Assembly (NCBI RefSeq): GCF_000702505.1 | Contig: NZ_JNIM01000001.1 | Location: forward strand, 806,001 to 870,000 | Length of the DNA stretch: 64,000 nt | DNA from: Thermogemmatispora carboxidivorans | GTDB taxonomy: Bacteria; Chloroflexota; Ktedonobacteria; Ktedonobacterales; Ktedonobacteraceae | Direction of reading: 5' to 3' | Part shown: piece by piece, positions 1 through 64,000 of the stretch | Layout: every line of letters begins with the position of its first letter | Numbering within the stretch: the stretch's first letter is position 1 | Position numbers and translations under genes: made by a program | Notes under the pieces: model-generated | Database searches by the model: none | Told to the model about the DNA's origin: nothing | Seen by the model: the letters and a program-made list of their open reading frames with translations, nothing else

Positions 1-932
1 AGAATCAGATACGGCAGATATCCAGCGACTAGAGTCACGGCCCAGACCAGCACCAGCAGCCAGTCGCGGCGCCGGGCGATGGCCAGCAGCAGCAGGGCAG
101 GGTAAAGGCGTACCAGCGTCGCCAGGCCCAACAGAAACCCAGTCCCAGCCCGCCTGCGAGGATTGGTATGCCCAGCGTGCCCGGCGGCGAGCAAGGTCAG
201 GAGAGTCAGAAACACCGCTGGCGCATCGACGTGGCCCTGAATGGCGAACTCCACCACTGGCAGCGGACACCAGGCGTAGAGCACACAAGGCCCTCCATCC
301 TTCCCCCTCCGATACAGCAGCCAGGCCAGGACCGCACAAGTCAGCCAGTCGCAGCCCACAAAGATCGCCTTCAAAACTGTCAGGTTGCTGGGAGCCAGCA
401 AGTAGCTGACCAGAAAGAAGAGCTGGGCCCCGGGCGGATAGAGCGTTGGCACATTGCGATAGCGGCTGTTGGCAAAGACAAAATCGCGCAGGTGGATGAA
501 ATGGGGATCGCCTGGAGCATAAACATAGGGACTGTAGCCCAACAGCGTCACGCGCGCGTCCCACAGGTAACGCCAGGCATCTGGCGAAAGCACTGGGGGG
601 ATGGGCAGCAGCATCAGGCGGAGCAGTAAGGCCCCGCCGAGGAGCAGTCCAAGCTCAACGATGCGCGCGCGACCTGAGAGCGGCGGGCTAGTCAGCACAA
701 CCAGACAGGCCAGCAGATACGGAAGAAAGGTCAGCAGCCAGTGCCAGACAAACGTATTGATCAAAGGAGCAGGACTACTTGTATTCGGAGGATTAATCAA
801 TAGAGGTATTTGCAAAAGAATCTGTAGAAGCAATAATAGAGATAACAGGGCAAGGCGTCGATTTGGAAGCAGGGGGAACGCTGCTGGCCTGCGCGTTGCT
901 GGCTGCTCGGCCTCTCTCGCCAACCGTGCCAT
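1..932 (-). CDS. Membrane glycosyltransferase, GT-C / DUF2029 (GT87-like), 3' end outside window
   Basis: The open frame has no stop down to base 1, so the C-terminus is missing; about 310 residues are visible. ATG at 932 follows GGGAGG at good spacing. The protein is a chain of hydrophobic helices. Residues after the first helices read DAWRYLWDAR, the acidic first-loop motif of GT-C enzymes that use polyprenyl-phosphate sugars. It continues with a YPPGAQLFF segment and QGHVDA, both typical of the DUF2029/mannosyltransferase-like group. Such enzymes work in the cytoplasmic membrane on lipid-linked glycans. The sugar and acceptor cannot be read from sequence. No partner gene lies within 300 bp upstream. 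Confidence 0.85.
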   Translation of the reverse strand, partial: MARLAREAEQPATRRPAAFPLLPNRRLALLSLLLLLQILLQIPLLINPPNTSSPAPLINTFVWHWLLTFLPYLLACLVVLTSPPLSGRARIVELGLLLGGALLLRLMLLPIPPVLSPDAWRYLWDARVTLLGYSPYVYAPGDPHFIHLRDFVFANSRYRNVPTLYPPGAQLFFLVSYLLAPSNLTVLKAIFVGCDWLTCAVLAWLLYRRGKDGGPCVLYAWCPLPVVEFAIQGHVDAPAVFLTLLTLLAAGHAGHTNPRRRAGTGFLLGLATLVRLYPALLLLAIARRRDWLLVLVWAVTLVAGYLPYLI

Positions 933-1232
933 CGCTGCCTCCCAGAGTGATCAGTGAGAATTAAGAGCGGGGCCGTCCTGGCCACGGCCTTCGGGCGGTC
1001 GTATCTATAATAACACAGAGAGCGCCTGGCTCCTCCGCTGGTTGGGCCCTATCAGAGGTTGCGGGAGAGGAGAACCAGCGGCAGGGCCGGAGCGTCTCTA
1101 GCTGTGAACCAATCGGCCTCAGCTAAAAGCAGCAAGGCTGCTGCCCCTTGAGCGGAAGCCGAAAAAGGTGGGCAGCAGCCTGTCAGCTAAGGCGCAGATA
1201 CGTCGTGCGTAAAGCAGGTGGGCGGAGCGTGT

Positions 1233-2183
1233 CTAGAGTAGGCCAACGCTCTTCAGCCAATTCGTTGCCACCTGCGTAATCGCCTGGGAGCGAGGCGTCC
1301 CGCTATTGACGGCCTGGGTTACCTGGCGCTGCAGATCGACGCTGACCTCGGTTGTGAGCTTGGGGGCCAGCGGATTCAGGGCTGTAGCAATGGCGGGAGC
1401 CTTCTTCAGCGTATCCTCGCGCACGATGGGGGCCGGGTTATAAATTGGGAAGGCGTTCTTATCGTCTTGCAGCAGCACAAAGCCATTCTGATCGATGAGG
1501 GCGCTTGTCGTATAGCAGACATTCAGCTGCGCCTGATTCTGCTTTACGGCGTTAAAGGTCAGCGCCTCATCCATGACGATGACCTTTTTGAAATGGATGC
1601 CATAGATCGACTCCATCGTCTGTAGCGGCTCCTGACCATCGGTTGGGGCCGCGACCGTCAGCTGTGAGGCGACTGCCGCTGGAAGCTGGGAGAGCTTCGT
1701 AATCTGCAAAGGCGCGGCGGCCATCTTGGGGGCACAGATCCCGTAGGTATCATTGAGCGGCGCCACGTCCAGCCAGACAATCTTATACTTGCTCTCGAAG
1801 CCCTGCTTCACCAGCTCATAGTCTTTCTGCGGATCGTGTGTTGTCTGCAAGCCCAAACGCTGCAGGCCCGTCGCTGTAAATTCGGGATAGAGATCGATGG
1901 CTCCGCTCGTGATAGCGTTAAAGACCACATCGTTGGTGCCAAGAGCTGGCTTCTCAATCACTTTGAAGCCGGCGTGGCGCAGCAGGAGGGTATACATCTT
2001 GGTCAAGAGCTGAGCCTCGACATCGAGCTTGCCGCCGACCGTCAGCGTAATCTGACTATTGGGGGAGGAACTGCTCCCCGAGCTGGAAGAGCCACCACAG
2101 GCGGCCAGGGTGAGCAGGCTGATCCCTACCACAGACAGCAGAAGCAGTGCGCGCAGACGCGCTAGCAAGGCAACAGAACGCAT
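1233..2183 (-). CDS. Osmoprotectant-type ABC transporter substrate-binding lipoprotein (OpuCC/ProX-like)
   Basis: The mature protein binds a quaternary amine such as glycine betaine, choline or carnitine outside the membrane and hands it to the two permeases encoded just upstream. The N-terminus has a hydrophobic signal ending in LTLAACGG, a lipobox with Cys for lipid anchoring, then a Ser/Gly-rich spacer. The body carries the QAT-family pattern with GAIDLYPEFTATGLQ, close to the GxIDxYPEYTGT of OpuBC/OpuCC proteins. I chose ATG at 2183 because AGGAG lies just upstream; a longer frame from 2243 lacks such a site. It is the last gene of the operon 4816-1233, 126 bp after the second permease. 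The exact ligand is inference. Confidence 0.88.
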   Translation of the reverse strand: MRSVALLARLRALLLLSVVGISLLTLAACGGSSSSGSSSSPNSQITLTVGGKLDVEAQLLTKMYTLLLRHAGFKVIEKPALGTNDVVFNAITSGAIDLYPEFTATGLQRLGLQTTHDPQKDYELVKQGFESKYKIVWLDVAPLNDTYGICAPKMAAAPLQITKLSQLPAAVASQLTVAAPTDGQEPLQTMESIYGIHFKKVIVMDEALTFNAVKQNQAQLNVCYTTSALIDQNGFVLLQDDKNAFPIYNPAPIVREDTLKKAPAIATALNPLAPKLTTEVSVDLQRQVTQAVNSGTPRSQAITQVATNWLKSVGLL

Positions 2184-2309
2184 AGACTTTCTCCTCATAA
2201 GATCCAAAATAGGACAGGCGGACTCCACTCTCAGTATAGCCATCGAGCAAGAATGAAGAGTCAGAGAATAGCAGAAGGAACCGATCTGGCCCTCACTCCC
2301 GCTTGATCT

Positions 2310-2987
2310 TCAAGCCCGCACAGCCTCACTCAAAGCCGTCTCCTGGACCCGCAAGCCGGCGGGCGTTAGGGCGCGCTGGAGCCAGCCCATCAGTAGCTCA
2401 ACCAGCATCGCCAGCAGGGCCACAGGCAGGGCGCCAGCGAGAATCTGGACCGTCTTAAACTCGTAGAGGCCATTTACAATATACTCGCCATAGCCGCCGG
2501 CGCCGATAATGGCAGCCAGCGTGGCCGTTGCCACAATCTGAACCGCCGAAGTGCGTACACCGGCTGCCACGATGGGTAACACCAGCGGCACCTGAATGCG
2601 CAGCAAGATCTGTCGCGTATTGAGGCCCATGCCGCGCGCGGCATCGATGATTGCCGGCTCGATGCTGCGAATACCGGTATAGGTATTCAGCAGGATCGGC
2701 GGAATCCCCAGCAGCGTCAGGGCGACAATTGTCGGCTTAAAGCCCACTCCCAGATAAGGGAGAGCGGCGGCTAGGAAAGCGATAATGGGAATGGCACGCA
2801 TCAGACCACTGAGATTGACGGCCACGAACGACAGCAGAGGGCTGCGAACCACGGCTACCCCAATGACAATGCCGAGCACAGTCGCCAGGGCTACAGAGAC
2901 GGCGCAGACCTGCAGGTAAGCGAGCGTGTGGTCCCAGAAGGTATTAGCCGGGTCAAGAATGAACTGCCACAATTGGATAAGCAGCAT
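2310..2987 (-). CDS. Osmoprotectant ABC transporter permease (OpuCB/OpuCD-like), second copy
   Basis: An integral membrane permease of about 225 residues with several hydrophobic helices. It contains the BPD-transporter EAA-loop pattern (AARGMGLNTRQILLRIQVPL) that docks on the ATPase. ATG at 2987 follows GGGAGGAG; an upstream extension in the same frame is antisense-like and lacks a site. It lies 40 bp after the first permease and is similar to it, as in OpuC operons that use a permease heterodimer. It should form the membrane channel together with the protein from 3028-3732. Confidence 0.9.
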   Translation of the reverse strand: MLLIQLWQFILDPANTFWDHTLAYLQVCAVSVALATVLGIVIGVAVVRSPLLSFVAVNLSGLMRAIPIIAFLAAALPYLGVGFKPTIVALTLLGIPPILLNTYTGIRSIEPAIIDAARGMGLNTRQILLRIQVPLVLPIVAAGVRTSAVQIVATATLAAIIGAGGYGEYIVNGLYEFKTVQILAGALPVALLAMLVELLMGWLQRALTPAGLRVQETALSEAVRA

Positions 2988-3027
2988 GGGGGGTCTCCTC
3001 CCTTCAAGGCTTCGCCAGCAGGCTGGC

Positions 3028-3732
3028 CTAGGATGCCAGGGCCAACTGACTACGCCCACGTTCCAGCGCGCGCTGCAACAGGAGCAGCAGGAGGTCGGCC
3101 ACGAGTGCGAAGAGCGCCAGGAGAATCGCCCCGCCCAGGATCGTGTCATAGTCCCCCAAGGGGATGCTCTTGAAAATCAAGTCGCCCAGCCCTCCCTGGT
3201 CTACTAGCGAGGCCAGCGAAGCAATGCCGATCGTTGTGACGGTTGCCACGCGAATCCCTGCTATAATCACGGGCATCGCCAGCGGCAGTGTGACACGCCA
3301 GAGAATCTGGACGCGATTCATTCCCATTGCCCGCCCGACCTCGATCAGCAACGGATCAATGGCGCTAATTGCCGTAGAGATGTTGCGTACCAGTACTAGC
3401 TGGGCATAGAGCACCAGGGGAATGATCACGGTTGCCAGCGAGAGCCCGGTAACCGTGACCAGAATGCCGATCAGGGCCAGCCCGGGAATCGTGTAGAGCA
3501 AGCCCATCAAAGTAATCACAGGCAGGCGCAGGCGACGGTAGCGCACAATCAGAAGCGCGAGTGGGAACGCAATGACCAGGGCGATCAGCATGCTGATCGC
3601 CACAATGGTGAAATGTTGCAAAAGAAGATTCGGGATACTGCTGGGATCGGAAAGATCATAACTGGAAGGAGTTGTTAAGTAACGCATGAGCAACTCCGTA
3701 GTGAAAACGCTTGAGAGATCGAGAGGCAGCAA
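3028..3732 (-). CDS. Osmoprotectant ABC transporter permease (OpuCB/OpuCD-like), first copy
   Basis: A permease of about 234 residues with five to six membrane helices and an EAA loop (GRAMGMNRVQILWRVTLPLA). The start is uncertain. TTG at 3732 has a perfect AGGAGG four bases away, while ATG at 3687 (MRYLTTPSS) has GGAG at better spacing and would give 219 residues. It is followed by the paralogous permease after 40 bp and preceded by the ATPase gene 76 bp upstream. The two permeases together would form the channel for a compatible solute. Confidence 0.88.
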   Translation of the reverse strand: MLPLDLSSVFTTELLMRYLTTPSSYDLSDPSSIPNLLLQHFTIVAISMLIALVIAFPLALLIVRYRRLRLPVITLMGLLYTIPGLALIGILVTVTGLSLATVIIPLVLYAQLVLVRNISTAISAIDPLLIEVGRAMGMNRVQILWRVTLPLAMPVIIAGIRVATVTTIGIASLASLVDQGGLGDLIFKSIPLGDYDTILGGAILLALFALVADLLLLLLQRALERGRSQLALAS

Positions 3733-3808
3733 AGCGCCTCCTGCAGCAGGCGAATCCTGCCGCCCTGGCTGAAACAGCGTAACGTCTCTGACCTGGCGCT
3801 GCCGGGCC

Positions 3809-4816
3809 TTAATGGGCCGGGCTGACTGTTGTCGGTGCTGTCTCTGTGTGCCGGACGGTAGTGATCGCTTGATTGATCGCGCTCAGGGTAATCGTGCCGA
3901 TGGGGGCCTGGCTCTGCTCATCGTAGACGAGCAGGGCTTGCGCGCCGGAGGCGATCAGGCTCATCAATGCCTCTAAGAGCGTTGCCTCTGAAGAGCAGCG
4001 TGGCTGGCGCTCATCCTCGCCGGCAGCCTCTGTTCCTGCCAGCATGGCGCTTCGCACAGGCAGGTACTGGAGCTGGCGCTGAATATTGTCCGACCCGATA
4101 AGGCGGCTTACGAACTCATCGGCTGGCCTCAGCAGTAGATCGACTGGGGAACCGATTTGGACGAGGCGACCCTCGGAAAGAATCGCAATCTGATCTCCCA
4201 GGCGAAAGGCCTCTTCTACGTCATGAGTGACGAAGAGAATGGTTTTGCGCATCTCGCGCTGGATACGCTGGAGTTCGTCCTGCAGATGGACACGGGTAAT
4301 GGCATCCAGCGCACCGAACGGCTCATCCATCAGGAGGATGGCCGGGTCTGAGGCCAGGGCGCGGGCCAGACCGACACGCTGCTGCTGGCCGCCCGAGAGC
4401 TGGCGGGGGTAGCGCCGGCGATATTCCGCTGGGTCCAGGCCCACGAGGGTCAGTAACTCGTCGACACGCCTTTCCATGCGGTCTTTCGACCAACCCGCGA
4501 TTTCAGCGGTAAGACGCACGTTCTCGGCGATGGTCATATGGGGGAAGAGGCCGACCTGCTGAATGACATAGCCAATGCGCCGGCGCAGCTGAATAGGGTT
4601 TTCCTCCAGAATAGAGTGGCCATCGATGGTAATCGTACCGCTGCTTGGCTCGATCAGGCGATTAACCATGCGCAGCAGGGTTGTTTTGCCCGAGCCGGAG
4701 GTGCCCAGCAGCATACAGATCGAGCTTTCGGCCACCTCGAAGCTGACGTGATCAACTGCGGGCTTGCTGGCACCGCGGTAGTACTTGCTGACCTCATGAA
4801 ATGCAATTCTGGCCAT
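3809..4816 (-). CDS. Osmoprotectant ABC transporter ATP-binding protein (OpuCA/ProV-like)
   Basis: The ATPase that drives the transporter. Walker A is GTSGSGKTT, the signature is LSGGQQQR, Walker B is ILLMDEPFGALD, and the switch histidine is in THDVEEA. After the ABC domain a C-terminal tail of about 90 residues resembles a single CBS module; in OpuA/OpuC ATPases CBS modules sense ionic strength. The tail here is shorter than a full CBS pair, so sensing may be altered. ATG at 4816 follows AAGGAG. It is the first gene of the operon with the two permeases and the binding lipoprotein. Possible substrates are betaine, choline or carnitine. Confidence 0.92.
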   Translation of the reverse strand: MARIAFHEVSKYYRGASKPAVDHVSFEVAESSICMLLGTSGSGKTTLLRMVNRLIEPSSGTITIDGHSILEENPIQLRRRIGYVIQQVGLFPHMTIAENVRLTAEIAGWSKDRMERRVDELLTLVGLDPAEYRRRYPRQLSGGQQQRVGLARALASDPAILLMDEPFGALDAITRVHLQDELQRIQREMRKTILFVTHDVEEAFRLGDQIAILSEGRLVQIGSPVDLLLRPADEFVSRLIGSDNIQRQLQYLPVRSAMLAGTEAAGEDERQPRCSSEATLLEALMSLIASGAQALLVYDEQSQAPIGTITLSAINQAITTVRHTETAPTTVSPAH

Positions 4817-5441
4817 GCGACACTCCTTCGCTAGAGCAATGCTTGCTGCTCTCTCTGACTGGTCCCGCTGCGCAGCTCTCTCTTCACCCACGGTCTGCGT
4901 TTGTGGACAGTGACAGAGCATGACACGCTGCCGCTGTGCCAGCTGTTGCCTTGTGAGCGGACGGCTTGCTGCTGCCTCCGCTGTGGGATCAAGGGAACGG
5001 AGTTCCGTCCCTGTCCGTGCCTTTCTCTCGCGCTTGCTCGTTCGGATCGGAAAAGAACCTCTTCATTATGGCATACAGCCGTCTCCCCCTGCAAGCTAGC
5101 CAGCTACAGCCTGACAGCACGCGGGCAAGCCTTCACCATACAGACACGATGCAGCCCCCATCGAGGTATAGCTGGAAACGGGAAAAAGGAGAGGGACGAC
5201 TTGCCTGCCGCAGGCCAGCGCTTGCCTTCCTCCCTTGGAGCAAGGTAGCGCCGCGTCTCGCCGACCTGCTCCGCCCGCCGCCTTCATTGCTGGCGAAAAA
5301 CATGTTGACGGAAGTGCTGAAGGTATGGGGTACGACCAGACACGTGGAGAAGCGTGTGTTACAGCTGTGGCCTTTTCTCGATGATGGTGTGTGGAGGAGT
5401 CTGCTCACGCCCTTCGCAGCATCTTCGGCGCTGGGCCTGGC
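4817..5441. other. Non-coding stretch upstream of the transporter operon
   Basis: About 625 bp between the transporter ATPase and the XRE gene. Several short frames cross it on both strands, but none has a family resemblance with an SD site. The transporter promoter must lie here; the best -10-like site I see on the minus strand is CATAAT at 5065-5070 without a good -35. Confidence 0.5.
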
Positions 5442-5684
5442 TCACTCTGAGCGCCTCGCGTCAAGTGGCTCATCCTCTGGGTCGGGGAGCTCTTCAAACA
5501 GTGCTTCCATTGGGACACGCAACGCCTTGGCGACCTGAGCTAGGGTCGTGTAGGACGGTCTGTAGCTATCTGGCTCCTTCAGCATCTTGCTGATCAGTTG
5601 GTCTTGCACCCCGGACTTTCTCGCCAGCCAGGACTGTGTCCGGCCCTTTTCTTGTAGCACTTCCCTCACCCGTAGTCGATACAC
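5442..5684 (-). CDS. XRE-family helix-turn-helix regulator
   Basis: An 80-residue protein made almost wholly of a Cro/CI-type HTH: RVREVLQEKGRTQSWLARKSG is helices 1-2 and VQDQLISKMLKEPDSYRPS the recognition region, then TLAQVAKALRVPMEALFEE. The tail is acidic. The start is GTG at 5684 with AGGGAG about ten bases upstream. It faces away from the small membrane gene at 5945 and the unknown gene at 6120. Short repeats in the shared intergenic region (5739-5818) could be its operators. Single-domain XRE proteins of this size often repress themselves and a divergent operon; that role here is inference. Confidence 0.85.
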   Translation of the reverse strand: MYRLRVREVLQEKGRTQSWLARKSGVQDQLISKMLKEPDSYRPSYTTLAQVAKALRVPMEALFEELPDPEDEPLDARRSE

Positions 5685-5738
5685 GTATCGCTCGCTCCCT
5701 GTTTTTGTTGTCTCTCAAAATAGGGTAAGGGATGATGG

Positions 5739-5818
5739 CATTGAACGCTAGCCAATACTCCACCTATACATTGAACGGTGTTGACCGCTCTGTATTTTAA
5801 GGTGTATACTCTTGTATA
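5739..5818. promoter_or_regulatory. Promoter for 5945-7490 with candidate XRE operator repeats
   Basis: A plus-strand promoter reads TTGACC (5781-5786), 18-bp spacer, TATACT (5805-5810). Around it are two direct repeats CATTGAACG at 5739-5747 and 5769-5777, 30 bp apart (about three helical turns), a third weaker copy near 5779, and a palindrome TATAC-TCTT-GTATA at 5805-5818 over the -10 box. The arrangement fits a repressed divergent promoter. Which repeat the XRE protein binds is unknown. Confidence 0.6.
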
Positions 5819-5944
5819 GTATGATTGTACAGAGCAAGCAGAAGCGTTGCCGCACAGTGCATTCGTCTTGCTCCGAGCTGTCGCCTCTGGCTCAGTCCCT
5901 GTGGTGTATGGAAGTGCTGTAAGCGAAGGAAGTGGAGTAAAAAT

Positions 5945-6088
5945 ATGGCAGAGACGTATATGATTATTTCTTGTGTATATGGTGTTTTTGCGGTGCTGTT
6001 CTGTGCTGCACTGTTCTTGATGTCTATAAAGTATGAAGCTGGTTCTGTAGATGCTATGACGTGTGCTGACAGTGTAAAGCGTGATTGA
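5945..6088 (+). CDS. Small single-helix membrane protein (47 aa)
   Basis: ATG at 5945 is preceded by GGAG with a seven-base gap, a good SD. The protein starts MAETYM and then has one hydrophobic helix (roughly residues 6-28, IISCVYGVFAVLFCAALFLM) followed by a short polar tail with two acidic residues and VKRD at the end. No family is recognised. It sits between the 5781-5810 promoter and the 456-aa gene, 31 bp upstream of the latter, so they are probably co-transcribed. A holin-like, toxin-like or membrane-anchor role is possible but not shown. Confidence 0.6.
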   Translation: MAETYMIISCVYGVFAVLFCAALFLMSIKYEAGSVDAMTCADSVKRD

Positions 6089-6119
6089 GTACGTTGCATG
6101 TGAAGGAAGGAGGAAACAC

Positions 6120-7490
6120 ATGGATACGCCGCTGTTGCCGTTTCTGCCGCCGCCAGAGGGCCTGCTCAAGCTCCCTCAAGGGCTGCTGGAGCACCTGGAA
6201 CAACCGGAATGGGGTCAGGCACACCTGCGCCTGCACATTGGAGGCGGAAAGATCTACTGGGGTGTTTCCCAGAACGAGACGGACCTTATCTTTGCGGTCA
6301 CGGATCTGCCCGCCTGGCTGGCGTGCACAGCCTGCCCGCAGGCGCTAGAGGGGCGCGTCCTGGCCTACACAATGAAAATGAAGACGAAGGCAGGTGGCAA
6401 AGAGAGAGCAGGAACAACGCTCTTCGCCGAATGGAAAGACGGTGTCCTCTTGCTCGAAGGTCAGGCCCCGCTCCTGGTGGCTCCATCCCCGTTGCTGGCC
6501 GCCTTGCAGGAAGCAGCCGAATGCCGCGCCCGCGCAGAGATCATCGAGGCGGGCTATCTTCCCTGGCAGCTTTTTGAACCGCCGCGGGAGTGGCTCTACT
6601 GGCCGGGACATGGCCTTGCCGCATTGGTGCCACCTCAGCCTGATCGGGAGGGAACCGGGGAGGCCTTGCTTTTTGTGACCAGCACCCCTACCAGCATTCC
6701 CGCTCATCGAAATGGAAACGGGAACGGCGCGGGCACTCAGGCTGGCACAGGCTTTGTGTTTGCCTATCCGCCTGAGCTGGCGCCGTTCTTCATGGACGTC
6801 ATCGTCTTGCGAGTGCGAGAAGAGGAGGAGCAGGAACAGGAGACACGTCTCTTGATTGTTGGCAGAGGCATCCGGGGCCGGGGTGAGGAGACTCACAGTT
6901 ACCTGCTCACGCCTGCTCGCCTGATCCCGATGCCGACCCCGACCCCGACCCAGGACGCCCCCGCTGGGACGCTGCACGTTGAGGCTGCCATGCAAGACGT
7001 GCTTGCCCCTCTGGCTGAGGCGCAGATCAACGCCCCGGATTTTCTGGCCGCTGGCTTTGCCGCGCTCTCAGACCGCTTTGACTACGCCCCTGTCGACGTC
7101 TGTTTCTTCCGCCACGCCGTGCGGTTCAGAACCATCACCACAGAGGAAACAGCACGTCTGCGCCAGTTAGACGAAGAGGAAGCGCTCTGTATGGCAACCG
7201 CAGAGGAGGGCGATCTGAGCCTTCTGCTAGAGACGCCCACGCCCTGTCTGGAGGGAAGCCCGCCGCGAGATGGTCAAGAGCAGGATCAGGAGCAAGAGCA
7301 GGATGAGCCACGCGGCGCACCAGTAGCGCAAGGCGTCCTCAACGCCAGCCAGATTGCAGCGGTCCTTGCGCCATTTGCCGCGGCGCCCTTGCCGATCATC
7401 ATTGGCATGGGGCGCCGCACCTTTTTTGCGCGCTCAGACCGGCTCTTTTTCATCGTGCCGCTGTGCTCGTGCTCGTGCTCACCCACGTAA
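6120..7490 (+). CDS. Unknown 456-aa protein beside XRE regulator; possible remote sliding-clamp-like fold
   Basis: ATG at 6120 follows GGAAGGAGG. The frame is well supported by codon use, but I recognise no family. The protein is soluble with alternating beta-like segments, two low-complexity linkers (a Gly/Asn-rich stretch near residue 200 and an acidic Gln/Glu stretch near 400), and a Cys/Ser-rich last ten residues. The final part (LNASQIAAVLAPFAAAP, then a strand ending FFIVPL) recalls the last module of the DnaN beta clamp, which normally ends in a strand of the type YVIMPMR; this is weak inference. It follows the small membrane gene and is divergent from the XRE gene, so it may belong to a regulated accessory module. 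Confidence 0.7.
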   Translation: MDTPLLPFLPPPEGLLKLPQGLLEHLEQPEWGQAHLRLHIGGGKIYWGVSQNETDLIFAVTDLPAWLACTACPQALEGRVLAYTMKMKTKAGGKERAGTTLFAEWKDGVLLLEGQAPLLVAPSPLLAALQEAAECRARAEIIEAGYLPWQLFEPPREWLYWPGHGLAALVPPQPDREGTGEALLFVTSTPTSIPAHRNGNGNGAGTQAGTGFVFAYPPELAPFFMDVIVLRVREEEEQEQETRLLIVGRGIRGRGEETHSYLLTPARLIPMPTPTPTQDAPAGTLHVEAAMQDVLAPLAEAQINAPDFLAAGFAALSDRFDYAPVDVCFFRHAVRFRTITTEETARLRQLDEEEALCMATAEEGDLSLLLETPTPCLEGSPPRDGQEQDQEQEQDEPRGAPVAQGVLNASQIAAVLAPFAAAPLPIIIGMGRRTFFARSDRLFFIVPLCSCSCSPT

Positions 7491-8006
7491 GCCCGTAAGA
7501 CTGCCATCGCGCCACGCCCAAAGCCGGGAGATGGACGAGCAGCGGGGTGCCCTGGAAGCGCCCCGCTGTTCCGATGCGCCTGGTCGCTTCGCATCTCCCC
7601 TACAATTATTTGATAGAAATCTGACAACTTCCCCATACTTTCTTGAAGTTCTCGGCGTATGATCTTGACGTAACGATAGAGGCCCTGCACAACGAAGCAG
7701 TTGCGATGCGGCTTCTCTAGCCGGCGGATTGGCACACAATTTGCACGCACATGATCTCTGTCATGAATCCAAAAACGGGAGGTGAGAGCAACGGCCTGAG
7801 CTGATCGATAGTTGTGTGTTCTGGCGTACCCATTCTGCTTGGACCATACCATCCGGAGGCACCCGGATCGCGCGAAGGATCGCCGATCCGGGTGTTGTTT
7901 TACATTGTTGGCCGGGGGAGCTGTCTGTCTGTCGACGGAGGAGGTGAGAGCCTATTGCTCAAGCGAGGCGCTGCTCAGGTCCCGTGCAGGTAGTGAGAGC
8001 TTGTGC
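7491..8006. other. Non-coding stretch before csaA, holding a terminator
   Basis: A stretch of about 515 bp with no supported gene. The minus-strand frame 7286-7852 overlaps the 3' end of the 6120 gene in antisense and has no family resemblance. The only clear signal is the terminator at 7860-7902. Confidence 0.5.
7860..7902 (+). terminator. Rho-independent terminator
   Basis: Perfect 11-bp arms CACCCGGATCG (7860-7870) and CGATCCGGGTG (7884-7894) are followed by TTGTTTTA. It probably ends the 5945-7490 transcript some 370 bp after the stop, or an unannotated RNA in between. Confidence 0.75.
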
Positions 8007-8012
8007 TATAAT
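8004..8012 (+). promoter_or_regulatory. Extended -10 promoter of csaA
   Basis: TGCTATAAT matches the extended -10 form TGnTATAAT, with TATAAT at 8007-8012. No good -35 is seen, which is common for extended -10 promoters. The csaA start lies about 75 bp downstream. Confidence 0.6.
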
Positions 8013-8089
8013 AGGCGTCACGCCAGGGCAGCAGGGGCAGAAGGAGAGGTGGGGAGGCACCAACACCGAAGGAGGGTTCTATCGTTGCT

Positions 8090-8425
8090 ATGGCAACCAT
8101 TAGCTACGACGACTTCGAAAAAGTTGATATTCGAGTGGGCAAAATCGTCGCCGTTGAAGACTTCCCTCAAGCGCGCAAGCCTGCTTATAAGCTGACCATT
8201 GACTTTGGCCCTGAGATTGGCCTCAAACGCTCCTCAGCCCAGATCACCAACTATGCCAAAGAAGAGCTATTAGGCATGCAAGTCGTGGCCGTCGTCAATT
8301 TCCCGCCCAAACAGATTGGCCCCTTTCGCTCAGAAGTCCTGACCCTGGGCGTACCCGATGCTGAAGGCAAAGTCATCCTGTTGACTCCCACGAGAGAGGT
8401 CCCTCTAGGGGGACGGATGTTTTGA
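8090..8425 (+). CDS. csaA: CsaA-type tRNA-binding domain protein
   Basis: A 111-residue protein consisting of one OB-fold EMAP/Trbp111-like domain: DFEKVDIRVGKIVAVEDFP at the start, AQITNYAKEELLG in the middle and PLGGRMF near the end are family hallmarks. CsaA binds tRNA as a dimer and has been described as a secretion-linked chaperone in Bacillus. The ATG at 8090 has its best SD (AAGGAGG) about 14 bases upstream, longer than usual, with no alternative start nearer. It precedes the proS T-box but has its own transcription unit. Confidence 0.93.
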   Translation: MATISYDDFEKVDIRVGKIVAVEDFPQARKPAYKLTIDFGPEIGLKRSSAQITNYAKEELLGMQVVAVVNFPPKQIGPFRSEVLTLGVPDAEGKVILLTPTREVPLGGRMF

Positions 8426-8474
8426 GGAGGCGAGGCCAGCCCTGTCTTGCCTCCTTCACCCCTGCCTCACCTGC

Positions 8475-8503
8475 TTGACAGCCCACAGGAAAAGGTGTAT
8501 CCT
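8475..8503 (+). promoter_or_regulatory. Promoter of the proS T-box transcript
   Basis: TTGACA at 8475-8480, a 17-bp spacer and TATCCT at 8498-8503. Transcription would start near 8510, about 60 bp before the T-box stem I. Confidence 0.75.
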
Positions 8504-8570
8504 GAGCGCCAGAGTAACAGAGCAAAACGCAGCTGCGGTGAACTCAAAGAAAGCATCCTGGAATGCGGTG

Positions 8571-8934
8571 ATCAGGACCAGTAAGCGTGGCGACCGTTCG
8601 ACAGCGAGCCGGGGCGGTGCGAGCCGGCGAATGTGACCGCGCTGAACCCACCTGAGAGCGTCGGCGAGGAGTTGACCGGTTCCCTCCCCGTTAGCGGAGG
8701 AGACGATCAGGGTCTGCCTGCCTGCCTCTTAATCTGGGCGGGGGGCAGGTGCTGGCACTGGCCTGCTGGGAAGGGAGCGGTTACAACCGGGGCGAAAGAG
8801 GGGTTGGGGCGAGTTGCTGCAGGGAGAGAGCTGGCCGCCTGGTCGTACGAGTGGGGCTGTCTCGTAAGAGGCTGCCCAAGCAAGGTGGTACCACGGGTCT
8901 CGGTGCTCGTCCTTCTCGAAGGGCGAGTTTTTTT
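8571..8934 (+). ncRNA. T-box leader of proS, specifier CCC (proline)
   Basis: The conserved T-box sequence AAGGTGGTACCACGGG lies at 8882-8897 and is followed by a terminator hairpin (CTCGTCCTT at 8906-8914 pairing with AAGGGCGAG at 8919-8927) and seven T. Upstream, stem I shows the distal loop GGTGCGAGCC and, on its 3' side, GAA-CCC-ACC at 8644-8652. The CCC at 8647-8649 matches a proline codon and the gene that follows. Known T-boxes read uncharged tRNA through the specifier and the antiterminator, so uncharged tRNA-Pro should allow transcription of proS. Confidence 0.92.
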
Positions 8935-9000
8935 ATTGGGCTGTCTCTCTTCTTATCCGTCTGCTGTCTGCTCTCTGCGAGAGAAAGGGTGTGCTTCATT

Positions 9001-10458
9001 ATGGCCGAAGGAGCAAAGGAGAAGTACGTCGAGGAACTTGTCGATCAGAGCGACGATTTTTCACGCTGGTACAACCAGGTAGTGCGTAAGGCTGAGCTGG
9101 CCGATTATGCGCCGGTGCGGGGCTGCATGATTATTCGTCCCTATGGCTATGCCATCTGGGAACATATTCAGCGTCTGCTGGATGCTCGCTTTAAAGAAAC
9201 AGGGGTCATGAATGCCTACTTCCCCCTGCTCATCCCGCGCAGCTTTCTGGAGCGTGAAGCAGAGCATGTGGAGGGCTTTGCCCCCGAAGTAGCCTGGGTA
9301 ACGCGCGGAGGGGGTGAGGAGCTAGAGGAGCCGCTGGCCATTCGTCCCACCAGCGAGACCATCATTGGCTACAGCTTCGCCCGGTGGATTCAGAGCTATC
9401 GCGATCTGCCGCTCTTGATTAACCTCTGGAACAACGTCATGCGCTGGGAGAAGCGCACAGTGCTCTTCCTGCGCACCTCTGAGTTCCTCTGGCAGGAGGG
9501 CCACACGGCTCATCGGACGCTGGAGGAGGCCGAGGAGCGCACGCGCCTCATGTTGGAGGTCTACCGCTCCTTCGTACAAGAGGACCTGGCGGTCCCTGTC
9601 TTTCACGGGCGCAAGAGTGAGAATGAGAAGTTTGCCGGAGCCTTGCGCACCTATTCCCTGGAGGCGATGATGCGCGATGGGAAGGCGCTGCAGTCGGCCA
9701 CCAGCCATAATCTGGGCCATAACTTTGCGCAGAGCTTCGATATCCAGTATCTGGATGCCGATGGCCAGCGCAAGTATTGCGCGACCACAAGCTGGGGCCT
9801 GAGCACGCGCATCATTGGCGCAATCATTATGGTCCACGGTGATGAGTCGGGTTTGATTCTGCCGCCGCGCGTGGCTCCCTATCAGGCCGTGGTTGTGCCG
9901 ATCTGGCGCAAGGATGCCGATAAGGGAATGATTATGGAGGCCATCGGGCGCATCGAGCGCATGCTGAAGGGTAAGGTGCGACTGAAGGTCGATTTGAGCG
10001 ACAATACACCAGGCTGGAAGTTCAACGAATGGGAGCTGCGTGGGGTGCCGGTGCGCATCGAGATTGGGCCGCGCGATGTCCAGAACAATAGCGTGGTACT
10101 GGTGCGCCGTGATAACCGCGCGAAGGAGACCGTGGCGATCGATGCCCTGGAGACGCGCCTGCCCCAGCTCCTGGAGGAATTGCAACAGGCTCTCTTCCAG
10201 CGAGCCCTGGCCTTCCGCGAGGAGCATACCTACTACGCTGAGACGTACGACGAGTTTAAGGAGATGATGAGCGAGAAGCGCGGCTTTGTGCGTGTGAAGT
10301 GGGCAGAAGATAGCGAGGCCGAGCAGGCGATCAAGGAGGAGACGAAAGCCACGCTGCGTGTGATCCCCTTTGATCAGCCCGAGGGAGGGGTTCAAGGTCG
10401 CTGCTTCTATACAGGGAAGCCAGCGACCTGCGAGGCCATCTTTGCGCGCTCATACTAG
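9001..10458 (+). CDS. proS: Prolyl-tRNA synthetase (archaeal/eukaryotic-like form)
   Basis: A 485-residue class II synthetase that charges tRNA-Pro. Motif 2 is near MRWEKRTVLFLRTSEFLWQE and motif 3 near the ATSHNLGHNFAQ and TTSWGLSTR regions; IRPTSETIIGYSF is typical. It lacks the large INS editing insertion of the bacterial 570-residue form and has the C-terminal extension of the shorter form. I start it at ATG 9001, just after the T-box terminator; the frame is open further up, but that part is leader RNA. The SD (GAGAAAGGG) is somewhat distant. The T-box upstream controls it by tRNA-Pro charging. Confidence 0.96.
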   Translation: MAEGAKEKYVEELVDQSDDFSRWYNQVVRKAELADYAPVRGCMIIRPYGYAIWEHIQRLLDARFKETGVMNAYFPLLIPRSFLEREAEHVEGFAPEVAWVTRGGGEELEEPLAIRPTSETIIGYSFARWIQSYRDLPLLINLWNNVMRWEKRTVLFLRTSEFLWQEGHTAHRTLEEAEERTRLMLEVYRSFVQEDLAVPVFHGRKSENEKFAGALRTYSLEAMMRDGKALQSATSHNLGHNFAQSFDIQYLDADGQRKYCATTSWGLSTRIIGAIIMVHGDESGLILPPRVAPYQAVVVPIWRKDADKGMIMEAIGRIERMLKGKVRLKVDLSDNTPGWKFNEWELRGVPVRIEIGPRDVQNNSVVLVRRDNRAKETVAIDALETRLPQLLEELQQALFQRALAFREEHTYYAETYDEFKEMMSEKRGFVRVKWAEDSEAEQAIKEETKATLRVIPFDQPEGGVQGRCFYTGKPATCEAIFARSY

Positions 10459-10659
10459 CGGTGGTGCGAGTGGAGCTGTTCCCATCCGGAGGGAGAGCGG
10501 CGGCCTCGCGCCCTGTCTGCTGCCTGAGAGGGGGAGGGTCCTGAGCAGTCTCTGGCCGCTCGGAGCTGCCCCTCTCTGCCTGGCCTGCTTCTGCCGAGAG
10601 AGAAGCCGACGAACGGGGCAGAGTGGGCGGAAGAAAGCTAGCAAGAAGACCTATCTGAC

Positions 10660-10688
10660 TTGCCCGCCTGAGCCTCCTTTGTTATACT
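10660..10688 (+). promoter_or_regulatory. Promoter of murT-gatD
   Basis: TTGCCC at 10660-10665, 17-bp spacer, TATACT at 10683-10688, 46 bp before the murT start. Confidence 0.6.
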
Positions 10689-10734
10689 GCTCACGATGAA
10701 CTATCCGCCTTGAGTGCTGGGAGGCTCTTTTCGT

Positions 10735-12174
10735 ATGGCAGACTACTCGAGACATGGTGGCGGGGGAATCTCATGGCCGAGCCGTGCGCGCCTGGCCCTG
10801 GCGATCTCCGCTGGCAAGCTGGCGGGGGCCTCGGGCCGTCTCTTTCGTATCGGTGGCGGCACAAGCCTGCCGGGCATGATTGCACGGCGCATCGATCCCA
10901 ACGTGCTCCGCTCTGTCATGGCGGCCACGACCGCCAGTAAAATCGTCATTACCGGCAGCAATGGCAAAACTACTACCGCGCGCATGACCGCCGCCATCGC
11001 CGATGCCAGCGGTCGGCGCGTTTCTCATAATCGCACCGGCTCAAACTTGCTGCAGGGCGTGACCTCTGTTGTCGTCAACTACGCGGACGTTTTTGGGCGG
11101 CTTGATAGCGATCTCCTGCTCTTTGAGATCGACGAGGGCACGATGCCGGTGGCCATGCCCGAGATTCAGCCGGATGTGGTTGTCGTTACCAATATCTTCC
11201 GCGACCAGCTAGACCGCTATGGCGAACTCTATTCAGTGGCCAAGGCGCTCGACAAGCTCCTGGAGCGTCTGCCAGAGACAGCCACGATTGTGCTGAACGG
11301 TAATGATCCCCAGGTGGCTAGCTTTGGCCAGCAGGCACGCGCCAGAAAGCTCTATTTTGGCCTGCGCACCACCGATATCGGTCGTCCTGTGCCCGAGCAC
11401 GCCGCTGACGTCATTCGCTGCATTCGCTGCAATGAAGATCTGGTCTACGAGGTGGCCTATCTTTCCCATCTCGGACTCTATCGCTGTCCCAACTGTGGCT
11501 ATGAGTTGCCGCCGCTGGATGTGGCTGCGACCTCGATCCAGTTGGACCCACGGGGCGATGGACCCACTCAGGTGACGATGCAGACACCACTTGGTCAGGT
11601 AGAGCTGACGCTGCCGCTGCCCGGCGTACACAATGTCTACAATGCGGCTGCCGCCATCGCCGCCTCGATCGCCGCTGGCTTTGGCATTGAGAAGGTCCCG
11701 GCAGCTCTCAGCAATATCCGTACCGCCTTCGGGCGCTTGGAGAAGATCCAGGCTGGTGATCAGACCATCTATCTGGCCTTCGTGAAAAATCCCACCTCCT
11801 TCAATCTGGTGCTGCGTCTCATTGCCCAGCATCCGGGCGAGAAACACCTGCTGCTGGTTGCCAGCAACACGGTCGTTGACGGCGAAGACTTCGCCTGGCT
11901 GTGGGATGTCGATCTGGAAGAGATCTCGCCCCAGGTGGCCGATGTGATCTGCAGTGGAACCAAGGCCGAGGAGCTGGCGATGCGCCTGAAATACGCTGAG
12001 GTGCCGCTTGACCGCGTGCGGGTCGTCCATGAGCGTGAGGCGGCGCTCAATGCCGCGCTGCAAAACGCCGGCCCTGGTGGCACGCTCTATATCATGGCCA
12101 GCTATACACCGACACAGGAGCTGCGTCGCATTATGCAGAAACGCGGCTGGGTCAAGCCCTATTGGGAGGAGTAA
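10735..12174 (+). CDS. murT: MurT, Mur-ligase-like subunit of lipid II isoglutaminyl synthase
   Basis: MurT with GatD amidates the D-Glu of the lipid II stem peptide at the inner face of the membrane. The P-loop is ITGSNGKTTTARM (about residue 80), the central Mur-ligase domain follows, and a four-cysteine zinc ribbon inserted in it (CIRC...CPNC) is the MurT hallmark. The C-terminal half is the DUF1727-type domain. ATG at 10735 has GGGAGG ten bases upstream; GTG at 10714 would add seven residues. Its stop is five bases before gatD, a typical murT-gatD pair. Confidence 0.95.
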   Translation: MADYSRHGGGGISWPSRARLALAISAGKLAGASGRLFRIGGGTSLPGMIARRIDPNVLRSVMAATTASKIVITGSNGKTTTARMTAAIADASGRRVSHNRTGSNLLQGVTSVVVNYADVFGRLDSDLLLFEIDEGTMPVAMPEIQPDVVVVTNIFRDQLDRYGELYSVAKALDKLLERLPETATIVLNGNDPQVASFGQQARARKLYFGLRTTDIGRPVPEHAADVIRCIRCNEDLVYEVAYLSHLGLYRCPNCGYELPPLDVAATSIQLDPRGDGPTQVTMQTPLGQVELTLPLPGVHNVYNAAAAIAASIAAGFGIEKVPAALSNIRTAFGRLEKIQAGDQTIYLAFVKNPTSFNLVLRLIAQHPGEKHLLLVASNTVVDGEDFAWLWDVDLEEISPQVADVICSGTKAEELAMRLKYAEVPLDRVRVVHEREAALNAALQNAGPGGTLYIMASYTPTQELRRIMQKRGWVKPYWEE

Positions 12175-12179
12175 GCAGC

Positions 12180-13019
12180 ATGGCAAACGAGCAGGGAAAA
12201 GATACACGTCTGGTCTTGCGCATTGGGCATCTCTATCCCCAATTGATGAGCGTGGCCGCGGACCGTGGCAACCTTTTCGCCATCGTCAAGCGCTGCAAGT
12301 GGCGCGGCATCAAGACAGCCATTGATCAGATTTTTGTCAAGCAAACGCCGGATTTCACCCAGTATGATCTGATCCTCTTCCACGGCGGCGCAGATCGCGA
12401 GATGGAGGTAGCGGCCCAGGACCTGCAGGCTAAGGGGCGCTCGCTGCGCGAAGCCGCCGAGTCGAATACGGTCTTTCTGGCCGTGTGCGCAGGTTACCAG
12501 CTGCTGGGGCACTCCTACAAGCCCTTCGAAGGCCCCGAGCTGAAAGGGGTAGGTATCCTTGATCTGCATACCGAGGGTGGTAGCACCCGCTTCATGACCC
12601 ATATCGCCATCGAATGTGAGTTTCCGGAGTGCGGCAAGCAGGTCCTGGTCGGTTACGAAAATCATAGCGGGCGAACCTATCTGGGACCAGGAGCTCAGCC
12701 ATTGGGGCGGGTTTTGGCTGGCTGGGGCAATAATGGGAAAGATGGCTATGAGGGAGCGGTCTATAAAAATGTCTTTGGCACATATTTACATGGCCCCGTG
12801 CTGCCGAAGAATCCCTGGTTCACCGATCTGCTGATTGCACGCGCTCTGGCACGTCGCTATGGGCAGGTTGAGCTGCCGCCTCTGGATGACTCGACAGAGC
12901 AGGCAGCCCACACAGCAGCCTTCAAGCTGGCGATGGCCTTCAAAGGGACGGTCTCGGCTATCGATGCCACCCCCTGGCGGGAACGCCTCTCGCCTGGCTC
13001 TACCTCGCGCTCCCTCTAG
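12180..13019 (+). CDS. gatD: GatD, glutamine amidotransferase subunit of lipid II isoglutaminyl synthase
   Basis: A class I-like glutaminase that supplies ammonia to MurT. The nucleophile cysteine is in FLAVCAGYQLLG and the catalytic histidine in GTYLHGPVLPKNP. The start ATG at 12180 follows GGGAGGAG inside the end of murT. The last 25 residues form an unconserved polar tail. Amidation lowers the negative charge of peptidoglycan and aids cross-linking, so this pair points to a thick monoderm-type wall. Confidence 0.95.
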   Translation: MANEQGKDTRLVLRIGHLYPQLMSVAADRGNLFAIVKRCKWRGIKTAIDQIFVKQTPDFTQYDLILFHGGADREMEVAAQDLQAKGRSLREAAESNTVFLAVCAGYQLLGHSYKPFEGPELKGVGILDLHTEGGSTRFMTHIAIECEFPECGKQVLVGYENHSGRTYLGPGAQPLGRVLAGWGNNGKDGYEGAVYKNVFGTYLHGPVLPKNPWFTDLLIARALARRYGQVELPPLDDSTEQAAHTAAFKLAMAFKGTVSAIDATPWRERLSPGSTSRSL

Positions 13020-13226
13020 CTCACAGCGCTTGCTTCGGTGCTCGCAGGCAGGCTAGTGCTGCGCTTTTGAGCTAAGGGGAGCGCTGGCAGTAGGATCGTC
13101 TGGCCGCCTGGCTCACTGGCTGACTTTCCTCGCTCTCCGGGCCTGACGAGCGGTGCATCAGGATGAGCGCGCGAGAGAAGGGACCAGCTCTTAAGCTTAT
13201 ACTTGCGGCAGGAAGGGACTATTGTC

Positions 13227-14096
13227 ATGCCCTGGATGAGAGGGAGAGAAAAAGGCAGAAAAGGATTCTTCTGGCACGTGCTCTATTGGCAGCTCCTGAG
13301 CGCCTGGCTCTTGGCGGCGTGTCAGGCGCCGATCAGCTTCAGCATTAGCGGGCCTGGCACGCCCTCCCCGACGGTGCTTATTTCCACTGATGGCACCAGC
13401 CGCCCATTGGATCGCTGGCTGATGCTTGCCACTGGCGTTGAGCTACGTTATGAGCATTGGAAAGGGCCAAGTGGCAACGAGGACACCATCATGATCGCCC
13501 GCTTCGATCCGCGGCACATCGCTTTACGGGTCCTCTACAGCCCCTCGACGCCGCACTTTATTAGTGACTGGCTCAAGGAAGAGAAAGGAGCGCTGGCGGT
13601 CATCAATGGTGGCTACTTTAATGATCAGGGGGAGGCTACGGGCCTGGTCGTCTCCGATGGTCAGGTCTATGGCACTTCCTACAGCGGCTTCGGCGGCATG
13701 CTCTACGTCGACGGCCAGGGGGCCATCCATCTGCGTTCCCTGAGCCAGTACCCCTACAGTCCGGGGGAGCAGCTCCAGCAGGCCACACAATCTTCGCCCA
13801 TGCTCGTCCTTCCAGGGGGCAAGCGCACCCAGTTTAACGCCGATGCATCGAGCAACCGACGCACAGTCGTCGCTCTTGATAAAGAGGGGCGTCTCCTCTT
13901 CATTATCAGTCCCGATGCAGCCTTCTCGCTAGACGAGTTTGATGATCTGTTGCTGGCCTCTGACCTGAATATTGATGTTGCCCTCAATCTTGACGGCGGC
14001 TCCTCGACAGGAATGTACCTCAATGCCGGTAGTCAGCGCTTCGGCGTAGATTCCCTGACGCCGGTGCCGATTGCCCTTGTGCTGCAGCCTCGCTAG
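13227..14096 (+). CDS. Lipoprotein with phosphodiester glycosidase (NAGPA/DUF2233) domain
   Basis: The N-terminus is basic and then hydrophobic, ending in WLLAAC, a lipobox. The remaining 240 residues carry the NAGPA-type pattern: LAVINGGYFN, then VVSDGQVYG, SSNRRTVVALDKEGRLLF and finally ALNLDGGSSTGMYL. Family members (such as human NAGPA and Bacillus YngK-associated domains) hydrolyse phosphodiester-linked sugars or act on the cell wall. Here it is likely surface-anchored and may trim wall glycopolymers. ATG 13227 follows AGGAAGGG; a TTG at 13203 is less likely. Confidence 0.88.
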   Translation: MPWMRGREKGRKGFFWHVLYWQLLSAWLLAACQAPISFSISGPGTPSPTVLISTDGTSRPLDRWLMLATGVELRYEHWKGPSGNEDTIMIARFDPRHIALRVLYSPSTPHFISDWLKEEKGALAVINGGYFNDQGEATGLVVSDGQVYGTSYSGFGGMLYVDGQGAIHLRSLSQYPYSPGEQLQQATQSSPMLVLPGGKRTQFNADASSNRRTVVALDKEGRLLFIISPDAAFSLDEFDDLLLASDLNIDVALNLDGGSSTGMYLNAGSQRFGVDSLTPVPIALVLQPR

Positions 14097-14179
14097 CGTT
14101 CGCTGTGGTCCCTAACCTGGCGGCGGATACCTGTTCTTCTGAGTGAGGCTGAGGCGATCCGATCGAGCACGGAAGCCAG

Positions 14180-14213
14180 GGGTCCTGGCTGGCCTTGGAG
14201 AGGCCAGGGACCC
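14180..14213. terminator. Hairpin between convergent genes
   Basis: GGGTCC (14180-14185) and GGACCC (14208-14213) enclose TGGCCT/AGGCCA arms. It lies between the convergent genes ending at 14096 and 14250 and could serve both strands. There is no T-tract. Confidence 0.4.
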
Positions 14214-14249
14214 AGACCCAGCCAGGGAGGGACCCCGCCGCTGGCTGGG

Positions 14250-16031
14250 CTAGAGCCGTTTACATTGCTTACCGGCCAGATCACACTGGATGGTGGCCTT
14301 CTGGAAGCGCTGACTCACCAGGCTCCCTTGAGTATAATCGGGCATGCTGGTTGGAAAGCCAAATTTATCCAGGCCGCCATTCTTGTCGAAGTAGCTCAGA
14401 ATGGGAGGCGAGACGCTATAGCCCGTATAGATGTAATAGCGTCCGTGATTCGCCGTTGGTAGCGTATTCGTCTTTTTATCGCGAACAAAATAGCCCCAGT
14501 CGTAGTCGTAGGGAATAGGGTGCTGGAGGTCGACATCGTACGGTGAGATCCATTGGAAATTGTCAAAGCCCCAGTTCATCAAATCACGCATATCCGTCCA
14601 CCAGTCTTTCGTATTCATCGTGACCCCAATCAGATGGCGGCCATTGCGTGTGCACGAGACCACCTGCACGAAGTCGGTGTTGCCATCCCAGCCTGGCTTT
14701 CCGCCATCGGCGCCAGGGTACCACCAGAGAAACTGGTTGCCGTTGACCAGATAGTGCTCGGCGTGCTGTGACGTCTTGGGAATATGGTAGAGGCGGGTGC
14801 TTGCAATCTGGTGGAGAATTGGGTTGCTCATGGTGTAGCGACCGAGTACTGCCAGGTCGTGGGCGCTGGAGTAATGGCTGGTGGCGAGCAGGCCGCTGGG
14901 ATTCATATAGTGGGTATCGTACATACCCAGCTCGCGAGCGCGCTGATTCATCATATCCACGAAGTGCTGATAGGAGCCACCCACCGTATCGGCGATGGCC
15001 ACAGCGGCGTCATTGCCGGAGGGTAGAAGGAGGCCATAGAGCAAGTCTCGCAGCGTATAAGTCTCGCCTTTCTTCAGCCCGAAAAGACTGCTATCTGACG
15101 AGATATGCTGTTGAATATCGCGATCGAGGGCATTCGTGATGGTCACCTGCTGATTAAGATTCCCGTGCTCAACGGCCAGCAGAGCTGTCATCAGCTTGGT
15201 GGTGCTTAACATAGGCAGGTGCATGAAGGGGTTGTAGGCGTAGAGGGTGGCCCCGCTGTCCATATCCATGAGATAGGCAGCCGTGGCCAGAACCGGTGGA
15301 GGCGGATGATCGGTATCGCTGGGCACGATCACCACCTGGTGAGGATTAACAGGGGCCTGGTTGAGCGGTGTGGCCGCCACTGTGGCCGTGTTCCGTTGCA
15401 AGCTGATGCCCATTGGCCGGGGTGTGCCCAGCCAGCTCACGAGCAGAGGGATCAGAGAAACGAGCACTACCAGAAGAGCAGCGCATAGCAAAAGCAGGGT
15501 TTTGTTATGGCTCAAATCGTGCAAGCGATGAAGCAAGCCGGGAGGGGAAGGGGCAGCCGTTCGAGGCGGAGGTGGGGGAGAGACCGCGCGCATTCTGCCA
15601 GTGCTGGCGGTGGATGCTGGAGGTCGACGCTGTTGGGTGGTAGTCAGCAGCTCATCATCGTCGAACGTTGGCCAATCAGAGGCGCTGCGTTGGCTTCGGC
15701 TCAGGCTCTGGGATGGTTGTCGTGGAGAGCGCGTCCCTGGGTCTTGCTCTCTGCCCTGGCTGGCAGCTGAGCGGGAAGAGCCACTTGCCCTCTGGCCAGC
15801 AGAGCCTGCCTGGCCCGCGCCCCGACTGGCCCGTAGCGAGGCGCGGCGCTTCGGGACCGGAACGCTCCGCCAGGAAGAAGTACTCATCGCTGATGAAGGC
15901 TCGGATTCCTCAAGAGGTGGCAGCCGACGAGATCGCTGGACCCGTTGTTTGGCGTATTGGGGAGCCTGCCGCGGAGAAGAGGCAGGCGGATAGGCGCGCT
16001 GCTCATCATCGTTAAGCGGCGTGCGTTGCAT
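14250..16031 (-). CDS. D-alanyl-D-alanine carboxypeptidase, peptidase S11 family, with long N-terminal tail
   Basis: A 593-residue protein. About 175 residues of Arg/Ser/Pro-rich cytoplasmic tail precede one membrane helix (about 177-200); the S11 domain follows outside. SxxK is STTK (Ser 276, Lys 279) and SxN is SGN (338-340). The KTG box reads KPG (about 445-447), which is unusual. The last 60 residues contain a single LGFP-like repeat (LDKFGFPTS). It should remove the terminal D-Ala of peptidoglycan stems. ATG at 16031 follows GGAGAGAGA. The tail could be a docking or charge-rich anchoring region. Confidence 0.9.
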   Translation of the reverse strand: MQRTPLNDDEQRAYPPASSPRQAPQYAKQRVQRSRRLPPLEESEPSSAMSTSSWRSVPVPKRRASLRASRGAGQAGSAGQRASGSSRSAASQGREQDPGTRSPRQPSQSLSRSQRSASDWPTFDDDELLTTTQQRRPPASTASTGRMRAVSPPPPPRTAAPSPPGLLHRLHDLSHNKTLLLLCAALLVVLVSLIPLLVSWLGTPRPMGISLQRNTATVAATPLNQAPVNPHQVVIVPSDTDHPPPPVLATAAYLMDMDSGATLYAYNPFMHLPMLSTTKLMTALLAVEHGNLNQQVTITNALDRDIQQHISSDSSLFGLKKGETYTLRDLLYGLLLPSGNDAAVAIADTVGGSYQHFVDMMNQRARELGMYDTHYMNPSGLLATSHYSSAHDLAVLGRYTMSNPILHQIASTRLYHIPKTSQHAEHYLVNGNQFLWWYPGADGGKPGWDGNTDFVQVVSCTRNGRHLIGVTMNTKDWWTDMRDLMNWGFDNFQWISPYDVDLQHPIPYDYDWGYFVRDKKTNTLPTANHGRYYIYTGYSVSPPILSYFDKNGGLDKFGFPTSMPDYTQGSLVSQRFQKATIQCDLAGKQCKRL

Positions 16032-16279
16032 CGAAATGTCTCTCTCCGTTCTATCATAGTTCAGCAACACCGGTTCTAGTCTAGCATACTTGTTCAAGAG
16101 GAGAAGAGGAGGACTTCACAGAGAAGAGCGACAGCCGTCCCCCTATTCGGCCCTTGACGGTCCAGGCCAGGCATGCTACTCTGCAACCAATGCCTCGATA
16201 CCTCAGCCGTCTGTCTGGCTCCCTGGAGAGAATCAACGAGGCGCCAGCCCTCAGTTGCTGAAGAAAGGACGGAGATCGA

Positions 16280-17665
16280 ATGGAACTCGCTCAGATTGAG
16301 CAGCTTGTACGCGATGGCAAATTGGAGTATGTCAAAATCGGAACTCCCGATATGGAAGGGGTCTACCGCGGCAAGCGCGTCGATGCCACCTATTTCTTGC
16401 ATGCGCTCAACGATGGCTTTGCACAGTGCGATGTGCTCTTTGGCTGGGATATTGCCGAAAATGTCCTGCCCAACCTCAAATTTAGCAACTGGGAGCGCGG
16501 CTTCACCGATCTAGTCATGCGCCCTGATCTCTCAACCTTTGCGCTGGTCCCCTGGGAAGAGCATGTCGCTTCTTGCATCTGCGATCTGTGGACCGAGGCG
16601 GGTGAGCAGGTGAAGCTCTCGCCGCGCTTCCTGCTCAACCAGCTCGTTGAGCGTGCCCGCTCGCTGGGCTACAGCGTGGCAGCGGCTGCTGAGCTGGAGT
16701 TTCGCCTCTTCCGCGAGAGTCAGGTCTCCCTGCGCGAGAAGGACTTCGGGCCAAATCTCACGCCGCTCAACCCGGGCATGAACTGCTATGCTATCAGCCA
16801 GGCGAGCGCCGACGATCATTTGCTGGGCCGCATTGCCCGCATGATGCGCGATTACGGCATTGCCATAGAGGGCTATAACCGTGAGCATGGCCCTGGCATG
16901 TACGAGATGAACCTGCGCTATCAGCCGGCCCTGGCGGCTGCCGATTACACCTTGCTCTTTAAGACGGGCATCAAAGAGATCTGCTATCAGCTGGGCTATG
17001 CCGCAACCTTTATGGCGAAGTGGCATGATCAAGAGGACGGCAGCAGCGGTCACTCGCATATGAGCCTCTGGGACCTGGATATGGAGCGCAATTTGTTCTG
17101 GGATGAGGGGGCGGAGGGCCATATGTCGGAGACCATGCGCCATTTCCTGGCCGGGGTGCTGGAGTCCATGCCGGGCCTGATGGCTCTCTATGCCCCGACC
17201 ATCAATTCGTACAAGCGTTATGTCGTCGGTACCTGGACGCCGCTCAACACCACCTGGGGCTGGGATAATCGCACCTGCGCAGTGCGTGTCATCAACAATG
17301 GTCCGCGCGCCATTCGCATCGAGAACCGCGTGCCGGGCGCCGATGCCAATTTCTACCTGGTCTTTGCCGCGATGTTAGCTGGTGGCCTCTACGGCATCGA
17401 GCGCAAGCTGGAGCTGGGTCCGGCTCTGCGAGGGAATGCCTATGATCCAGCCACCATTGCCCGGGCCTCGGAGAGTGGCCGTATCCACTCGCTGGCGCGC
17501 AATCTGACGACAGCAACCGACCTCTTTGAGCGGAGCGAGGTGGCTCGCGAGTACTTCGGTAGCGAATTCGTGGAACACTTTGCCGCCACACGGCGCTGGG
17601 AGGTCAGCGAGTTCGAGCGTGCAGTGACCAACTGGGAGCGCCGCCGCTATTTCGAGCTGATTTAA
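16280..17665 (+). CDS. Glutamine-synthetase-like enzyme (type I fold, gamma-glutamyl ligase subgroup)
   Basis: A 461-residue protein with the full glutamine synthetase fold: the beta-grasp N-terminal part, AELEFRLF with the metal-binding Glu, the SSGHSHMSL segment matching the GxGxHxH region, and a C-terminal RIENRVPGADANFYLVFAAMLAGGL segment like the GS glutamate-binding site. The overall pattern is closer to gamma-glutamylpolyamine or other amine ligases (PuuA-like) than to GlnA, since the GlnA adenylylation loop is missing. ATG 16280 follows AAAGGACGGAG. It stands alone, so the amine substrate cannot be inferred. Confidence 0.88.
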   Translation: MELAQIEQLVRDGKLEYVKIGTPDMEGVYRGKRVDATYFLHALNDGFAQCDVLFGWDIAENVLPNLKFSNWERGFTDLVMRPDLSTFALVPWEEHVASCICDLWTEAGEQVKLSPRFLLNQLVERARSLGYSVAAAAELEFRLFRESQVSLREKDFGPNLTPLNPGMNCYAISQASADDHLLGRIARMMRDYGIAIEGYNREHGPGMYEMNLRYQPALAAADYTLLFKTGIKEICYQLGYAATFMAKWHDQEDGSSGHSHMSLWDLDMERNLFWDEGAEGHMSETMRHFLAGVLESMPGLMALYAPTINSYKRYVVGTWTPLNTTWGWDNRTCAVRVINNGPRAIRIENRVPGADANFYLVFAAMLAGGLYGIERKLELGPALRGNAYDPATIARASESGRIHSLARNLTTATDLFERSEVAREYFGSEFVEHFAATRRWEVSEFERAVTNWERRRYFELI

Positions 17666-17791
17666 TCGCCGCCGACGGCAACGGTCCAAGAGGGCCGGCG
17701 GCTGACCGCCAGCGATAAGAATGAGTGAGGGCCGCAGCACAGTCGATCGAGGCTGTGCTGGCGTGCTCTCCTCGGGGGGCCGGCTATCCTC

Positions 17792-19492
17792 TCAGATCGC
17801 AGGCTCCGCGGGTTTTTCCTGCTCAATCCAGCCTTGGGCCTCATCGCAGGAGAGACCTTGCGCTCTGGCCTCTTCGGCTGTGAGATAAGGGAGAACGTGC
17901 CCGACCAGTAACTGACCGGCGCGGTAGCGTTCGAGATTAGCGCGTGCCTGCTCTGCCAGAAGCAGTAGCCCCTGCTCGCTCTGTCCCAGACGGCGCTCCA
18001 GCTCCGTGAAAAGGTCACGGGCGCGAGCCTGACGTGCGGGACGCAAAGGCTGGCGTCCCAGGTAGCGCAAAAGGGCCAGCATATCTTCGTCGGGCACCAG
18101 GCCGAGGTGTTCGCCCCAGAGGAGCAGGCGCAGGCCACGAGCCAGCTCACGATCCAGCGTGGCCACATTCATCTCGGCATCATCGCGCATACCCCGGTTA
18201 TTCAGGTTAGCTGACCCCACTGTCGCCCAGAGATCGTCGACCAGGGCTACTTTGGCATGGACATAGATAGGGCGATAACGTACCTGCCCGTCGACCAGAT
18301 CGGACGTGGCGAGCGTCAAAACGAGCAGACGGCCCTCCTGGACGGCCTCGGGAGCCTCCTCACGAAGGCGCTGTAGACCGGCATCGCTGAAAGCGCGGCC
18401 CACATTGGGATGGTCCGGTAGGACCATGACGAGCTGGGCGCCACGCCGCAGAGCCTCCCCAAGCAAGCGAATATTCTGCTCCATATCGGGGCTATCCGAC
18501 CCGATAAAGGGGATGTTCAGTCCCAGAAAGGAACGGAGCCAGAAATACTGGTTCTCCAGGTAGATCAGCTGCTGCGCGTTACGGAACGCTGCAGCGTAGA
18601 GCTGGGCGATCCCCTGGATGCCCCCCTCGGGAGGAAAGCGGTAGGTATGCTGAGGAATGGTACGCGCAAGCTGAACCGCCGTACGACTCTGCAGCGGCGG
18701 CGGTAGTGGATGCTCCGGTACCAGTAATGTTGCCTCAAGCCCTTTGCGCTGCACCACATCGTTCCAACGCTGGCGGAAATTCAGCTCAACGTCGGCGGCT
18801 GCCGGTCCTTCGATCAGGGCGTGGGCATCATGCCAGGGATGGGGAGAAGCCGGTTTGGCCAGCAGGCGACGCAGGGGAGTAAAGAGAGGATGAGGATGCA
18901 TATCCCAGCGATCAAACTCGCCGTCGTTCTCGATCAGGGGATCAATGCCGCCCACAAAGGCGTAGTGCCCGTCGATTACACTGGTCTTCTGATGCAGCGC
19001 CTCCGCTGGATGATGGAGCAGGCCGCGTGAACTATCATCGAGCAAGCAGAGCACGCCGACAGCGCTCAGCTCCTCGTAGGCTTGCTGAGGATGGTAGTGC
19101 GAAAAAATTTCCGGGCAGTCCCAGAGCAGGACACGCACCTCAACGCCGTGTTGGACAGCATAGCCGAGGACCGTCTGTAGCGTCAGTTCGTGATTGCACC
19201 AAAAAGCGATGTCCTCATCGCTCAGGCCCGCCAGGCGCAGCTCAGCGACCAGCTCCTGCTGTTCGGAGCTATCATCAGGTCCAGCGCGCTGATCTCGACC
19301 ACGCACGAGCGGCATCGAGGGGGTCAGGCCCCAGTGAGCAAGATAAATATAGTTTTTGGCCTGGAAGCAGGCCAGGCAGAAGGCGAGGAGCGTGGCATGG
19401 CCATCAACCAGGTAGGTCACGCGCGAATCGCGGCGCACGGGCGTATCGCCTTCGGCCCACCACTGCCGCTCGTCGGCGCTTGCTGCGCTCAT
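17792..19492 (-). CDS. Phospholipase D-like protein with two HKD motifs
   Basis: A 566-residue protein with the duplicated PLD fold. The first HKD is HQKTSVIDGHYAFVGG and the second HAKVALVDDLWATVGSANLNNRGM, with the Ser/Asn pair typical of active enzymes. There is no signal peptide. Family members hydrolyse or transfer phosphatidyl groups; this two-HKD architecture resembles long bacterial PLDs. The C-terminal 100 residues are helical and acidic. ATG 19492 follows GGAGGGAGAG; a longer frame from 19657 overlaps the region where the downstream terminator of the next gene lies. Confidence 0.9.
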   Translation of the reverse strand: MSAASADERQWWAEGDTPVRRDSRVTYLVDGHATLLAFCLACFQAKNYIYLAHWGLTPSMPLVRGRDQRAGPDDSSEQQELVAELRLAGLSDEDIAFWCNHELTLQTVLGYAVQHGVEVRVLLWDCPEIFSHYHPQQAYEELSAVGVLCLLDDSSRGLLHHPAEALHQKTSVIDGHYAFVGGIDPLIENDGEFDRWDMHPHPLFTPLRRLLAKPASPHPWHDAHALIEGPAAADVELNFRQRWNDVVQRKGLEATLLVPEHPLPPPLQSRTAVQLARTIPQHTYRFPPEGGIQGIAQLYAAAFRNAQQLIYLENQYFWLRSFLGLNIPFIGSDSPDMEQNIRLLGEALRRGAQLVMVLPDHPNVGRAFSDAGLQRLREEAPEAVQEGRLLVLTLATSDLVDGQVRYRPIYVHAKVALVDDLWATVGSANLNNRGMRDDAEMNVATLDRELARGLRLLLWGEHLGLVPDEDMLALLRYLGRQPLRPARQARARDLFTELERRLGQSEQGLLLLAEQARANLERYRAGQLLVGHVLPYLTAEEARAQGLSCDEAQGWIEQEKPAEPAI

Positions 19493-19610
19493 GGCATCTC
19501 TCCCTCCGTCGCTCAAATTGTGCGCCGGACAACAAAGCTCTTCCTGCCGGCAGGCCCCCTGATTGTAGCATTCTCCCCATGAGAGGCGCAAGCCTGGGAT
19601 GAGCCGCAGA

Positions 19611-19662
19611 AACAAAGAGGAGTGGCTCGATCGAAGGCGTACTTTCGACCAAGTCACTCCTC
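19611..19662 (-). terminator. Terminator of the aldehyde dehydrogenase gene
   Basis: On the minus strand GAGGAGTG (19662-19655) pairs with CACTCCTC (19624-19617), with an imperfect inner stem, followed by TTTGTTT. It lies 23 bp after the stop of the 21082-19685 gene. Confidence 0.75.
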
Positions 19663-19684
19663 CTCATTGAAGAGGATCGCCTGC

Positions 19685-21082
19685 TTACTGGCGGGTGGGT
19701 CCGATCCAGACCGTTTGGATATTGACGAACTCGCGGATACCGAAGACCGCTAGCTCGCGACCGTAGCCGCTATGCTTGACGCCGCCGAAGGGCAGACGTG
19801 GGTCGCTGGCGGTCATCCCATTAATAAAGACACCGCCGGTCTCGAAATGGCGAGCCAGCTGGCGTGCACGCTCGACATTGCGCGTCCAGATATTGCCCCC
19901 CAGGCCGAAAGGCGAAGCATTGGCCAGCTCCAGGGCATGCTCAGCATCGCGGGCATAAATCACCGCCGCAGCCGGGCCGAAGGTCTCCTCGCGGAACATC
20001 GGCATCTCCGGGGTCACCCCGCTGACGATCGTCGGCTCGTAGAAGAAGCCGTGGCCCGAGCCGGGCTGACCACCCAGGAGCAGGCGCCCGCCCATCTGGA
20101 GCGTCTCCTCAACCTGGCGCCGCAGGGTCTCGCGCAAATCGCCTCGCGCCAGTGGGCCGATCTGGGTCTCCCGCTGCAGAGGATCACCCATGCGCAGCCG
20201 GGAAGCGACCTCAACAAAACGCCGCTCAAAATCGGCGGCCACCGACTCCACGACGATGAAGCGCTTGGCTGCAATGCAGCTCTGGCCGGTGTTCTGAAAG
20301 CGCGAACGTGTCGCCCATTCGGCAGCGGCATCAAGATCGGCATCCTCCAGAACGATAAAGGCATCGGAACCACCCAGCTCCAGGACATGCTTCTTGAGCG
20401 CGCGCCCACTGGCGGCAGCCACCTCCATACCCACATCGGCGCTGCCCGTCAGGGTGACAGCAGCGATGCGCGGATCGCTAATCAGCTTCTCGGTCTCAGC
20501 ACCGCGCACCAGCACCGTGCGGAAAACGCCCTCGGGGAAACCACACTCGCGGAAAACACGTTCGATCTCCAGGGCGCAGCGCGACACATTGGAGGCGTGC
20601 TTGAGGACTGTTGTATTGCCCGCCATCAGCGCTGGCGCGGCGAAACGAAACACCTGCCAGAAAGGGAAATTCCAGGGCATCAAGGCCAGAACCACACCCA
20701 GAGGACGGAAAGCCACGTAGCTCTCGCTGGCGCTACTCTCGGCGGGCTGATCGGCCAGGAACTGCTCAGCGTGCTCAGCGTAATAATCGCAACCCCAGGC
20801 ACATTTGACAATCTCTGCCTCGGCCTCCGCAATGGGCTTGCCCATCTCGAGCGTAATCTGCTGTCCCAGCTCCTCCTTATGCTCGCGCAGATAGGCAGCA
20901 AGACGCCGGAAGAGGCCAGCCCGCTCCGCAAAGCTCGTATCCCGCCAGCGCAGGAAGGTGCTGCGTGCCTGATCAAGTGCAGCGTTGATCTGCTCATCCG
21001 TGAAGAGTTCAAAGGTTTCCAGCACTTCTTCGGTGGCCGGGTTAATCGACTGGATGGTCGGCCTGATCGATTGGATGGTCAT
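19685..21082 (-). CDS. NAD(P)-dependent aldehyde dehydrogenase, succinate-semialdehyde type
   Basis: A 465-residue ALDH. The cofactor-binding and catalytic signatures are present: PWNFPFWQV, VTLTGSADVG, LELGGSDAF with the general base Glu, and NTGQSCIAAKR with the nucleophile Cys. The pattern GGSD and RLPFGGVKHSGYGREL is typical of the GabD/YneI succinate-semialdehyde dehydrogenase group. ATG 21082 follows GGGAG. The first residues repeat the words TIQSIRP and TIQSINP, a small in-frame duplication. A minus-strand TATAAT lies at 21129-21134. The true aldehyde is not proven. Confidence 0.9.
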   Translation of the reverse strand: MTIQSIRPTIQSINPATEEVLETFELFTDEQINAALDQARSTFLRWRDTSFAERAGLFRRLAAYLREHKEELGQQITLEMGKPIAEAEAEIVKCAWGCDYYAEHAEQFLADQPAESSASESYVAFRPLGVVLALMPWNFPFWQVFRFAAPALMAGNTTVLKHASNVSRCALEIERVFRECGFPEGVFRTVLVRGAETEKLISDPRIAAVTLTGSADVGMEVAAASGRALKKHVLELGGSDAFIVLEDADLDAAAEWATRSRFQNTGQSCIAAKRFIVVESVAADFERRFVEVASRLRMGDPLQRETQIGPLARGDLRETLRRQVEETLQMGGRLLLGGQPGSGHGFFYEPTIVSGVTPEMPMFREETFGPAAAVIYARDAEHALELANASPFGLGGNIWTRNVERARQLARHFETGGVFINGMTASDPRLPFGGVKHSGYGRELAVFGIREFVNIQTVWIGPTRQ

Positions 21083-21219
21083 CGGCACAACTCCCCGGGA
21101 ACGAAAATAAGGGTCTCCTCTCGACTGTATTATATCATCCCACTGGCCGCCTTTCCGGCCCCTTGCTCTCTTGCCAATAGCCAAGATATTGCTACCGGAT
21201 CTCTTATCTTTCTGAAGAT

Positions 21220-21248
21220 TTGACAGATTGCCAGAATGATGGTAAAAT
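21220..21248 (+). promoter_or_regulatory. Promoter of methyltransferase gene
   Basis: TTGACA at 21220-21225, 17-bp spacer, TAAAAT at 21243-21248, leaving a leader of about 110 bp before the ATG at 21365. Confidence 0.7.
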
Positions 21249-21364
21249 TCTCCATATGGATGGCAAATAAATTCATTGGTAAGGAGCTTTTTACTAAGCC
21301 AGACGGAGAGCGTCGCTGACGCCCTGATGGCGAGAGTACAGTTGAAAGTAAGGAGGCCGGAGTA

Positions 21365-22144
21365 ATGTTGACTCAGTCTGAGATCAAGAAGCCGGATTAC
21401 GGAGTTGATGCTCCCGGCGTGGTGCGTGTGCTCGTGCTCGTCGGGCTATGCCTCTGTGTGCTGGCGCTAGGGTTGCTGATTGTCTTTCGTCTCAATGCTC
21501 TTGTCATTGTGCTTGCGGCCTGGGTGATTTTATGGGCCTTGGTCTGTCTGGGGGAGGCGCTGGCCATGCTCTGGACCTCGCGGGTTGGGAAGCTGCGCGA
21601 GATTCGGCGCATGCTCGATTGTCTCGTCCTCTCCGGCGATGAAGAGGTGCTTGACGTCGGCTGTGGGCGAGGGATGCTGCTGATCGAGGCGGCCCGTCGC
21701 CTGCGCAGCGGGCACGCCACGGGCATTGACATCTGGAGCGAGCGCGATCAGAGCGGCAACAGTCCGCAGGTCACCCAGGAGAATGCGCGTCTGGCTGGGG
21801 TAGCAGAGCGTGTTACTGTGCTCACTGCTGACGCCCGGCAGTTGCCTTTTCCGTCAGAGCATTTCGATGTTATCGTCTCCTGTCTCGCCCTGCACAATAT
21901 CGATGGGAGGGAGGAGCGCTGTCAGGCTCTGCGTGAGATGCTGCGGGTGCTCAAGCCTGGAGGGAGGATTGCCATGCTCGACTTTACCCACGTGAAGGAA
22001 TATGCCCAGGATCTACAGACCCTGGGGGTGGACCAGCTCACCCTCGGGCGTCCCTCCTGGCGCGTCTTTCCCCCGCTGCGTATGTTGCTGGCCCGCAAGC
22101 TGCCAGTCTCTGAGAAGAGCGAGACTGCTGCGACGACCATCTGA
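21365..22144 (+). CDS. Membrane-anchored class I SAM-dependent methyltransferase
   Basis: A 259-residue protein with two hydrophobic helices near residues 20-72, then a Rossmann methyltransferase domain. Motif I is VLDVGCGRGMLL, the acidic loop ATGIDIW, motif II region DARQLPFPSEHFDVIVS, and VLKPGGRIAMLDF follows. This pattern is shared by ubiE-like and small-molecule methyltransferases. The helices should place it at the membrane, perhaps on a lipid or quinone substrate. ATG follows AGGAGG. The GNAT gene begins 68 bp later and may be in the same operon. Confidence 0.87.
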   Translation: MLTQSEIKKPDYGVDAPGVVRVLVLVGLCLCVLALGLLIVFRLNALVIVLAAWVILWALVCLGEALAMLWTSRVGKLREIRRMLDCLVLSGDEEVLDVGCGRGMLLIEAARRLRSGHATGIDIWSERDQSGNSPQVTQENARLAGVAERVTVLTADARQLPFPSEHFDVIVSCLALHNIDGREERCQALREMLRVLKPGGRIAMLDFTHVKEYAQDLQTLGVDQLTLGRPSWRVFPPLRMLLARKLPVSEKSETAATTI

Positions 22145-22212
22145 AGCGGGGCGCAGACTCGTGCTTGAGGCTGGACGAAGAAGGCCAGGAGGAGCGAGGA
22201 GGAGGCGCTGTC

Positions 22213-22842
22213 ATGAGTATTCTCTTGCACGGTCTGAGTCTGGTCACGCCTGAACTGTCTGACCGTCAAGGGTTGCTCTGGCTCTTCAGGGTCTGCGATC
22301 ATGATCTCGACGACGCCGACTGTGGAGGTGAGCCGCTGCTCAGCGCGGAAGAGAGCTGGCTGGTCAAGACTCGCTCGGGGGAGCCGGTTGCCTATGCTGA
22401 TCTTCGTTGCCAGCGGCTGGACCGGGAGATCGCAGGCGCAGCCGGCCTGGCCTCTCGGCTGCGCCTCCTCGTTCATCCTGACTATCGTCGTCGGGGCCTG
22501 GGCACACTCTTGCTCCGGCTGGCTGAAGAGCAGGCCAACCGGCTGGCCGTTGCTCTTTTCTCTCAGCAAGAGGGCGGCATACCGATCACGCTGCTGTTCT
22601 GGATACCAATACTGCTCAGACGAGACAGATGTGGTGTGCTGCGCTTCTTAAAGCGCGAGGGCTATACTCTTCTGGCTTCTGGCTGTCGAGCCTGGCCGCA
22701 GGCAGAGGCAGGAACGGGCAGCCCGCGAGCGCTGTCCCTGTTGGCTCTGCCGGTGCGGCCATGTCGGCCTCTGCTGATCTACGCCAAAGAGATCGTCCTG
22801 GCACGACAGGCGATCCTCTCTGCTGCTGCGCGTGACCCGTAA
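22213..22842 (+). CDS. GNAT-family N-acetyltransferase
   Basis: A 209-residue protein. RLRLLVHPDYRRRGLGTLLLRLAEE is the acetyl-CoA pyrophosphate loop (motif A), with the preceding beta-strand AYADLRCQRL. ATG at 22213 has GAGGAGG upstream; a longer frame from 22165 overlaps only leader. The rest is poorly conserved and the acceptor cannot be predicted. It follows the methyltransferase and converges on the P450 gene with a 21-bp gap. Confidence 0.83.
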   Translation: MSILLHGLSLVTPELSDRQGLLWLFRVCDHDLDDADCGGEPLLSAEESWLVKTRSGEPVAYADLRCQRLDREIAGAAGLASRLRLLVHPDYRRRGLGTLLLRLAEEQANRLAVALFSQQEGGIPITLLFWIPILLRRDRCGVLRFLKREGYTLLASGCRAWPQAEAGTGSPRALSLLALPVRPCRPLLIYAKEIVLARQAILSAAARDP

Positions 22843-22863
22843 GTTGTCTCCTGCTGCGGCCCT

Positions 22864-24114
22864 CTAGCTGGCAGAGACCGGGGCAAACGTCACGGGCAGC
22901 GCTTGCAAGCCGCGGAAGACCAGAGAGGGAAAGTGCTCGACCTGCTCGGTTGCCAGGCGTAACTCCGGCAGGCGTCGAAGCAGGGTCGTAAAGGCTACCT
23001 CTGCCTCCAGGCGAGCCAGCGGGGCCCCAAGGCAGAAGTGTGGACCGTGGCCGAAGGCCAGATGGCGATTGTCTGCGCGGCGGAGGTCGAGGCGGTCAGG
23101 CTCAGGGAACTGCTCGGGGTCGCGATTGGCTGCTCCCAGCACAGTCAGCACCTCCTCGCCAGCCTTGAAGCGTCGCCCGATCCATTCCACGTCAGTCTTG
23201 AGGCGACGCGAAGTCAGTTGCACTGGACTATCGTAGCGTAAAAGTTCCATCACCGCAGTTGGTGCCAGACTGGGATGGTCCCGCAGCAGCTCAAGCTGCT
23301 CTGGATGCTGCAAGAGGGCATAGAGACCGTTGCCAAGCAGATGGGTGGTGGTACCATGACCGGCGGCCAGCAACAAAACGCAGTTCCCGAGCAGCTCTTC
23401 CTCATTCAGGCGGTCGCCCTGTTCCTCTGCCATAATCAGGGCTTGCAGAAGATCATCGCGCGGAGCCAGGCGTCGCTGTGCGATCTGGCGCCTGAAGTAG
23501 TCCAGGAATTCAGCGATGCCGCTCAAGGTTTTCAGCAGCTCCTCGAAACCCAGATTGCTGCCATCCAGCAGCCGGCCAAAGTCGCGTGTCCAGACAATGA
23601 ACTGACTGCGATCCTCGGGCGGCACTCCCAGCATCTCGGCGATCACAATCGCTGGCAAAGGATAGGCGAAATCGGCGACGAATTCCATCTGTCCTTGCTC
23701 CTGCACCGCATCGAGCAGCTCGTTGACAAGGCGCTGCACGCGCGGGCGCAGGCTTTCAACCATGCGCGGCGTGAAGGCCCGCGCTACCAGGCTGCGCAGA
23801 CGCGAATGATCAGGGGGATCGAGAAAGAGCATCTGACGGGAGACCGCCCGGAGGGCAGGCTCTAGCTGAGGACGTAGCTCCTCTGGCATCCAGGCCGTCT
23901 CCAGGGAACCCCAGGCCGACGAAAAGCGTGGGTCGCGCAGCACAGCTACAACATCGCTGTAGCGCGTCAGTACCCAGGCCCGCATCTCATCGTCCCAATA
24001 GATGGGATCGTGCTCACGCAGGCGGCGATAGAGAGGGTAGGGATTGGCCAGATATTCCGGCCTCTGGGCATCGCTCAGCGTCAGGCGCTGGCGAGTGCTC
24101 TGGGGATCTTGCAT
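22864..24114 (-). CDS. Cytochrome P450
   Basis: A 416-residue soluble bacterial P450. The heme loop is FGHGPHFCLGAPLARLE (Cys 361), the K-helix ExxR is ELLR (Glu 290 to Arg 293), and the I-helix oxygen-binding segment is AGHGTTT (251-257), where the usual Glu/Asp before Thr is Gly. It resembles CYP107/CYP109-type hydroxylases that act on fatty acids, terpenes or polyketides. ATG 24114 follows AAGGAG. No ferredoxin or reductase gene is nearby. Confidence 0.95.
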   Translation of the reverse strand: MQDPQSTRQRLTLSDAQRPEYLANPYPLYRRLREHDPIYWDDEMRAWVLTRYSDVVAVLRDPRFSSAWGSLETAWMPEELRPQLEPALRAVSRQMLFLDPPDHSRLRSLVARAFTPRMVESLRPRVQRLVNELLDAVQEQGQMEFVADFAYPLPAIVIAEMLGVPPEDRSQFIVWTRDFGRLLDGSNLGFEELLKTLSGIAEFLDYFRRQIAQRRLAPRDDLLQALIMAEEQGDRLNEEELLGNCVLLLAAGHGTTTHLLGNGLYALLQHPEQLELLRDHPSLAPTAVMELLRYDSPVQLTSRRLKTDVEWIGRRFKAGEEVLTVLGAANRDPEQFPEPDRLDLRRADNRHLAFGHGPHFCLGAPLARLEAEVAFTTLLRRLPELRLATEQVEHFPSLVFRGLQALPVTFAPVSAS

Positions 24115-24434
24115 GTCCGTTGCTGCTCCTTGCTAGACAAGCTGCAACTCTCTGAACGGCGAAAAGGAATCAGGTGACTGTGAGTCTGTAACCAGACCGC
24201 GGTTGGCCGGGTCTGTTTCCCCTTGCTGTTCTTATACCCTACCACAGCGCCCGGACCGAGGACAATGCTCCCTCTGCCCTGCTCTCACTCGCAGGTCTGG
24301 CCTCGGGCAGAGAGGGCCGCCTATGGAGAAATCTTTATGGGGCGCGCCTGGCATTAACCAGATCTTGACAAATTTGCGCTCTCTAGCGGCAACATTTATC
24401 AGATATACTGCTGTACAGTAATTTGAGGGGGATC
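24115..24434. other. Intergenic region between divergent P450 and phosphatase-like genes
   Basis: About 320 bp that must hold both promoters. A -10-like TATACT is at 24404-24409, overlapped by a small palindrome TACTG-CTGTA-CAGTA (24406-24420), but no -35 stands at the right distance. Confidence 0.4.
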
Positions 24435-25892
24435 ATGCGGGTCTTGCTTATTGGGGTGGATGGTCTGACGTTACGCATTGTGAAACCGCTGATGGCGCAA
24501 GGATTGCTCCCCCATCTGCGGCAGATCTACGAGGGGGGAGCGCATGCCTTGTTACGGGCACCGCTTCCGCCAGCGGCGATCACCCGCTGGCAGGCCATCA
24601 TGACCGGTCTTCCGCCGCAGAGGCAAGGCCTGATTCCGGGCTATGACGAGTACGACCGCTGTCTGCTGGAGGCGGCTGCGCCGCGCTCGACTATGTCAGT
24701 CGTGGGCGAGCTGGCACAAGAGGACGCGGCGCTCTGGAGCCACCTGAGCGCCTGGGGGCGGCGGGTCCTGGTCGTCAATGTTCCTGCAACCTATCCGCCA
24801 CGTCCCATCAATGGCATCATGCTCAGCGGTCCGCCGGCGCCGCCGTTCTATGCCGGCCTTGCCTATCCACCCGACTTCGCTGCCAGGCTGCTGGAAGTCA
24901 TTCCACATTATCAGCTTGCGCCCACCTGGCGCGGACTGGCGGCCTGGTTCAGAGAACCTCTGGTCGAGATTCGTCGCCTCCTGGCAGATCGCTCTGCTCT
25001 GCTGGACATGCTGCTACGCGAAGCATGGGATTGCTGTCTCTTCGTACTCCATGAGATTGATCTGCTGCAACATCTCTACTGGGACCGCGTGCTCGATCTC
25101 AGCCGCGAGGTGGTTGTGTGCTATGGCCTTCTCGATGAACTCCTTGGGCGAGCGCTGAGCGCCCTACAGCCGTCTGACCTGCTGATCCTTCTCTCACCCT
25201 ATAGCTTTCAGAGCATCAAGCGTACTTTTCATCTGAAAGAATATCTGAGGCGCTATACTCCTCATTTTCCTTTTGTGGGGGGAGTTGCGCCGCGAGGGGC
25301 CGGCTGGCCTGCTCGGAGGGAGGAAGCGCGGCTACTGGCTCCTCTGCCTGCGCGGAGGCGCTGGCGAGTCTGTCGGCTGGTGACATCTCCTGAGAGGTCA
25401 GCTGAGCCACCGCTAGCGGGTGGTTCCCTCCTTTGGCTCCCGGCCTCATCGCCGCTGGGAGGCTATGCCGCTATCGCTCTTGCCGACCACCTCACCGAAC
25501 AGCACATCGAAGAGTTCATCGCCGATCTGCAGGCCCAGGTTGATCCAGCAACGGCCTATCCAGCCATTGGGGACCTGTACCGTGACGAAACCTGTCCGCA
25601 CAGTCAGGAGCGGCGCCTTATGCTCCTGGCCCACGATGGAATACTGCTCTCGCAGGCCCTGGGGCAGCGGCAGCTCTGGGGCGCAGGTGAGCCGTGCTAT
25701 GGGATGCATCATCCAGACGGGCTGCTCTGCCTTTATGGGGCGGGACTCCAGCGGTCTGTACTCAGGCCTGTCTCTGCCTACGACATTGTCCCAACCGTAC
25801 TGGCCGCCCTTGATCTGCCTCTCCCTGCGTGGCTCGTGGGCCGTCCCCTCGTAGGGGCTAGGGCGCCCCTTGCAAGGCCGTCTCCGATATAG
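24435..25892 (+). CDS. Alkaline-phosphatase-superfamily protein (type I phosphodiesterase-like) with a changed metal site
   Basis: A 485-residue protein of the nucleotide pyrophosphatase/phosphodiesterase branch. VLLIGVDGLTLRIV holds the first metal-binding Asp, the nucleophile Thr/Ser region is AAITRWQAIMTGLPP, HEIDLLQHLYWD keeps the D-x(3)-H pair, and GMHHPDGLLCLYG keeps the last His. The middle SDHGF motif is replaced by SPYSFQSIKRTF, losing one Asp-His metal pair. The enzyme may be inactive or use a single metal. ATG 24435 follows GAGGGGG. The substrate is unknown. Confidence 0.85.
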   Translation: MRVLLIGVDGLTLRIVKPLMAQGLLPHLRQIYEGGAHALLRAPLPPAAITRWQAIMTGLPPQRQGLIPGYDEYDRCLLEAAAPRSTMSVVGELAQEDAALWSHLSAWGRRVLVVNVPATYPPRPINGIMLSGPPAPPFYAGLAYPPDFAARLLEVIPHYQLAPTWRGLAAWFREPLVEIRRLLADRSALLDMLLREAWDCCLFVLHEIDLLQHLYWDRVLDLSREVVVCYGLLDELLGRALSALQPSDLLILLSPYSFQSIKRTFHLKEYLRRYTPHFPFVGGVAPRGAGWPARREEARLLAPLPARRRWRVCRLVTSPERSAEPPLAGGSLLWLPASSPLGGYAAIALADHLTEQHIEEFIADLQAQVDPATAYPAIGDLYRDETCPHSQERRLMLLAHDGILLSQALGQRQLWGAGEPCYGMHHPDGLLCLYGAGLQRSVLRPVSAYDIVPTVLAALDLPLPAWLVGRPLVGARAPLARPSPI

Positions 25893-26321
25893 TATCATAG
25901 CTAATGAGCTAATTTATGAAAGATGTCGACCTACGATTGCAATCAGGATTGCAAGAGCGACCTCAAACTGCCTGATTGGCTGCAGCGGCAGGCGAGCGAC
26001 GCCAGACAGCACGCCGCTGCCTCTATTTCTCTCTGGGGTGGGCGGGCTGTAGTGGGGGGAGTTCATCTACGAAAGCGTGCATCGACTCGCGTATGCCTGG
26101 CTAGTGCAAGGTGTTTTTTACGCCTTTCGCATGGATGAGGCAGACCCGGCTGCGAAAGGAGCATCGGCTCGTCTGAACGCGCGAGCGGGCAGGGCCGATG
26201 CTCCTGCCACCTGGGGCACGAGTCGCAGAGTCAGAGCAACGGTATGGCTAGTTAGCTCAGCTGTCCCTCTGGGCAGACGTGATCTTGTCCCTCTGGGCCA
26301 ATCAGCTAGCGAGTAGAAAGG
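25893..26321. other. Intergenic region with inverted and direct repeats
   Basis: A 429-bp stretch without a supported gene. It contains a 12-bp inverted repeat (26158-26169 and 26194-26205) and two copies of a 13-bp direct repeat TGTCCCTCTGGGC (26262-26274 and 26286-26298). Confidence 0.5.
26158..26205. repeat. Inverted repeat with perfect 12-bp arms
   Basis: AGGAGCATCGGC at 26158-26169 pairs with GCCGATGCTCCT at 26194-26205 across a 24-base loop. No T-tract follows on either strand. Confidence 0.6.
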
Positions 26322-27374
26322 TTGGCGGCCTCTGTGCTAGAGCTAAGCAAGATTCGTGTGGGCAAGCCTTCTTTGAAGCAGCTTTTGGTTGGCGGCCTGG
26401 GGAGCGTCATCGGAGTGGCAGGATTCGTCGTCACAGTAGCTGTCTATGTGGTTGAAACCCTGATCCGTCCCAAGAAAATCGTCAGTTTTGCGGACCTCTA
26501 CAAAATCTCTCCCTTTGAGCTTGAGCTGCCAGCCGAGGCGGTGACCTTTCCGGCATCCAGCAGCGACCACATGGTCAATGGCTGGTACATTCCCTATCCA
26601 GGGGCCACCACAACCATCCTGGTCTGCCCCGGCTACCGCTCAGGGATGGCCGACGTGCTTGGCATGTGTGCCCACCTCTGGAAAGCCGGCCATAACGTCC
26701 TCGTCTTTGAGTATTACGGGCATGGGCAAGAGGTAGGCAAACCGGTCACCCTCGGCTACCGCGAGATCAATGATTTCATGGGAGCAGTGGCCTATGCCAG
26801 AGAGCGCGCTCCTCATGCTCGCCTGGGGGTCATTGCCTATTCGATGGGGGCTGCTGTGGCCATCATGTGCAGCGCTCGCTGTCAGGATGTAGAGGCAATT
26901 GTTGCTGACAGCTCATTTGCCACTCACTGGAGCGTTATCGACTATAACGTTCACCGCGTGCTCCACTTACCTGCTGCTCCCTTCACCTGGGTCGCCGATT
27001 ACCTGCTTTGGTGGCGTGCGGGCTATCGCTTTGACCAGGTGGCCCCGCTGCGCGACATTGGCAAGATCGCGCCGCGGCCCATTCTCATCATCCACGGCGG
27101 CAAAGATTCCCTGGTTGACCCACGCGATGCCCCGCTTCTTTACGAGGCAGCCGAAGAACCGAAAGAGCTGTGGATCGTGCCCGAAGCTGACCACTGCGGC
27201 GCCTACTTTGCGGATCGGCGTGCCTATGTCAACAAAGTGCTCTCCTTCTTCGAAGAGCATTTAAAGAAGCCCCGCCCTCACCTGCAGCTAGTCGAAGGTG
27301 AAGAAGCGGAGCCGATGTCACCACGCCCTGCTGAGCACGTGGAGGAAATCACGGACCTCTCCGAGGCCAGCTAA
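26322..27374 (+). CDS. Alpha/beta hydrolase with N-terminal membrane segment
   Basis: About 350 residues. A hydrophobic helix (about residues 23-47) anchors the protein, then an alpha/beta hydrolase fold follows: ILVCPGYRSGMADVL, VLVFEYYGHG, nucleophile elbow VIAYSMGAA (Ser), late Asp in IHGGKDSLVDP, and His in PEADHCGAY. This is the group of membrane-attached serine hydrolases related to BEM46/ABHD13. The start is unclear: TTG at 26322 has AAAGG directly before it, GTG at 26334 has it 12 bases away. The substrate is unknown. Confidence 0.85.
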   Translation: MAASVLELSKIRVGKPSLKQLLVGGLGSVIGVAGFVVTVAVYVVETLIRPKKIVSFADLYKISPFELELPAEAVTFPASSSDHMVNGWYIPYPGATTTILVCPGYRSGMADVLGMCAHLWKAGHNVLVFEYYGHGQEVGKPVTLGYREINDFMGAVAYARERAPHARLGVIAYSMGAAVAIMCSARCQDVEAIVADSSFATHWSVIDYNVHRVLHLPAAPFTWVADYLLWWRAGYRFDQVAPLRDIGKIAPRPILIIHGGKDSLVDPRDAPLLYEAAEEPKELWIVPEADHCGAYFADRRAYVNKVLSFFEEHLKKPRPHLQLVEGEEAEPMSPRPAEHVEEITDLSEAS

Positions 27375-28331
27375 TCAGTGAGCACGTTCCTGTGACTGCG
27401 AGCGCTCCCGTAGCTCGTCGGGGGTGGGGGAGTAACTCAGCGTCAGAATTTCCCCATCGCGAGCGGCCCGCGTCGCGCGAAAAACGCGCCGGGCCGCTTT
27501 TTCGGCGCTGGAAGGATCATGGATCTTAGGGCTGAAGTGAGTCAAGAGCAGCCCATGAGCGCTGGCCTCCTTGGCCAGGCGGGCAGCCTCTTCTGCCAGC
27601 ATATGTCCGTGAGCGCGAGCCAGAGGAAGATCTGCCGGATCATCATACATACTCTCGCAGATCAGCAGGTCGACATCGTGGGCGAAAGCGCTCAGCTTAG
27701 GTGTTGGGCGTGTATCTGTGATAAAAGCCAGAGAGATACCGCGTCGCGGCGGGCCGAGCACCTGATCCGGGGTAATCAGTCGCCCCTCGTACTCAAGGCT
27801 CTCGCCGCGCTGTAAGCGTGACCAATACTGGACAGGCAGGCCCAGGGCCTGAGCGCGCTCCACCTGGAAGAGTGGACGGCGTGGCAGCTCCAGGCGGTAA
27901 GCCAGGCAAGGTATGCCATGCTGAGCGGGGGCGCAGGAGCCCTGCAATCCTCCTGGGAGGGTCAGCTTCTCACCGCCCTGTAGCTCCTGCACCTGCAGCG
28001 GGAAAGGGAGCTCGCCTGCAATACGCAGCAGGCCCTCGACGACATAGCGCGTTCCTGGTGGCCCGTAGAGCAGCAGCGGTTCCGTGCGTCCGGCGTGGGC
28101 CACCATAAAGAGCACGCCTGGCAGCCCTGCCACATGGTCGGCATGCATATGTGTCAAGCAGATGGCCCCTAGTTGACGAAAGCCCCAGCCCAGGCTCTTC
28201 CAGGGGATCTGTGTCCCTTCACCGCAGTCCAGCAGCGTGAGCGAAGCGCCACAGCGTACCAACACGCACGAAAGCCAGCGTCCCGGCAATGGCATCATGC
28301 CGCCTGTTCCCAGCATGCAGATGTCGATCAT
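27375..28331 (-). CDS. rnz: Ribonuclease Z / RNase Z-like metallo-beta-lactamase
   Basis: A 318-residue protein that should cleave the 3' trailer of tRNA precursors. The zinc motif is THMHADHVAGLPG, where the usual family form is THLHGDHxxGLPG. LLLYGPPG, ISLAFITDT, ESMY, ARAHGHM and LTHFSP are the other conserved blocks. The C-terminal 25 residues are charged. ATG 28331 has only a weak SD. The small membrane gene ends 13 bp upstream, so the two are probably co-transcribed. Confidence 0.9.
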   Translation of the reverse strand: MIDICMLGTGGMMPLPGRWLSCVLVRCGASLTLLDCGEGTQIPWKSLGWGFRQLGAICLTHMHADHVAGLPGVLFMVAHAGRTEPLLLYGPPGTRYVVEGLLRIAGELPFPLQVQELQGGEKLTLPGGLQGSCAPAQHGIPCLAYRLELPRRPLFQVERAQALGLPVQYWSRLQRGESLEYEGRLITPDQVLGPPRRGISLAFITDTRPTPKLSAFAHDVDLLICESMYDDPADLPLARAHGHMLAEEAARLAKEASAHGLLLTHFSPKIHDPSSAEKAARRVFRATRAARDGEILTLSYSPTPDELRERSQSQERAH

Positions 28332-28344
28332 CGTCTGCCCGCAT

Positions 28345-28527
28345 TCAGAGATTTTTCTGGTAGGCCCAGGCTAGCCCCAGGACGAAAATGGAGATCATCA
28401 GGTCGCTGCTGAGAGTAAGCGTTACCACGATGAAAGGGAAGCCAGAGATGATCATCATCGTGGCCAGCAAGAGCCAGAAGGCCAGCAGGGCAGCTGCCAG
28501 GTAGGCGAGGGCAGGAATTCGCCGCAT
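28345..28527 (-). CDS. Small two-helix membrane protein (60 aa)
   Basis: ATG at 28527 follows AAAGGA with an eight-base gap. The protein begins MRRIPALAYLAA and has two hydrophobic helices (about residues 6-27 and 33-54), ending in WAYQKNL. No family is recognised. It lies directly upstream of rnz on the same strand. Ktedonobacterial genomes hold many such small membrane proteins; function is unknown. Confidence 0.6.
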   Translation of the reverse strand: MRRIPALAYLAAALLAFWLLLATMMIISGFPFIVVTLTLSSDLMISIFVLGLAWAYQKNL

Positions 28528-28787
28528 AGGTTGCATCCTTTCGCGCCATTTCCCTCGTATGGTAGCACGCCCGGGGAGCCTTTGCAACCGGCATGGTTGC
28601 GGTCTCGTTCCTCAGCCGAAGGAGGCGAGCAACTGAGGCTAATGAGCGATCCTCTCCGCCTGGCTTGCGGCTCTCCTCTATCCTCTGAGCGAATAGCTGT
28701 GGTATCATCAATCTGCAGAAGCCTGGTCCCGGGAAAGATACGAAGAGGCCTGGCGAGTAAGCAAAGCTGCAAAGAGCGGGCGCAGCC

Positions 28788-29462
28788 GTGAGAATTATCG
28801 ATCGCTTCCATCCTCAACGACGTCGAGAGCTTCAGACTGCTCTCGACGCTGGACTGGTTCTCCTGCGAGGAGAGGTTTCTCTGCTAGAGCCACCCTTGCT
28901 CTATCCGCTGACGCTGCTCAGTTTCCTGCTTCTGCTCATCGGGTTGGCGGGCTTCGGCGCTCTGGCTGTCCTCGTGCTCAGCTGGCGGTCCCTTCACGGC
29001 TGGTCCGTGGGGAGAGCCGACCTCGTGCACCTGCTCGTGTGGCTCGCGGTCAGCAGCGTCGTTTATCTGGTCCTGCTGCCCCTACACGAGCTGCTACATG
29101 GGCTGGTCTTCCGGTTCTGGGGAGGGCGGCCCTATTACGGGATGCGCCTCCCTGTGGCCCTCTATTGCGGCGCGCGTCATCAGCTCTTCTGGCGCAACCA
29201 GTATCTCACAGTGGGCCTGGCTCCCTGTCTGGTCCTCTCTCTTCTCCTGGCCCTGCTCATGTGGTGCTGGCCAGCAGTAGCTCCGTACCTGGTCCTGGCA
29301 GGGGCTGGTCATCTCTCCGGTTGTGCCGGCGACTTGCTGGCGATCTGGCTGCTCTTGCGCTATCCGTCCCGCCTTTGCATTGAAGATACAGAGACGGGCT
29401 TTCGGGTCTGGGAAATTTTCCCCCTCCTCCTCGATTCCGACTCCGTGACCCGAACAAACTGA
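28788..29462 (+). CDS. DUF3267-like membrane zincin
   Basis: A 224-residue membrane protein with about five helices. LPLHELLHGLVFRFWGG carries the HExxH zinc motif inside a helix, and GHLSGCAGDLLAIWLLLRYP near the C-terminus supplies the conserved GD that could be the third ligand. This is the pattern of the DUF3267 'putative zincin peptidase' family. GTG at 28788 is the start with a weak SD. It is divergent from the rnz operon and 121 bp upstream of fpg. Confidence 0.8.
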   Translation: MRIIDRFHPQRRRELQTALDAGLVLLRGEVSLLEPPLLYPLTLLSFLLLLIGLAGFGALAVLVLSWRSLHGWSVGRADLVHLLVWLAVSSVVYLVLLPLHELLHGLVFRFWGGRPYYGMRLPVALYCGARHQLFWRNQYLTVGLAPCLVLSLLLALLMWCWPAVAPYLVLAGAGHLSGCAGDLLAIWLLLRYPSRLCIEDTETGFRVWEIFPLLLDSDSVTRTN

Positions 29463-29583
29463 AGCCTGGCTCTGTGGCAGGGATCAGGGACAGTGGGCAT
29501 GATGCGGCAGAGCGCTGGCTGCTGCACCCCTGGCGGCTTTGCTCTCAGGCAGTACAGGTATCATCAAGCGAGCGAGTAGAATC

Positions 29584-30609
29584 ATGCCAGAACTACCAGA
29601 AGTTGAATATACGGCGCGTCAGGTACGCGCTGCTCTTGTTGGAGCCAGTATTGCGGAAGCGCAAGTCTTTTGGGAGCGGAGCATTGCCCGGCCCAACAGC
29701 AGGGCCTTCTGTCAGGACATTGCCGGACGGCGCATTGAAGGGGTCCGCCGCCGCGGCAAGCTGCTCCTGCTGGACCTTAGCGGTGACTATCTATTGACCA
29801 TCCACCGGCGCATGACCGGCAACCTGCTCGTCCTGCCTCCTGGCTGGAGCCTTGACTGCCGGCTCCAGCAGCAGGACCGGGCGTTGTGGGAACGAGTGGG
29901 ACCAGCCTTTATCAGCGAGAGTTATCAGTGCCGTTGCCAGGAGAAGCAGCAAGAGGAGCAGGAGGAAGCCCTCTGTCTGCTACATGACCAACCATTCTAC
30001 TGTCGTGTCTGCTTCACATTAGCTGATGGGAGGCGCTTACTCTATAACGACCTGCGCAAATTTGGCAAGCTGGCCCTCTGGTCCCGCAACCAGGAGGCTG
30101 AGGCTCTGGCTGGCCTGGGTCTCGAACCGCTCGACCCGGACTTCACCAGCGAGCGGCTGGCCTTGCTGCTGCAAGGAAAGAGGCGACCTATCAAACAAGT
30201 GCTTCTTGAGCAAACCCTGATTGCCGGTCTGGGGAACATCTATGCCGATGAAGCCCTGTTTGTAGCGGCCATCCATCCTCTGCGCCGGGCCGAGACACTC
30301 AGCTTCGAAGAAGTGGCCGTCCTGCGCCAGGCGATCGTCGCGGTGCTCCAGCTCGGCATCGAACATGGAGGAACCTCTTTCAACGACTATCGCGGCCTCT
30401 GGGGAGAAGCCGGCAGCAACTATGGCCATATGCAGGTCTACCAGCGCACTGGTCAACCCTGTCGACGCTGCGGTACAGCGATCCAGCGCATCAGCGTTGC
30501 CCAGCGGAGTACCCATTTCTGCCCGCGCTGTCAGCCAGTCAGCCAGTCAGCCAGCCAGCCAGCCGATTCTGTAGCCAGCCTTACCAGCAAGGACCTTACT
30601 GAGGCGTAA
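29584..30609 (+). CDS. mutM: Formamidopyrimidine-DNA glycosylase (Fpg/MutM)
   Basis: A base-excision repair enzyme removing oxidised purines. After Met removal, PELPEVE provides the Schiff-base Pro and catalytic Glu. A H2TH core (QTLIAGLGNIYADEALF) and a four-Cys zinc finger (CRRCG...CPRC) are intact. At 341 residues it is longer than the usual 270-290, due to an insert near residues 95-130 rich in Gln/Glu and two Cys, and a Ser/Gln tail encoded by a CAGCCAGT-type repeat. ATG 29584 has a weak SD. Its 3' end overlaps the convergent lipoprotein gene by 14 bp. Confidence 0.92.
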   Translation: MPELPEVEYTARQVRAALVGASIAEAQVFWERSIARPNSRAFCQDIAGRRIEGVRRRGKLLLLDLSGDYLLTIHRRMTGNLLVLPPGWSLDCRLQQQDRALWERVGPAFISESYQCRCQEKQQEEQEEALCLLHDQPFYCRVCFTLADGRRLLYNDLRKFGKLALWSRNQEAEALAGLGLEPLDPDFTSERLALLLQGKRRPIKQVLLEQTLIAGLGNIYADEALFVAAIHPLRRAETLSFEEVAVLRQAIVAVLQLGIEHGGTSFNDYRGLWGEAGSNYGHMQVYQRTGQPCRRCGTAIQRISVAQRSTHFCPRCQPVSQSASQPADSVASLTSKDLTEA

Positions 30610-31099
30610 AGAAGGCCGGGCTGCAGCGCAGGCTAGCAGGCCCACCGGGGATATTCGTAAAAGTCACGTCGACAGTCGCCGGCACATTGCGCGGCTGTCG
30701 GCTGGCCAGGGGCAGCGTAAAGCGGACATAGCCGCCCTGATCACTCGTAGGCTGTTGTGTCAAAGGCGTATCGCCACTGCTAAAATGGACCACCGCCGTG
30801 GCTGTAGCGCCTGACACGCCCTGCATATTTTTAGTCAAGCGAGCATAGATAGTAATGACCGCTGTCGGAGACGGAGCATTGTTCGAAGCCCAAGCGCCGC
30901 AGCGGTAGGGCGGTTCTGTAGGCAGGGGCGAGGTGCTTGCCTGGAAGGCGGGATTAATGGTCACCGTCGCCGCCGGAGAAAGCTGGTTAGCTGTTGGGCC
31001 GCAGGCACTCAGTAGGAGCAGCCAGAGCATGGCCAATCCCGAGAGCAAGGCGCCCAAGCCCAAGCGCTGGTAGCGAGATCTCCTCATACAGGTTGTCAC
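30596..31099 (-). CDS. Secreted lipoprotein of unknown function
   Basis: A 167-residue protein with a signal peptide ending in LLLLSACGP, a clear lipobox. The mature part has a Thr/Ser-rich spacer, then a beta-rich, Ig-like segment (ATAVVHFSSGDTPLTQQPTSDQGGYVRFTLPL) that recalls big-1-like or invasin-type folds with a 'T-D-x-x-G' turn. The start is GTG 31099 (AGAGG upstream) or ATG 31087. It overlaps the mutM 3' end by 14 bp. A promoter with TATAAT near 31480 gives it a leader of about 370 nt. Confidence 0.75.
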   Translation of the reverse strand: MTTCMRRSRYQRLGLGALLSGLAMLWLLLLSACGPTANQLSPAATVTINPAFQASTSPLPTEPPYRCGAWASNNAPSPTAVITIYARLTKNMQGVSGATATAVVHFSSGDTPLTQQPTSDQGGYVRFTLPLASRQPRNVPATVDVTFTNIPGGPASLRCSPAFFTPQ

Positions 31100-31485
31100 C
31101 CTGAACCTCTCTTACAAGGCATCGTGGTCGTTCCTCCGGTCCGGGCGGAAGCCAGCAGCGCGACGCCACAGGAATCCGACTGACCCTGGACCCTGACTCG
31201 CTCGCGCTCTGCCATCCTGCGATGTTCACTGTGTGCTGACAGGCAGGATACATCTGAAACGAGCATCTGACAAGCCCATTGCTGAGAGGCTGGCCCGAGA
31301 CTCTCCCCTGGGAGGAATAGGTTTCCCATGAACGGTAGGTTGGGAGTCGCAGGGAGCCTCCGAGAAGCGGACAAAAAAGCATTTAGGGCATAAGAGTAAA
31401 GTACTCTTTGGCCCGGAGGAGCGGTTGCCGGTGCGACTCCATAGCACCTGTTAGAAATAGACCACATTTGGAGGTGCGAGTACAT
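31100..31485 (-). other. Long leader of the lipoprotein gene with a structured 5' part
   Basis: The minus strand has TATAAT at 31489-31484 and then about 370 nt before the gene. The 5' part holds GGTGC-TATGGAGTC-GCACC (31444-31426) directly followed by GGCAACC, and then GGGCCAAAGAGTA / TACTCTTATGCCC (about 31406-31378), a nested hairpin followed by TAAATGCTTTTTT. The GCACCGGCAACC core resembles SAM-I/IV riboswitches, but the match is partial. A minus-strand frame spans the region but has no family resemblance. Confidence 0.35.
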
Positions 31486-31761
31486 TATATCATAGACAGG
31501 TAGTATAGGAGAGCTTACGCCCAGCCGGCTTGGCCGGCAGGCGCTGAAGCAAGGGAACGCCTGGCAGGAGGTGGAGGAGAAACAGGTCGGCCCTCTGGTT
31601 GGGAGGGGCTATCTGCCTCTTTCTTGGTCTGCCTGGCGGCCTGAGCCGGACTCACCTGGCGACTGGCTGGGAATGTGGCGATTGAGCGGAAGCGCTTTTC
31701 CTAGACGTGCTTGTCCCACGGCCCTTATGGCCCTGGTGGTCCTGGTACCGGCATAATTGCC
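31486..31761. other. Non-coding stretch upstream of larB
   Basis: I see no supported gene here. Together with the leader 31100-31485 and the promoter at 31762-31790 it makes the region between the divergent lipoprotein and larB genes. Confidence 0.4.
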
Positions 31762-31790
31762 TTGTTCTTTCTATCGAAATGTGTTACACT
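31762..31790 (+). promoter_or_regulatory. Promoter of larB
   Basis: TTGTTC at 31762-31767, 17-bp spacer, TACACT at 31785-31790, 67 bp before the start. Confidence 0.5.
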
Positions 31791-31856
31791 ACTGGGCGTT
31801 GGAGAATTCCTGGATAGGAAGACAATTATTTTGCTCAATCGGGAGTGTACATTTCC

Positions 31857-32669
31857 ATGAGTCATCGGTCTGACGAACAGTGGGAGCTGTTCGCGGAGCT
31901 GGAGCAGCTGAGCGAGGGGCCGGAGATGCACAGCAGCGAGGGGTCGCAACCAGCCTCGTCGCGTGTGCAATCCGAGCCGGTTACAGTCCGTCCTGATCCT
32001 GGCCGCGAGCGCAGGAAAGGGGCGCCGGAAGTCATCTTTGGGGAGACCAAGGAGACGGCGCAAGTGATTGCTATGGCCGAGGCGCTGCTGGCTGGTTCAG
32101 GGCGAGCGATTGTCAGCCGCATGCGCTCAGAGACAAAGGAAGCACTCCTTGAGGTCTTTCGTGGTTACACCATTCGTCTGCGCGAAGCCGCCAGAGCGAT
32201 GGTCATCTCCAGGCCCGATTTTGTGCGTCCCGACACGGGGGGGCATGTTGGTATCATCACGGCAGGCACCTCCGATGTCCCGGTAGCGGAGGAGGCGGCC
32301 CTCGTTGCCGAGGAAATGGGCTGCCGCGTGACCTGTATCTATGACGTGGGGGTGGCAGGGTTGCACCGTCTGGTTGGCCCGCTGCGCGACCTGCTCTCGA
32401 ACGACGTAGATGCGATCGTGGTGGCCGCTGGCATGGATGGGGCGCTCCCTTCGGTCGTGGCAGGGCTGGTTCCTGTCCCTGTCATCGGCTTGCCCACTTC
32501 GGTTGGCTATGGCCTGGGCGGCAAGGGCATGGCCGCCCTGCTGTCAATGCTGCAGACGTGTGCCCCGGGCCTTGCCGTCGTCAATATCGATAACGGCGTC
32601 GGCGCGGGCATCACCGCGGCCCTGATCGCCAACCGCGTGGCTCAGGCTCGCAAGCATCCCTTGCGCTAG
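31857..32669 (+). CDS. larB: LarB-like nicotinate carboxylase / PurE-related protein
   Basis: A 270-residue protein. After an unconserved 60-residue start comes the LarB domain: PEVIFGETKETAQV, then the PurE-like core GIITAGTSDVPVAEEA and GLPTSVGYGLGGKGM. LarB carboxylates and hydrolyses nicotinic acid adenine dinucleotide in nickel-pincer cofactor synthesis with LarC and LarE. Neither partner is in this window. ATG 31857 has GGGAG eleven bases upstream. Orphan larB genes are common, so the role could differ. Confidence 0.9.
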   Translation: MSHRSDEQWELFAELEQLSEGPEMHSSEGSQPASSRVQSEPVTVRPDPGRERRKGAPEVIFGETKETAQVIAMAEALLAGSGRAIVSRMRSETKEALLEVFRGYTIRLREAARAMVISRPDFVRPDTGGHVGIITAGTSDVPVAEEAALVAEEMGCRVTCIYDVGVAGLHRLVGPLRDLLSNDVDAIVVAAGMDGALPSVVAGLVPVPVIGLPTSVGYGLGGKGMAALLSMLQTCAPGLAVVNIDNGVGAGITAALIANRVAQARKHPLR

Positions 32670-32772
32670 CTAGAAGGCTGCGAGATTTCTGTCTCTCTCG
32701 CTGGGAGCAGAGACTGTCTCGCCGCGTTGTTGGGTAAACGTGGATTTGAGTGAAAGAGAGGCGGGACCTTCT

Positions 32773-33081
32773 ATGGCGAACAATAAACGCGGACCGGAAC
32801 CCGGATCGCAGAAGGCCAAGCATGGCGGTCAGGCTGTGCGCGAGAAGTATGGTACGGAGTTCTACGCTAGAATCGGTAAGAAGGGAGGCGAAGCGGTCAA
32901 GCAGAAACGTGGCCCTCAGTTCTATTCCGAGATCGGTAAGAAAGGCGGAGAGTCGACGAAGCGTCAGCAAGGCTCGGCTTTCTACTCGCGCATTGGTAAG
33001 AAGGGCGGTGAGCGGGGACGTGCTGCTAGCTCTGCCGCTGCTCCAGCTCAGACGCCGGATGAGAGCGGCACTACTCCTTAG
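32773..33081 (+). CDS. KGG-repeat stress protein (Em/YciG-like)
   Basis: A 102-residue hydrophilic protein with three tandem repeats of about 22 residues, each ending IGKKGGE and containing YG or FY(S/A) blocks, flanked by a Lys-rich start (KAKHGGQAVREKYG) and an Ala/Pro tail. The same motif occurs in GsiB, YciG and plant group-1 LEA (Em) proteins linked to desiccation or general stress. ATG 32773 follows GAGGCGGGA. A role as hydrophilin in dormancy or spores is inference. Confidence 0.88.
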   Translation: MANNKRGPEPGSQKAKHGGQAVREKYGTEFYARIGKKGGEAVKQKRGPQFYSEIGKKGGESTKRQQGSAFYSRIGKKGGERGRAASSAAAPAQTPDESGTTP

Positions 33082-33185
33082 CATCGCCTGCTTCGTCTGC
33101 CGAGGGCCTCAGAGAGGAAGTGGCTTGCCCGCGCGCTCCCGCTGCTTCCCTCTTTCTCGTGCAGGCGGGCCTGAGATGAGAGATG

Positions 33186-33221
33186 TCGGTGTGTTTGCTA
33201 GCCATTCGGCAAACACACCGA
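33186..33221. terminator. Hairpin with perfect 13-bp arms
   Basis: TCGGTGTGTTTGC (33186-33198) and GCAAACACACCGA (33209-33221) with a ten-base loop. It lies between convergent genes and probably ends transcription, though no T-tract follows. Confidence 0.5.
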
Positions 33222-33259
33222 TCCACGGGAAGAGCTAGCTGGCGAGGAGGTTAGCCAGC

Positions 33260-33292
33260 GGGGAGACTGGCCACTGCGGTGGTCAGCTCCCC
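33260..33292. terminator. Second strong hairpin between KGG and ftsZ
   Basis: GGGGAG (33260-33265), CTGGCCAC, a four-base loop, GTGGTCAG and CTCCCC (33287-33292) form one stem with a single bulge. No T-tract. Confidence 0.45.
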
Positions 33293-33386
33293 GTGCCTTG
33301 ACTTGTCTCGCTGGTGGCCCCGGAATCGTTCGTTAGAGCGAGGCGTCGCTCTCTTTCCAACTCAGAGCAGAGACCCTCTTTGCCTC

Positions 33387-34895
33387 CTAGCGACGGCGCA
33401 GAAAGGGAGGCGCGCTAATCTCCTGCTCCTGCTCTAGCCGCTCCTGGTAGCGGCGTGCCAGGCTGCGCAGGCCTCGCAGATCTTCCAGGCTGCGCTGCGG
33501 ACGTGGCAACGCAGGTGGACGCAAGGGGGCCGCTGAGGCGGCGGGAACCCCGTGGGAGAGCGAAGGGCGCGGCGTCAGTGGCGGCATGGGGACCATCTGG
33601 TGAGATGCCCGGGCTGGCTCGGGTGTGCCTGCACCGTTGCTGGCCTGGGTTGCTGCCTCAAGCTGGGCCGGGCGCGATGTTCCCGCCATCAACGCTGGTG
33701 GCTGGGCTGCCAGTGGCTCGCCCATGCCAGCGGCAATCAGCGTTACTCGCAGGCTATCCTGCAGCGTTGGATCGATGACCGCTCCAAAGGTAATATCTGC
33801 TGCCTCGTCGACCACGCTACGAATGCACTCCGCCACCTCGTTGACCTCAAAGAGCGTCAGATCCTCGCCACCACTAATATTGAACAGCACACGGTGCGCC
33901 CCTTTGATGGTCACATTCAGGAAGCCACCGGCGATGGCCTGCTGGGCGGCAGCCTGAGCGCGATTGCGGCCTTTTCCCTCGCCGATGCTCATCAGGGCGC
34001 TACCGGCGCCGCGCAAGACATTCCGCACATCAGCGAAATCGACATTGACCAGCCCCGGCACATTAATGACCTCGGCGATCCCTTGCACTCCCTGGCGCAG
34101 CACATCATCGGCGACCTTGAAGGCCTCCGCCAGACTGCGATCCCGCGTGCTCGACATTAGCAAGCGATCGTTGGGAATAGTGATCAGTGCATCAACCTCT
34201 TTGCTCAGCTCGGCCAGGCCCTCGTGAGCCACGCGGCGGCGGCGAGAGCCTTCAAAGCTGAACGGAAGTGTCACAATGCCGATGGTCAGGGCGCCCAGCT
34301 TGCGAGCAATTGAAGCCACCACTGGGGCAGCTCCCGTACCGGTGCCGCCTCCCAAACCGGCAGCGATAAAGACCAGGTCGGCATCCTTGAGCGCGGCGCG
34401 AATCTCAGCCGCGCTCTCCGTTGCGGCCCGCATACCGACAGCCGCGTTACCGCCTGCTCCCAAACCCTTAGTATAATGGTGGCCCAGGCTAATCCGCAGA
34501 GGGGCCTGTGACAGCTCCAGCACCTGCGCATCCGTATTCATCGCGATGAAACGCACGCCCCGGACATTCATATCAATCATGCGATTCACCGCATTGGTAC
34601 CTCCGCCGCCTACACCGGCCACCACAATATCAACGTGGCGCGGCTCATCGCAGCGCTCTTCGGCGTCGACGGGCGCCTCAGTAGCGAGCATCTCCTCTTC
34701 CGTATCCCGCTGCTCCCAGCCGGCCAGGGTGTGCTCCTCCCGCATATCCTCTCCCACCTCCACCTCATGTCGGAGTACGGCCCAGCGGTTCGCCTGCTCA
34801 TCGTAGTAGAAATCCGATCCCTCGTTCACCGCCTGCCCCTGGCGGTCCCAGGGCCTCTCTCTCTCGTATCGATCGCCATGAAATATCGACTGCAT
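33387..34895 (-). CDS. ftsZ: Cell division protein FtsZ with long N-terminal extension
   Basis: A 502-residue tubulin-like GTPase that forms the division ring. The GTP-binding signature GGGTGTG is at residues 182-188, the T7 loop region reads NVDFADVRNVL, and the end SAPPFLRRR is a typical C-terminal peptide that binds FtsA or SepF. An acidic extension of about 85 residues precedes the core, which normally starts near residue 10-15. The linker 400-490 is Pro/Ala-rich. ATG 34895 has ACGGGGG upstream. No ftsA, ftsQ or mur genes are next to it, so it is outside a dcw cluster. Confidence 0.96.
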   Translation of the reverse strand: MQSIFHGDRYERERPWDRQGQAVNEGSDFYYDEQANRWAVLRHEVEVGEDMREEHTLAGWEQRDTEEEMLATEAPVDAEERCDEPRHVDIVVAGVGGGGTNAVNRMIDMNVRGVRFIAMNTDAQVLELSQAPLRISLGHHYTKGLGAGGNAAVGMRAATESAAEIRAALKDADLVFIAAGLGGGTGTGAAPVVASIARKLGALTIGIVTLPFSFEGSRRRRVAHEGLAELSKEVDALITIPNDRLLMSSTRDRSLAEAFKVADDVLRQGVQGIAEVINVPGLVNVDFADVRNVLRGAGSALMSIGEGKGRNRAQAAAQQAIAGGFLNVTIKGAHRVLFNISGGEDLTLFEVNEVAECIRSVVDEAADITFGAVIDPTLQDSLRVTLIAAGMGEPLAAQPPALMAGTSRPAQLEAATQASNGAGTPEPARASHQMVPMPPLTPRPSLSHGVPAASAAPLRPPALPRPQRSLEDLRGLRSLARRYQERLEQEQEISAPPFLRRR

Positions 34896-35489
34896 GCGGA
34901 CCCCCGTTTCTCTTCTCTCTGTGAGCGAGCAGCCCTTGTCTGGGTGCTGCGATGAGCAGGTAGTATGTTGCCGAAAGGCGTTCTAAGCGCATTGTAGCAA
35001 GTGTGTCAAGGGATGGCAAGACGTTCCTTCTCCTTCAAAATGCGAACCCTCCCTATCAGATATTACGGAGAGCATGGCCGGTACGTAAAACGGAGAGTGA
35101 AAAGGCCGTTCTGCCTGCCTGTGAGCTGGGGGCCTGGGAACTGGGGGGCGCGCTGATCAGCTGATCAGATAAGCCAGCCGCCAGATGGAGCAGGCGGATA
35201 GAGATGGAGGGCTGGGTAGGGGAGAGGTAGCAAAAAGCCCGAAGCGGAGCGGGCCAGGCCGGGCCGGACGGGTATGAGACAGCCTCTGCACCTGTCTGCT
35301 TGCTTGCCAAGTCAGACGAAGAGAAGAACCCTTCCTTACTCGGCCCAGATCTCGCTCTGCCTCGGGCTCTCGACTCGCTCCTGCAGAACGCAGCTGATGG
35401 ACGAACCGGCCCTGCTGCGGGCGACGAAAAGCCGCTCGGCGCTACTGCAGAGGGCGCGGGTCAATCTATGGCCTGACTGCCAGCACTAT
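34896..35489. other. Intergenic region upstream of ftsZ
   Basis: About 594 bp without a supported gene. It holds the terminator at 35231-35254 and a 16-bp palindrome made of two CTGATCAG units (35153-35168). The ftsZ promoter must lie here but is not clear. Confidence 0.45.
35231..35254 (-). terminator. Terminator of the response regulator gene
   Basis: On the minus strand GCCCG-CTCCGCTT-CGGGC is followed by TTTTTGC. It stands 235 bp after the stop of the 35993-35490 gene and separates it from ftsZ. Confidence 0.65.
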
Positions 35490-35993
35490 TCAGGATTGGG
35501 CGCGCACCAATTGCTGCTGTGACTGTGATTGCTGCTGCTGGGGCGGCTGAAACGGCTGGAACGACTGCTGAGCACGGGCCAGCTGCTGCTCTTCGCTCGT
35601 AGCCAGGGCATGGGTGATCACGCGGATCACGCGTCGGATGTCCATCGGCTTACGCAGGGGATGGATACCGCGCTGCTGCAGCTCCTCGTAGGGCAGGTCG
35701 GCGCTCATCATAATGGCTGGGGTACCGCGTGTCTCCTCCACCTCCTGCAAGCGGTCAAAGACCTCTAAGCCGTTGATGTCCGGGAGCTTATAGTCGAGGA
35801 GCAGAAGGCAGGGACGGAGGCGCTTGGCCTTCTCCAGGGCGCAGGAGCCATTATCGGCAAGAGCCGCCTGGTAGGGGGTTTCACTGTTAATAACCTCCTC
35901 CAGAAACTTGCCGAAGTCGGCATCGTCCTCGACAATCAAGATAATAGCACTGCGTGGGCGTTGGGCTGCCGGCGGAAAGACAAGCCCTGACAT
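35490..35993 (-). CDS. Single-domain response regulator with Gln-rich tail
   Basis: A 167-residue protein with one receiver domain: VEDDADFGKF holds the acidic pair, LLLDYKLPDINGLE the phospho-acceptor Asp 67, MSAD the switch Ser region, and LRKPMDI the conserved Lys. No DNA-binding domain follows; the last 27 residues are mostly Gln. It should act by protein contact after phosphorylation by an unlinked kinase. ATG 35993 follows AAGGAG. Confidence 0.88.
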   Translation of the reverse strand: MSGLVFPPAAQRPRSAIILIVEDDADFGKFLEEVINSETPYQAALADNGSCALEKAKRLRPCLLLLDYKLPDINGLEVFDRLQEVEETRGTPAIMMSADLPYEELQQRGIHPLRKPMDIRRVIRVITHALATSEEQQLARAQQSFQPFQPPQQQQSQSQQQLVRAQS

Positions 35994-36507
35994 TGTGTAC
36001 TCCTTCCCTTTGTCTCTGTCAGCTCAATGGAGAGAGAAAGGATCACCGATAACTACATTGTAGTCTAACGGTTATTCCTGTGGATAGGTGACATGATCGC
36101 GACATTGAACCGCGACTTCCCTTCTCTCTGTAAAGCATACCATCATCGTGCGGACCTGCACTCTGAGTCTGCGCGCTCTGCTTATGAAAGATGTCCTATC
36201 TCTCTTTCCATTCTACCTCGTGTCCTCTCGTCTGGATGGGACTGAGCGATGGCCCGCGACAGCTCAGGAGTTCAAGCCGCTCACGGCGGGGAGGGGACAA
36301 ACAAGTAAGCTGGCGTCCGCTTACCCCCGTTCCAGTGTACCTGCTTTTGACTAGCATAGAGCAGAAACCTTTTTCTGGGAAGGGGGCAGGGAACAACTGG
36401 CCCTTCCTGGTTCCTCCCTGGTCATTGATCTGCTGTCCCTCTCCGTAGAAAGGAAGGGAGGAAGGGACTTGAAGATTGGAGGGGGACTATGCTATCATGG
36501 AAGCGCT
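35994..36507. other. Non-coding stretch between response regulator and tRNA
   Basis: The 514 bp contain short frames without family resemblance or SD. The promoters of the response regulator (minus) and the tRNA (plus) must be here. Confidence 0.45.
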
Positions 36508-36581
36508 GCACCTGTAGCTCAATTGGATAGAGCGCTTGACTTCGGATCAAGTGGTTGCGGGTTCGAGTCCTGCCAGGTGCG
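36508..36581 (+). tRNA. tRNA-Arg (anticodon TCG)
   Basis: Acceptor arms GCACCTG (36508-36514) and CAGGTGC (36574-36580) pair fully; the D-arm is TAGCTCAATTGGATAGAGC, the anticodon arm CTTGA-CTTCGGA-TCAAG gives anticodon TCG (codon CGA), and the T-arm GCGGGTTCGAGTCCTGC is intact. The discriminator base is G and CCA is not encoded. Confidence 0.95.
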
Positions 36582-36987
36582 CTCTCCCACACTGGCCACC
36601 GTCTCCAGCCGCTTCTCAAGCCTCACGGCGCCACACGGGGAAGCCGGGCTGTCGAGACGGCGGTCCCCAAGGCCGGCTTCCTCCCCTGCAAGGACCACTT
36701 GCCTTCATGTGGCAAGGACCACCTGCCTCGCTCAGCGGTGGCAGAGACAAGTGTTCCCTTTCTCTGGCGGCTATGTCCATCTGCCTGCCTCGACTGGCAA
36801 CCACCTGCTTCCAGGGGAAGCACGCTCAGCTTCCCACCTGGTTCCCGCATCGTTCTCCGATGCTCCTGTCCGGATTCCGACCCCGTTCTGGGGGCGGTCC
36901 TCCTGCTCTGCTACAGTTGTCCCTGGCTCATCCCGGTTCTGTCTCGAAAAGACGCGAGAAGCTCTCTGTAGGCAGAAAGAAGCAAGA
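36582..36987. other. Non-coding stretch after the tRNA
   Basis: About 400 bp with only overlapping chance frames. The terminator at 36988 closes it. Confidence 0.45.
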
Positions 36988-37020
36988 GGGGAACGCACTG
37001 GCGCGTTCCCCTTCTTTTTT
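36988..37020. terminator. Bidirectional-type terminator
   Basis: GGGGAACGC (36988-36996) and GCGTTCCCC (37003-37011) with a short loop, followed on the plus strand by TTCTTTTTT. It can end the tRNA-Arg transcript and, on the minus strand, the gene ending at 37066 (CT-rich tract). Confidence 0.75.
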
Positions 37021-37065
37021 GCTGTGCGTTGGGCTGCACAGGGCAGGATCAGCAAAGGGGTCAGC

Positions 37066-37860
37066 TCAGGAGAAAGAGACCTGCAGCCCACCGGCCTCGA
37101 GGGAGGCGCTGTTGAGGGAACGGTCGATATAAAGCACCACATTGGTCATCACAAGCCGGGGGACTGTGCCCCCAGTAGCCAGAACCAGCAGATCGGCCTT
37201 GTTGGCGAAACTGCTCAGGCCAGTAACAATATCCTGCAAGATAGAAGTCTTGATAGAAACGCCGGTCGCTACCGCTGTCCCCGAGGCCGTGATAGTAATG
37301 GTCACATTGCCAAGATCGCGCGAGATCTGCAACCCCGACATCGTAGTGGAGCTAAAGGTCAGCACAGGGTGCAACGGGTCGGGCAGGAGGCTCAGATGGG
37401 CATTGGTGCCAATGATCTCGCTTGCCCGCAAGACGATCGAGTTAGGAGCCGTGAGAATAGTCGGCTTGGGCGTAGCCGTAGGTGTCGGTGTTGGCGTGAC
37501 GGTCACCGTGGCCCCGGGCGTCACAGTGACTGAAGGGACCGCGCTCGGCGTCGGGGTGGCCGTGGCTGTTTCACCGGGTGTGGGTGTCACCCGGGGCGTT
37601 GGCGAGGGTGTTGGCGACGGCGTCGGCGTGGGAGTCGGCGGGTCAACGGTTGGCGTGGGGGTTGACGTGCGATGATGGCATGGGATCAGCGGCGGCAGAC
37701 AGAACTCCGGCCCGGCCTGCGGCACTGTTGCTGCACTAGCGGCGAAGGCCACCTGACCCCCTGCAACAAAAGCTGGAATCAAGAGCACCAGAAAAGAACA
37801 GAGTGCGCCGATTTTCCCCCAGAATGCCAGCATTGCTGGAGAACGCTTCTTCATATTCAT
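37066..37860 (-). CDS. Exported protein with Pro/Thr linker and DUF6230-like C-terminal domain
   Basis: A 264-residue protein. A signal peptide (helix about residues 14-38, ending VAFAASA) is followed by two Cys, then a Thr-Pro repeat linker (residues 65-135) of wall-spanning type. The last 130 residues are beta-rich and share layout with the DUF6230-like protein encoded next ([13 protein letters not shown] against LQAKNFHLYP; both end in a short beta stretch with LxxxGLxxSxS). It is the last gene of the putative TetR-controlled group 41064-37066. ATG 37860 or 37854 is the start; both have weak SD. Cell-surface or wall location is inferred. Confidence 0.75.
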
Positions 37861-38077
37861 AGCTTGGCCTGACCTTTATTACATTGCGCAACTTATTCGT
37901 CCGCTGAGCTCGCGAGGATAGAAAGGAAAATACCATCACCGTCAGGTGGCAATCGTACCATTGGAAGACCAGACGGGGAGAGCGCGCGAGTGCAGCCGAC
38001 CCTGAGAGCACCGCTGCACCCGCGCGGTGACGATGGACGGGCCTTACAGGAAGCGACCCATCTCTCGCCAGCTTTTC

Positions 38078-38764
38078 TTAGCTATGGGTGATGCTCAGCG
38101 TCAGACCAGGCAGCGTGATGCTGTTGGCAGCCTGGTATGGGGAATTAATGGTCAGATTGGTCAGCGTCGCGCTGGTGGCCGTCTGATCAAAAGGATTGGG
38201 GCCAGTGCTGAGCACGAGGTTCTGGAACTGGCCTTCATCGGCCTGCAGACCTGTGGCGTCGTTCGTCAACCCCGTCACCGACACTGGCGTGTTCTGGCCC
38301 GCCTCCAGCTTGACGGTCACAGTACCCAGCGGCCCCAGGCTGATGCTCTTACTGATCACCAGATCGGTAATGGTACCATCAAGCTGGTTGACTGCCACCG
38401 GGGTGCTGTTATCGGCAGGCGAGATGCCCGGGTAAAGATGGAAGTTCTTGGCCTGCAGTACCTTGGCCTGCACCGTGACCGGCAGCGGCGCCGCTGCCGC
38501 CAGGGCGATGGCACCGTTCTCCACTGCTCCAAGCATCCCGAAGAGCAGCAGGGCTGCGACCAGCATCACCGACCAGAAAACAGTTCGATTGGTGCGCCCT
38601 ACCGGAGGCAGCTCCTCGTCTTCATCGACAACTGCTCTGGTCTCAATGGTTTCCACTCGACTGACATCAATGTCCTCGGCATCGAACGGGGGCAGGTGCA
38701 TGGGCAGGCTCGTTTCCTCACGCTCTGGTTCCCGGGTCATTCCGGTGTCGTGCTCGTTTTCCAT
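38078..38764 (-). CDS. DUF6230-like membrane-anchored protein
   Basis: A 228-residue protein with an acidic cytoplasmic start of 60 residues, one helix (about 63-90), then a beta-rich outside domain with APLPVTVQAKVLQAKNFHLYP and LTNLTINSPYQAANSITLPGL. This matches what I know of DUF6230 proteins in actinomycetes (earlier labelled 'cholesterol esterase' without proof), whose genes usually lie beside a DUF6114 gene, as here. ATG 38764 follows AAAGGAGAG. Activity is unknown; no catalytic triad is evident. Confidence 0.78.
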   Translation of the reverse strand: MENEHDTGMTREPEREETSLPMHLPPFDAEDIDVSRVETIETRAVVDEDEELPPVGRTNRTVFWSVMLVAALLLFGMLGAVENGAIALAAAAPLPVTVQAKVLQAKNFHLYPGISPADNSTPVAVNQLDGTITDLVISKSISLGPLGTVTVKLEAGQNTPVSVTGLTNDATGLQADEGQFQNLVLSTGPNPFDQTATSATLTNLTINSPYQAANSITLPGLTLSITHS

Positions 38765-38819
38765 GAGACGCTCTCCTTTTCAAGTACTACATGATTAGAT
38801 ATATATTTATGTATATGTA

Positions 38820-38836
38820 ATCCCGATAAGCGGGAT
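38820..38836. repeat. Small hairpin between DUF6114 and DUF6230 genes
   Basis: ATCCCG-ATAAG-CGGGAT with six-bp arms in an AT-rich gap. It could stabilise or partly end the transcript. Confidence 0.35.
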
Positions 38837-38942
38837 CACAGACGAACGGAGAAAGACGCACACAGGATAATAATCTGGAAAGATAGTCAGGTTCGCTGAT
38901 CTGTTATCCTTGCTGGCTTAAAGCTCCTGGCTGGCAATGGCT

Positions 38943-39560
38943 TCATGAGCGCATGGTCGCGCGGGCGCGGAGAGACGAGCGCTGCACGCCGCTCCGTTTG
39001 CTAGCAGCCACAGGACGCCAGGCTACGCCCAAGGCCCCACCGATGATGCCAAGCAGCATACCGATCCCAAAGCCGCCGAAAGAGGAAGCGACCAGAGAGA
39101 CGAGGGCGAGCACCACGCCGATAGAGCCGGTGATGAGTGAATAAGCAGGGACCAGCAGCTGGATCACGCCCATAATGACCAGCAAGGAGCCGACAAGTAG
39201 GCCAGCCCAGAGAGTGCTGCCGGGGAGCATGGCCAGTCGGATGAGCATAGCCGGGCCCCAGAGGACCAGCAGGCCGGAGAGGATCAGCAAAATGGAGCCT
39301 GCGAAGGGACGTGAGCGGCGCCAGCGGCGGAAGCGACCCCAGCGCTGCCACTGTTGGACCAGCCGGGCCTCCTTGTCGGCGGTGCGCAGGCGACGGTACG
39401 TGCGCCAGGCGCTGAAGCGTTGGCGCAGTCCTGCCAGCGCGCCCGTCAGCGCGTGGGTGCGGCTGGAGCGACTGGAGAGGTCGACAACGATCACTTGTTG
39501 ACTCTGGCTAGTGCTGCTTTGCGCGGTGCCTTCCGCCTGTGGTTCTTGAGACATCGCCAT
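38943..39560 (-). CDS. DUF6114-like four-helix membrane protein
   Basis: A 205-residue protein. A polar, Arg-rich cytoplasmic start of about 95 residues (RFSAWRTYRRLRTADKEARL) precedes four hydrophobic helices from FAGSILLILSGLLVLWGPA on; the last ends GMLLGIIGGALGVAWRP. The helical part matches DUF6114 proteins, which in Streptomyces stand next to DUF6230. ATG 39560 has AAAAGGAG eight bases upstream; the longer open frame to 39875 overlaps the oxidase gene in another frame. It probably forms a membrane complex with the DUF6230-like protein; that is inference. Confidence 0.8.
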   Translation of the reverse strand: MAMSQEPQAEGTAQSSTSQSQQVIVVDLSSRSSRTHALTGALAGLRQRFSAWRTYRRLRTADKEARLVQQWQRWGRFRRWRRSRPFAGSILLILSGLLVLWGPAMLIRLAMLPGSTLWAGLLVGSLLVIMGVIQLLVPAYSLITGSIGVVLALVSLVASSFGGFGIGMLLGIIGGALGVAWRPVAASKRSGVQRSSLRARATMRS

Positions 39561-39753
39561 TGTAGACACTCCTTTTCCACGCCTCAACGGTGAAGCGACC
39601 TGCCGGTAAACAGCCCCGGCTAACCAGGAAAGCAAACGTTGCTCAACGAGCTGAGCGAGCAGAGACAGACAAGAGAGGGTATAGCTGGCCGCTCCTGGCG
39701 CCCGAGCCCCGAGCCGGAGCGGCTCACTCTCCCCGGCTTGCGGCTGCCTCTGC

Positions 39754-41064
39754 CTAAACGGCGAGCAGGCGCGGCAGCTCCAGTGCCAGCCGCCAGTCGC
39801 CGCTGATGCGCAGGCGACGTGAGAGGACAGCCTGACGCTGATTGAGTCGGCGGCTGGAGAGCCTGGCCCAATCATTGGCTGAGCAGCGCAGCGTCAGCCG
39901 CGGATTCTCCAACCGGCCCACGCCAGCGACCGGTGGTTCGCCCGGCTCCAACTTCAGGTAGCGAGGCTGCATATCATCGAAGAGCCACTGGATAGAGGCC
40001 CGTAGTGGCTTCGAGCGCTGCTGCGACCAGGCGGCCACCAGGCGCATGGAAGTAAAGATCGTCTCCATTGTCTCCTCAGTCACATGGGGTGCATCCCCAG
40101 TGCCCAGCACACCGCCCTCGATGAACTTGATAATGCGCTCGGCCTGGACCTCAAAGGGGTCATCGAGGCCCAGCTTGGCCAGCTCGCTCACCTCGTGGGG
40201 GTCGATGCCCGCACGGCGTAGCTTTGTATACAGCGATCGCAGGCCGAAAGCGAACATCTCCTGTGGGGTAAAGCCAAGGCAGGTAATATACGACCAATCG
40301 TGATCGGGGGGAGCCAGCACACCCGCCGTCCAGGCCAGGATGCGGTTGAGCATCTCGATCGTGGCCTCCTTGCAACGGCGGTCTTTGCTCACCAGCTCAC
40401 GCAGCAATTGGATGCCAAAGGCAATATGTCGCGACTCGTCGCGGGAGACGAAGAAGATGCCGCGTCCCAGGGCTGGAAGGAGGCCAGTGCGGGTGGTATA
40501 TTCGCGCAGGAAGTGCTGACCGGTGTGCGCCAGCATCCCTTCGATGACGATATGGTAGAGTACTACACCCTGGGCCAGCAGCGGCAAGCTATGCGGATTG
40601 CGACGCAGCCGCTCTGCTGCGCGATCAAGCTCCGTGAAGACCTGCACAAAGCCCCAGCTCAGATGGGGACGAACTGCACTGAGCGTCGTGCTGATATCCT
40701 GGCCGAGCTGACAGACTTCGCGAATAAAGCGATCGAAAAAGACGTGGTGACGAGCCTCGTCGGCGATCTGCGTTGCGAGGAAGATCTTGTCCTCTGGCCG
40801 GGGCGCCGGCTCCACAAAAGGAGCCAGCGTCAGCGTCACCGACTCCTCGCCGTCGAGGAACATCGAACAATTCCAGAGGATGGCCGCCCGCTCTCGCTCA
40901 CTGTGCTTTTCTCTCCAATCCAGTGCATCCTGGCTAAAGTCCAGCGCCTTTGCTGACCAGTTCCCTTCCTCCCACAGGCGATAGAGTCGATCTTTCTCAA
41001 CCGGTGGCGTCTGTTCAGAATCGACATCGATGAAGCCTTCCTGTTGGGCCGGTTCGGTAGTCAT
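39754..41064 (-). CDS. R2-like ligand-binding oxidase fused to a C-terminal SCP2-like segment
   Basis: A 436-residue protein. Residues 30-340 are a ferritin-like R2/R2lox di-metal domain with ligands at Glu 73 or 74 (LDGEESV), Glu 103 and His 106 (DEARHH), Glu 175 (HIVIEGML), and Glu 210 and His 213 (RDESRH). Residues 380-436 match the second half of an SCP2 sterol-carrier domain (RLTLRCSANDWARL, then SRRLRISGDWRLALELPRLLAV). R2lox proteins hold an Mn/Fe centre and a bound fatty acid and may oxidise lipids. The fusion suggests a bound lipid substrate. ATG 41064 follows AGGGGGA. It is the first gene downstream of the TetR operator promoter. Confidence 0.9.
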   Translation of the reverse strand: MTTEPAQQEGFIDVDSEQTPPVEKDRLYRLWEEGNWSAKALDFSQDALDWREKHSERERAAILWNCSMFLDGEESVTLTLAPFVEPAPRPEDKIFLATQIADEARHHVFFDRFIREVCQLGQDISTTLSAVRPHLSWGFVQVFTELDRAAERLRRNPHSLPLLAQGVVLYHIVIEGMLAHTGQHFLREYTTRTGLLPALGRGIFFVSRDESRHIAFGIQLLRELVSKDRRCKEATIEMLNRILAWTAGVLAPPDHDWSYITCLGFTPQEMFAFGLRSLYTKLRRAGIDPHEVSELAKLGLDDPFEVQAERIIKFIEGGVLGTGDAPHVTEETMETIFTSMRLVAAWSQQRSKPLRASIQWLFDDMQPRYLKLEPGEPPVAGVGRLENPRLTLRCSANDWARLSSRRLNQRQAVLSRRLRISGDWRLALELPRLLAV

Positions 41065-41176
41065 GGGTTGTTTCCCCCTGTTTCTGGGTACCTGCCTGCC
41101 TGTGAGGGAGGCGCCACCCCGACAAAGCCGCGTCGGGGCTGGCTGGCCCTCGCCAGATCCTGAACCGTCAACTAAA

Positions 41177-41239
41177 TTGACTGACAGTCAGTCAACCGTT
41201 GTTGTATATGACTATAGCCGGCAATCAGGTGATTGTCAA
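41177..41239 (-). promoter_or_regulatory. TetR-type operator and promoter of the oxidase gene group
   Basis: The perfect palindrome TTGACTGACAGTCAGTCAA (41177-41195) is a typical TetR-family operator. On the minus strand a promoter TTGACA (41239-41234), 17-bp spacer, TATAGT (41216-41211) lies just upstream, so the operator covers about +9 to +27 of the transcript reading into the oxidase gene. The TetR gene itself ends at 41329, 90 bp upstream of the promoter. Confidence 0.82.
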
Positions 41240-41328
41240 GGGGAAAACGATCGCCTGGTAAATTAGGGTAGTTTCTGCAACCGGACAGGATACCGGGAGC
41301 GAGAGCGAGCTACCGCTGTGAAGCAGCG

Positions 41329-41919
41329 TCAAGCGATGCCGAGTGCGTGGCGAATGAAGCTAGAGCATTCGGCGATGAAGACCTCGGGGGAGACGGGCGA
41401 GTTATAGATGTAGCATTCTTCGGCGGCGTAGTAGACGGTACCGACGATCAGAATCGCCGTCACCTCGGGGTTAATCGTCGGGCTAAGAGAGCCGCGTTGC
41501 TGCTCCTGGCGGATGATCTCGGCGATCAGGCCGTAGTAGGGAGCGAAGATATGCTGGCGTTCGGCGGGGTGCTCGGTCCAGCAGGTATTGAAGTGGACGA
41601 TCGCCAGGATGTCGCGGTACTCTGACATGGTCTGGAACGTTTCGGCCACGCTGCGCTCGATCATCTCTTGCAGAGTGTGAGCCTCATCGTAGGCGCGTCG
41701 GAGCGTGGTCTCGATGCGCTCTTGCATCTCGCGGGCGAGCGTTGTCAAGACCGAGGCTTTGGATGGAAAGTACCAATAGAAAGTTCCCTGGGCCACGCCG
41801 GCGCGGGCCACGATCTCGGAGATGGTCGTTGCTTCGAATCCTTTCTCGGCGAAGACCTCGCGCGAGATCCTGAGCAATTCGGCCTTGCGTGCTTCGCGAT
41901 TGCCTCGATTTGCTGCCAT
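41329..41919 (-). CDS. TetR-family transcriptional regulator
   Basis: A 196-residue repressor. The N-terminal HTH is clear: ISREVFAEKGFEATTISEIVARAGVAQGTFYWYFPSK. The C-terminal ligand domain (residues 70-196) matches TetR_C families with an aromatic and Cys-rich pocket. ATG 41919 has AAAGG eight bases upstream; GTG at 41928 is the alternative. It reads toward the oxidase gene on the same strand, and the 19-bp palindrome between them is the likely operator. The ligand may be a fatty acid or similar lipid, judged from the neighbouring oxidase. Confidence 0.9.
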   Translation of the reverse strand: MAANRGNREARKAELLRISREVFAEKGFEATTISEIVARAGVAQGTFYWYFPSKASVLTTLAREMQERIETTLRRAYDEAHTLQEMIERSVAETFQTMSEYRDILAIVHFNTCWTEHPAERQHIFAPYYGLIAEIIRQEQQRGSLSPTINPEVTAILIVGTVYYAAEECYIYNSPVSPEVFIAECSSFIRHALGIA

Positions 41920-41928
41920 TCCCTTCAC

Positions 41929-42399
41929 CTTTGTGCTATCAGTAAAGCAGATCCTTTGCTAGTCTTTTCTAATAGCATAGCATACAAACGCGGCCATACG
42001 CCAGGTCAGGTCAGGCCGGTTTCTGGGGCCTGGGGGGGAACAAGGGAGCCGTGTGCTGTTGCCTGTGTCTCGCTCGTGCGGGAGACCTCACGCTCTCACT
42101 CAGCCTTGCACCGAGCGCGGAGGGATAGTGGTGCAAGGCTGAGAAGAAAGCCGGCTCACCACTCTTTGTGCGTTGTGGGCCTCGGGCCTGCGTGCTCGCT
42201 GAGTGGGAACCGGGCGAGGCCTGGGGAGGCTGAAGGTGGGCCGGCCTGAACCTCTTTTCCTCTCCCTATTCCACCTGATCCACTGCCCTCCGCTGGCTGG
42301 GTGAGCCTGGTGCGATCTCGGCGGGGTGAAGCGTCGCGTCATGCTGCGGCGCCCTCCCCTGGCCAGGCTGCCGCAAACCTGGCTCTCTGTAGAGGTCCT
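41929..42399. other. Intergenic region with a 12-bp inverted repeat
   Basis: The 471 bp hold no supported gene. CAGCCTTGCACC (42101-42112) and GGTGCAAGGCTG (42130-42141) form perfect arms around a 17-base loop. Confidence 0.5.
42101..42141. repeat. Inverted repeat with perfect 12-bp arms
   Basis: The arms are CAGCCTTGCACC and GGTGCAAGGCTG; no T-tract on either side. It could end the minus-strand transcript from 42645 or act as an operator. Confidence 0.55.
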
Positions 42400-42645
42400 C
42401 TAGACGCTGACTGCTGGCGTGCCATGAATCAGGGCATCAAGTGTACTCTTCTTGACACGATAGCCCTGACGTTTCCCACGGTGGGGGAGCAGGATAGCCT
42501 CCAGGGCACCCGATTTGATCCAACGCCGTACGGTGGTGTCATCGACGCGGAGCCGCTGGGCGACCTCGCTTACGGTGAGCAACTCGGTAGGAGGCTCCAG
42601 CTCGCGACCGGCTGTCTCTTCATGGTGTGTGCGTGTTCGAACCAT
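42400..42645 (-). CDS. Excisionase/MerR-type helix-turn-helix protein (81 aa)
   Basis: A small protein with the HTH_17 pattern LLTVSEVAQRLRVDDTTVRRWIKSGALEAI, followed by RQGYRVKKSTLDALI. Such domains bind DNA in excisionases and in small regulators. ATG 42645 follows AAGGAGAG. No integrase or attachment site lies next to it, so a regulatory role is more likely than excision. Confidence 0.82.
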   Translation of the reverse strand: MVRTRTHHEETAGRELEPPTELLTVSEVAQRLRVDDTTVRRWIKSGALEAILLPHRGKRQGYRVKKSTLDALIHGTPAVSV

Positions 42646-43010
42646 ATGTCTCTCCTTCCTCCTGAATTCTAAAAAGCACCTGCAGTATTCCTCAAACGGA
42701 ACAGCCTCCGTCTTACAACTAGCATACTGTAGTACACAAAGAGGGCGTCTGCAAGCTGGCGCAAGTCTGCGCCGTAGTCCGCCGCAGAAGCTGCTTCGGG
42801 AGTGCCCTGCCTGGCTGTGCGCGGCCCTGTCTGGCTGTGCCTGCCTGGCGAGACTGGGCTATGCAGGACGATGCGGGGCCTGCTGTTGTCAGCTTCCCTA
42901 CGCTCCTCCCTTATATAATGATGATGCTCGCTTGAAATAATGCGGGTAATATGTTCTGGCAGAGGGCACGAATCTGGAGGTGAGCGATTGTCAACAAGGA
43001 GGTGAGCAGT
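42646..43010. other. Intergenic region upstream of 43011 gene
   Basis: The 365 bp contain a plus-strand TATAAT at 42914-42919 without a good -35 at the right spacing, and no gene. Confidence 0.4.
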
Positions 43011-43445
43011 ATGTCTAGCTGGTTCCCTGGTGGAGCTGGCTCGGGCTCCGCTGGAGAGGAGGGGCGGGTGCAAGGGCAGGAGCGGCTAGCGATTCCTTGC
43101 CGGGGGCAGGGTTGGCCGGCCTTCACAGAGGAGGATGTGCGCACCTATCTCGCTGAACACCCGCCTCTCTCTACGATGTTTGGCAGTGTCCCCAGGGTTG
43201 GCAGCGTGCGCTTTCTGCCCGTCCCCGAGGCGGCCTCACTGTTGGCCCAATGGCGCGCTGAGCAGAGCCTGGTTTCCCAGCTTGCTGGCCGAGAGCAGGT
43301 CTGTCTAGTCGAGCTGCTGGGGCCGTTCCAGGTCCATGATCCGCTACGCCCTTTGGGGCGAGTGGCGCCCATCGCCTCGCGCCTCTACTTGCTCTTCGAC
43401 GCAGGCGATGGGTCGCTGCTTACCTGGGTGCCCGCTGATCGATAG
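43011..43445 (+). CDS. Protein of unknown function (144 aa)
   Basis: ATG 43011 has GGAGG eight bases upstream. A Gly/Ser-rich start is followed by a compact soluble domain: FTEEDVRTYLAEHPPL, then VGSVRFLPVPEAASLLAQ, a strand VCLVELLGPFQV and an end RLYLLFDAGDGSLLTWV. No family is recognised. The 3' end overlaps the convergent flavoenzyme gene by 26 bp. Confidence 0.65.
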   Translation: MSSWFPGGAGSGSAGEEGRVQGQERLAIPCRGQGWPAFTEEDVRTYLAEHPPLSTMFGSVPRVGSVRFLPVPEAASLLAQWRAEQSLVSQLAGREQVCLVELLGPFQVHDPLRPLGRVAPIASRLYLLFDAGDGSLLTWVPADR

Positions 43446-44631
43446 GCCCGGGCTGGCGGCTGCTCAGGGCATCGCGCTCTTGGAAGCGGGCCAGGCGAAA
43501 AGGCTTGAGCGGTACCAGCGGTTCCTCGCCACACACCAGGCTGCTCAGCAGCTCACCAAGCAAGGGACCGAATTTGAAGCCGTGGCCCGAGAGGCCGGTG
43601 GCAAAGGCGACACGCGGCTCGTCGGGCAGGAGATCGATGATGAAGTCCCCGTCAGGACTCATGTCGTAGATGCATTTGCCAACGTGAGCCAGATAGGCCC
43701 GCCGCAGAGCCGGGATCAGCTCCTCTAGATCGTGGATGGCCTGGCGCACAAGCTGCTGGCTGCGTGTTGGATGCTCGGTCTCATCCGGGTCGATGACCGG
43801 ACCGGTGGCGTGAGAGGCAACTTTGAGCCAGGGCAGGCCCTCGCCATTGGCACTGTAGCTACTGTGAATGGGTAGCCCATAGAGATCGTTGGCCATAAAG
43901 GCGGGAAAGTTGTGGACGCCAAAGCTGGAGAGCGGCAGACCACCAAAATAGAGCAGGTATTGGCGGGTTGTTTGAACGGGCAGGTGAAGCTCGCCTAGCA
44001 GACGATGCACCCAAGGCCCGGTCGCCAGGACAACGCGATCGGCGCTGATGGTGGCTCCATCGGCTAGTCGCAGGCGCAGTGGCCGCTGCCGGCTGCTGGC
44101 GTCGAGGGCACAGACGCGCGTTCTCTCATAGATGGTTCCTCCCATCTCGCTTACGAGCGCCTTGAGCGCGCGTAGAGCGGTCGAGGCATGGAGAATACCA
44201 GCTTCTAGATTATAAGTGAGCAGATCAAAGGCATGCGTCTCAAATTGGGGAAAACGTCGGCGACATTGCGGCTCTGCCAGCCGTTCTGTCGGCAGACCCA
44301 ATGCCCGCAGTGTACGATGGCTTTCCAGAGTAAACCCGTCATCCTCACGCCCGAGCAAGAGTAAACCTGTGCGCAGATAGAGGGTTCGCTTTGTCAGTTG
44401 CTCCAATGTCACCCAGCGACTTAGACTGAGTATCACCATTTGAGAGTAGAGGGCATTCGCTCCGTATTCAAAGCGTAATAGACGCGAGGCTCCGTGAGAG
44501 GTAGAGCGTGGATGATCGACAACTTCCTGCTCCAGTACGGTGACGCGCTCTATGCCTCGGGCCAGCAGCGCATAGGCCGTCGCCAGTCCCACGATCCCCG
44601 CTCCCACAATGACAAAATGGTCTTGTTTCAC
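43420..44631 (-). CDS. FAD-dependent amine oxidoreductase, sarcosine oxidase/N-methyltryptophan oxidase (SolA/MSOX) type
   Basis: A 403-residue flavoenzyme. The Rossmann motif is VIVGAGIVGLATAYALLARG; RTGLLLLG, ADRVVLATGPW and GKCIYDMSPDGDFIID are typical of monomeric sarcosine oxidases, and the Cys in GKCIYDMSPDGDF is the position that binds FAD covalently. FATGLSGHGFKFGPLLGE closes the fold. It should oxidise an N-methyl amino acid with release of H2O2 and formaldehyde. ATG 44631 follows AGGAGG. Its promoter carries an inverted repeat (44654-44686). Confidence 0.9.
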   Translation of the reverse strand: MKQDHFVIVGAGIVGLATAYALLARGIERVTVLEQEVVDHPRSTSHGASRLLRFEYGANALYSQMVILSLSRWVTLEQLTKRTLYLRTGLLLLGREDDGFTLESHRTLRALGLPTERLAEPQCRRRFPQFETHAFDLLTYNLEAGILHASTALRALKALVSEMGGTIYERTRVCALDASSRQRPLRLRLADGATISADRVVLATGPWVHRLLGELHLPVQTTRQYLLYFGGLPLSSFGVHNFPAFMANDLYGLPIHSSYSANGEGLPWLKVASHATGPVIDPDETEHPTRSQQLVRQAIHDLEELIPALRRAYLAHVGKCIYDMSPDGDFIIDLLPDEPRVAFATGLSGHGFKFGPLLGELLSSLVCGEEPLVPLKPFRLARFQERDALSSRQPGPIDQRAPR

Positions 44632-44653
44632 GATCGTCTGGCGCCTCCTAGAA

Positions 44654-44702
44654 ATTCTGCTATATGGAATCCTAGTATAGCAGAATATACATTTTTAGTC
44701 AA
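44654..44702 (-). promoter_or_regulatory. Promoter of the SolA-type gene with overlapping inverted repeat
   Basis: On the minus strand: TTGACT (44702-44697), 17-bp spacer, TATACT (44679-44674). The perfect 11-bp inverted repeat ATTCTGCTATA (44654-44664) / TATAGCAGAAT (44676-44686) covers the -10 box and start site, so it looks like a repressor operator. No regulator gene lies beside it. Confidence 0.72.
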
Positions 44703-45027
44703 TTGATAGCTATGGCTTTTCCCTTGTTGAAAAGATAAAATGATGCACTATAAAGTGTGGCACGGCTTGTATGTACAGTGTAATTCTTTTGTAAGGCGAG
44801 CAGGAGACATATGTCTCCCTGGGTGCTGACCACAAAGTTGTATCTGCTGGCCTGCATGTTCTCTCTTTCTTTCGCCTCTTGAGAAAGGGCGCACCAGCGT
44901 GATACTATCTTGAAGACAAGCTCCGGCCTTGCTGGCGGGGCTATTGCCTACGATGAATACGGCTCGGCTGCGCGCTACAGGGCAGTGTGATGCATGACGT
45001 GAGGCGTGCACGAGCCAGGCTAGTGAG
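44703..45027. other. Intergenic region between divergent solA-type and aroA genes
   Basis: No further gene or clear signal is seen. The aroA start region has a weak SD. Confidence 0.4.
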
Positions 45028-46395
45028 ATGGAACAACGAGACGCGAGAACCACAGCGGCGGGCGAGCCAGGGCGCAGTCTCTCAGTTGCGCCGACAGCGT
45101 TGCTGCGAGGGAAACCGTCGTTTCCCTCTTCCAAGTACTATACCTTGCGTTACCTGTTGGCGGCAACCCTGGCGGAGGGGGAGAGCCAGATTCTCTTCCC
45201 TGCTCTTAGCGAGGATAGCGAGGCGCTTTTCCGGGGCTGCCGTGCCTTGGGGGCGCAGCTCGACTGGTTGGGGGAGCCGGGCGAGCGCTTGCGGGTGAGA
45301 GGGGTGGGACGACCGCGGGCCGCGGGCGCGGTCACTATCAACGTTGGCAATGCAGGAGCGGTGCTGCGCCTCTTGCTCGGTGTCGCGGCCTGGCTGCCAC
45401 AGGTGACCTTTGTGACCGATCAGCCGCAGTCGCTGGGGCGCAGGCCAAATCGTGAGTTGCTGCAGGCCTTGGAAGCATTGGGGGTGCGGGTTGAGGCTCA
45501 GGGACCGGAGGGCTATCTGCCGATCACGCTCTATGGTGGCCAGCCGCATGGAGGGCTGGTCAGGGTCTCGGGTGCGCGCAGTTCCCAATATGTGAGTGCT
45601 TTGCTCTTCCTGGCTCCTTTGCTCGCTGAGCCACTGACGATCGAGGTCGTTGACGGCTTAACCTCTCAGGTGATGGTGCAGTTGACGCTCAAAGTGCTGC
45701 GTCAAGCGGGGATTGTCGTCGAGCACGATGCTGCTCTCCGGCGCTTCCTGGTACCGGCTCCGCAGGCGTACCGTGTGGCTACCTATGTGGTACCTGGGGA
45801 TTATCCTTCGGCGGCGGCGCTGCTGGCGGCCTGTGCTGCTATGCCTGATCCGGCCAGCGAGCTGTGGCTTGGGCGCTTGCCGGCGGGTGAGGAGGATGGT
45901 GAAGCGCTGGTAGCGGCGCTGCTGGCAATGGGCTGCGATCTCCGGCGCGAGGGCGAGACCTTGTGTATGCGTGGGGGGCGACCCCTGCGGGGGCTGGAGT
46001 TGGATGGCAGCCGGATGATCGACTGTATTCCGGTGTTAGTGGCTTTGGCCTGCTTTGCCGAGGGGCGCAGTGTCTTCTATAACGTGGAAAATCTCCACTA
46101 TAAGGAGTCGGATCGCATTAACGATCTCTGCGCCGAGTTGCAGCGGGCTGGCTGCCGGGTGACTCCCTTGCCGGATGCCATTGTGGTCGAGGGACAGCCA
46201 GAGGGCGTCGAGGGTGGGGTCTGGGTCGATGGCCATAGCGACCATCGCTTGCTGCAGGCCCTGACCATCGTAGGGATGCGTAGCCGTCGCGGGCTGTCGC
46301 TGCGTGGGGTGGAGCATGTGGCCAAGAGCTTCCCGCACTTCTTCTCGGAGCTGCAGCGCCTGGGGGCAGTGGTCAGTCCTGCGCTTTCGTGGTAA
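45028..46395 (+). CDS. aroA: 3-phosphoshikimate 1-carboxyvinyltransferase (EPSP synthase), divergent
   Basis: A 455-residue protein for the sixth step of the shikimate pathway. The N-terminal Lys motif reads GKPSFPSSKYYTLRYLLAATL instead of the usual PGDKSxSHR. NVGNAGAVLRLLLG replaces LGNAGTxxR, and SSQYVSALLFLAPL, PGDYPSAAALLAACA, LHYKESDRI and DHRLLQALTIVG follow. The two-domain fold is thus complete, but several substrate-site residues differ from housekeeping AroA. ATG 45028 has no strong SD. It could be a paralog acting on another enolpyruvyl acceptor. Confidence 0.82.
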   Translation: MEQRDARTTAAGEPGRSLSVAPTALLRGKPSFPSSKYYTLRYLLAATLAEGESQILFPALSEDSEALFRGCRALGAQLDWLGEPGERLRVRGVGRPRAAGAVTINVGNAGAVLRLLLGVAAWLPQVTFVTDQPQSLGRRPNRELLQALEALGVRVEAQGPEGYLPITLYGGQPHGGLVRVSGARSSQYVSALLFLAPLLAEPLTIEVVDGLTSQVMVQLTLKVLRQAGIVVEHDAALRRFLVPAPQAYRVATYVVPGDYPSAAALLAACAAMPDPASELWLGRLPAGEEDGEALVAALLAMGCDLRREGETLCMRGGRPLRGLELDGSRMIDCIPVLVALACFAEGRSVFYNVENLHYKESDRINDLCAELQRAGCRVTPLPDAIVVEGQPEGVEGGVWVDGHSDHRLLQALTIVGMRSRRGLSLRGVEHVAKSFPHFFSELQRLGAVVSPALSW

Positions 46396-46473
46396 ACTCT
46401 TGTCCAGAGGGATGATAGAAAGCGTTGTGTACCTGAGTCTGCCTGAGTGTTCTAGCAGAGAAAGGACAGAGGG

Positions 46474-46776
46474 GTGTATCGATACAAAGGCTTTGATAGT
46501 GCCCAGTGCGGCGATAGCATCTCCGCCCTTGAGGCGGCCATCAATGCCTGGATGGAGGCCGAGCGCCCCCGCATCCGTCATGTCTGCCAGAGCGTGCTGA
46601 ACAACCATATTCTGCTAAGCTTTGTCTATGAGGAGATGTCGGAGCTGGAGCAGCGTTTGCCTGCCCAGGCTCAGACTCAGGCCGGTAGCACTCACTCCCG
46701 GTTTCTAGAAGACGAGTGTTCCGAAGGGCCTCCGACCAATCCGCAGCTGCCGGCCATCCCGCCGGTCGTCCACTGA
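46474..46776 (+). CDS. Small protein of unknown function (100 aa), weakly Cse60-like
   Basis: GTG 46474 follows AAAGGACAGAGG. The first 60 residues (YKGFDSAQCGDSISALEAAINAWME, then HILLSFVYEE) form a small alpha/beta layout that recalls Cse60-type sporulation proteins; the Gln/Pro-rich tail is not conserved. It lies 78 bp after aroA. Function is unknown. Confidence 0.55.
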   Translation: MYRYKGFDSAQCGDSISALEAAINAWMEAERPRIRHVCQSVLNNHILLSFVYEEMSELEQRLPAQAQTQAGSTHSRFLEDECSEGPPTNPQLPAIPPVVH

Positions 46777-47057
46777 GTGACTCAGCTTCCAGAGCAGGGG
46801 CGTCCGTCCCCCACCCGGACAGCGCACGCTCTCACTCTCCGCTGCCGCCTTGTTGCGCCAGCATGGCGGGCAACTGCGGCATCAGATGAGGTGCGTCTGT
46901 CTTCTGCGGGAATTCTTCTTTGTCTTTTTTTCACCCGCTTGCTGATAACTATGTTCTCGGCTGTTCGTGGGGCAAGAGCGGTGGCGGGTGGAAAGCAGCG
47001 ATGATCAGGCGCTCATCTGTGTCCTTGCTGCTTGATGAGCGGAGTGCAAGAGGTGCT

Positions 47058-48353
47058 ATGAAGGAACCGTATCTTGTTTATTCGACGGCGCAGGGGGAGG
47101 TCCGTGAGGCGCGGGGGCTGCGCGCGCTGGCCTTTGATGGAAGTCCGCTCCGGGCTGAGGAGCTGATCCCTCTCCCCGATGGGGCGACGCTCTCGATGCT
47201 TCCTGGGCGCCTGCCTGTGGGGCTGGACGCGGCTGGTCAGCGTCGTACGCTGCAGCGGCGGGGGGTCTGGGCCCTGGCGGCCCTGCTGCCGATTGGCTAT
47301 ACACGCACTCATTTGCCAGCCTATAGCAGAGATCCCATGAGTGAGCCGCTCCCTTTCTTTGGCTACTGCGCTGTGGCTGGCCTGAAGGGACGGCTCTTTG
47401 TGGCTGCCCTCAGAACCGATGATCCGCATAAATGGCATCCGCGGACCTTCCCGCGCCGTACCCTGGAGCGCCTTGTCCAGGAGAAGCTGGCGGCCTATCC
47501 CCATAATCGCGTGGTGAAGCAGCATGCCCATTGTGCGCTTGACTACTATTGCCCAACGGCCAGTAATCTGTTTTTTGGCCGTTGGGAGATGGCTATTGCG
47601 GTTTCTCCTGGCTGCAATGCTCGCTGTGTAGGCTGCATCTCGAAGCAAGAAGAGGAGCAGTTGATTTCACCCCAGGATCGCCTGACCTTTGTGCCAACGG
47701 TGGAGGAGATTGTGGAGGTGGCCGTCCCCCATCTGGAGCGGGCTGAGGAGGCGATTGTGAGCTTTGGCCAGGGGTGTGAGGGTGAGCCGTTGCTGCAGTG
47801 GCGCCGTATCGAGCAGGCCATCCGTGAGATCCGCCGGCGGACGGATCGCGGCGTCATTAATATCAATACCAATGCAAGCAATCCGCGCTGGCTACAGCGC
47901 CTCTATGATGCTGGCCTCGATATGCTGCGGGCCAGTACTATCTCTGGCCGCGAAGAGACCTATACAGCCTATTATCGTCCGATTGGGTATACGCTGGCCG
48001 ATGTGAAAGAGTCGCTCCAGCGCGCTCGCGATGCAGGCGTCTATGCCTCTATCAATCTGCTTTGCTTCCCTGGTCTGATCGATCGCGAGCGCGAGGTGGA
48101 GGCGCTTCTGGCCTTTGTGCGTGAGACGGGTCTGCGCCTGATCCAGCTCCGCAATCTGAACATCGATCCCGAGGTACTCTTGCCGCGTCTTCCTGCTCTC
48201 GATTCGCTTGGTAAGGCCCTGGGCATGCGCACCCTGATTGAGATTCTGCGTCAGGAGCTGCCCGCGGTTGAGATCGGCAACTTCTCGCGTCCAGTCAAGC
48301 GTTGTACCAGTCAGCCTGCCGGAGACCAGGCCGAGGCTGGTGCCAGGGTTTAG
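47058..48353 (+). CDS. Radical SAM protein
   Basis: A 431-residue protein. The 4Fe-4S cluster motif CNARCVGC (CxxxCxxC) is at about residue 190-197, followed by VSFGQGCEGEPLL and ININTNASNP with the SAM-binding pattern. The first 180 residues are a separate region without known domain, and the end carries an extra Cys (KRCTSQPAG). The substrate is unknown; no precursor peptide or partner gene is seen next to it. I chose ATG 47058 over the open frame from 46920 because AAGAGGTG is close and the protein start is better conserved in type. Confidence 0.86.
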   Translation: MKEPYLVYSTAQGEVREARGLRALAFDGSPLRAEELIPLPDGATLSMLPGRLPVGLDAAGQRRTLQRRGVWALAALLPIGYTRTHLPAYSRDPMSEPLPFFGYCAVAGLKGRLFVAALRTDDPHKWHPRTFPRRTLERLVQEKLAAYPHNRVVKQHAHCALDYYCPTASNLFFGRWEMAIAVSPGCNARCVGCISKQEEEQLISPQDRLTFVPTVEEIVEVAVPHLERAEEAIVSFGQGCEGEPLLQWRRIEQAIREIRRRTDRGVININTNASNPRWLQRLYDAGLDMLRASTISGREETYTAYYRPIGYTLADVKESLQRARDAGVYASINLLCFPGLIDREREVEALLAFVRETGLRLIQLRNLNIDPEVLLPRLPALDSLGKALGMRTLIEILRQELPAVEIGNFSRPVKRCTSQPAGDQAEAGARV

Positions 48354-48412
48354 CGGGCGCGAGGGGGCGGCTGGCTCACGCCTGCCTGCATGCTCAAAGC
48401 CACCGCCCGTTT

Positions 48413-49702
48413 TCAGTGGTCCTCACCGGGCGCGCCCGGTTGGGAAGGCTGGGAGGAGTGGAGGGGCGAGGCGGGCCGGTAGCCGGCCTGGAGTAAAAGG
48501 CTGCGTGCTGCGGTAGCAACTGGATCGACGCCAAGCTGGGCCAGGCAGTCGCGGGTAGCGCAGCCCTCGGGGGTGCCCAGCTCGTGGCCGCGATAGAAGC
48601 AGGGCATGCAGGGCAGGTCAAGGCGTACGACGACCGCCTGTCTTCCAGGTACGCCGCCGGTATAGGGACCCCAGGCGCGATGGTTGGAGAGGCCGAAGAT
48701 AGCGACGGTGGGTGTTCCGGCGGCAGCGGCCAGGTGCATGACGCCCGCGTCGTTGCCGATAAAGAGGTCGACTTGTTCCAGGACGGCTGTCGTGACTTTG
48801 ACGCTCCCTTTGCCGGCGAGGCTGCGCGCTGGCAGGCCCGAGCGCAGCAGGCTCAGGATATGCTGATGTAGCTCGCGTTCCTCTGGTCCTCCGAGCAGTA
48901 CCAGTTGTCCACCGACCTCGCGATAAAGAGTATCCGCCAGAGCGGCGAAGCGCTCGGGGGCCCAGCGGCGAGCAGTGCTGTAGCTGCCGCTGCCCGGGTG
49001 CATGGCAATAATCGGACGCATAAAAGGATCGGGAGCCTCGTCCATATAGAGCAGGTAGCGGGCCTGCTCCCGCTCTCCCTCGCTCAGGGGGACGGTTAAG
49101 CGACGGTCGCTGGTGTGAGCGTCGACGGCGGCGGCAACGGCCAGGTTGTAGTCAGCTTCATGCATGGCTCCGAAGCCCTCGTCTTTGACGCGGACATTCA
49201 GAAACCACCCGTGTCCATTATCCAGGCCAACGCGCCAGCGTGCTCCCGTGGCGCGCACCAGAAGCTGGTGTTTCAGGCGACCAAAGGGAAGAGTCAGGTG
49301 GTGCAAGAGCAGCACGGCGTCGTAATGGGCGCTGTGCAGGCGCTGCCAGAGTGGGAAGAGGCGCCCGAGCCGTAGCGGGTCGGTCAAGACCTGTCTGGGC
49401 GAATCGAACAGGTATTTGTCGAGAACAATGATCTCGTCAATGACCTCCCAACCGGCGAGCAGATCGGCTGAGCCAGGCGTGACAAGCAGGTCGATGCGCG
49501 CCTGCGGATAGGTCTCGCGCAAGGCGCGCAAGGCTGGCGTGGCCAGCAAGAGGTCACCGAGCGAGGCCAGCTTGATGACGAGGAGACGCGCCTCCGCTGG
49601 TAAGCGGATCGACTGCTGCTGCTGGTTGTTCTCGGGTGATGGCGTTCTCAAAGATGCGTCTTGCTGCTGCACTAGGGTAGCTGCCTCCTCTACAAAACTC
49701 AT
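48413..49702 (-). CDS. GT9 glycosyltransferase (heptosyltransferase-like), fourth of the run
   Basis: A 429-residue GT-B enzyme. LLVIKLASLGDLLLATPALRALRETYP is the GT9 start, IAMHPGSGSYSTARRW the donor-side motif, and FIGNDAGVMHLAAAAGTPTVAIFG the acceptor or nucleotide-sugar loop, with APERFAALAD between. A 50-residue Gln-rich tail comes first. ATG 49702 overlaps the stop of the next gene upstream by four bases (ATGA). GT9 enzymes transfer heptose or related sugars; in this likely monoderm host the sugar is unknown. Confidence 0.88.
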   Translation of the reverse strand: MSFVEEAATLVQQQDASLRTPSPENNQQQQSIRLPAEARLLVIKLASLGDLLLATPALRALRETYPQARIDLLVTPGSADLLAGWEVIDEIIVLDKYLFDSPRQVLTDPLRLGRLFPLWQRLHSAHYDAVLLLHHLTLPFGRLKHQLLVRATGARWRVGLDNGHGWFLNVRVKDEGFGAMHEADYNLAVAAAVDAHTSDRRLTVPLSEGEREQARYLLYMDEAPDPFMRPIIAMHPGSGSYSTARRWAPERFAALADTLYREVGGQLVLLGGPEERELHQHILSLLRSGLPARSLAGKGSVKVTTAVLEQVDLFIGNDAGVMHLAAAAGTPTVAIFGLSNHRAWGPYTGGVPGRQAVVVRLDLPCMPCFYRGHELGTPEGCATRDCLAQLGVDPVATAARSLLLQAGYRPASPLHSSQPSQPGAPGEDH

Positions 49703-51105
49703 AAAGACGAGCGGCTCTGGCCCGGCTGTTCTGGGCGGGAGGAAGTGGGAGCGTGCGGTACAGAAGGGCGGGCCGCAGAAGATGGCGCTGACCACTGCTC
49801 CTGGAGGCGGCGCATCGCCAGGGCCAGTACCTGCTCTGGGGTGACGTCCTTCATGCACTGAACCGTATGGAAGCGGCAGTCGGCTGGACTGCGGGCGTCG
49901 TAACAAGGGCTGCACCAGATCCCACTACGCACGATCGTGGCCTGCCGGCTGACGGGTCCACTGAGGGCCGGATCGGTCGGACCGTGGATAGCGATCAAAG
50001 GGACCCCGGTGGCCGCCGCGATATGCATCGGGCCACTGTCGCCACTGACCACCAGGTCGGCCATCTGCATCAGGGCCGCCAGCTGAGGCAGGCTGGTCTG
50101 TCCGGCCAGGTTGAGCACCGGCGTGGAAGCGTCCAGGCGCTGGAGGATGGCCAGAATGAGTGGCAGGTCGCCCCTGGCTCCCGTGAGAACCAGGTGCGCC
50201 TGAGCTTCCTGCGCCAGTCCGGTCAGCAAGCGTGCCCAGTAGGGGATAGGCCAGCGCTTGGCGTAGCCGTTATGCGAGGCCACGTGGCAGACCACCAGGG
50301 GCCTCCTGCGCGCTCCCGTTGAGCTGGAAGGCTCAGCGAGGTCGATCGCGGGATTGAGGCGCTTGAGGAGGGTCTCCACCTCAAGACGGGCCTGGGGATC
50401 GACGGGGAGGCGCGGAAAGCGATCTTCTGCTTGGAGATTGACGCCTGCCGCGCGGGCCAGCTCCAGGCAATAGTCGACTTCGTGACGGCGATCGCCGGGC
50501 TGCCAGTGACGGCCCGGGACGGGATCGGTCATAAAGCCGGCGTAACCCTCGCCAGCGAAGCCCACCCGTCGTCGGGCGCCGCTGAAGAGAGCCAGCAGTG
50601 CCGCCCAGGGGCCAAAGACGCTCACGGCCAGGTCATAGCGCCTGGCCCGTAGTCGGCGCAGCAGCGCCGCTGCCTCGCGCCAATGCTGGCCTCGAACGAG
50701 CGCTTTGGGCCGGCGCCAGATGTTCGGATCGTAGGTGATGATCTGGGCCAGGGCAGGATCGGCGCCGGCGATTGGCGCAGTCGAAGGCATCGCCAGGAGA
50801 TCGATTTCCGCCTCGGGATAGGTCCGCTTGAGGGCGTGCACCAGCGTTAGTGAAAGGACCAGATCGCCGATGAGGTCCAGGCGAATGACCAGGATGCGCC
50901 GCGGCCTGAAATGCTGCGGGTTGAGCGGCTCTCGACGTTGCGCCAGGCGAGCGCAGCGCAGCAGCAGGCCATAGCTGCTCAACGCCAGGTAGATGATCGT
51001 CAGCAAGGTGCGCTTACTGAGCTGGATGAACAGCTTGCGCAGGCGGCGCCGGGCTGGCGGGCGCAGTGGATAGCCATATTCATCGAGTTCTTCTCTTGCT
51101 GCCAT
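49699..51105 (-). CDS. GT9 glycosyltransferase (heptosyltransferase-like), third of the run
   Basis: A 468-residue enzyme. A basic region and a hydrophobic segment (LLTIIYLALSSYGLLL) precede the GT9 core: RILVIRLDLIGDLVLSLTLVHALK, VVCHVASHNGYAKRW and VVSGDSGPMHIAAATGVPLIAIHGPTDP. The N-terminal hydrophobic helix may attach it to the membrane. The C-terminus has CxxCYDARSPADC, possibly metal-binding. It overlaps the following gene by four bases and starts 23 bp after the second GT9 gene, so the run is an operon. Confidence 0.88.
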   Translation of the reverse strand: MAAREELDEYGYPLRPPARRRLRKLFIQLSKRTLLTIIYLALSSYGLLLRCARLAQRREPLNPQHFRPRRILVIRLDLIGDLVLSLTLVHALKRTYPEAEIDLLAMPSTAPIAGADPALAQIITYDPNIWRRPKALVRGQHWREAAALLRRLRARRYDLAVSVFGPWAALLALFSGARRRVGFAGEGYAGFMTDPVPGRHWQPGDRRHEVDYCLELARAAGVNLQAEDRFPRLPVDPQARLEVETLLKRLNPAIDLAEPSSSTGARRRPLVVCHVASHNGYAKRWPIPYWARLLTGLAQEAQAHLVLTGARGDLPLILAILQRLDASTPVLNLAGQTSLPQLAALMQMADLVVSGDSGPMHIAAATGVPLIAIHGPTDPALSGPVSRQATIVRSGIWCSPCYDARSPADCRFHTVQCMKDVTPEQVLALAMRRLQEQWSAPSSAARPSVPHAPTSSRPEQPGQSRSSL

Positions 51106-51128
51106 ACCTCTCGCGTGCCATCCTTATT

Positions 51129-52364
51129 CTACAACATGCGTGCTGGCAGGAGTTGCTCTATCGCTGCAAGGAGGCGCTCCTCTGGGATCAGACGTACGCA
51201 GGGATGCTCCGACAAAGCCTGCGGCGGAATATCAAGGCGCCCGCAGGGAAGTTTTGGACAGGTGGGGCAGCGCTGGCTTGCCAGAATAACCATATGGCGT
51301 CTGGGATTGCCCCAGGGACCGAAGATAGAGGGGTCGGCAGGGCCGTAGAGCGCCACGGTGGGCGTCCCCTGTGAGACGGCCACGTGCAGCGGGCCGCTGT
51401 CGACTCCGAGCACCAGCTGTGCGCGGCGCAGAAAGGCGGCCAGCTCCCCAACGCTCAAAGTGGAGAACAAGACAGGAGGCGCCTCGCCGGTCCGGAGCTG
51501 CTGGCGAACCAGGGCGGCAATCTCCTCAAGCAGGGCTTGCTCTTGCTGGGTACCTGTTAAAACGAGGCGCAGGCCATAGCGGCGCAACAAGGTCACGGCG
51601 CAAGTGGCCCAGCCCTCCGGACGCCAGAGCTTGACAGCGGCCCCGCTGCCAGGATGGATGACCGCGAAAGGCACCTCATCTGTCAGACCGGCCTCAGCGA
51701 GCAGGGCGGCGGCCCGTTGCTCTTCCTGGGCCGTTGGCCTGAAGAGAAGCGGGTAGCGTTCAGGGGTAAACGGCTCCGCGAGGGGGGCCTGACCCAACAA
51801 TTCAAGCGCAGTGCTCACCAGGCGCAGGCTGGAGCAGGTGCTATGCTCTCCTTCGGGGAAGGGCAAAGCGTGCGTCAGGAAACGCCTACCCGGCGCGAGG
51901 GCGTAGCCGACGCGCTGAGGGATGCCTGCCAGGTAGAGTAAGGCCGCGCCCCACCAGAAATCGGGGCGCAGGTTGATCGCCAGATCGTAGCGTTCGCGTC
52001 GCAATTGCCAGGCCAGACGCAGCAGTAGCCAATAGGGTCCCAAGGTTCCCTGGGCCGCCCGCCGGAAGCCCGGGAAGGCGCAGGTCAAGACCCGTTCCGC
52101 TGCTGGATGGCCCATCACAATCGCCTGTGACCAGGGCCCCACAAAGAGCGTCACCTGAGCTGTCGGGCAGCGCTCCTTGAGCGCCGTCAGCGCTGGTGTT
52201 GTCAGGACCAGGTCCCCCAGGTGGTCCGGCCGTAGAAGCAGCAGGCGAGGGGCCTGGGCAGACGAGAGGGAGCGTCGGGCGCGCCGCTGTGCCAGCCACG
52301 CCCCCGGCAGGCCACAGAGATAGATCAGCAACAGGAGCGCTTCACGTAGCCGTTCTCGCATCAT
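51129..52364 (-). CDS. GT9 glycosyltransferase (heptosyltransferase-like), second of the run
   Basis: A 411-residue enzyme. LLLLRPDHLGDLVLTTPALTALKE, VIHPGSGAAVKLWRPEG and LVLGVDSGPLHVAVSQGTPTVALYGPADP mark GT9. The C-terminal part has CPTCPKLPCGRLD. ATG 52364 overlaps the stop of the first gene (ATGA at 52361-52364). The short N-terminal hydrophobic helix (LLLLIYLCGLPGAWLA) suggests membrane association. Confidence 0.88.
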   Translation of the reverse strand: MMRERLREALLLLIYLCGLPGAWLAQRRARRSLSSAQAPRLLLLRPDHLGDLVLTTPALTALKERCPTAQVTLFVGPWSQAIVMGHPAAERVLTCAFPGFRRAAQGTLGPYWLLLRLAWQLRRERYDLAINLRPDFWWGAALLYLAGIPQRVGYALAPGRRFLTHALPFPEGEHSTCSSLRLVSTALELLGQAPLAEPFTPERYPLLFRPTAQEEQRAAALLAEAGLTDEVPFAVIHPGSGAAVKLWRPEGWATCAVTLLRRYGLRLVLTGTQQEQALLEEIAALVRQQLRTGEAPPVLFSTLSVGELAAFLRRAQLVLGVDSGPLHVAVSQGTPTVALYGPADPSIFGPWGNPRRHMVILASQRCPTCPKLPCGRLDIPPQALSEHPCVRLIPEERLLAAIEQLLPARML

Positions 52365-53575
52365 CGAATTCCCCCCCGCTCAGGGCTGGGCAGCAGTTGC
52401 TGCACGGCCTGCCAGACCAGATCGACACTGAGCGCCTGCATGCAGGTGCATTCCTGGCAGGCGCGCATGCGACCCAAGAAAAAGCAAGGCTCCCCGCGCG
52501 GATGCTGCCAGAGAGCCACGTGGTGCGGCTCGTCCAGGGGATAGGGACCATACTCCTGTGGACTGGTCGGACCGAAAAGGGCGATCACTGGAATGCCCAC
52601 AGCGGTGGCCAGATGCATCGGACTACTATCGTTGCCGATGAAGAGAGCGCACTGCTCAAAAATGGCCGCCAGCTCGCCAAAGCTAGTCTCGCCTGCCAGA
52701 TTGAGCACGCGGCCTGGTGGGACGGCCAGACCAGTCAGCACCTCCTCGTTGACGGCGCGATCCTCTGGGCCGCCAACCAGCAACACGCGAGCCTCCAACT
52801 CGCTCACCAGGCGCTGCGCCAGCTCACGATAGCGCGCTACTGGCCAGCGCTTGGCTGTCAAAGTCATCCCTGGGTTAGAGCCGCCGCCGGGCAAGAGCGC
52901 AACCTGCAGACATGGCTCGCCATCCCGACTGGCGTCACGAGAGAGCAAGGTCCGGGCGCGCTGGCGCTCCTCACTGGTAGGCACAAAGCGCATGTAGGCC
53001 CGTTTCAACGGCAGGCCCAGGGCACGCGCCAGGTCCAGGTACAGCTCAGCCTGATGGCGCAGGTCGGACAGAGTAGCAGGGGCAGGCACACGGTCAGTCA
53101 GCGCGAAGCCGCGTCCCAGGCTGTCCGGCCCCACGCGGCGGGGGATACCCGCCAGCCAGGGGAGCAGGGTCAGCATAGGAGATCGATCCAGAACAAAGGC
53201 CAGATCGAAACGCTGCCTGCGTAGAAGGCGAGCAAAGCGCAAATACTCTGACAGGCGGTAGCGCCCAGGGATACCGACCGTACCGCAATCCAGGACTGTA
53301 TCCACGGCGGGATGATGCTCCGGCACCACCTTCGACCAGCTGCTGGCCACATACGTAATCTGGGCCTGGGGATAAGCCGCCCGCACAACCGCGAGCAGCG
53401 GCGTTGTCATCAGCAGGTCGCCCAGGCAACAAGGCTTGATCAGCACAATCCGGCGCGGTTCGCGCCAGGAGCGTCGCCGGAGCCAGCGCTCGCCAACATT
53501 GAAACAGGCAAAAGGAAAGCGCAGCATGTAGCAGAGCAGGCTCACCACATGCTGGCGCAGAGCTGCTCCAGGCAT
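52361..53575 (-). CDS. GT9 glycosyltransferase (heptosyltransferase-like), first of the run
   Basis: A 404-residue enzyme from ATG 53575 (an open frame to 53683 runs into an AT-rich promoter-like stretch). RRIVLIKPCCLGDLLMTTPLLAVVRAAYP, LLPGGGSNPGMTLTAKRW and LFIGNDSSPMHLATAVGIPVIALFGPTSP define GT9. The tail contains CFFLGRMRACQECTCMQA, a Cys-rich cluster that the other copies share in part. It heads the four-gene operon 53575-48413. Confidence 0.88.
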   Translation of the reverse strand: MPGAALRQHVVSLLCYMLRFPFACFNVGERWLRRRSWREPRRIVLIKPCCLGDLLMTTPLLAVVRAAYPQAQITYVASSWSKVVPEHHPAVDTVLDCGTVGIPGRYRLSEYLRFARLLRRQRFDLAFVLDRSPMLTLLPWLAGIPRRVGPDSLGRGFALTDRVPAPATLSDLRHQAELYLDLARALGLPLKRAYMRFVPTSEERQRARTLLSRDASRDGEPCLQVALLPGGGSNPGMTLTAKRWPVARYRELAQRLVSELEARVLLVGGPEDRAVNEEVLTGLAVPPGRVLNLAGETSFGELAAIFEQCALFIGNDSSPMHLATAVGIPVIALFGPTSPQEYGPYPLDEPHHVALWQHPRGEPCFFLGRMRACQECTCMQALSVDLVWQAVQQLLPSPERGGIR

Positions 53576-53756
53576 AATGTTCGTGCTCTTCCTCACTTCC
53601 CATCTATGTATATCATATGCGATTATGTAAAACCTAAAAATCAGGAAGGATTGGCTATCGACCGTCTTATATGCTTTAGACAAAAAGTTGGCGCCTGCCC
53701 GTTATCGCATGGCGCAGCCTGCCTTACCGCTGGTAGCGTCTCCTTGCCTTCTGCAA

Positions 53757-54716
53757 TCAGGGGCATCCCTCTTGAGGATCGCCCGTGCTGCTGGGAGCAT
53801 CAGGCGAACCTCCTTGGGCCGGCTGGCCAGGGGGAGGCTGCAAAACTGTCTCCTGGTTGCTGATGCTCGCTGGATCAATGGCCGTAGCGGGAGCTGCTGC
53901 AGGAGGGGTGGCGATCGTTGGCTGCTGAGTCAGGCCAGGCTCTGGCGCGAAGGAAGGACCTGGTCTCGCTACCGTAGCGAGGGCCTGCCCACACCTTGTG
54001 CAAAATCGTACCCCAGGCGGCATGTTGGCCTTACAGGAAGGGCAAAGACTGCCGCTCAGCGGCGGGGCAGTAGCTGACCCAGAGGCTGCTGCTATCTCAT
54101 CAGGGCCGCTGACTCCGCCTTCGTCCTGATGGACAGGAGTAAGCGGAGAAGCTGGAATGGTGGGGTGCATTGGACTACTGCCGACGGAGGGGGTAGGGAT
54201 GGTAGGATAGGCTGCACCGCTCAGAGGAGGAGCAAAAGGCGCACCCCCAAGAGGAGGTGGAGGTGGGGGCGGAGCGATCTGGGTTGCTGATTCCTCTTCA
54301 ATCCCAGGACTGTAAAGAGGATGGCTGCTTGCTGTTGGCTCCCGTTCACCACCGCTGCCGAGGGGAGCCCAGGCTGGCAACGTTCCCGGCTCCGGTACAG
54401 GATAGCTTGTGATAATGTCCGTTTGGCCTCGGGCAGTAGCCTCAGACCCGCTTTGCACGCTCTGCAGCTCTCTCTGGGCCTCGCTCAACTGCTGTTGTAG
54501 ACTGGCCAGGGCCTCACAGAAGGGCATCAGCTCGCTCTGGTGCAGCTGGCCCGTCTCATACAGCTCGCGAGTTCTCGCCACCAGGCCACTCTCCTGCTGG
54601 CTGAAATCGCGTTTGAGTTGTTCGATCGTGCTCCGCAGGTAGCGAATACGTCCCATGCGAGCAGCTTCTTTAGAAGCCTTCTCCAGGCCGCGGTGGAGTG
54701 AGTCCCAAATGCTCAT
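53757..54716 (-). CDS. Coiled-coil, Pro-rich and zinc-ribbon protein
   Basis: A 319-residue protein. Residues 1-90 form a coiled coil (MGRIRYLRSTIEQLKRDFSQ), residues 100-215 are Pro/Ser-rich and disordered, and CPSCKANMPPGVRFCTRCG (about residue 228-246) is a zinc ribbon. The end is again Pro/Ala-rich. Such mixed proteins are common in Chloroflexota and their role is unknown. ATG 54716 follows GAGGAGG. It precedes the GT9 run by 180 bp on the same strand. Confidence 0.78.
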   Translation of the reverse strand: MSIWDSLHRGLEKASKEAARMGRIRYLRSTIEQLKRDFSQQESGLVARTRELYETGQLHQSELMPFCEALASLQQQLSEAQRELQSVQSGSEATARGQTDIITSYPVPEPGTLPAWAPLGSGGEREPTASSHPLYSPGIEEESATQIAPPPPPPPLGGAPFAPPLSGAAYPTIPTPSVGSSPMHPTIPASPLTPVHQDEGGVSGPDEIAAASGSATAPPLSGSLCPSCKANMPPGVRFCTRCGQALATVARPGPSFAPEPGLTQQPTIATPPAAAPATAIDPASISNQETVLQPPPGQPAQGGSPDAPSSTGDPQEGCP

Positions 54717-54833
54717 TGTGGCCTCCTCTGGCGCTTAACAACGCTGGCAAACTGGCTACCGATACTGGCATTATAGCAAAGGGGGCTTTCGCGCGTCGAG
54801 TGCACTAGCCAGCTTGCTGCAGCCCAAAGCGGC

Positions 54834-55766
54834 TTAGTGAGCGGCCACAGTAGCAAGCGTCAGAGATTCTGCGGAGGGAGAGACCGCCTGAGTCAGATAG
54901 ACCTCATAGCCCTGCTCCTGGAGACGGAGCCAGAGACGATGAGCCTTCTCAAGGTCGGCCAGCGCTGTAAAGAGCGTAGGACCGCTGCCCGAGAGGCGGA
55001 CGAAAGGTGCCCCAGCCTCCAGAAGTGCGGCCCGCCCGGCAGCCACCTCGGCATAGCGCTCCAGGACGCCGCGCTCAAGACCATTGTGAAGGTGAGCCAG
55101 GGCAGGCATCCGTTGCGCCTGCAGAGCCGCGCAGACCGCCTGGGTGTGCGAGCCATCGCTGTAGTCGCGCGCCGTCAACGCTCCAAAGACCCCGGCAGTT
55201 GCCACGCTGATCGCCGGCTTCAGCAGCACCAGCCAGCGCAGCTCGGAGGGCCAGCAGGGAGGCAAAGGGGTCACCAGCTCGCCCCGGCCCTCACAGAGCG
55301 CCAGCCCTCCGTAGAGAAAGAACGGCACATCTGAGCCGAGCGAGGCGGCCAACGCCATCAACTGCTCCGAGGTCAGTTGCAGTTGCCACAGGCGTGTCAG
55401 AGCCAGGAGAGCTGCGGCAGCGTCGCTGCTTCCTCCGCCCAGGCCAGCGGCGCTCGGAATACGCTTCTGCAGCTCAATCAGCGCGCCGTGCTGTTCGCCG
55501 CTATGCTCCCGGAGCAGCAACGCCGCGCGGAGTGCCAGATTGGCCTCTGTACTCAGCTCAGGCTGGCTGCAGACCAGGCGCACCTGCCCATCCTCGCGCA
55601 GCGTCAAAGAGAGCGTATCGTAGAGATCGATCGTCTGCATCACCGTCGCCAGCGCATGGTAGCCATCGGCGCGGCGACCGAGAACATCAAGCGTCAGATT
55701 GATCTTGGCGTAGGTCCGTACCGTGCAGCTTCTCCCTGGTTGTAACCATTGCCATTGCATAGCCAT
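54834..55766 (-). CDS. ispE: 4-(cytidine 5'-diphospho)-2-C-methyl-D-erythritol kinase
   Basis: A 310-residue GHMP kinase of the MEP isoprenoid pathway. AKINLTLDVLGRRADGYHAL holds the Lys/Asn/Asp substrate site, PSAAGLGGGSSDAAAALLAL the ATP glycine loop, SDVPFFLYGG and RLSGSGPTLF the last GHMP motif. The start is one of three near ATG codons; 55766 has AAGGG seven bases upstream. Ktedonobacteria need the pathway for undecaprenol and quinones. Confidence 0.94.
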   Translation of the reverse strand: MAMQWQWLQPGRSCTVRTYAKINLTLDVLGRRADGYHALATVMQTIDLYDTLSLTLREDGQVRLVCSQPELSTEANLALRAALLLREHSGEQHGALIELQKRIPSAAGLGGGSSDAAAALLALTRLWQLQLTSEQLMALAASLGSDVPFFLYGGLALCEGRGELVTPLPPCWPSELRWLVLLKPAISVATAGVFGALTARDYSDGSHTQAVCAALQAQRMPALAHLHNGLERGVLERYAEVAAGRAALLEAGAPFVRLSGSGPTLFTALADLEKAHRLWLRLQEQGYEVYLTQAVSPSAESLTLATVAAH

Positions 55767-55989
55767 AGCCATTCCCTTCGTCTGGATTGTGCCGCTTCCT
55801 GGCCAGGCTGTCAAGAATGCAGTCCCAGAGAAGGAGGTTAGTCCTTTTTCGCCCGTGGGAGAACTATTCTGCCCCACCTGTGGTATACTACCAGCGAGCT
55901 ATTTCCCAACATAGCCAAGCTGCTTGCTCAGCATGAGCAGAAATCGGTCTCCGCACCACCTATCCTGGACCGCTTGCCTGGTGAGCGTC

Positions 55990-56976
55990 ATGGACATTAC
56001 TGTTGCTTATTTCCACTCGCTCTTTCATCCCGACCTCGTCAAACGGGACTTTGAGCAGATTCGCGCCGCGGGCGCCAGCAGCATCGTTTACAGCATTCAA
56101 GATGAAGAACGTCACTACTGGCCGCGCGACCTGGAGCGAGGTCTGTTGCTCGCGCAAGACGTGGGCCTCAAAGTCTACCTGAGTCCGGGCCAGCATGGCA
56201 ACCTCTTCGCCACCCTCTCGCCGGCTCCGAGCTGGTATACTTTTCATCACCCCGAGTCACGTGTGCTGGACCATCACGGTCGTTATCACGATCTCACCTG
56301 TTTCAATCACGAGCCGTTTCGCCGCTGGCTCTTCCAGGAGCTTGCTTTCTATTTAAATACCTATCCCATTAACGGCATCCTGCTCGATGGGCCAGACTAC
56401 GGAGAAATCACCTGCTTCTGCTCAGTGTGTCGGGCGCTTTGTCCTGATGTCACCGACCTGGCGGGCTTTCGGCGTCGCTCCTGGGTGACCTTCTTGAGCG
56501 ATCTCTGTGCCCACATTAAAGGTCTAGACAAGCATGTCAGGACAGTGATTGTGCTCCCCTCCTACGATGCCAGCCTGGTTGAGGATCTCGCCCTCTTGCC
56601 GGACCTGGACATGTTGGGCCTCCACCTGTGGCAGCGGCCTCGCCAGCAGCCTCAAGCGGCTGAGGCTGCAACGAGCAGCGCTGATCGTGGGGAGCGGGAG
56701 ATTGTTGATCTAGCGCGTCAGCATCAGAAGCGTAGCCTGCTCTGGTTGCAGAACTTCGATCTGGATGAAGGCGGCCAGCAGGAACTTCCGAAGCTCTTTC
56801 AGCTGGTGCTGCAGGCTGAGCCTGACGAGGTCGCCTGCTATTACTACTGGCGCAACAATAGTGATCCCGAGGGAGTCTGGCAGCTTACCAGGCAGCTGCT
56901 GCGGAGCATTCCCCGGCGCCAGTTGCACTGGCAGACCGGCAAGCATTTCGCTATTCCACGCTTGAGAGATGAGTGA
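55990..56976 (+). CDS. Glycoside-hydrolase-like TIM-barrel protein
   Basis: A 328-residue protein without signal peptide. ITVAYFHSLFHPDLVKRDFEQIRAAGASSIVYSI starts a TIM-barrel-like pattern; GILLDGPDYGEITCFCSVCR carries an Asp pair and three Cys at a position where GH-like families place catalytic acids. YLSPGQHGNLF and WQNFDLDEGG follow. I do not know the exact family; it recalls putative glycosidases of the DUF4015/GH-T type. ATG 55990 is weakly preceded by GGTGAG. A decayed PIG-L gene follows at once, so the two may once have worked on the same sugar. Confidence 0.7.
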   Translation: MDITVAYFHSLFHPDLVKRDFEQIRAAGASSIVYSIQDEERHYWPRDLERGLLLAQDVGLKVYLSPGQHGNLFATLSPAPSWYTFHHPESRVLDHHGRYHDLTCFNHEPFRRWLFQELAFYLNTYPINGILLDGPDYGEITCFCSVCRALCPDVTDLAGFRRRSWVTFLSDLCAHIKGLDKHVRTVIVLPSYDASLVEDLALLPDLDMLGLHLWQRPRQQPQAAEAATSSADRGEREIVDLARQHQKRSLLWLQNFDLDEGGQQELPKLFQLVLQAEPDEVACYYYWRNNSDPEGVWQLTRQLLRSIPRRQLHWQTGKHFAIPRLRDE

Positions 56977-57428
56977 GGAAACGGTGGTAGAGAGGACAGC
57001 AAGGCACTTCTTCCCCCTGGTGGCCAGCGTATCCTACTCGTCATGGCCCATCCCGACGATGGCCGAGTTTCTCTGCGCTGGGACCATTGTCCGCCTGACT
57101 GCCCAGGGATGCGAGGTCAGCTAGCTCCTGGCTGCCTCGCATAACCTCCTGTATTATCCCGAGCAGTTTGCTAAGATGGGTGGGGTGAGCCGCATCGTGT
57201 CCGCCAGATCTACTGCGTGGCCAGCAACCAGCCGAATCACTCACTGGGTAGACCTCACTCAGCGCTGTCCTTGGTAAGGAAGTCGAAGCTCTTCTCTGCC
57301 ATGCCAGTCAGACGCGCGGGCACGATGCCCGGGCCATCCGCGAGCTTGTGCGCCAGCGAGGCCATCTGCTCGGCAGCGAGCATGGCTTCGCCTGGGCTGA
57401 GGCCTTTCATCATCTGGTGATGAACTAA
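56969..57428 (+). pseudogene. Decayed PIG-L (LmbE-type) deacetylase
   Basis: Pieces of a PIG-L protein lie in all three frames. The start MSEETVVERTARHFF breaks in a C-run near 57013-57017 (one base lost), then PGGQRILLVMAHPDD, the metal motif of the family; after an extra base near 57061 comes AEFLCAGTIVRLTAQGCEVS, a TAG stop, and later PHRVRQIYCVASNQPNHS, KEVEALLCHASQTR and the normal end SEHGFAWAEAFHHLVMN. About half of the usual 230-250 residues are gone. Such enzymes remove N-acetyl groups from amino sugars. Confidence 0.8.
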
Positions 57429-57502
57429 GCCGGTCCCAGCCGGCTCGATCGGCGGGCTAGCCCGCGCTCAATCTGGCATGCTGCAGGACCTGGCGGGCCG
57501 CT

Positions 57503-58339
57503 CTAGGGTTCTTCCTCCTCCTCAAAGGAAGTTGAGAGCGACGGCTGAGGCACGGTCGGCGGGGGAAGCTCCTTTTCTTCCTCCTGATGGGCCTTCTCTA
57601 GCCACTCGCGCAGCTCCTGGATACGCTGAGTCGTCGTAGCGATGTTCTCGCTGGCCGGCACAATCACTGCCTGGATGCCCAGCGCGAGCAGACCATAGGC
57701 GGCGGCCTCGTTCGTGAGGGAGGCCAGGCTCATGAGAGCTGGCAGGCGCAGCGCCTCGCGGATGGCGCGGTAGCCAAGCGCCTCTTCGATGCTGAGGCGC
57801 TCGAGCGGTAGCTCTCGCCCGTCGAAGTGCAGGGCCGAGATCCCCTCGAACGCGCTCAGGTTACGCACCACCAGAGGATAGAGGGGATCGTTCCCGTGCC
57901 AGGGGAGCGTCACCGCCAGATCGAAGTCCTTCAGGTGCGTGCTCAGTAAGCGAGCCGGAGCCTGGAGCGGCACGATCAGGAAATGGACTCCATGCTCTTT
58001 GAGCGACTCTAGCATTTTTCGCTCGATGCCGGCGCCGTTGCCGAGGAGGCGCAGGCCGAGGGCGGCGTTCTCGTCCTGGCTTTGAATGGTCTCACTCAGC
58101 TCTTTGAGGGTTGCGAGGCTGGCCCTATCCAGGGAAGAGCCAGACCAATGAAAGAGCAGGCCATTGGCGCCGGCTTTGATCGCGGCCTCCGCCTCGCCAG
58201 CGTTGACGGCGGGAAACTCAATTAGCAGAGCGGCGGCGCGTGGTTTGACGGTTGGCCGGCTTTTGCTACCGAAGAAGCCGATAGCGCCACCGCTCTGGCC
58301 ACGCCGCGCCTGGCTCAGCATATTCGAAAACTTGCTCAT
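57503..58339 (-). CDS. Protein of unknown function with TIM-barrel-like pattern
   Basis: A 278-residue protein. Repeating beta-alpha segments (AVNAGEAEAAIKAGANGLLFHW, ALGLRLLGNGAGIERKMLESL, VHFLIVPLQ, LGIQAVIVPASEN) suggest a TIM-barrel-like core such as those in phosphate-binding enzymes. The last 40 residues are an acidic tail. No catalytic motif is known to me. ATG 58339 follows GGGAGAGAG. Confidence 0.7.
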   Translation of the reverse strand: MSKFSNMLSQARRGQSGGAIGFFGSKSRPTVKPRAAALLIEFPAVNAGEAEAAIKAGANGLLFHWSGSSLDRASLATLKELSETIQSQDENAALGLRLLGNGAGIERKMLESLKEHGVHFLIVPLQAPARLLSTHLKDFDLAVTLPWHGNDPLYPLVVRNLSAFEGISALHFDGRELPLERLSIEEALGYRAIREALRLPALMSLASLTNEAAAYGLLALGIQAVIVPASENIATTTQRIQELREWLEKAHQEEEKELPPPTVPQPSLSTSFEEEEEP

Positions 58340-58656
58340 CTCTCTCTCCCGCTAGCTATCTGGTGGATAGGATTGTACCATAGCAGCAAGGTCGGAGTCA
58401 TCGGCGCGAGCTGGCGCCCCGACCGACCTGCCACATTTCCGTTTCTGTGCATACCGGGCGGATAGTCCTATTATAGCACCCGGTTCTGGGTGCGGCGCAG
58501 TGGTACTCTTCTGTCGCCACTCTTGCCTCTCGCCAGCCTCTGGCATATAATGCCAGCACCGAGGCAAGCCACCCACTCCTCCCTCAGACACGGACGAGAC
58601 GAGAAGATGGTGGTAGATGCACTTCTTTCTCATTTCTGGGCAGAGGATATGTCGCA
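58340..58656. other. Intergenic region upstream of XerD-like gene
   Basis: The 317 bp between divergent genes show no further gene or strong promoter. Confidence 0.4.
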
Positions 58657-59550
58657 ATGTTGCAAGAAGCTGTGGATGCCTATCTCGCCACTCTGGCTGA
58701 GAGGGGCGCTGGAATCAATCACCACACGGTGGCGGCCTATCGCAACGATCTCTCTCAGTTCTCCTCGTTTCTAGCGCAACAGCGGCAACGCTGGTACTGG
58801 TCGGAGGTCGAGAGCGAGGATGTCCAGGCCTATCTAGAGGAGATGCGTCAGGTGCGGGCCTATCAGCCCACGACGATCAGTCGCAAGCTGGCCGCGCTCA
58901 AGACCTTTTTTCGCCATCTGAAGAGCCTGGGGCTGGTGGAGAGGAATCCGCTGGAGACGGTGCCAGCTCCTCGTCCTCTCAGGATGACCTTGCCGGTCCT
59001 TTCGGCTGAGCAGCTCATGCACCTGCTGGAGCAGATTCCGCCATTCACGCCAACGGGCATGCGCGATCTGGCGATGGTGCAGGTGCTCTATGCGACGGGG
59101 ATGCATCTCACTGATCTCGTGGCCCTCGATGTGGGCTGTTTCGATCGCCTCTGTGGCTCGCTGGTCTATCCGCGCGGCGATGGGCGTCTGCGCGAGTGTC
59201 CGCTGACATCGCAGGCCGTGATGGCGCTGGAGCAGTATCTGCTGCGCTCTCGTCCTTATCTGGCCCGCCGTCGTCCCGAGGAGCCTGGCCTCTTCGTGAA
59301 TCATCATGGTCGGCGACTGACTCGCCAGGGCTTCTGGCTGGTGGTTAGAAACTACGCTCAGCGTGCTGGCATTGCCGAACTGACGCCCTCTCAGTTGCGT
59401 CAGTCCTTGATGCTCCTGGCGGTCAAGCGGAGCAGCGAGCCGCAGGGTGTACAGGCATTATTGCAATATGCTCACCTATCGAGAGAGGCAGGGCGCTCAA
59501 AGCGTTGGGGGACGTCTGAGGGCCTTGATTCTTTGTTGGTGCGAGGATAG
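58657..59550 (+). CDS. XerD-like tyrosine recombinase relative lacking catalytic residues
   Basis: A 297-residue protein with the full recombinase fold: SAM-like N-terminal core-binding domain (TVAAYRNDLSQFSSFL, TISRKLAALKTFFRHL) and a C-terminal catalytic-type domain. But the first Arg (usual ATGLR) is His 150, the HxxR box is Ser 245-Q-L-Arg 248, the LGH box is L-Q-Tyr 271, and no nucleophile Tyr stands near the end, where the last 27 residues differ fully. It can probably still bind DNA but not cut. ATG 58657; the PNP gene starts 4 bp after its stop. Confidence 0.85.
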   Translation: MLQEAVDAYLATLAERGAGINHHTVAAYRNDLSQFSSFLAQQRQRWYWSEVESEDVQAYLEEMRQVRAYQPTTISRKLAALKTFFRHLKSLGLVERNPLETVPAPRPLRMTLPVLSAEQLMHLLEQIPPFTPTGMRDLAMVQVLYATGMHLTDLVALDVGCFDRLCGSLVYPRGDGRLRECPLTSQAVMALEQYLLRSRPYLARRRPEEPGLFVNHHGRRLTRQGFWLVVRNYAQRAGIAELTPSQLRQSLMLLAVKRSSEPQGVQALLQYAHLSREAGRSKRWGTSEGLDSLLVRG

Positions 59551-59554
59551 TGCT

Positions 59555-60421
59555 ATGTTGTACGACCAGGTCGAGGAGGCCGTCGCAGTAATCCAGCAGC
59601 GCTCTCCGTTGGTCCCCCAGGTGGCTCTGATTCTGGGGTCGGGTCTGGGCGAGTTGGCCGAGGCGGTAGAGGCTACGGCTGCTATTCCTTACGCTCAGCT
59701 GCCACATTGGCCCTCGTCGACAGTGGCAGGCCATGCTGGTCGCCTGATAGTGGGGCAGTTGGAGGGGGTGGCATTGGTGGCCATGCAGGGCCGGCTGCAT
59801 CTCTACGAGGGCTATACACCGCAGGAGGTCACGCTGCCTGTGCGGGTAATGGCGCGTCTGGGCGCCCAGGTGCTTGTGGTGACCAATGCGGCTGGCGCCT
59901 TGAATCCAGCCTATCAGCCTGGCGATTTCATGCTGATTCGCGATCACATCAATCTGCCCGGGCTGGCGGGCTGGCATCCGCTGCGTGGTCCTCACGATGA
60001 GCGGTTGGGGGTACGCTTCCCGGCCATGACGGCGGCTTACGATGAGGAGCTGCGGGCCGTGGTGCAGCGGGTGGCTGGAGAGATTCCTAGCCTGCGCCTG
60101 CATGAGGGGGTCTATGTGATGGTCAGTGGCCCATCCTACGAGACGCCGGCTGAGCTGCGCTTTCTGCACCAGATTGGGGGCGATGCTGTGGGAATGTCCA
60201 CCGTGCCCGAGGTGATCGTGGCCCGCCATGTGGGGCTGCGTGTTCTTGGTCTGAGCCTGATTACGAATAGCGCCACCGGGAGCGAGGGGCAGCCGGTCGA
60301 TCATAGCGAGGTGCTGGCCACTGCTGCCGCCGCCAGTTCGCGTTTTGTGCTCCTGATCCGAGGAGTGCTGCGCGAGCTGGCGCAGATGCTGCAGGGACGG
60401 GCGGAGCAAGCGAGCGAGTGA
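59555..60421 (+). CDS. punA: Purine nucleoside phosphorylase (PNP, class I)
   Basis: A 288-residue trimeric-type PNP. LILGSGLG holds the phosphate loop, AGHAGRLIVGQLEGV and MQGRLHLYEGY the ribose/phosphate site, TNAAGALNP, HINL, VMVSGPSYETPAELRF, VGMSTVPEV and LITNSATG are all typical. It cleaves (deoxy)inosine and guanosine with phosphate for purine salvage. ATG 59555 is 4 bp after the XerD-like gene and follows GCGAGGA. A GAGT microsatellite (60415-60443) covers its last codons. Confidence 0.95.
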   Translation: MLYDQVEEAVAVIQQRSPLVPQVALILGSGLGELAEAVEATAAIPYAQLPHWPSSTVAGHAGRLIVGQLEGVALVAMQGRLHLYEGYTPQEVTLPVRVMARLGAQVLVVTNAAGALNPAYQPGDFMLIRDHINLPGLAGWHPLRGPHDERLGVRFPAMTAAYDEELRAVVQRVAGEIPSLRLHEGVYVMVSGPSYETPAELRFLHQIGGDAVGMSTVPEVIVARHVGLRVLGLSLITNSATGSEGQPVDHSEVLATAAAASSRFVLLIRGVLRELAQMLQGRAEQASE

Positions 60422-60443
60422 GGAAGTGAGTGAGTGAGTGAGG
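60415..60443. repeat. GAGT/GAGG microsatellite
   Basis: Tandem GAGT-like units at the 3' end of punA, prone to slippage; the last residues (QASE) depend on it. Confidence 0.6.
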
Positions 60444-60600
60444 AAGCAGGCCAGGCCGACAGGAAGTCCCTGGCGCCGAGCTGCTTGCTTGCTGGTCGGT
60501 GAGACCACAACAGGATGACTATCGCTGGCGCTCTGTCAGCCTCTGGGCTGGCAGGAGATCGCGACGAGACGAAAGGCAGCAGCCAGCAGCCGGAAGGTGC

Positions 60601-61296
60601 TCAGTCGTTGCCTGGTCCCATCCCCTGTGCTTTGGTAATAACGATGTGGGCCCAGCTCCAGTTGTAATGGATGCCCTGCCAGTCGGTGAGCAGGACGAGA
60701 TCATACTTGCCCGGCTGCACGCTGGGGGAGATAGTGTAGTTCCAGGTGGCTCGCCCTTGGGAGTCGCAGGATTGGGTTTGTGGGGTGCCTGCCGAGAACT
60801 GTAATCCTGCGACTTCGTCGTAGGACTTGTCTTTGACCTGCCCCGGAATAGGTTGCTGGATGCTGGCCTGATCCATGCGCTTGCCAATATCGGGCAGCTG
60901 GAGGAGTGCCCCATCAGGGACACGGTGCACCAGCCAGAGCTTGCAGGTCACTCCGCTGCGGTTGATGGCCTGCCCTTGCTTGTCGATGGCCTGGGCGGTC
61001 ACGGTGTAGCTGGTCTGGCCGTCGGCGACTTCGCTGAAGGTCGGTCCGGCGGCAAAACGGGGAATCCCGAGGAGAATGGGCACCGGCGAGGGCGTTGGTG
61101 TCGGGGTAATGGTGTGCTGGGCGATGGTGGGCACGGTTGGCGAAGGCGTCGGTTGGCTGGCACTGGATCGATGATGCACGGCGGCCCCGAAGGCGAAGCC
61201 ACTCATGATGCCGGCCAGGGCAAAAAGGACCAGGGCACTGACAACAATCGTGCGGAGCTGGGTTCCACTCGGGGGGAAGCTCTCTCTGGGCTGCAT
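60601..61296 (-). CDS. Membrane-anchored extracellular protein of unknown function
   Basis: A 231-residue protein from ATG 61296 (GAGGGAA upstream; GTG 61335 is the alternative). One helix (about residues 15-40) is followed by a Thr/Pro-rich linker (PTPSPTVPTIAQ...[10 protein letters not shown]) and a 150-residue beta-rich domain with two Cys that may pair (GVTCKLWLV, TQSCDSQG), ending YDLVLLTDWQGIHYNWSWAHIVI. The domain layout recalls Ig-like folds. Function unknown. Confidence 0.75.
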   Translation of the reverse strand: MQPRESFPPSGTQLRTIVVSALVLFALAGIMSGFAFGAAVHHRSSASQPTPSPTVPTIAQHTITPTPTPSPVPILLGIPRFAAGPTFSEVADGQTSYTVTAQAIDKQGQAINRSGVTCKLWLVHRVPDGALLQLPDIGKRMDQASIQQPIPGQVKDKSYDEVAGLQFSAGTPQTQSCDSQGRATWNYTISPSVQPGKYDLVLLTDWQGIHYNWSWAHIVITKAQGMGPGND

Positions 61297-62015
61297 GGTT
61301 CCCTCACTCACTTCTGTACTTGCTTGCTTGCTCACATGGGTAGCGTACCAGCGCTACCCTCCTCATTTTTATTTCTGCATTTCTCTATTCGGCTTAGATG
61401 ATAGCACAGGCCAGAGAATAGGCAGTAGTGGAAGACCGCTTTCTCCCCCGATCTGGCCATGTCGGCGAGCGGCAGGGCAGGCAGGGCGAGTAGTTGAGGA
61501 TGGTCCTGGCTAAGGGAGAGAAAAAGGAGCTGGCGCTGCTTGCAAGTGGCCAAAAAGAAGGAGACCGATTGCTGTAGCAGGAACCGAAAACAGCAATCGG
61601 CAGGCTCGGAGTGGGGGTGTGTGGGGGAAGCTCCGGGCCTGGATCTCCTGCGTCGACCACTGCCGGCCTCTGTACTCACAGTCGTAGCCCTCTCCTCTCA
61701 CTTCCTCGTTTCCCCATTCCTTGCGTGATCCTCGTGGTGGGGTGCCCCCTCTTACGAGGCAGGGTCTGAGAGACGCGAGGAGATACTGAGAGAGAGCATC
61801 AACTACGCTGTGAGGAGAAGCCAGGCGATCAACCTCGGCACTCTCTCCAATATAATAAACTCCCAACAATCACTTTTTCGTTCCTGAATTTTTTTCGCTG
61901 TCCTGTCCCGGCCAGTCGTTAAGAATCGCTGTGGGCTGGTTGACCTTGGCCGGGGCCTGGGCAACGGAGCGGCTCCAGCGCAGCGGGCGGCTGCCGCGGC
62001 ATCGTCAGGATCGCC
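61297..62015. other. Non-coding stretch of about 720 bp
   Basis: Several frames cross it, none with SD and family resemblance. A plus-strand TATAAT is at 61851-61856 without a good -35. Confidence 0.45.
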
Positions 62016-62492
62016 TTAGAGGGCGATGACGGCCTGGCGGAGATAGCCAGCGCGCGTAGCCTGTCCAGGAAAGGCTCGTCGCTGGGCCAGGGTGCCGAAG
62101 AGGCGGAGGCGAATAGCGGTCCATTCCCAGCGCAGGGCCTCATAGACTGTAAAGCTGTGGGGACTATTGTGGGCGAAGAAGGTGGCCAGCTCGCGTGCTT
62201 GCGAGAGATAGGAACTGAGGATCAGAGCCTCCAGGCTTTTGACGACGAAGCCGGCGCGGGCCCAATGCCAGCTTCCGTCAGAGCGCATCTCGCGGGGCTG
62301 ATACCAGACGTCGAAGGTCAGACGTAGCAGATCGGTGGCTGCGCGCGGCGTTGAGAGCAGGGCAAGCTCTAGCTGGACTTGCTTGATATCGCCGTCGTGA
62401 AGCCAGGTCCCGTGGAGCTTGCGCGCTGCCTCGAGGGCTGTCTCCAGGGCTGGAACGTCGTGGCGCAGGCGCGCATAGTCGCCCCAGAGCAT
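62016..62492 (-). CDS. Helical protein of unknown function (158 aa)
   Basis: A 158-residue, mostly alpha-helical protein with many Leu/Ala/Arg: DYARLRHDVPALETALEAARK, then HWARAGFVVKSLEALILSSYLSQARELATFF. The helix-turn-helix repeats resemble TPR-like packing, but no motif is firm. The SD is weak. It is divergent from tatA. Function unknown. Confidence 0.6.
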   Translation of the reverse strand: MLWGDYARLRHDVPALETALEAARKLHGTWLHDGDIKQVQLELALLSTPRAATDLLRLTFDVWYQPREMRSDGSWHWARAGFVVKSLEALILSSYLSQARELATFFAHNSPHSFTVYEALRWEWTAIRLRLFGTLAQRRAFPGQATRAGYLRQAVIAL

Positions 62493-62641
62493 GGCACCGA
62501 ACTATTGCTGAGTGCCCATGCTCTCGCGCGAAGCGAACAGCCTATGGTATCATACTCTTGAGAAGAACCAGCGAGTAGGGATGCGACTACTGGCCTCCCA
62601 GTTTGGAAAGCGAGAGAGAGCCAAGACGAAAGGTGGCCCCT

Positions 62642-62980
62642 ATGGGCTTTCATCCGATTGACCTGCTCATCATTCTCCTCTTTGGGTTGGCACTCTTCGG
62701 GCCGCGGGCGCTCCAGTCGGTGGCGCGCAACCTGGGCCGAGGAGTTGGTCAAGCCAGGGTAGTGAAAGATAAGATCAAAGAAGAGCTGCAGGTTGAGGAG
62801 CTGGCGCAGATCTCCGGGAATATCCCTCGCCTGCCGCTCAATACGCGTGAGGCGGCCAGCCTCCTGCTCAAGGAGCAGAAGGAGCAGCGTGCAGGCCAGA
62901 GCCAGGAGGCGGCGCTGACCCCTGCCCATGCGGAGCAGGCGAACAAAGGCGCAGTCCGTGACAGCGCTGCCGGTGTCTGA
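62642..62980 (+). CDS. tatA: Sec-independent translocase protein TatA/E-like
   Basis: A 112-residue protein: FHPIDLLIILLFGLALFGPRALQSVARNLGRGV is the TatA pattern (short membrane helix, then hinge F-G-P and amphipathic helix). The rest is charged and Gln/Ala-rich. TatA forms the pore for folded proteins with twin-arginine signals. tatB and tatC are not nearby. ATG 62642 follows AAAGGTGG. Confidence 0.88.
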   Translation: MGFHPIDLLIILLFGLALFGPRALQSVARNLGRGVGQARVVKDKIKEELQVEELAQISGNIPRLPLNTREAASLLLKEQKEQRAGQSQEAALTPAHAEQANKGAVRDSAAGV

Positions 62981-63297
62981 GCGGCACTTCCGCAGGTGAA
63001 GCCTGCATCCCTGGCGATCCTTGTCGCCACGAGTCAGCCTCACCCACTTCTAGACTGTTAGCATTCTTCATTCCCGTCTGCGACGGCAAAGCCGCCGTAG
63101 TTATCCCTCTATTGCGTTACGCCATCGCCCCTCTCTTTTTGCGTCTCACCCTCACCGGCTGAACGTGGACAGGGCTGGTGATCGGTGATCGGCAAGCGAG
63201 CATAAGTAAGCAAGAACAGTCCGCAGCCTCGCCCCGTCTCAGGGCCTATCAGAGGCCCTCTCAAAGAGCCACTGGAGCAGAGAAAGAATCTGCCACC
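62981..63297. other. Non-coding stretch between tatA and the marR promoters
   Basis: About 317 bp with no supported gene. The marR control region begins at 63298. Confidence 0.4.
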
Positions 63298-63346
63298 TTG
63301 ACACTGATCCGATATATCGTTATACTTTCAAGAAAACGATATATCG
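63298..63346 (+). promoter_or_regulatory. marR promoter P1 with two palindromic operator-like sites
   Basis: TTGACA (63298-63303), 17-bp spacer, TATACT (63321-63326). A 10-bp palindrome CGATATATCG occurs at 63310-63319 within the spacer and again at 63337-63346, 27 bp apart; with flanks the two copies form a 12-bp inverted repeat (CGATATATCGTT / AACGATATATCG). This fits MarR autoregulation. Confidence 0.78.
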
Positions 63347-63361
63347 AATTGAGAGATGGGC

Positions 63362-63390
63362 TTGACAGCGGTGAGAGATCGTGCTATTCT
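63362..63390 (+). promoter_or_regulatory. marR promoter P2
   Basis: TTGACA (63362-63367), 17-bp spacer, TATTCT (63385-63390), about 60 bp after P1 and 100 bp before the gene. Confidence 0.6.
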
Positions 63391-63492
63391 TTGATCAAGT
63401 CAATAATTGTTACTATCACTAATTGGTAGCAACAACGAACTGAGTAGAGCAACGAGTTAGCAACGCAGGAAGAAAGGAAGCAAACAGGGGTC

Positions 63493-64000
63493 ATGGAAAG
63501 AGAGACCGATGGTGAAAGGCAGGTACAGGACCTGGAGGAGCAGGCGGAGCGCTTTGCGAGCTTGTTCAGCCAGATTCAGAGGGCGATGGGAGCGAGTTTC
63601 AAGCGGGCCCATCAGCATGGTGTGATCGTGAGTACGACCCAGTTCATGGTGTTGGGCTTGCTGCAGCGGGCACTGCAAGAAGGGGGGGAGCCGTACACCA
63701 TCGGTCTACTGGCCAGCCATCTGGACCTTGATCCCGCGACGGTGGTGCGGGCGGTTGACAGCCTGGAACGACGGGGGCTGGTGATGAGGAGGCGTGATCA
63801 GCAAGACCGTCGTCAGGTTTTTGTCGAGTTCACCGACTCTGGGAGAGAATTGCGCCAACACATGGCGCATCAGATGAAAGAGCAGCTCAAGGCAGTCTTC
63901 AGCCTGATGAGCGAAGAGGGGCGGTGTGCACTTCTTCGCGGGCTAGAAGAACTGGCCACTGTGATAGCTGAGAGAGCTGAGAGAGAAGGAGAGTTACATG
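63493..64000 (+). CDS. MarR-family transcriptional regulator, 3' end outside window
   Basis: At least 169 residues: an N-terminal helix, then the winged HTH (YTIGLLASHLDLDPATVVRAVDSLERRGLVMRRRDQQDRRQVFVEFTDSGREL). DQQDRR is the MarR wing motif. A coiled C-terminal helix follows. ATG 63493 follows AGGGG. The frame is still open at 64000. AAGGAG near 63986 and ATG at 63998 look like the start of the next gene, which would overlap the end of this one. Confidence 0.88.
   Translation, partial: MERETDGERQVQDLEEQAERFASLFSQIQRAMGASFKRAHQHGVIVSTTQFMVLGLLQRALQEGGEPYTIGLLASHLDLDPATVVRAVDSLERRGLVMRRRDQQDRRQVFVEFTDSGRELRQHMAHQMKEQLKAVFSLMSEEGRCALLRGLEELATVIAERAEREGELH

Follow-up and report, generated by a model that had tools for sequence, protein, structure and literature searches.

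The analysed stretch of Thermogemmatispora carboxidivorans DNA (64,000 nucleotides, referred to below as the window; the source genome is 5.6 Mb in size) contains a group of five genes, all on the minus strand. They encode a TetR-family regulator (41329..41919, 196 aa, ATG at 41919), a fusion of an R2lox oxidase with an SCP2 lipid-carrier domain (39754..41064, 436 aa), a DUF6114 membrane protein (38943..39560, 205 aa), a DUF6230 protein (38078..38764, 228 aa), and a second exported protein with a Thr/Pro-rich linker (37066..37860, 264 aa). A sigma-70-type promoter, TTGACA-17-TATAGT (41239-41211, minus strand), reads into the oxidase gene, and an exact 19-bp palindrome, TTGACTGACAGTCAGTCAA (41177..41195), the presumed TetR site, lies just 3' of it. 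Coordinates and Pfam assignments confirm a preliminary description of this DNA, which had listed five genes on one strand, from TetR to exported proteins, with a perfect palindrome following the promoter. The best placement of the DUF6114 start is 39560, as opposed to the longest-ORF start at 39875; this leaves 193 bp between the oxidase stop and DUF6114, and the intergenic gaps within the group measure 178-264 bp. The same gene order, with oxidases 97-98% identical, is found in two further genomes (G001 and G005).

The terminator that had been thought to close the group is weakly supported. An 11-pair stem-loop with a T-rich tail on both strands is present 3' of the last gene (36987..37012, minus strand), but such stems number five in the region against 3.9 by chance (sd 2.0), which is not above chance. 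A tRNA-Arg(tcg) gene (36508-36582) lies convergent with the group, less than 0.5 kb from its 3' end at 37066. Farther away, positions 33387-34895 encode a 502-aa FtsZ-like protein whose GTPase domain is preceded by an unusually long N-terminal extension. No alcohol or aldehyde dehydrogenases were found among the window genes at 35.5-44.6 kb.

The Oxidase Is an R2lox-SCP2 Fusion

Pfam recognizes Ribonuc_red_sm in residues 27-239 of the oxidase (63.2 bits) and SCP2 (PF02036) in residues 345-434 (39763..40032, minus strand; 38.0 bits versus a gathering cut-off of 21.3). All six R2lox metal ligands (E69, E102, H105, E167, E202, and H205, in GkR2loxI numbering) are present, as is the V72/Y162 cross-link pair, which completes the eight R2lox signature residues; all eight are kept in every aligned full-length relative. 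Structure prediction of the fusion, proposed earlier as a check, gave a confident AlphaFold model (mean pLDDT 94.7, pTM 0.92) in which R2lox and SCP2 form one compact body, and its best PDB matches are R2lox structures with TM-scores (target) of 0.7-0.8. Identity to solved R2lox proteins is about 25%, and the best NCBIfam equivalog for R2lox reached 139 bits, below its cut-off of 194; we therefore regard the protein as part of a divergent R2lox branch that the named equivalogs do not cover.

Fusion to SCP2 is not restricted to the window, since it also occurs in other Ktedonobacterales families and in about 20 of 397 sampled Actinomycetota genomes. The actinobacterial fusions (L276-L298) are frequent in certain members, sometimes two per genome, and no conserved neighbor was found beside them. 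No fused oxidase was detected on plasmids, and our literature search returned no paper linking R2lox to a sterol carrier protein. The genome of the window has three more R2lox genes, none of which adjoins DUF6114 (contig G000:C1). One (L070, at 206379) lies next to an AMP-binding (acyl-CoA) ligase and MaoC, another (L071, at 401244) next to a thiolase and a hydroxyacyl-CoA dehydrogenase, and the third (L072, at 2349559) falls in the GkR2loxI clade.

DUF6114, DUF6230, and the Third Exported Protein

Both DUF assignments pass the Pfam gathering scores: DUF6114 (PF19609) with 100.7 bits versus 27.9, and DUF6230 (PF19741), in the gene at 38078-38764, with 54.1 bits versus 27.5. The AlphaFold model of the DUF6230 protein consists of one membrane helix followed by an all-beta domain, with most blocks above pLDDT 90. 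A Foldseek search with this fold found no significant match of any kind among solved structures, hydrolases included, and a sequence search for solved relatives gave insignificant matches only, the best being TamB (E 0.63). Two DUF6230-like exported proteins had been claimed for the group, and the claim holds in full for this one only. The gene at 37066-37860 has no Pfam match and misses the DUF6230 gathering score; profile-profile comparison (hhalign, probability 96%, E 4e-9) places it in a related family, as a remote homologue of DUF6230 and not as a member. Homologues of this product, called the third exported protein below, stand beside DUF6114/DUF6230 in G032 (a Ktedonobacterales genome of another family), Alicyclobacillus, and Dictyobacter.

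We found no DUF6114 on plasmids and, in the literature searched, no paper on the function of DUF6114 or DUF6230. In the 68 high-GC DUF6230/DUF6114 loci examined, nearly all actinobacterial, no R2lox was seen within about 8 kb of the pair, so the substrate of the pair may differ in actinobacteria. In Nocardiopsis (L103:5239-7951, L107:2840-5494) a GMC oxidoreductase gene adjoins DUF6230-DUF6114 in divergent orientation, a further hint of a tie between the DUF pair and the oxidation of alcohols or sterols.

R2lox, DUF6114, and DUF6230 Are Linked in Two Phyla

A gene-neighbor search for R2lox, DUF6114, and DUF6230 revealed a conserved linkage. Wherever a sampled Ktedonobacterales genome has both R2lox-SCP2 and DUF6114, the two are adjacent (7/7: six Thermogemmatispora genomes and G032). 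The order in G032 is a protein in which DUF6114 and DUF6230 are fused, then the third exported protein, then R2lox-SCP2. G034 belongs to the genus of G032; its oxidase gene stands by itself on a long contig, and no DUF6114 match was obtained from this genome.

DUF6230 is present in 30 of 400 sampled genomes of Bacilli, the class of Alicyclobacillus, and every one of the 32 DUF6230 loci fetched from this class also contains DUF6114. R2lox lies within a window of about 16 kb around DUF6230/DUF6114 in 15 of these 32 loci, compared with 0.19 expected from 40 R2lox matches in the approximately 101 Mb of the 30 DUF6230-bearing genomes. The R2lox tree separates the window protein deeply from the Bacilli proteins, in two fully supported clades, and hence the tie to DUF6114/DUF6230 has been either formed or kept more than once. 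Chance neighborhood is ruled out by the enrichment in Bacilli and the recurrence in two R2lox clades. The recurring linkage supports the earlier view that R2lox-SCP2 belongs with DUF6114 and DUF6230 and that the genes make up a coherent group for oxidizing a lipid or hydrocarbon, part of it located in the envelope.

Further genes accompany the Bacilli loci. Alcohol dehydrogenases occur in 11 of them and aldehyde dehydrogenases in 11. Candidates for further parts of the module are an ABC1-type kinase (14/32), a protein of about 119 aa without a Pfam match (14/32), and a LuxR/GAF regulator (24/32; all counted in L221-L252); example coordinates of these recurrent genes are L229:9144-10937, L229:8802-9125, and L228:5392-5751. 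Free SCP2 genes are present in four loci, and the copy in L229 directly adjoins R2lox, forming an unfused counterpart of the window protein. In A. sendaiensis (L102) a free SCP2 and an AMP-binding ligase lie downstream of the DUF genes.

A Palindromic Operator Is Shared with a Distant GMC Oxidoreductase Gene

The regulator matches TetR_N (63.4 bits) and TetR_C_26 (58.3 bits) in Pfam. It reaches neither the ScbR (68/150 bits) nor the FadR (63/200 bits) equivalog of NCBIfam, and at the level of these profiles it is assigned to the TetR family in general, to neither the FadR nor the ScbR subfamily. The promoter agrees with the consensus in 11 of 12 positions, the best score in the region, and its sequence is unchanged across six Thermogemmatispora genomes. 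For the palindrome, 0.01 chance matches are expected in the window with up to three mismatches allowed. Each of the six genomes contains its core, TGACTGACNGTCAGTCA, without mismatch at exactly two places, one at the oxidase promoter and the other upstream of a gene for a 686-aa GMC oxidoreductase, encoded away from the group. At this second copy 18/18 operator columns are invariant, compared with 10/100 upstream and 32/60 downstream flanking columns. The copy at the R2lox promoter alone would prove little, because its flanks are conserved as well (92/100 columns). We rule out a terminator or chance repeat, because the same sequence returns unchanged at two promoter regions in all six genomes although the flanks of one copy have diverged. 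The suggestion that TetR controls the group through the palindrome is accordingly upheld as probable.

Ktedonobacter, Dictyobacter, and strain brp13 carry a related site, TTGATTGANAGTCAGTCAG, upstream of their DUF6114 gene. TetR orthologues (48-54% identity) were found in five of these loci, with the site between TetR and DUF6114 and no oxidase present. Since Ktedonobacter and Dictyobacter have TetR, the site, and DUF6114 without the oxidase, these comparisons suggest that R2lox-SCP2 entered a pre-existing TetR-operator-DUF6114-DUF6230 unit. Further matches to the operator in Ktedonobacter fall within a sigma-factor coding region and were taken as chance. The operator was searched for in G032 and the Bacilli loci and not found there; in G032 a different inverted repeat is present, and the TetR, divergently oriented, is of another type.

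The GMC protein received a general GMC assignment only in the libraries tested, its best NCBIfam match being a cholesterol oxidase far under the cut-off (97/850 bits). We take it to resemble long-chain alcohol oxidases, and it is probably an alcohol-oxidizing step. The shared operator suggests that its gene joined the putative TetR regulon.

Geobacillus P21 Is a DUF6230 Protein

During alkane degradation, Geobacillus thermoleovorans B23 produces P21 and P16, a pair of exported proteins bound to the membrane. Their induction is stronger with longer alkane chains and does not occur with palmitate or triglycerides; knock-outs were not obtained. Their N termini resemble a Streptomyces lavendulae cholesterol esterase, to which the B23 authors found full-length similarity negligible (PMC2676291). 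The G. kaustophilus orthologues are GK2770 (P21) and GK3040 (P16), and GK2770 adjoins GK2771, that is GkR2loxI, a reported alkane monooxygenase. GK2771 was assayed in crude lysate, an E202A/H205A mutant was only partly reduced in activity, and the protein co-purified with C16/C18 hydroxy fatty acids (PMC10867098).

Two of the sequenced P21 peptides occur letter for letter in Geobacillus locus L237 and one in L238. Concatenated, the peptides had no Pfam match; the whole genomic ORF of L237 is a DUF6230 protein (profile E 6e-19) lying between R2lox and DUF6114. P21 is a DUF6230 protein. P16-type N termini (VPISGVGEF) were seen in L223 and in L224, in DUF6230 proteins encoded next to DUF6114. Neither DUF6230 nor DUF6114 is named in the available text of the two papers. 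DUF6114 and DUF6230 had been described as standing together in actinomycetes without a known function; they do pair there, but also in Bacilli and Chloroflexota, and P21 is a published, unrecognized lead to their role.

Discussion

The analysis establishes the gene content, the signature residues of the oxidase, the recurring linkage, the shared conserved operator, and the identity of P21 as DUF6230. On these grounds we give a probability of about one half to the reading that the locus serves TetR-controlled uptake and hydroxylation of a hydrophobic long-chain compound, for which n-alkanes or similar hydrocarbons are the likeliest candidates. At the cell surface the hydrocarbon would be bound by DUF6230, its remote homologue, and DUF6114, which would deliver it to the membrane. 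R2lox, a predicted Mn/Fe di-metal oxidase with an alkyl-chain tunnel, would hydroxylate it, and the fused SCP2 domain may load the substrate or carry the product away. The alcohol could then be oxidized by the GMC oxidoreductase under the same operator and enter beta-oxidation. TetR is envisaged to repress both promoters via TTGACTGACNGTCAGTCAA until released by an alkyl ligand. To our knowledge, no alkane growth of Thermogemmatispora has been described. The target named in the preliminary description, a membrane lipid or sterol-like compound, fits less well than an alkane or long-chain hydrocarbon, because the Geobacillus gene set holds the alkane-induced P21 and the reportedly alkane-oxidizing GK2771 (PMC2676291, PMC10867098).

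The main rival is that the module oxidizes an endogenous alkyl lipid, be it a wax, an ether, a membrane lipid, or a long-chain fatty acid, and serves to modify the envelope or to turn over lipids, the alkanes in Geobacillus being only a surrogate inducer. The hydroxy fatty acids co-purified with GkR2loxI (PMC10867098) agree with this, as do the ligase, MaoC, thiolase, and hydroxyacyl-CoA dehydrogenase genes next to the R2lox genes of L070 and L071 and the abundance of DUF6230/DUF6114 pairs in soil actinomycetes without R2lox; since P21 and P16 respond to long alkanes and not to palmitate or triglycerides (PMC2676291), we consider it a serious but not a favored possibility. A sterol or sterol-ester system, with DUF6230 as esterase, R2lox-SCP2 as sterol oxidase, and the GMC protein as cholesterol oxidase, would accommodate the esterase-like N termini of P21 and P16, the sub-threshold cholesterol oxidase match, and the GMC oxidase adjoining the DUF pair in Nocardiopsis. 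We judge it very improbable: the resemblance to the esterase does not extend to full length according to the B23 authors (PMC2676291), Foldseek yields no hydrolase for DUF6230, and the documented inducers are alkanes and not sterols.

Most R2lox-SCP2 proteins of other lineages occur without DUF genes, and R2lox is missing beside most of the actinobacterial DUF pairs. Both facts count against the alkane reading, and as each partner mostly occurs without the other, neither strictly needs it. Also to be weighed against that reading are the crude-lysate assay and the partial mutant effect for GK2771, the lack of P21 and P16 knock-outs, the want of dehydrogenases at the window locus, and the negative operator searches in G032 and the Bacilli loci. 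The oxidase and the DUF6114/DUF6230 unit might have independent functions, with a common TetR promoter as their only tie since an insertion brought them together in the ancestor of Thermogemmatispora, as the oxidase-free units of Ktedonobacter and Dictyobacter, the solitary state of most R2lox-SCP2 genes, and the gaps of 178-264 bp would allow. The association recurs, however, in G032 with another gene order and in Bacilli with another R2lox clade, which makes this explanation unlikely.

The uptake and hydroxylation of hydrocarbons can be framed more broadly. We put forward, tentatively, that DUF6230 and DUF6114 serve bacteria generally as an envelope system, capturing long-chain hydrocarbons for an intracellular hydroxylase, the hand-over in Thermogemmatispora going through the SCP2 domain fused to R2lox. 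If so, the Thermogemmatispora oxidase would be its own substrate carrier, and two families without a known function and an R2lox clade would gain one shared, testable job. The substrates of R2lox have long been debated, and the proposal also bears on the way in which alkanes pass the envelope of such bacteria to a soluble oxygenase. Thermophilic Mn/Fe hydrocarbon hydroxylases are also of practical interest.

Compared with the solved R2lox proteins of G. kaustophilus (4hr0), Sulfolobus (7qbk), Saccharopolyspora (7qbp), and M. tuberculosis (3ee4), the window oxidase has the same fold, metal ligands, and Val-Tyr cross-link pair and differs by the extra SCP2 domain. Its full-length homologues (36-60% identity) are the fusions of R2lox with SCP2 in Actinomycetota and in the rest of the Ktedonobacterales, which in the loci examined, G032 excepted, lack the DUF6114/DUF6230 company. 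The Ktedonobacter and Dictyobacter units share with the window the TetR orthologue, the related operator, DUF6114, and DUF6230 (in Dictyobacter also the third exported protein), whereas no R2lox-SCP2 stands between operator and DUF6114. In the GK2769-GK2782 alkane cluster of G. kaustophilus, R2lox, DUF6230, and DUF6114 lie side by side as in the window (L237, L238), and a third exported protein adjoins them. The Geobacillus R2lox, however, has no SCP2 domain, belongs to another clade, and is adjoined by alcohol and aldehyde dehydrogenases, whereas the window has TetR and a distant GMC oxidoreductase gene sharing its operator. We conclude that the locus is a variant of the Geobacillus R2lox-P21 alkane module, to which it adds SCP2 within the oxidase, DUF6114 as a regular partner, and an operator for TetR that the GMC gene also carries; the joining of SCP2 to the module, the partnership of DUF6114, the identification of P21/P16 as DUF6230, the spread over phyla, and the regulon are new.
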